9,463 bases of DNA from Bacillota bacterium. GTDB lineage: Bacteria > Bacillota > Clostridia > Acetivibrionales > DSM-2933. How positions within the stretch are numbered: position 1 is the first letter of the stretch; the number at the start of each line of letters is the position of its first letter. The notes beneath the pieces are model-generated. The model was not told the DNA's origin. It was given only the letters and a program-made list of their open reading frames with translations, and made no database searches. Below are positions 1-9,463 of the stretch, piece by piece. Location of the stretch: contig JAEZNF010000440.1 of the NCBI GenBank assembly GCA_023441845.1, positions 1 through 9,463 on the forward strand, read 5' to 3'. The translations under genes were made by a program, and so were the position numbers.

Positions 1-1
1 T

Positions 2-697
2 TTATACATAAGTGATGACGGAGGACAAACATTTAAAACCGCCAAAACCGGTCTCATTCCCGCTTCGGCAAAAATCAAAGCGGTTCCGGGCAAAGAAGGC
101 CATGTATGGATTCCGGGTTCGACGGAAGGTCTTTTCTACACAACTGACGGCGGTGAAACCATAAGTAAAGCAGATGGCATTAAAAGGTGTGACGTGGTTG
201 GATTCGGCAAAGCTAAAACAGGTTCAGATTACCTTGCCATATACATCTGCGGTGAAACAGACGGACTATACGCTGTCTACCGCTCGGATGATATGGCCAA
301 AAACTGGGTGAGAGTGAATGACGACCAGCACCAGTACGGTTCTATAAACTACTCAATTACCGGAGATTTAAGAGTTTATGGGCGTGTTTTTGTTGCAACC
401 AACGGCAGAGGAATAGTTTATGGAGAACCGACAGGCGCTTCACCTACTTTACCTCCACCAACTGCAACAATCAAGACTTCCCCTACAGTTACTCCATCAG
501 CATCGCCTGTAAAGAACCCTCTGGATGTAAATAATGATGGTGCCATAAACATGACCGACGTTATGGCAGTTGCAAGTGCCTTTAACAGTGTAAAAGGTGA
601 CAGCAGATATGTGGAAGCATATGATTTCAACAAGGACGGCGCCGTAAATATGAATGATATTATGATGCTTGCAGCTAAATTCAATACTAAGGCCTAA
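2..697 (+). CDS. GH74 xyloglucanase, C-terminal part, with type-II-like dockerin (5' end outside window)
   Basis: The frame is open from the left edge, so the start and the catalytic acids lie upstream; 231 residues are visible. Visible residues 1-144 (nt 2-433) match the last blades of a GH74 beta-propeller: an Asp-box (SDDGGQTF, about residues 4-11), a second (TDGGET, near 50-55), and the ending TNGRGIVYG typical of GH74. GH74 enzymes are secreted endo-xyloglucanases that cut the beta-1,4-glucan backbone of xyloglucan. A Pro/Thr/Ser-rich linker follows (about nt 434-520). A dockerin with two 12-residue calcium loops closes the protein: loop 1 at nt 524-559 (DVNNDGAINMTD) and loop 2 at nt 623-658 (DFNKDGAVNMND), each followed by a helix ending in F-N. 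Both loops keep Asp/Asn at positions 1, 3, 5, 9 and 12. Residues 10-11 are M-T and M-N, not the Ser-Thr usual in A. thermocellus type I dockerins. No X-module precedes this dockerin. Family and dockerin calls are firm; exact specificity is inferred. Confidence 0.9.
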   Translation, partial: LYISDDGGQTFKTAKTGLIPASAKIKAVPGKEGHVWIPGSTEGLFYTTDGGETISKADGIKRCDVVGFGKAKTGSDYLAIYICGETDGLYAVYRSDDMAKNWVRVNDDQHQYGSINYSITGDLRVYGRVFVATNGRGIVYGEPTGASPTLPPPTATIKTSPTVTPSASPVKNPLDVNNDGAINMTDVMAVASAFNSVKGDSRYVEAYDFNKDGAVNMNDIMMLAAKFNTKA

Positions 698-1059
698 ATT
701 ATAAACAAGTATTTCTCCGTAATAAAAGGCTCTGGACCGTCAAGCCCCGGAGCCTTTTCCTGATTTCCCTTTAAAAACGGTTTTATCAGTCATATTCATC
801 TGTTAGTGAAAAATCCTTATTTATTTAATTTCAATCACTCTGTTACAAATGCGATTAATCATCTGCTTTGCAAAAAGTTATATCCGCTGCCTGGCTGATC
901 AGATATCTAAGTAAACTATGGCTTATTTCGTCATACCCTTGTTGATTTTCTAATTATATATTCTTAAAGGTAACGAAAAGTGAATACTAAAAGGGTAAGA
1001 AACTCGTTTAACGAACTCCTCACCCCAGAAGCTAAATCTCTTGAAAGTAAACTTGTTAT
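698..1059. other. Intergenic gap between convergent genes
   Basis: This 362-base stretch separates the ends of the xyloglucanase (+) and the synthetase (-). Apart from the hairpin at 724-758 I see no credible gene, RNA or promoter. The rest is AT-rich with only short chance palindromes such as GATTAATC. There is no hairpin with a T-run immediately after the synthetase stop, so the shared terminator is the best candidate for ending it. Confidence 0.6.
724..758. terminator. Rho-independent terminator, probably bidirectional
   Basis: A 12-bp stem (724-735 with 747-758, one T-G wobble) encloses an 11-base loop. The core is GGCTC/GAGCC, flanked by four A on the left arm and four T on the right. 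It starts 26 bases after the xyloglucanase stop and can end that transcript. Read on the minus strand the stem is followed by TTTTATT, so it may also stop transcripts from the synthetase gene, whose stop lies about 300 bases away. Confidence 0.8.
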
Positions 1060-4000
1060 TTACAGCATTGTATGCCCGCCGTCAACCGGCAAATACACAC
1101 CTGTCATAAACTCTGAAAGATCACTTGCAAGGAACAGAATCGCTCCGGCTACATCACGCGGCAAACCATTGCGGCGCAGCGGACAGTGTGCAGCAGAAGC
1201 CTCCTTTATCTTGTTTGACATGGTCGCCGACGCGTCGGTCAATGTAAGACCCGGTGCAACTACATTAATTCGAATTCCATCGGGACCAAGTTCCTGGGCC
1301 GCCGCTCTCACAAATGCATCAAGCGCCGCCTTTGATGCACTATGCGCACAATAGCCATGCTGGGCAAGTTTGGACATAGTGCTTGACACAGCAACAATGC
1401 TGCCGCTTTTACGCTCAATCATCTCAGGTATCACTGCTTTACTCAGAAGGAAAATTGACTTGAGCTCACTAACAAGTTTAAGTTCGAAATCATCCCATTC
1501 CAAGTCAACAAACGGCGCAACCTTGAAGCCCATAGCTGCATTTGCAACCATGACATCTATTCTGCCGAACCGACGGCGAACCTGATTTACGAGCTCATCA
1601 ACCTGCTGTTTATCTGTGATATCGGCCTGGAATATGTCTGCAATACCTCCGTCCTCTTCCACTATTTCCTTTACCATTCTGGCCTGTTCATCGCTCTTTA
1701 AGTAGTTAATAGCTACAGAAGCGCCATGACTTGCCAGAAGCCTTACAGTGCTCCGGCCAACCCCTCTGCTTCCACCGGTCACAAGAACCACTTTATTTTC
1801 AAGAAGCCCCGGTACACGAACCTGCTGCCCCCTGCCTGAAGATTTCCGTAATACATTAATTGCCTGATATTCATCACTGTCATTTAATTTACTGTTTGAA
1901 TCTACCAGAAAATTAGCAATTTCATCAAGACGAGGATGCTCAAACACATACATGATTCCGATTTCGGTGCCGAATCGTTCTTTTATTTTCGTAATAAGCC
2001 GCGTTGCTGAAAGCGAATGACCTCCCATTTCAAAGAAGTGGGCTTTTCTTCCAATACGTTCTTCCGGTATTTCAAGAACTTCCGCCCAAATTTCAACAAG
2101 TTTCTTTTCCGCTTCCGTTACAGGAGGTTGGTATGCATCACTCTGTTGGATCTTGCCGGCTGATATCTTGAGCCCGCGGCGGTTGAGCTTACCGTTCGGG
2201 AGCTTGGGCATTTCAGAAAGCGCAACGAATGCTGTCGGAACCATGTACGGCGGCAGCTTTTCCTCAAGGAACAGGCGAAGTCTGCCGATGTCAAGGGAAT
2301 GTCCGGGCTGTTCTACATAAAATGCAATCAGCTGACCGCCTTCACCAACTACAGCACGAACACCCATTCCTTCATATTCTCCAAGTATCTTCTCTACATG
2401 ACGGACATCAACGCGAAATCCCCTTACCTTCACCTGCAAATCCCATCGGCCCAGGTACTCCATATTTCCGTCTTTTAGATACCTGACCACATCACCTGTG
2501 TTGTAAAGAACACTGTTTTCCGGATCAGTACTGTAGGGATTGCGTATAAACCGCTCCTTTGTCATTTCATCCAGTTTATTATACCCAAAAGACATCGAAG
2601 CCCCTGCCACATGGACTTCTCCTGGAACTCCCTCAGGAACCGGCCTTCCTAAACGATCAAGCACATAAATCTGTGTATTCTGAATCGGCCTGCCGGTAGG
2701 AACAAATCCCTGTGAACCATCAAAACCGGCGGTATCGTAGTAGGTGATGTCATTAAGCTCGGTACAGCCGTAATTGTTCAAAAGTACTACACCCGGTAAA
2801 ACCGCACGGAACTTTGTCACCAGTTCGGCAGTCAGGGGTTCACCGGCAGTTATACATACGCGCAGTGACGGAAGCGTAATACCCTCATTTTCCAAATACG
2901 CAAGTACTGTCTGAAGGTGCGAAGGAACGATGTTAAGTCGGCTTGAATTGGATTTTTTAAGTGCGTCAACAAACAGTGCAGTATCCTTCACGGTATCTGT
3001 ATCAATAAATGCAAGCGGACATCCATTCAAAAGTCCGGCAAAAATTTCTTTAACTGAAACCGCAAACGCTATGGTTGTCTTCTGCGCAATCACCTCACCA
3101 GCCTTAAAGGGCCAATTCTTCTCCAGACCGCTCAGCCAGTTGATAAGTTGCAGATGCGGTATCAGAACTCCTTTTGGCGTTCCTGTGGAACCGGATGTAT
3201 ACATGATGTAGGCAAGGTCACCGGGGTTAATAGAATACTTCTCGATCTTTACTTCATCCGAAGGAACTACAAGTTTCGAATCTACGATCAGGCAGTCCTC
3301 ATCCTTCAATCCCAGTTTCTCCTGTTGTTGCCCGGTACTAAGAACCAGTTTCGGTGATGAATTATTAAGGATAGTGCCAAGATATGATTCCGGGTATGCC
3401 GGATCAAGCGGGACATAAGCCGCTCCGGTTTTCCATACAGCCAGGAAGGACGCGAGAAGAGGTGCGCCTCGTTCCATGCAGACGGCCAGTATATCACCCT
3501 TTTTGATACCATGTTCTTTAAGCTTTGCTGCAAGCGCATTTGCTGCTGCTGCAACTTCCTTGTACCGCCATGCTCCATGTGCATCATAGCAAGCTATTGA
3601 ATCAGGAGTTTTACTTACTTGCTGTTCCCAGCGCCCGACAAAATCCAACGGGTTTTCAATTTCACTCTTAGTGTTGTTATATTCGATGAGCAAACGGTTC
3701 CGCTCTTTTGAAGTCAACATGTCAAGCTCAGACAGGCGTCTTTTTCCGTCTTTCATCATCTCGCACAGAATCTGCTGATGATGATGCAGCAAACGCTCAA
3801 TAGTCTCCTCACGATACAGGTCTGACGCATACATTATCTCAACGTCAAGCTTATTGCGGTCGCCGGTATACGACATCTCAACTTCGCAGCGTGCGTTTGC
3901 GCCCTTCCCTGTTGCTGTACGGTAGCCTTCATAGCCCGGATATGTACCGAATTTTACTTGACCGGGCATTTCCACTTGCAGGTTTGTACGTGGAAAGTTC

Positions 4001-5091
4001 TGGTGGCGGATTACAAGGGGCACGAGCGAACCGGATGTACTGCTGCGCTCAACCGCAGAAGAGTAGACAATACGCTCATACGGCACTATCTGATGTTCAA
4101 AACCATCAAGCGATACTTTCCTCACCATATCCATGAATTCATCTACTGTTTTGTCTTCGTCAATAAAAAAACGAAGCGGAAGAATATTGATGAAAAATCC
4201 TATAAGTCCCTCTATTTCCGGAAGGATACGACCTGAAGTAGTTGTACCTATTAGAAGGTCATCTTTTCCTGTATAACGATTTACCATAAGTACAAAACCG
4301 GCAAGCAAAGCCATAAACATTGTACATCCGTGAGACTTTGCAAACTTCTCAAGTGCTCGAGAAAATTCCTCCTCGTAGTGATATTCAAACCGTTCGCTTG
4401 TACTGCCTGATTTGGGAGTTCGCAGGAAATCCGACGGCAATTCGAGTGATGCTTCATAATCAGCCAGATGCTTCTGCCAATATAAAAGGTCATTCGACAT
4501 GTCGAGACGGCGCTGCCAATACGCAAAATCAACATACTGAACAGGCAGCTGCTTTAAAACCGGTGGTACTTCGTTATAAAAGGCTGTATAACACTCCAGC
4601 AATTCCGAGAAAAGTATGCTTTCAATTGACCACCCGTCTGCTGCTATATGATGCACATTTAATAGAAGCAGATGGCGCTTCGGATTGACAGAAAGGAGCC
4701 GCCCAATGAAAATCGGCCCCTGTGAAAGGTCAAATACACATGCTGCATTTTCTGCTATATGACGCGGTATTTCGCTCTCTTCGGCAGGAATCACGGGTAA
4801 TAAAAAGGGCCGCTCCTGAGTGATTACCTGAACCGGTTCACCGCGGGTATTGACGAAAAAACGCGCCCGTAATGTTTCATGGCGCCTTAATATTTCGGTA
4901 AGACTTTTATTTAAAACATCAATGTTAAGTGGCCCATCAAGAAGAAAAACTACAGGAATGTTATAGCTTAAATCATCCGGTCTTTTCCGATTCAGCATCC
5001 AAAGTCTCTCCTGAAACCAGGAAAGCGGATGCTCTTGCTCACCTCCTTTTTTTACAGGCTGAATACTGTCACCGTTTCCTACACTTACCAT
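1060..5091 (-). CDS. Single-module nonribosomal peptide synthetase: condensation-adenylation-carrier fused to a short-chain reductase
   Basis: 1343 residues. The ATG (5089-5091) follows GGAGG with about 6 bases between. Domains in order: (1) condensation, about 22-455, with SWFQERLWML, RHETLRARF (70-78), the active-site motif HHIAADG (147-153; H148, D152) and IGFFINILPLR (297-307), closest to the L-to-L class; (2) adenylation, about 460-975, with YTSGSTGTPKG (631-641), ITAGE (747-751), NNYGCTE (772-778), NTGD (864-867), GRWDLQVKVRGFR (881-893) and catalytic K968 in NGK; (3) carrier, about 985-1060, with phosphopantetheine site S1026 in GGHS; (4) a short-chain dehydrogenase/reductase of FabG/FabL size, about 1097-1343, with nucleotide-binding TGGSRGVG (1105-1112), NAA (1184-1186) and a C-terminal VDGG. 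The adenylation domain should activate an acid with ATP and load it on S1026; the condensation domain would join it to a donor supplied by another protein. Oddities: Ala677 replaces the usual Asp235 (GrsA numbering), and the reductase has Tyr1247-x6-Lys1254, with His1250 where Tyr is normal. There is no thioesterase. It is cytosolic; the product is unknown. Confidence 0.93.
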   Translation of the reverse strand: MVSVGNGDSIQPVKKGGEQEHPLSWFQERLWMLNRKRPDDLSYNIPVVFLLDGPLNIDVLNKSLTEILRRHETLRARFFVNTRGEPVQVITQERPFLLPVIPAEESEIPRHIAENAACVFDLSQGPIFIGRLLSVNPKRHLLLLNVHHIAADGWSIESILFSELLECYTAFYNEVPPVLKQLPVQYVDFAYWQRRLDMSNDLLYWQKHLADYEASLELPSDFLRTPKSGSTSERFEYHYEEEFSRALEKFAKSHGCTMFMALLAGFVLMVNRYTGKDDLLIGTTTSGRILPEIEGLIGFFINILPLRFFIDEDKTVDEFMDMVRKVSLDGFEHQIVPYERIVYSSAVERSSTSGSLVPLVIRHQNFPRTNLQVEMPGQVKFGTYPGYEGYRTATGKGANARCEVEMSYTGDRNKLDVEIMYASDLYREETIERLLHHHQQILCEMMKDGKRRLSELDMLTSKERNRLLIEYNNTKSEIENPLDFVGRWEQQVSKTPDSIACYDAHGAWRYKEVAAAANALAAKLKEHGIKKGDILAVCMERGAPLLASFLAVWKTGAAYVPLDPAYPESYLGTILNNSSPKLVLSTGQQQEKLGLKDEDCLIVDSKLVVPSDEVKIEKYSINPGDLAYIMYTSGSTGTPKGVLIPHLQLINWLSGLEKNWPFKAGEVIAQKTTIAFAVSVKEIFAGLLNGCPLAFIDTDTVKDTALFVDALKKSNSSRLNIVPSHLQTVLAYLENEGITLPSLRVCITAGEPLTAELVTKFRAVLPGVVLLNNYGCTELNDITYYDTAGFDGSQGFVPTGRPIQNTQIYVLDRLGRPVPEGVPGEVHVAGASMSFGYNKLDEMTKERFIRNPYSTDPENSVLYNTGDVVRYLKDGNMEYLGRWDLQVKVRGFRVDVRHVEKILGEYEGMGVRAVVGEGGQLIAFYVEQPGHSLDIGRLRLFLEEKLPPYMVPTAFVALSEMPKLPNGKLNRRGLKISAGKIQQSDAYQPPVTEAEKKLVEIWAEVLEIPEERIGRKAHFFEMGGHSLSATRLITKIKERFGTEIGIMYVFEHPRLDEIANFLVDSNSKLNDSDEYQAINVLRKSSGRGQQVRVPGLLENKVVLVTGGSRGVGRSTVRLLASHGASVAINYLKSDEQARMVKEIVEEDGGIADIFQADITDKQQVDELVNQVRRRFGRIDVMVANAAMGFKVAPFVDLEWDDFELKLVSELKSIFLLSKAVIPEMIERKSGSIVAVSSTMSKLAQHGYCAHSASKAALDAFVRAAAQELGPDGIRINVVAPGLTLTDASATMSNKIKEASAAHCPLRRNGLPRDVAGAILFLASDLSEFMTGVYLPVDGGHTML

Positions 5092-5173
5092 TACATACCT
5101 CCATGTTTAAACTTTCTTATTAAAAAATATATATCAGGCTGCTCCAATGGAAACAGCGCGATTACAAAATAAA

Positions 5174-5257
5174 AGGGATTTTTCCAGAGCTGAACCAATA
5201 AGATTCTTTTTTTTCATTGTATAATATTTAATACCTACATACAACTAAAAAATCCCT
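5174..5257. repeat. 10-bp inverted repeat flanking the predicted synthetase promoter
   Basis: AGGGATTTTT (5174-5183) and its exact reverse complement AAAAATCCCT (5248-5257) lie 64 bases apart, with the predicted -35 and -10 boxes between them. They could be paired regulator sites or arms of a long stem. The arms are partly homopolymeric, so chance is a real alternative. Confidence 0.35.
5216..5244 (-). promoter_or_regulatory. Probable sigma-A-type promoter of the synthetase gene
   Basis: Read on the minus strand: TTGTAT (5244-5239), a 17-base spacer, then TACAAT (5221-5216). The -10 box matches the consensus at five of six bases, the -35 at three of six. Transcription would start near 5209 and leave a leader of about 118 bases before the ATG. 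The surroundings are AT-rich, so chance matches are possible. Confidence 0.4.
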
Positions 5258-5339
5258 GGCTTCACAAAATCATATTTTACACTTAAACCGACCAAATAGT
5301 CCATATCTTTACAAAATAATTATTAATTATTAATCAATA

Positions 5340-5387
5340 TATCGCAGCTAAGCTGCAAGCCTTCGAAGCATGAAAATCACTGCGATA
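5340..5387. repeat. Nested, mutually exclusive inverted repeats (possible regulatory structure)
   Basis: Outer arms TATCGCAG (5340-5347) and CTGCGATA (5380-5387) are perfect 8-bp complements. An inner hairpin GCAGC-TAA-GCTGC (5344-5356) shares bases GCAG with the left outer arm, so only one of the two can form at once. A CTTCGAAG palindrome lies between them. It sits about 250 bases before the synthetase start and about 190 bases after the dinB terminator. Its direction and role are unknown. Confidence 0.35.
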
Positions 5388-5576
5388 AATAGAGGAACTA
5401 TATCTTCTTGGAAAAGTATCTTACAGCACTTACGTTAAAGATTTTATACCTTATAAAATAGCGATGCCTAAATGCTTTTTGAGCATTGTATAAATTCAAT
5501 TTTTTAAGTTGTTTATCTATATAAGACTTTTAAGTAAAAAACTCACTAAAATACATGCTTTTAAAAACAATATAAC

Positions 5577-5610
5577 AAAAAAACAGAGCGATAATGTAAA
5601 AATCGTTCTG
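5577..5610 (-). terminator. Rho-independent terminator downstream of dinB
   Basis: Read on the minus strand: CAGAACGAT, a 9-base loop, ATCGCTCTG, then seven T (5583-5577). The stem has 9 positions (5602-5610 with 5584-5592), one of them an A-C mismatch. It lies about 130 bases after the dinB stop and separates dinB from the synthetase, which argues against a shared transcript. Confidence 0.7.
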
Positions 5611-5738
5611 CCCTTTCAAAAATTAAAGTATAAATTCACCTATTTTGTCTTACTGTCTGAAATTTCAAGCGTAACAATCCGCACTTCGGGCATTTTTACC
5701 GACAAATTTCATTTTAACCGGTTTTATAATATGTCCGG

Positions 5739-6941
5739 TTAGTCTTTTGGCACTTCGTCTCTTTTTAAAAGCACCGCACGGCTTATTTTTGAAGTGCCAA
5801 ACTTCTCGCGGATTTTATCCATAGCCTTTTCAAGCTTTTCTTCCCTGTCATTTTTCAAATTCGTTTCTGTCATATTAAATATTGAAACCTGATCGGCAGC
5901 CAAATCCTCCCCAAAGCCGCATAGGCTAATTCCAAGCAATCGTACAGGCCTTTTATTGTCCCAATTTCTTTTCATTAGCTCAATTCCGGTTGATGCAATA
6001 TCCTTGCTGAGGTAAGTTGCAGGTATGGTGGCCTGCCGGGTTATAACCTTAAAATCGGAATACTTTATTGTTATTTGAACTGTGCGGCCCTTTTTACCGT
6101 ATTTGCGTGCCGTCATTCCCACTTCTTCCGACAACTCCATAATCTTAGACTTTGCATCCTCAATATCCAGAACATCACGTGCAAAAGTGAGGGACCGGCC
6201 GATTGATTTCATATCATTATTAGAGTGTGGAACTACCGGTGCAGCATCAATCCCGTTTGCCCTAAGGTGGATTTCGGCACCTGACTTGCCCAGCTTATCT
6301 TTGAGATGCTGCGGATTGAAGCGGGCCAGTTCACCAATAGTAAATATCCCCATATCATAAAGCTTATTGGCAGTCTGCCTGCCTATACCGTACATATTCT
6401 CAACAGGAAGGGGCCAGAGCTTAAACTCAATATCTTTTACAAAAAGCTCGGTTATCCCCAAAGGCTTTTTCATTTCGGATGCCATTTTTGAAAGGAATTT
6501 ATTTTCCGATATACCTATGGAGCACCACAATCCCAGCTCGTTTTTAATCCTCTCCATTATATTTGCTGCCGATTTTTGAGGGGCTCCGAAAAGTTCTTCA
6601 CAGCCGGTCATATCAAGCCAGGCTTCATCAATACTGTTTTGTTCAAGCAAAGGCGTGTAGCATGAAAGTATATCCATTACTTCTCTCGACTTCTTCTCAT
6701 AAAAGGTATGATCAGGCGGGACAAGGTTTAATCCCGGACATAGCTTCAAGGCTTCGTGAATTACCATTGCAGTTTTGACCCCCGATTTTCGTGCTTCATA
6801 ATTTGCCGCAAGTATTATACCCGTACGTTTTTTAGGGTCACCAGCCACTGCAGACGGCTTTTCTCTTAATTCCGGACGCCTTGTCAATTCACAAGATATA
6901 AAAAATGCATTCATATCAACAAGAAATATAACCCTATTCAA
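5739..6941 (-). CDS. dinB: DNA polymerase IV (Y-family translesion polymerase), TTG start
   Basis: 400 residues, a normal length for the family. The enzyme copies past damaged bases with low fidelity and no proofreading. Palm residues: D9 in VDMNAFF (metal ligand; F14 is the expected steric gate) and D105-E106 in SIDEAWLD. The sequence S-I-G-I-S-E-N-K-F-L-S-K-M-A-S (141-155) is strongly conserved in Pol IV. A helix-hairpin-helix follows at 183-205 (MYGIGRQTANKL), then the little finger from about 240. QVSIF (351-355) fits a beta-clamp-binding motif. The start is TTG at 6941-6939 behind the purine-rich GAGGGATGGGG; the first ATG in frame is codon 10, which would remove catalytic D9, so a non-ATG start is required. 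It is divergent from the galactanase gene and followed by its own terminator. No LexA-type operator was seen, so SOS control is not evident. Confidence 0.95.
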   Translation of the reverse strand: MNRVIFLVDMNAFFISCELTRRPELREKPSAVAGDPKKRTGIILAANYEARKSGVKTAMVIHEALKLCPGLNLVPPDHTFYEKKSREVMDILSCYTPLLEQNSIDEAWLDMTGCEELFGAPQKSAANIMERIKNELGLWCSIGISENKFLSKMASEMKKPLGITELFVKDIEFKLWPLPVENMYGIGRQTANKLYDMGIFTIGELARFNPQHLKDKLGKSGAEIHLRANGIDAAPVVPHSNNDMKSIGRSLTFARDVLDIEDAKSKIMELSEEVGMTARKYGKKGRTVQITIKYSDFKVITRQATIPATYLSKDIASTGIELMKRNWDNKRPVRLLGISLCGFGEDLAADQVSIFNMTETNLKNDREEKLEKAMDKIREKFGTSKISRAVLLKRDEVPKD

Positions 6942-6969
6942 TGCTACCCCATCCCTCTTCCCTATCTTA

Positions 6970-6982
6970 ATTATAAATTATA
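6970..6982 (-). promoter_or_regulatory. Candidate -10 boxes for dinB
   Basis: On the minus strand two TATAAT hexamers lie almost end to end (6982-6977 and 6975-6970), about 30-40 bases before the TTG start. I found no good -35 partner at 16-18 bases, so this is a weak call resting on the -10 match and on position alone. Confidence 0.3.
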
Positions 6983-7020
6983 CATTTATTCTTAAGCCTT
7001 CGCTATATTCTTTGCGGCAT

Positions 7021-7050
7021 AAAACAATAAAACAATATCCGGATTGTTTT
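7021..7050. repeat. Three copies of AAAACAAT (two direct, one inverted) at the galactanase promoter
   Basis: AAAACAAT occurs at 7021-7028 and 7029-7036 in direct tandem, and as its reverse complement ATTGTTTT at 7043-7050. The second and third copies form an 8-bp stem around the 6-base loop ATCCGG. The third copy covers the -35 box of the predicted galactanase promoter, so a bound protein would block or contact RNA polymerase there. It may be an operator; the T-run after it also resembles a weak terminator, but no plus-strand gene precedes it here. Confidence 0.45.
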
Positions 7051-7072
7051 TTTAACAAGCATTAAATATAAT
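7044..7072 (+). promoter_or_regulatory. Probable sigma-A-type promoter of the galactanase gene
   Basis: TTGTTT (7044-7049), a 17-base spacer, then a perfect TATAAT (7067-7072). Transcription would begin near 7079, giving a leader of about 117 bases before the ATG at 7196. The region is AT-rich, but box quality and spacing together are good. Cellulosomal genes in this group may also use SigI-type sigma factors; I could not identify such a site with confidence. Confidence 0.55.
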
Positions 7073-7195
7073 GGATATATTAAGGTATTATTAAAGATAA
7101 ACAACTTTAAAGCAATTAAGTAGCGAAAAATAGTGATGACTTAACGTTTTTGGCTGCTAATAAATTCAATTATATAGTTCTGGGGGTGGCCTTAA

Positions 7196-8824
7196 ATGCT
7201 AAGAAAAAAGGGGTTTCGAATTCTGCCGTTAATTCTTTGTTTAGCGGTTATTTTATCATTTTTCGTCAATATGTTCTTTCCTGCTCCGATTAAAGCATCT
7301 GCGGCATTTGCATGCGGAGCAGACGTCAGCTGGCTGCCCCAGATGGAAGCTAAAGGATACAAGTTTTATGACGATAACGGGGTCCAAAAGGACTGCCTTC
7401 AAATATTAAAGGAGCACGGAATCGACTCAATCAGGATAAGGGTGTGGGTTAACCCCTCAAATGACCCTTACAGCGGTCACTGCAGTAAAACAGAGACAAT
7501 TGAGCTTGCAAAACGCTGTGCAAAAATGGGATTTCGAATTATGATAGACTTTCATTACAGCGATTCATGGGCCGACCCCGGTAAGCAGAACAAGCCCGCT
7601 GCATGGGTGACACACAGCTTCAGCCAGCTTCTGACCGATGTATACAACCATACATACGACGTTCTAACTGCTCTTAAGGCAAGCGGCGTAACACCCGAAT
7701 GGGTGCAGGTAGGGAACGAAACCAATAACGGCATGCTCTGGGAAGACGGCATGGCATCAAAAAACATGAAAAATTTTGCGCAGCTTGTTACAAGCGGATA
7801 CGATGCTGTAAAAGCCGTATTCGGTAATACAAAAGTAATAGTACATATATCCAATGCTCACGATAACAGCCTGTTCAGGTGGATTTTTGACGGACTCAAA
7901 AACAACGGCGGCAAATACGATGTCATCGGGATGTCGTTTTACCCTGAGACAAGCAACTGGTCAAGCCTTTTAAGCCAATGTACAACAAACATGCAGGATA
8001 TGGCGAAAAGGTACGGCAAGGAAGTCATGGTATGCGAAGTCGGAATGGATAACTCAGCTGCCCAAACAGCCAAAACCATGTTGTCCGAACTCTTGCAAAA
8101 GGTAAAGTCCTTAAATGACGGAAAAGGTCTCGGGGTGTTTTATTGGGAGCCCCAATGCTACAATTGGGCAAGCTACGGCAAAGGTGCATGGAGTACCAAC
8201 GGCAGGCCGACGGTTGCAATGGACGCATTTATCGGCTATGGCAGCATTACTCCAACTCCTACATCAATACCCGTTCCTACATATACACAAAGGCCAACTG
8301 CAACGGAGCCTGAGCCAACCCCAACATCTGATTTATGCTCATTAAGCGGATACATAGCTCCCGATTTTCCATTAAAATCTGCTGCTGCACCTAATATTCT
8401 TCCCGATTTTAAAGTCGAAATAGAAGGCTCAGATTACTTTGCATATACAGACAAAACCGGGTTCTTTGAAATAAACAATATCCCTTCTCAATACTCAAGT
8501 GGTTGTGACGTAAGAATTACAAAGCCGGGTTTTCTTGCAAGAGAAATCAATAATGTTGCAGTCAAAGGTTCTGTTAATCTCGGATCATCAAGCTCGCCCG
8601 TATTAATGTGGGCAGGTGATGTTTTAAGAAACGGGAAACAGGATAACGCTATCAACATGACGGATATAATGGATATTGCAAAAGCGTTTAATACTTGTAA
8701 CGGAGATGGAAAATATAATTCTTCATATGATATAAATAAGGATAATTCAATTAATATGTCGGATATAATGATTGTTGCAAAACACTTTAACACGGCAACA
8801 GTAAACTATCCTGCCGTTTTTTAG
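7196..8824 (+). CDS. Secreted GH53 endo-beta-1,4-galactanase with X-module and type II dockerin
   Basis: 542 residues. The ATG at 7196 is preceded by GGGGGTGG with 6 bases between. A signal peptide covers about 1-36 (basic MLRKKGFR, hydrophobic 9-28, likely cut after A-S-A at 34-36). The GH53 TIM barrel (about 38-348) opens with GADVSWLPQMEAKG; E175 in VGNETNNG is the expected acid/base and E281 in VCEVGM the nucleophile. GH53 cuts the beta-1,4-galactan of pectic arabinogalactan type I. A Pro/Thr linker (351-378) follows, then an X-module (about 380-471: SGYIAPDF, FKVEIEG, TGFFEINNIP, SSPVLMWAGD) and a dockerin (about 472-532) with INMTD and DINKDNSINMSD loops. As I recall it, the CipA X-module/type II dockerin has the same motifs in the same order, so the enzyme probably binds type II cohesins, in A. 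thermocellus the cell-surface class. The first calcium loop appears to carry about four extra residues (near 479-482). No strong terminator follows. Confidence 0.94.
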   Translation: MLRKKGFRILPLILCLAVILSFFVNMFFPAPIKASAAFACGADVSWLPQMEAKGYKFYDDNGVQKDCLQILKEHGIDSIRIRVWVNPSNDPYSGHCSKTETIELAKRCAKMGFRIMIDFHYSDSWADPGKQNKPAAWVTHSFSQLLTDVYNHTYDVLTALKASGVTPEWVQVGNETNNGMLWEDGMASKNMKNFAQLVTSGYDAVKAVFGNTKVIVHISNAHDNSLFRWIFDGLKNNGGKYDVIGMSFYPETSNWSSLLSQCTTNMQDMAKRYGKEVMVCEVGMDNSAAQTAKTMLSELLQKVKSLNDGKGLGVFYWEPQCYNWASYGKGAWSTNGRPTVAMDAFIGYGSITPTPTSIPVPTYTQRPTATEPEPTPTSDLCSLSGYIAPDFPLKSAAAPNILPDFKVEIEGSDYFAYTDKTGFFEINNIPSQYSSGCDVRITKPGFLAREINNVAVKGSVNLGSSSSPVLMWAGDVLRNGKQDNAINMTDIMDIAKAFNTCNGDGKYNSSYDINKDNSINMSDIMIVAKHFNTATVNYPAVF

Positions 8825-8828
8825 GCAG
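8811..8828 (+). terminator. Weak candidate terminator overlapping the galactanase stop
   Basis: CTGCC (8811-8815) and GGCAG (8824-8828) enclose an 8-base T-rich loop, and TCTCTCTT follows. The stem is only 5 bp and includes the last G of the TAG stop, so it is marginal. I see nothing stronger in the next 200 bases on the plus strand. Confidence 0.25.
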
Positions 8829-8967
8829 TCTCTCTTAAAGCATGGATAAATAAGGAATAAACTTAAGATTAATGTTATACAAAAGAAAATATGTATAATT
8901 ATATTGTCCAATTTTATTAATAGCTATTCGAAGGTTCACTGCAACGTTAAACTTTTTCAATTTTTAT

Positions 8968-8985
8968 TGTAAATTATAATTTACA
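8968..8985. repeat. 18-bp perfect palindrome TGTAAATTATAATTTACA
   Basis: The two 9-base halves are exact reverse complements with no spacer, which favours a dimeric protein's operator over an RNA hairpin. It lies between two converging genes, about 140 bases past the galactanase stop and about 65 bases past the toxin stop, with no obvious promoter beside it. It lacks the central CG of a CcpA cre site. The regulator and role are unknown. Confidence 0.5.
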
Positions 8986-9044
8986 TGTTGAACAATCTTC
9001 GCTTTATTGGTAAAATTATACAAAGGCATGTTTATTTGATAAGA

Positions 9045-9078
9045 ATCCCTTAATTCGCATTTATAGGAATTAAGGGGT
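9045..9078 (-). terminator. Hairpin overlapping the 3' end of the toxin gene
   Basis: CCCTTAATTC (9047-9056) and GAATTAAGGG (9067-9076) form a perfect 10-bp stem around a 10-base loop; a T-G wobble and one A-T pair extend it to 9045-9078. The stem contains the toxin stop codon and its last codons. On the minus strand only ATTCTTATC follows, a poor T-run, so it may be an imperfect terminator or protect the mRNA end. It could also act on the galactanase transcript arriving from the other side. Confidence 0.5.
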
Positions 9079-9376
9079 ACTTACTTGGTGAATATTTAAC
9101 TGTAACAACAATTACATGTTTCATTTTTTCATCGATTCTATAAACAATAGTAAAATTCTTAATAAATAATTGACGATATCCTCTATTTGCATAAACACCA
9201 ATTTTCCGTTCAGACCCTCGGCGAGATAACTTTTCTAATGATAAAACTGCGTCTTCAAAAGATACTACCAAATTTAAAGCTGCTTCAGGTGACCGAAGTT
9301 CAGCAGAAATATATTCATAAATTTGATCAATATCTCTATATGCCTTTGGGAGCAATTTTACTTCATACTTATCCAA
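9050..9376 (-). CDS. RelE/ParE-superfamily toxin of a type II toxin-antitoxin pair, TTG start
   Basis: 108 residues, normal for the family. An N-terminal strand (YEVKLLPKA, 4-12) leads into two amphipathic helices (about 13-26 and 30-50, YRDIDQIYEYIS then EAALNLVVSFEDAVLSLEKL). A basic turn (SRRGSERK, 51-58) and C-terminal strands follow (YRQLFIKNFTIVYRI, 67-81; HVIVVTVKYS, 87-96), the usual order for this fold. Members either cleave mRNA at the ribosome (RelE) or poison gyrase (ParE); the sequence alone does not settle which, although the helical part looks more ParE-like. The start is TTG at 9376-9374, about 7 bases after AGGAGG. Its first 8 bases overlap the end of the preceding reading frame, typical of translationally coupled toxin-antitoxin genes with the antitoxin first. 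Confidence 0.8.
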   Translation of the reverse strand: MDKYEVKLLPKAYRDIDQIYEYISAELRSPEAALNLVVSFEDAVLSLEKLSRRGSERKIGVYANRGYRQLFIKNFTIVYRIDEKMKHVIVVTVKYSPSKYPLIPINAN

Positions 9377-9463
9377 AGTGTTTCCTCCTTAAGGACAAAA
9401 GGGCTTCTTTTGCATCTATTAAGTTTGAATTTTCACTCTCTGCTTCTGTAATACCAGTATCAG
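9369..9463 (-). CDS. Presumed antitoxin, C-terminal 30 residues (5' end outside window)
   Basis: The frame runs from the right edge to TAA at 9371-9369 and overlaps the toxin TTG start by 8 bases. Visible residues end in DAKEALLSLRRKHFG, a charged amphipathic tail of the kind found at the C-terminus of antitoxins encoded just before RelE/ParE toxins, where that tail wraps the toxin. The toxin's AGGAGG ribosome site lies inside this frame. The DNA-binding N-terminus is missing, so I cannot tell a Phd/YefM-type from a RelB-type antitoxin. Autorepression by the pair is likely from family knowledge, but the promoter is outside the window. Confidence 0.65.
   Translation of the reverse strand, partial: DTGITEAESENSNLIDAKEALLSLRRKHFG

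What the first reader, a model, noticed from the sequence alone, without database searches (positions are those of the whole stretch)
1060..1803. Synthetase ends in a classical reductase domain with Tyr-x6-Lys spacing and His at the usual Tyr position
Terminal reductases of peptide synthetases are normally extended short-chain reductases that release the chain as an aldehyde or alcohol. Here residues 1097-1343 form a small FabG/FabL-sized domain. Ser1237 and Lys1254 sit at the expected triad spacing, but the residue four before Lys is His1250, and the nearest Tyr is Tyr1247, giving Y-x6-K. That spacing is the hallmark of FabI/FabL enoyl reductases. The domain may therefore reduce a carrier-bound enoyl or imine group, or act in an unusual way on the thioester. 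I know of no described condensation-adenylation-carrier-FabL-like fusion.
Basis: partly seen in the sequence, partly recalled or inferred. Interest (0 to 1): 0.75.

Follow-up and report, generated by a model that had tools for sequence, protein, structure and literature searches.

The report
PABA-loading synthetase with tyrosine-less reductase tail
This bacterial gene encodes a one-module peptide-making enzyme, predicted to load the folate building block p-aminobenzoate, whose last domain has the sequence and predicted fold of a common reductase but lacks that family's standard catalytic tyrosine; the same fusion is found in Clostridia, Fibrobacterota and myxobacteria, so the domain likely does real but still unknown chemistry.

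Summary
In detail: the 1343-aa protein is condensation-adenylation-carrier-SDR, with Ser1237 and Lys1254 kept, His1250 at the tyrosine position, and Glu1209 for the tetrad Asn.

The FabL reading fails. Tyr1247 is Phe in 75 of 121 aligned relatives; what is conserved is Glu, Ser, His/Gln and Lys, also in free-standing SDRs. The predicted fold is FabG-like; the FabL model scores 177 bits (cut-off 328).

New: (1) the adenylation domain matches the published DNA signature of p-aminobenzoate (PABA)-specific domains (one exact match; 0 of 22 control domains), pocket AVKIIANDIK. (2) In 7 of 10 fusion loci, from Fibrobacterota and the Sorangium family, pabA and pabBC follow directly; not in the window, another clostridial contig or L002. 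(3) In a 74-row tree the 29 fused SDRs form one clade inside a Tyr-less group.

Best reading: a single-module PABA synthetase whose SDR would likely reduce and release the carrier-bound product with NADPH, His replacing Tyr. PABA loading is well supported, though the clostridial genome checked showed no PabB. The reduction is inference; donor and product are unknown.

The parts
1060..5091 (-). Single-module NRPS gene, C-A-T-SDR, 1343 aa
3688..5040 (-). Condensation domain (residues 18-468); HHxxxDG motif at 147-153
   Evidence: Pfam PF00668; HH and D kept in 112 of the 112 rows that cover them, of 121
2167..3627 (-). Adenylation domain (residues 489-975); pocket residues AVKIIANDIK
   Evidence: Pfam PF00501 (489-837) and PF13193 below its cut-off (899-968); pocket residues (positions assigned by eye from recalled GrsA numbering)
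3046..3083 (-). Published DNA signature of PABA-specific adenylation domains (protein QKTTIAFAVSVKE)
   Evidence: one exact match, 0 in 200 shuffles; pattern from PMC8837603 Methods, passages
1906..2103 (-). Carrier (T) domain; phosphopantetheine Ser1026
   Evidence: Pfam PF00550; Ser in 121 of 121
1063..1803 (-). Terminal Tyr-less classical SDR domain (residues 1097-1343)
   Evidence: AlphaFold2 pLDDT 97.2; FabG fold
1465..1467 (-). Glu1209, in place of the tetrad Asn
   Evidence: E in 121 of 121 and 119 of 120
1381..1383 (-). Ser1237, catalytic Ser
   Evidence: S in 120 of 121; 118 of 120
1351..1353 (-).
   Evidence: F 75, Y 46 of 121; F 113, Y 4, L 3 of 120
1342..1344 (-). His1250, at the canonical Tyr position
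   Evidence: H 84, Q 37 of 121; H 108, Q 12 of 120
1330..1332 (-). Lys1254, catalytic Lys
   Evidence: K in 121 of 121; 120 of 120
992..1026 (-). Terminator-like hairpin with T-rich tail just after the NRPS stop (consensus scan only)
   Evidence: 4 found in the scanned stretch against 4.8 expected in shuffles, so weak

Best explanation
The gene at 1060-5091 (-) encodes a one-module nonribosomal peptide synthetase (condensation, adenylation, carrier, SDR) that is predicted to load p-aminobenzoate on its carrier, and its FabG-like last domain, which lacks the catalytic tyrosine, would likely use NADPH, with a histidine doing the tyrosine's work, to reduce the carrier-bound product and release it. 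Shown: the architecture, the absence of Tyr in the 121 sequences aligned, the published PABA signature, and the linkage to pabA-pabBC in seven loci of two other phyla. Inferred: that PABA is the substrate in vivo, that the condensation domain joins an acyl or aminoacyl donor (or another PABA) to the aniline nitrogen, that the SDR is redox-active with NADP(H), that His1250 (or Gln with another group) is the acid/base element beside Lys1254 and Glu1209, and that reduction of the thioester is what frees the product. No thioesterase or other release domain was found in the protein, and pabA and pabBC are the only neighbours shared by more than two of the nine loci compared, which is why I place release on the SDR.
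Against: Free-standing SDRs with the same active site exist without any NRPS relative in the DNA held around them, apart from one weak adenylation match in L098, so the ancestral reaction was probably not NRPS release. Known release reductases are extended SDRs with Tyr (recalled). The Sorangium-type branch, which includes four of the seven pab-linked loci, has Gln, which cannot act as a general acid, at the His position; 34 of 37 Gln rows carry His at 1186, but this follows one branch and 3 do not. The pab genes are absent in the window, in L002 and in the second clostridial contig L108 (L002 and L108 are short contigs). In G001, G003, G024 and G004 no second PIKGT protein was seen, so there the linked pab genes may simply serve folate; one match in G004 was not resolved. 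In the clostridial G992 the only match was TrpE-type. For the two linked PabB tested, the best-scoring NCBIfam model was trpE_most, below its cut-off, and the pabC model's cut-off was not reached.
Confidence: 0.4

Rival explanations
1. The SDR reduces a group on the chain while it stays on the carrier (a keto, imine or enoyl group brought in by the condensation domain), and release happens otherwise.
For: FabG-like sequence and fold; classical SDR domains in synthetases usually act in this way (recalled). Free-standing kin need not release anything.
Against: No partner enzyme that would supply such a group recurs beside the gene: pabA and pabBC are the only neighbours shared by more than two of the nine loci compared. 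PABA itself offers no keto group.
Confidence: 0.25
2. The domain no longer does redox chemistry: it is a non-redox release or cyclising domain, like the redox-inactive R* domains (recalled), or a structural remnant.
For: The Tyr of the catalytic triad is missing in 121 of 121 and the Asn is replaced by Glu. In one branch the position is Gln.
Against: Cofactor loop, Ser and Lys are kept across phyla and the Tyr-less pattern predates the fusion in the tree, so it looks like a conserved alternative site and not decay.
Confidence: 0.2
3. One reading: an FabL/FabI-type enoyl reductase domain using Tyr1247 (Y-x6-K).
For: Y-x6-K is literally present in the window and Tyr1247 in 46 of 121 relatives.
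Against: Tyr1247 is Phe in 75 of 121 and 113 of 120 listed proteins of the profile search; FabL model 177 bits against cut-off 328; no FabL entry among the 50 structures shown or (not a proof of absence).
Confidence: 0.05
4. The adenylation domain takes another aryl acid (anthranilate, p-hydroxybenzoate, an aminohydroxybenzoate) and the pab genes are neighbours for folate only.
For: In four of seven pab-linked genomes no second PIKGT protein was seen, one match in G004 unresolved; 32 of 121 have Pro at pocket position 236; no PabB-type match in the clostridial G992.
Against: Exact match to the PABA signature, absent from 22 control domains; gene order kept across two phyla.
Confidence: 0.1

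Closest known systems
PABA modules of albicidin, cystobactamid and lapcin synthetases
   Same: The published adenylation signature, in protein QKxxxxFA[VI]xxKE, and Ala235 (PMC8837603, passages; the protein form is my translation); condensation-adenylation-carrier module
   Different: Those are multi-module lines; lapcin's ends in a thioesterase. Here one module with an SDR tail and, in seven loci, its own pabA-pabBC
FabG 3-oxoacyl-ACP reductases
   Same: Fold: TM 0.96 to 2uvd; 29-38% identity to FabG entries; cofactor loop, Ser, Lys
   Different: Catalytic Tyr replaced by His/Gln and tetrad Asn by Glu; below the cut-off of each FabG model among the 25 of 236 shown
FabL enoyl-ACP reductase
   Same: Y-x6-K spacing in the window
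   Different: Tyr not conserved in the family; FabL model not reached (177 of 328 bits)
Terminal reductase (R/TD) domains of NRPSs
   Same: Position after the last carrier
   Different: Those are extended SDRs (PF07993, recalled); no such match here
Free-standing Tyr-less SDRs of Chlorobiaceae, cyanobacteria, Acidobacteriota and others
   Same: Glu, Ser, His, Lys pattern; mostly 48-60% identity in the aligned sample, L014 43%
   Different: Not fused; no neighbour shared by more than two of the 15 loci compared; function unknown. L016, 40% identical, has Thr and Leu at the Ser and His positions

Membership tests
FabL enoyl-ACP reductase | Conserved Tyr of Y-x6-K | tested here: not met
   Present in the window; Y in 46 of 121 and 4 of 120
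FabL enoyl-ACP reductase | NCBIfam NF005975 cut-off | tested here: not met
   177 bits against 328
FabG ketoreductase / classical SDR | Ser-Tyr-Lys with Asn (tetrad) | tested here: not met
   Tyr 0 of 121; Asn replaced by Glu in 121 of 121
FabG ketoreductase / classical SDR | Fold and TGxxxGxG cofactor loop | tested here: met
NRPS terminal reductase (extended SDR) | PF07993 (NAD_binding_4) match | tested here: not met
   The five Pfam matches of the domain at E 0.001 do not include it
PABA-specific adenylation domain | Published signature and Ala235 | tested here: met
   control 0 of 22
PABA-specific adenylation domain | Activates PABA in vitro | not testable with these tools
   needs enzyme assay
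NRPS elongation module | Condensation HHxxxD, adenylation core Lys, carrier Ser | tested here: met
   HH and D 112 of 112 covering rows, Lys 121 of 121, Ser 121 of 121
NRPS-pabA-pabBC cassette | pabA and pabBC directly downstream | tested here: not met
   Absent in the window. In the family: 7 of 10 fusion loci; not in the window, L002 or L108

The most novel reading that the evidence does not exclude
A previously undescribed SDR subfamily that works with a Glu-Ser-His(Gln)-Lys active site was captured once by a p-aminobenzoate synthetase, and a one-gene or three-gene cassette (NRPS, pabA, pabBC) spread through Fibrobacterota, Polyangia and cellulosome-bearing Clostridia to make a reduced PABA metabolite by a tyrosine-free reductive release.
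Probability: 0.35. Interest if true: 0.78.

Novelty: new variant of a known kind. Interest (0 to 1): 0.6.

Why it matters
SDR chemistry is taught around a Ser-Tyr-Lys triad. Here the Tyr is absent in all 121 sequences of the fused family that I aligned and in the 120 listed hits of a second, profile-based search, while Ser, Lys and the cofactor loop stay. If the domain is active, it gives a tyrosine-free SDR mechanism that can be tested with one purified protein. The PABA signature and the pab linkage also point to a small PABA metabolite made by one synthetase in lineages that include known cellulose degraders (recalled for Sorangium and Fibrobacterota; dockerins in the window). Full-text searches for such a synthetase with pab genes and an SDR listed no paper that appears to describe it, judged from titles and abstract starts; subscription papers were not searched.

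Tried and rejected
FabL/FabI reading: rejected on conservation and family models. Extended NRPS reductase: no PF07993 match. A link to the yellow cellulose-binding pigments of cellulolytic Clostridia was considered and dropped: celluxanthenes/flavoaffinins come from phenylacetate (Phe/Tyr), malonate or acetate and Trp by a type I PKS (PMC12144888, part 1 of 4 of the text read; PMC11839114, passages). Embedded alpha-keto-acid ketoreductase, as in depsipeptide synthetases: considered because Asp235 is missing, dropped for the PABA signature (search listing only). Passages of PMC7966384 were read for the pocket residues of cystobactamid modules; they give none. A search for the recalled albicidin-type code found only an unrelated paper, so that likeness stays recalled and is not used as evidence.

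A first structure model from 8 sequences was poor (pLDDT 65.8) and was not used; the second used 83 sequences. No model coordinates lay in the Python box, so I could not measure which residue faces the nicotinamide. Neighbours of free-standing Tyr-less SDRs: none shared by more than two of 15 loci, other than the SDR and overlapping frames; the pairs are close kin or common families. The His1186/Gln1250 swap follows one branch, so I do not count it as proof. Base composition gave no clear sign of transfer (NRPS 46% G+C, neighbours 42-45%, ParE-like frame 31%). No Rfam match in the window. A tblastn against plasmids reached its record limit and gave only NRPSs and other matches under 60% identity. 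Searches gave listings of no use here. The literature check rests in one open-access library, mostly from listings.

Full report
What is in the window. One open frame, 1060-5091 on the minus strand, encodes 1343 residues: condensation, adenylation, carrier, then a classical SDR. Neighbours are unrelated: dockerin-bearing proteins at 2-697 and 7196-8824, a Y-family DNA polymerase at 5739-6941 and a ParE-like frame at 9050-9376. The nearest named relatives and the dockerins suggest a cellulosome-bearing clostridium; no genome is held for the window, so this is inference.

The observation. A search with residues 1090-1343, restricted by the tool to proteins of 0.55 to 1.75 times the whole length, found 214 homologues at E 1e-5; 120 are listed. 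I aligned the query and all 120. Of these 121, 110 are 1280-1410 aa long and 112 hold the condensation motif; the rest are shorter, and most sit on short contigs. At the canonical Tyr position there is His in 84 and Gln in 37, never Tyr. Lys is invariant, Ser is kept in 120, and the Asn of the classical tetrad is Glu in 121. Tyr1247, the basis of the FabL idea, is Phe in 75 and Tyr in 46; the window's closest kin have Tyr.

A Tyr-less SDR group. A profile search with eight fused domains found 3659 proteins at E 1e-40 among the 7999 candidates scored; 120 are listed. At least ten of the 120 carry a carrier domain and are pieces of the fusion; most of the others are about 250 aa, and some on very short contigs may be pieces too. 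In the 120, Glu is kept in 119 (one Asp), His/Gln is 108/12, Lys is kept in 120, Ser1237 in 118, and Tyr1247 is Phe in 113. Source names include FabG of Chlorobiaceae and short-chain dehydrogenase of Nostoc. In a tree of 74 rows that I picked from these sets and from other SDR loci, the 29 fused domains form one clade (SH-aLRT 98), inside a group of 54 rows without Tyr at the site (support 93) that includes L014 and L016; 20 other SDRs lie outside (quick method, several long branches). L016 lacks the His and the Ser as well (Leu, Thr). So the missing Tyr predates the fusion, and in this sample one fusion event suffices.

The adenylation domain. Pocket residues read AVKIIANDIK; positions were assigned by eye from motifs with recalled GrsA numbering. 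The lapcin paper (PMC8837603, passages) gives a DNA signature for PABA-specific domains and names Ala235 as one of its marks. The pattern as printed spans 38 bases although the text says 47. It matches the window once, at 3046-3083 (-), with no match in 200 shuffles. Its protein form is present in 87 of 121 relatives; the other 34 have FAP (32) or FVV (2) in the same strip. As a control, 0 of 22 adenylation-domain matches in three unrelated NRPS regions carry it, and among all loci then held the DNA form occurred only in loci of this family, though not in all of them: L003 has the FAP form, and L096 and L108 lack that part of the gene.

The pab genes. Ten loci with the fusion were in hand: L001, L002, L003, L094, L095, L096, L097, L101 (the same place as L015), L108 and the window; L002, L096 and L108 hold only part of the synthetase. 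In seven the next two genes are pabA and a pabB-pabC fusion: three Fibrobacterota genomes and four of the Sorangium family. In the two tested, NCBIfam's pabB cut-off is reached (330 and 357 against 328.4) and so is that of the shared TrpG/PabA model; the best-scoring model for the large protein is trpE_most, below its cut-off (393 and 397 against 518), and the pabC model is below its cut-off (107 and 122 against 177). The Sorangium protein has chorismate-binding and aminotransferase class IV domains. All seven have PIKGT, where the TrpE-type matches of G001, G003, G024 and G525 have PIAGT; that this letter separates PabB from TrpE is recalled. L002 has under 2 kb after the gene and no pab. The window has none in 9.5 kb, and L108, a clostridial contig of 4.1 kb, has none. 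Three of the seven genomes (G554, G578, G525) hold a second PIKGT protein elsewhere. In the other four none was seen at E 1e-20, one match in G004 being unresolved, so there the linked genes may also serve folate. G992, the genome of L108, showed only a TrpE-type protein, which weakens the PABA case for Clostridia unless that genome is incomplete. pabA and pabBC are the only neighbours shared by more than two of the nine loci compared, L108 not among them.

Distribution. With the SDR profile at E 1e-80 or 1e-90: 4 of 167 Fibrobacterota genomes, 1 of 329 sampled in the Sorangium phylum, 7 of 108 in the Sorangium family, of which three are free-standing SDRs, 0 of 391 sampled in class Clostridia, 0 of 14 in one clostridial family (searches covered the same 14), and 1 of 58 in its order. 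In some searches only about eight and seven candidates a genome were scored, so these two counts may be too low. The gene is widespread but patchy.

How it likely works. PABA would be adenylated and loaded on Ser1026. The condensation domain, whose HHxxxDG is intact and whose nearest solved relatives are Txo2 and Txo1, would join a donor to the aniline nitrogen; the donor is unknown and no partner gene recurs. With no thioesterase found, the SDR is the natural release step: NADPH would reduce the thioester to an aldehyde or alcohol, with His1250 in the role of Tyr, and Lys1254 and Glu1209 close by. This last step is inference. Against it: the ancestors were free-standing enzymes, one branch (four of the seven pab-linked loci) has Gln instead of His, and known release reductases belong to another SDR class (recalled). 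On-carrier reduction and a non-redox role are real rivals.

Novelty. A PABA module and a FabG-fold SDR are each known kinds. I found no description of the fusion, of the tyrosine-less site conserved across phyla or of the pab cassette in ten full-text searches of one open library, judged mostly from listings. I rate it a new variant of a known kind.

Noticed in passing
window 9050-9376 (-): ParE-like toxin frame (PF05016, 41.8 bits); a partner antitoxin was not looked for and may lie at or beyond the window's right end.
   Followed up: no
window 7196-8824 (+) and 2-697 (+): A GH53 protein with a dockerin, and the end of a BNR/sortilin-like protein with a dockerin: likely cellulosome parts flank the synthetase. 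The GH53 protein was used to find related clostridial genomes.
   Followed up: partly
fused SDR family, residues 1186 and 1250: When position 1250 is Gln, position 1186 is His in 34 of 37; with His1250 it is never His (0 of 84). In the second set it is His in 12 of 12 Gln rows and 2 of 108 His rows. It follows one branch, so it may be descent only.
   Followed up: partly
family adenylation and condensation domains: Pocket position 236 is Pro (FAPSVKE type) in 32 of 121, and HHxxxDG is HHxxxDA in 32 of 112 covering rows; whether these are the same proteins was not checked. A possible shift in substrate.
   Followed up: no
L108:1-410: In this clostridial contig a piece of condensation domain abuts the carrier domain with the adenylation domain missing; contig edge, so likely an assembly effect.
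   Followed up: no
L006-L011, L098-L100; proteins such as P0151, P0172, P0233: Free-standing SDRs with the Glu-Ser-His-Lys site in Chlorobiaceae and the Sorangium family; some Chlorobiaceae proteins are named FabG by their source although the catalytic Tyr is absent, which may be misannotation.
   Followed up: partly
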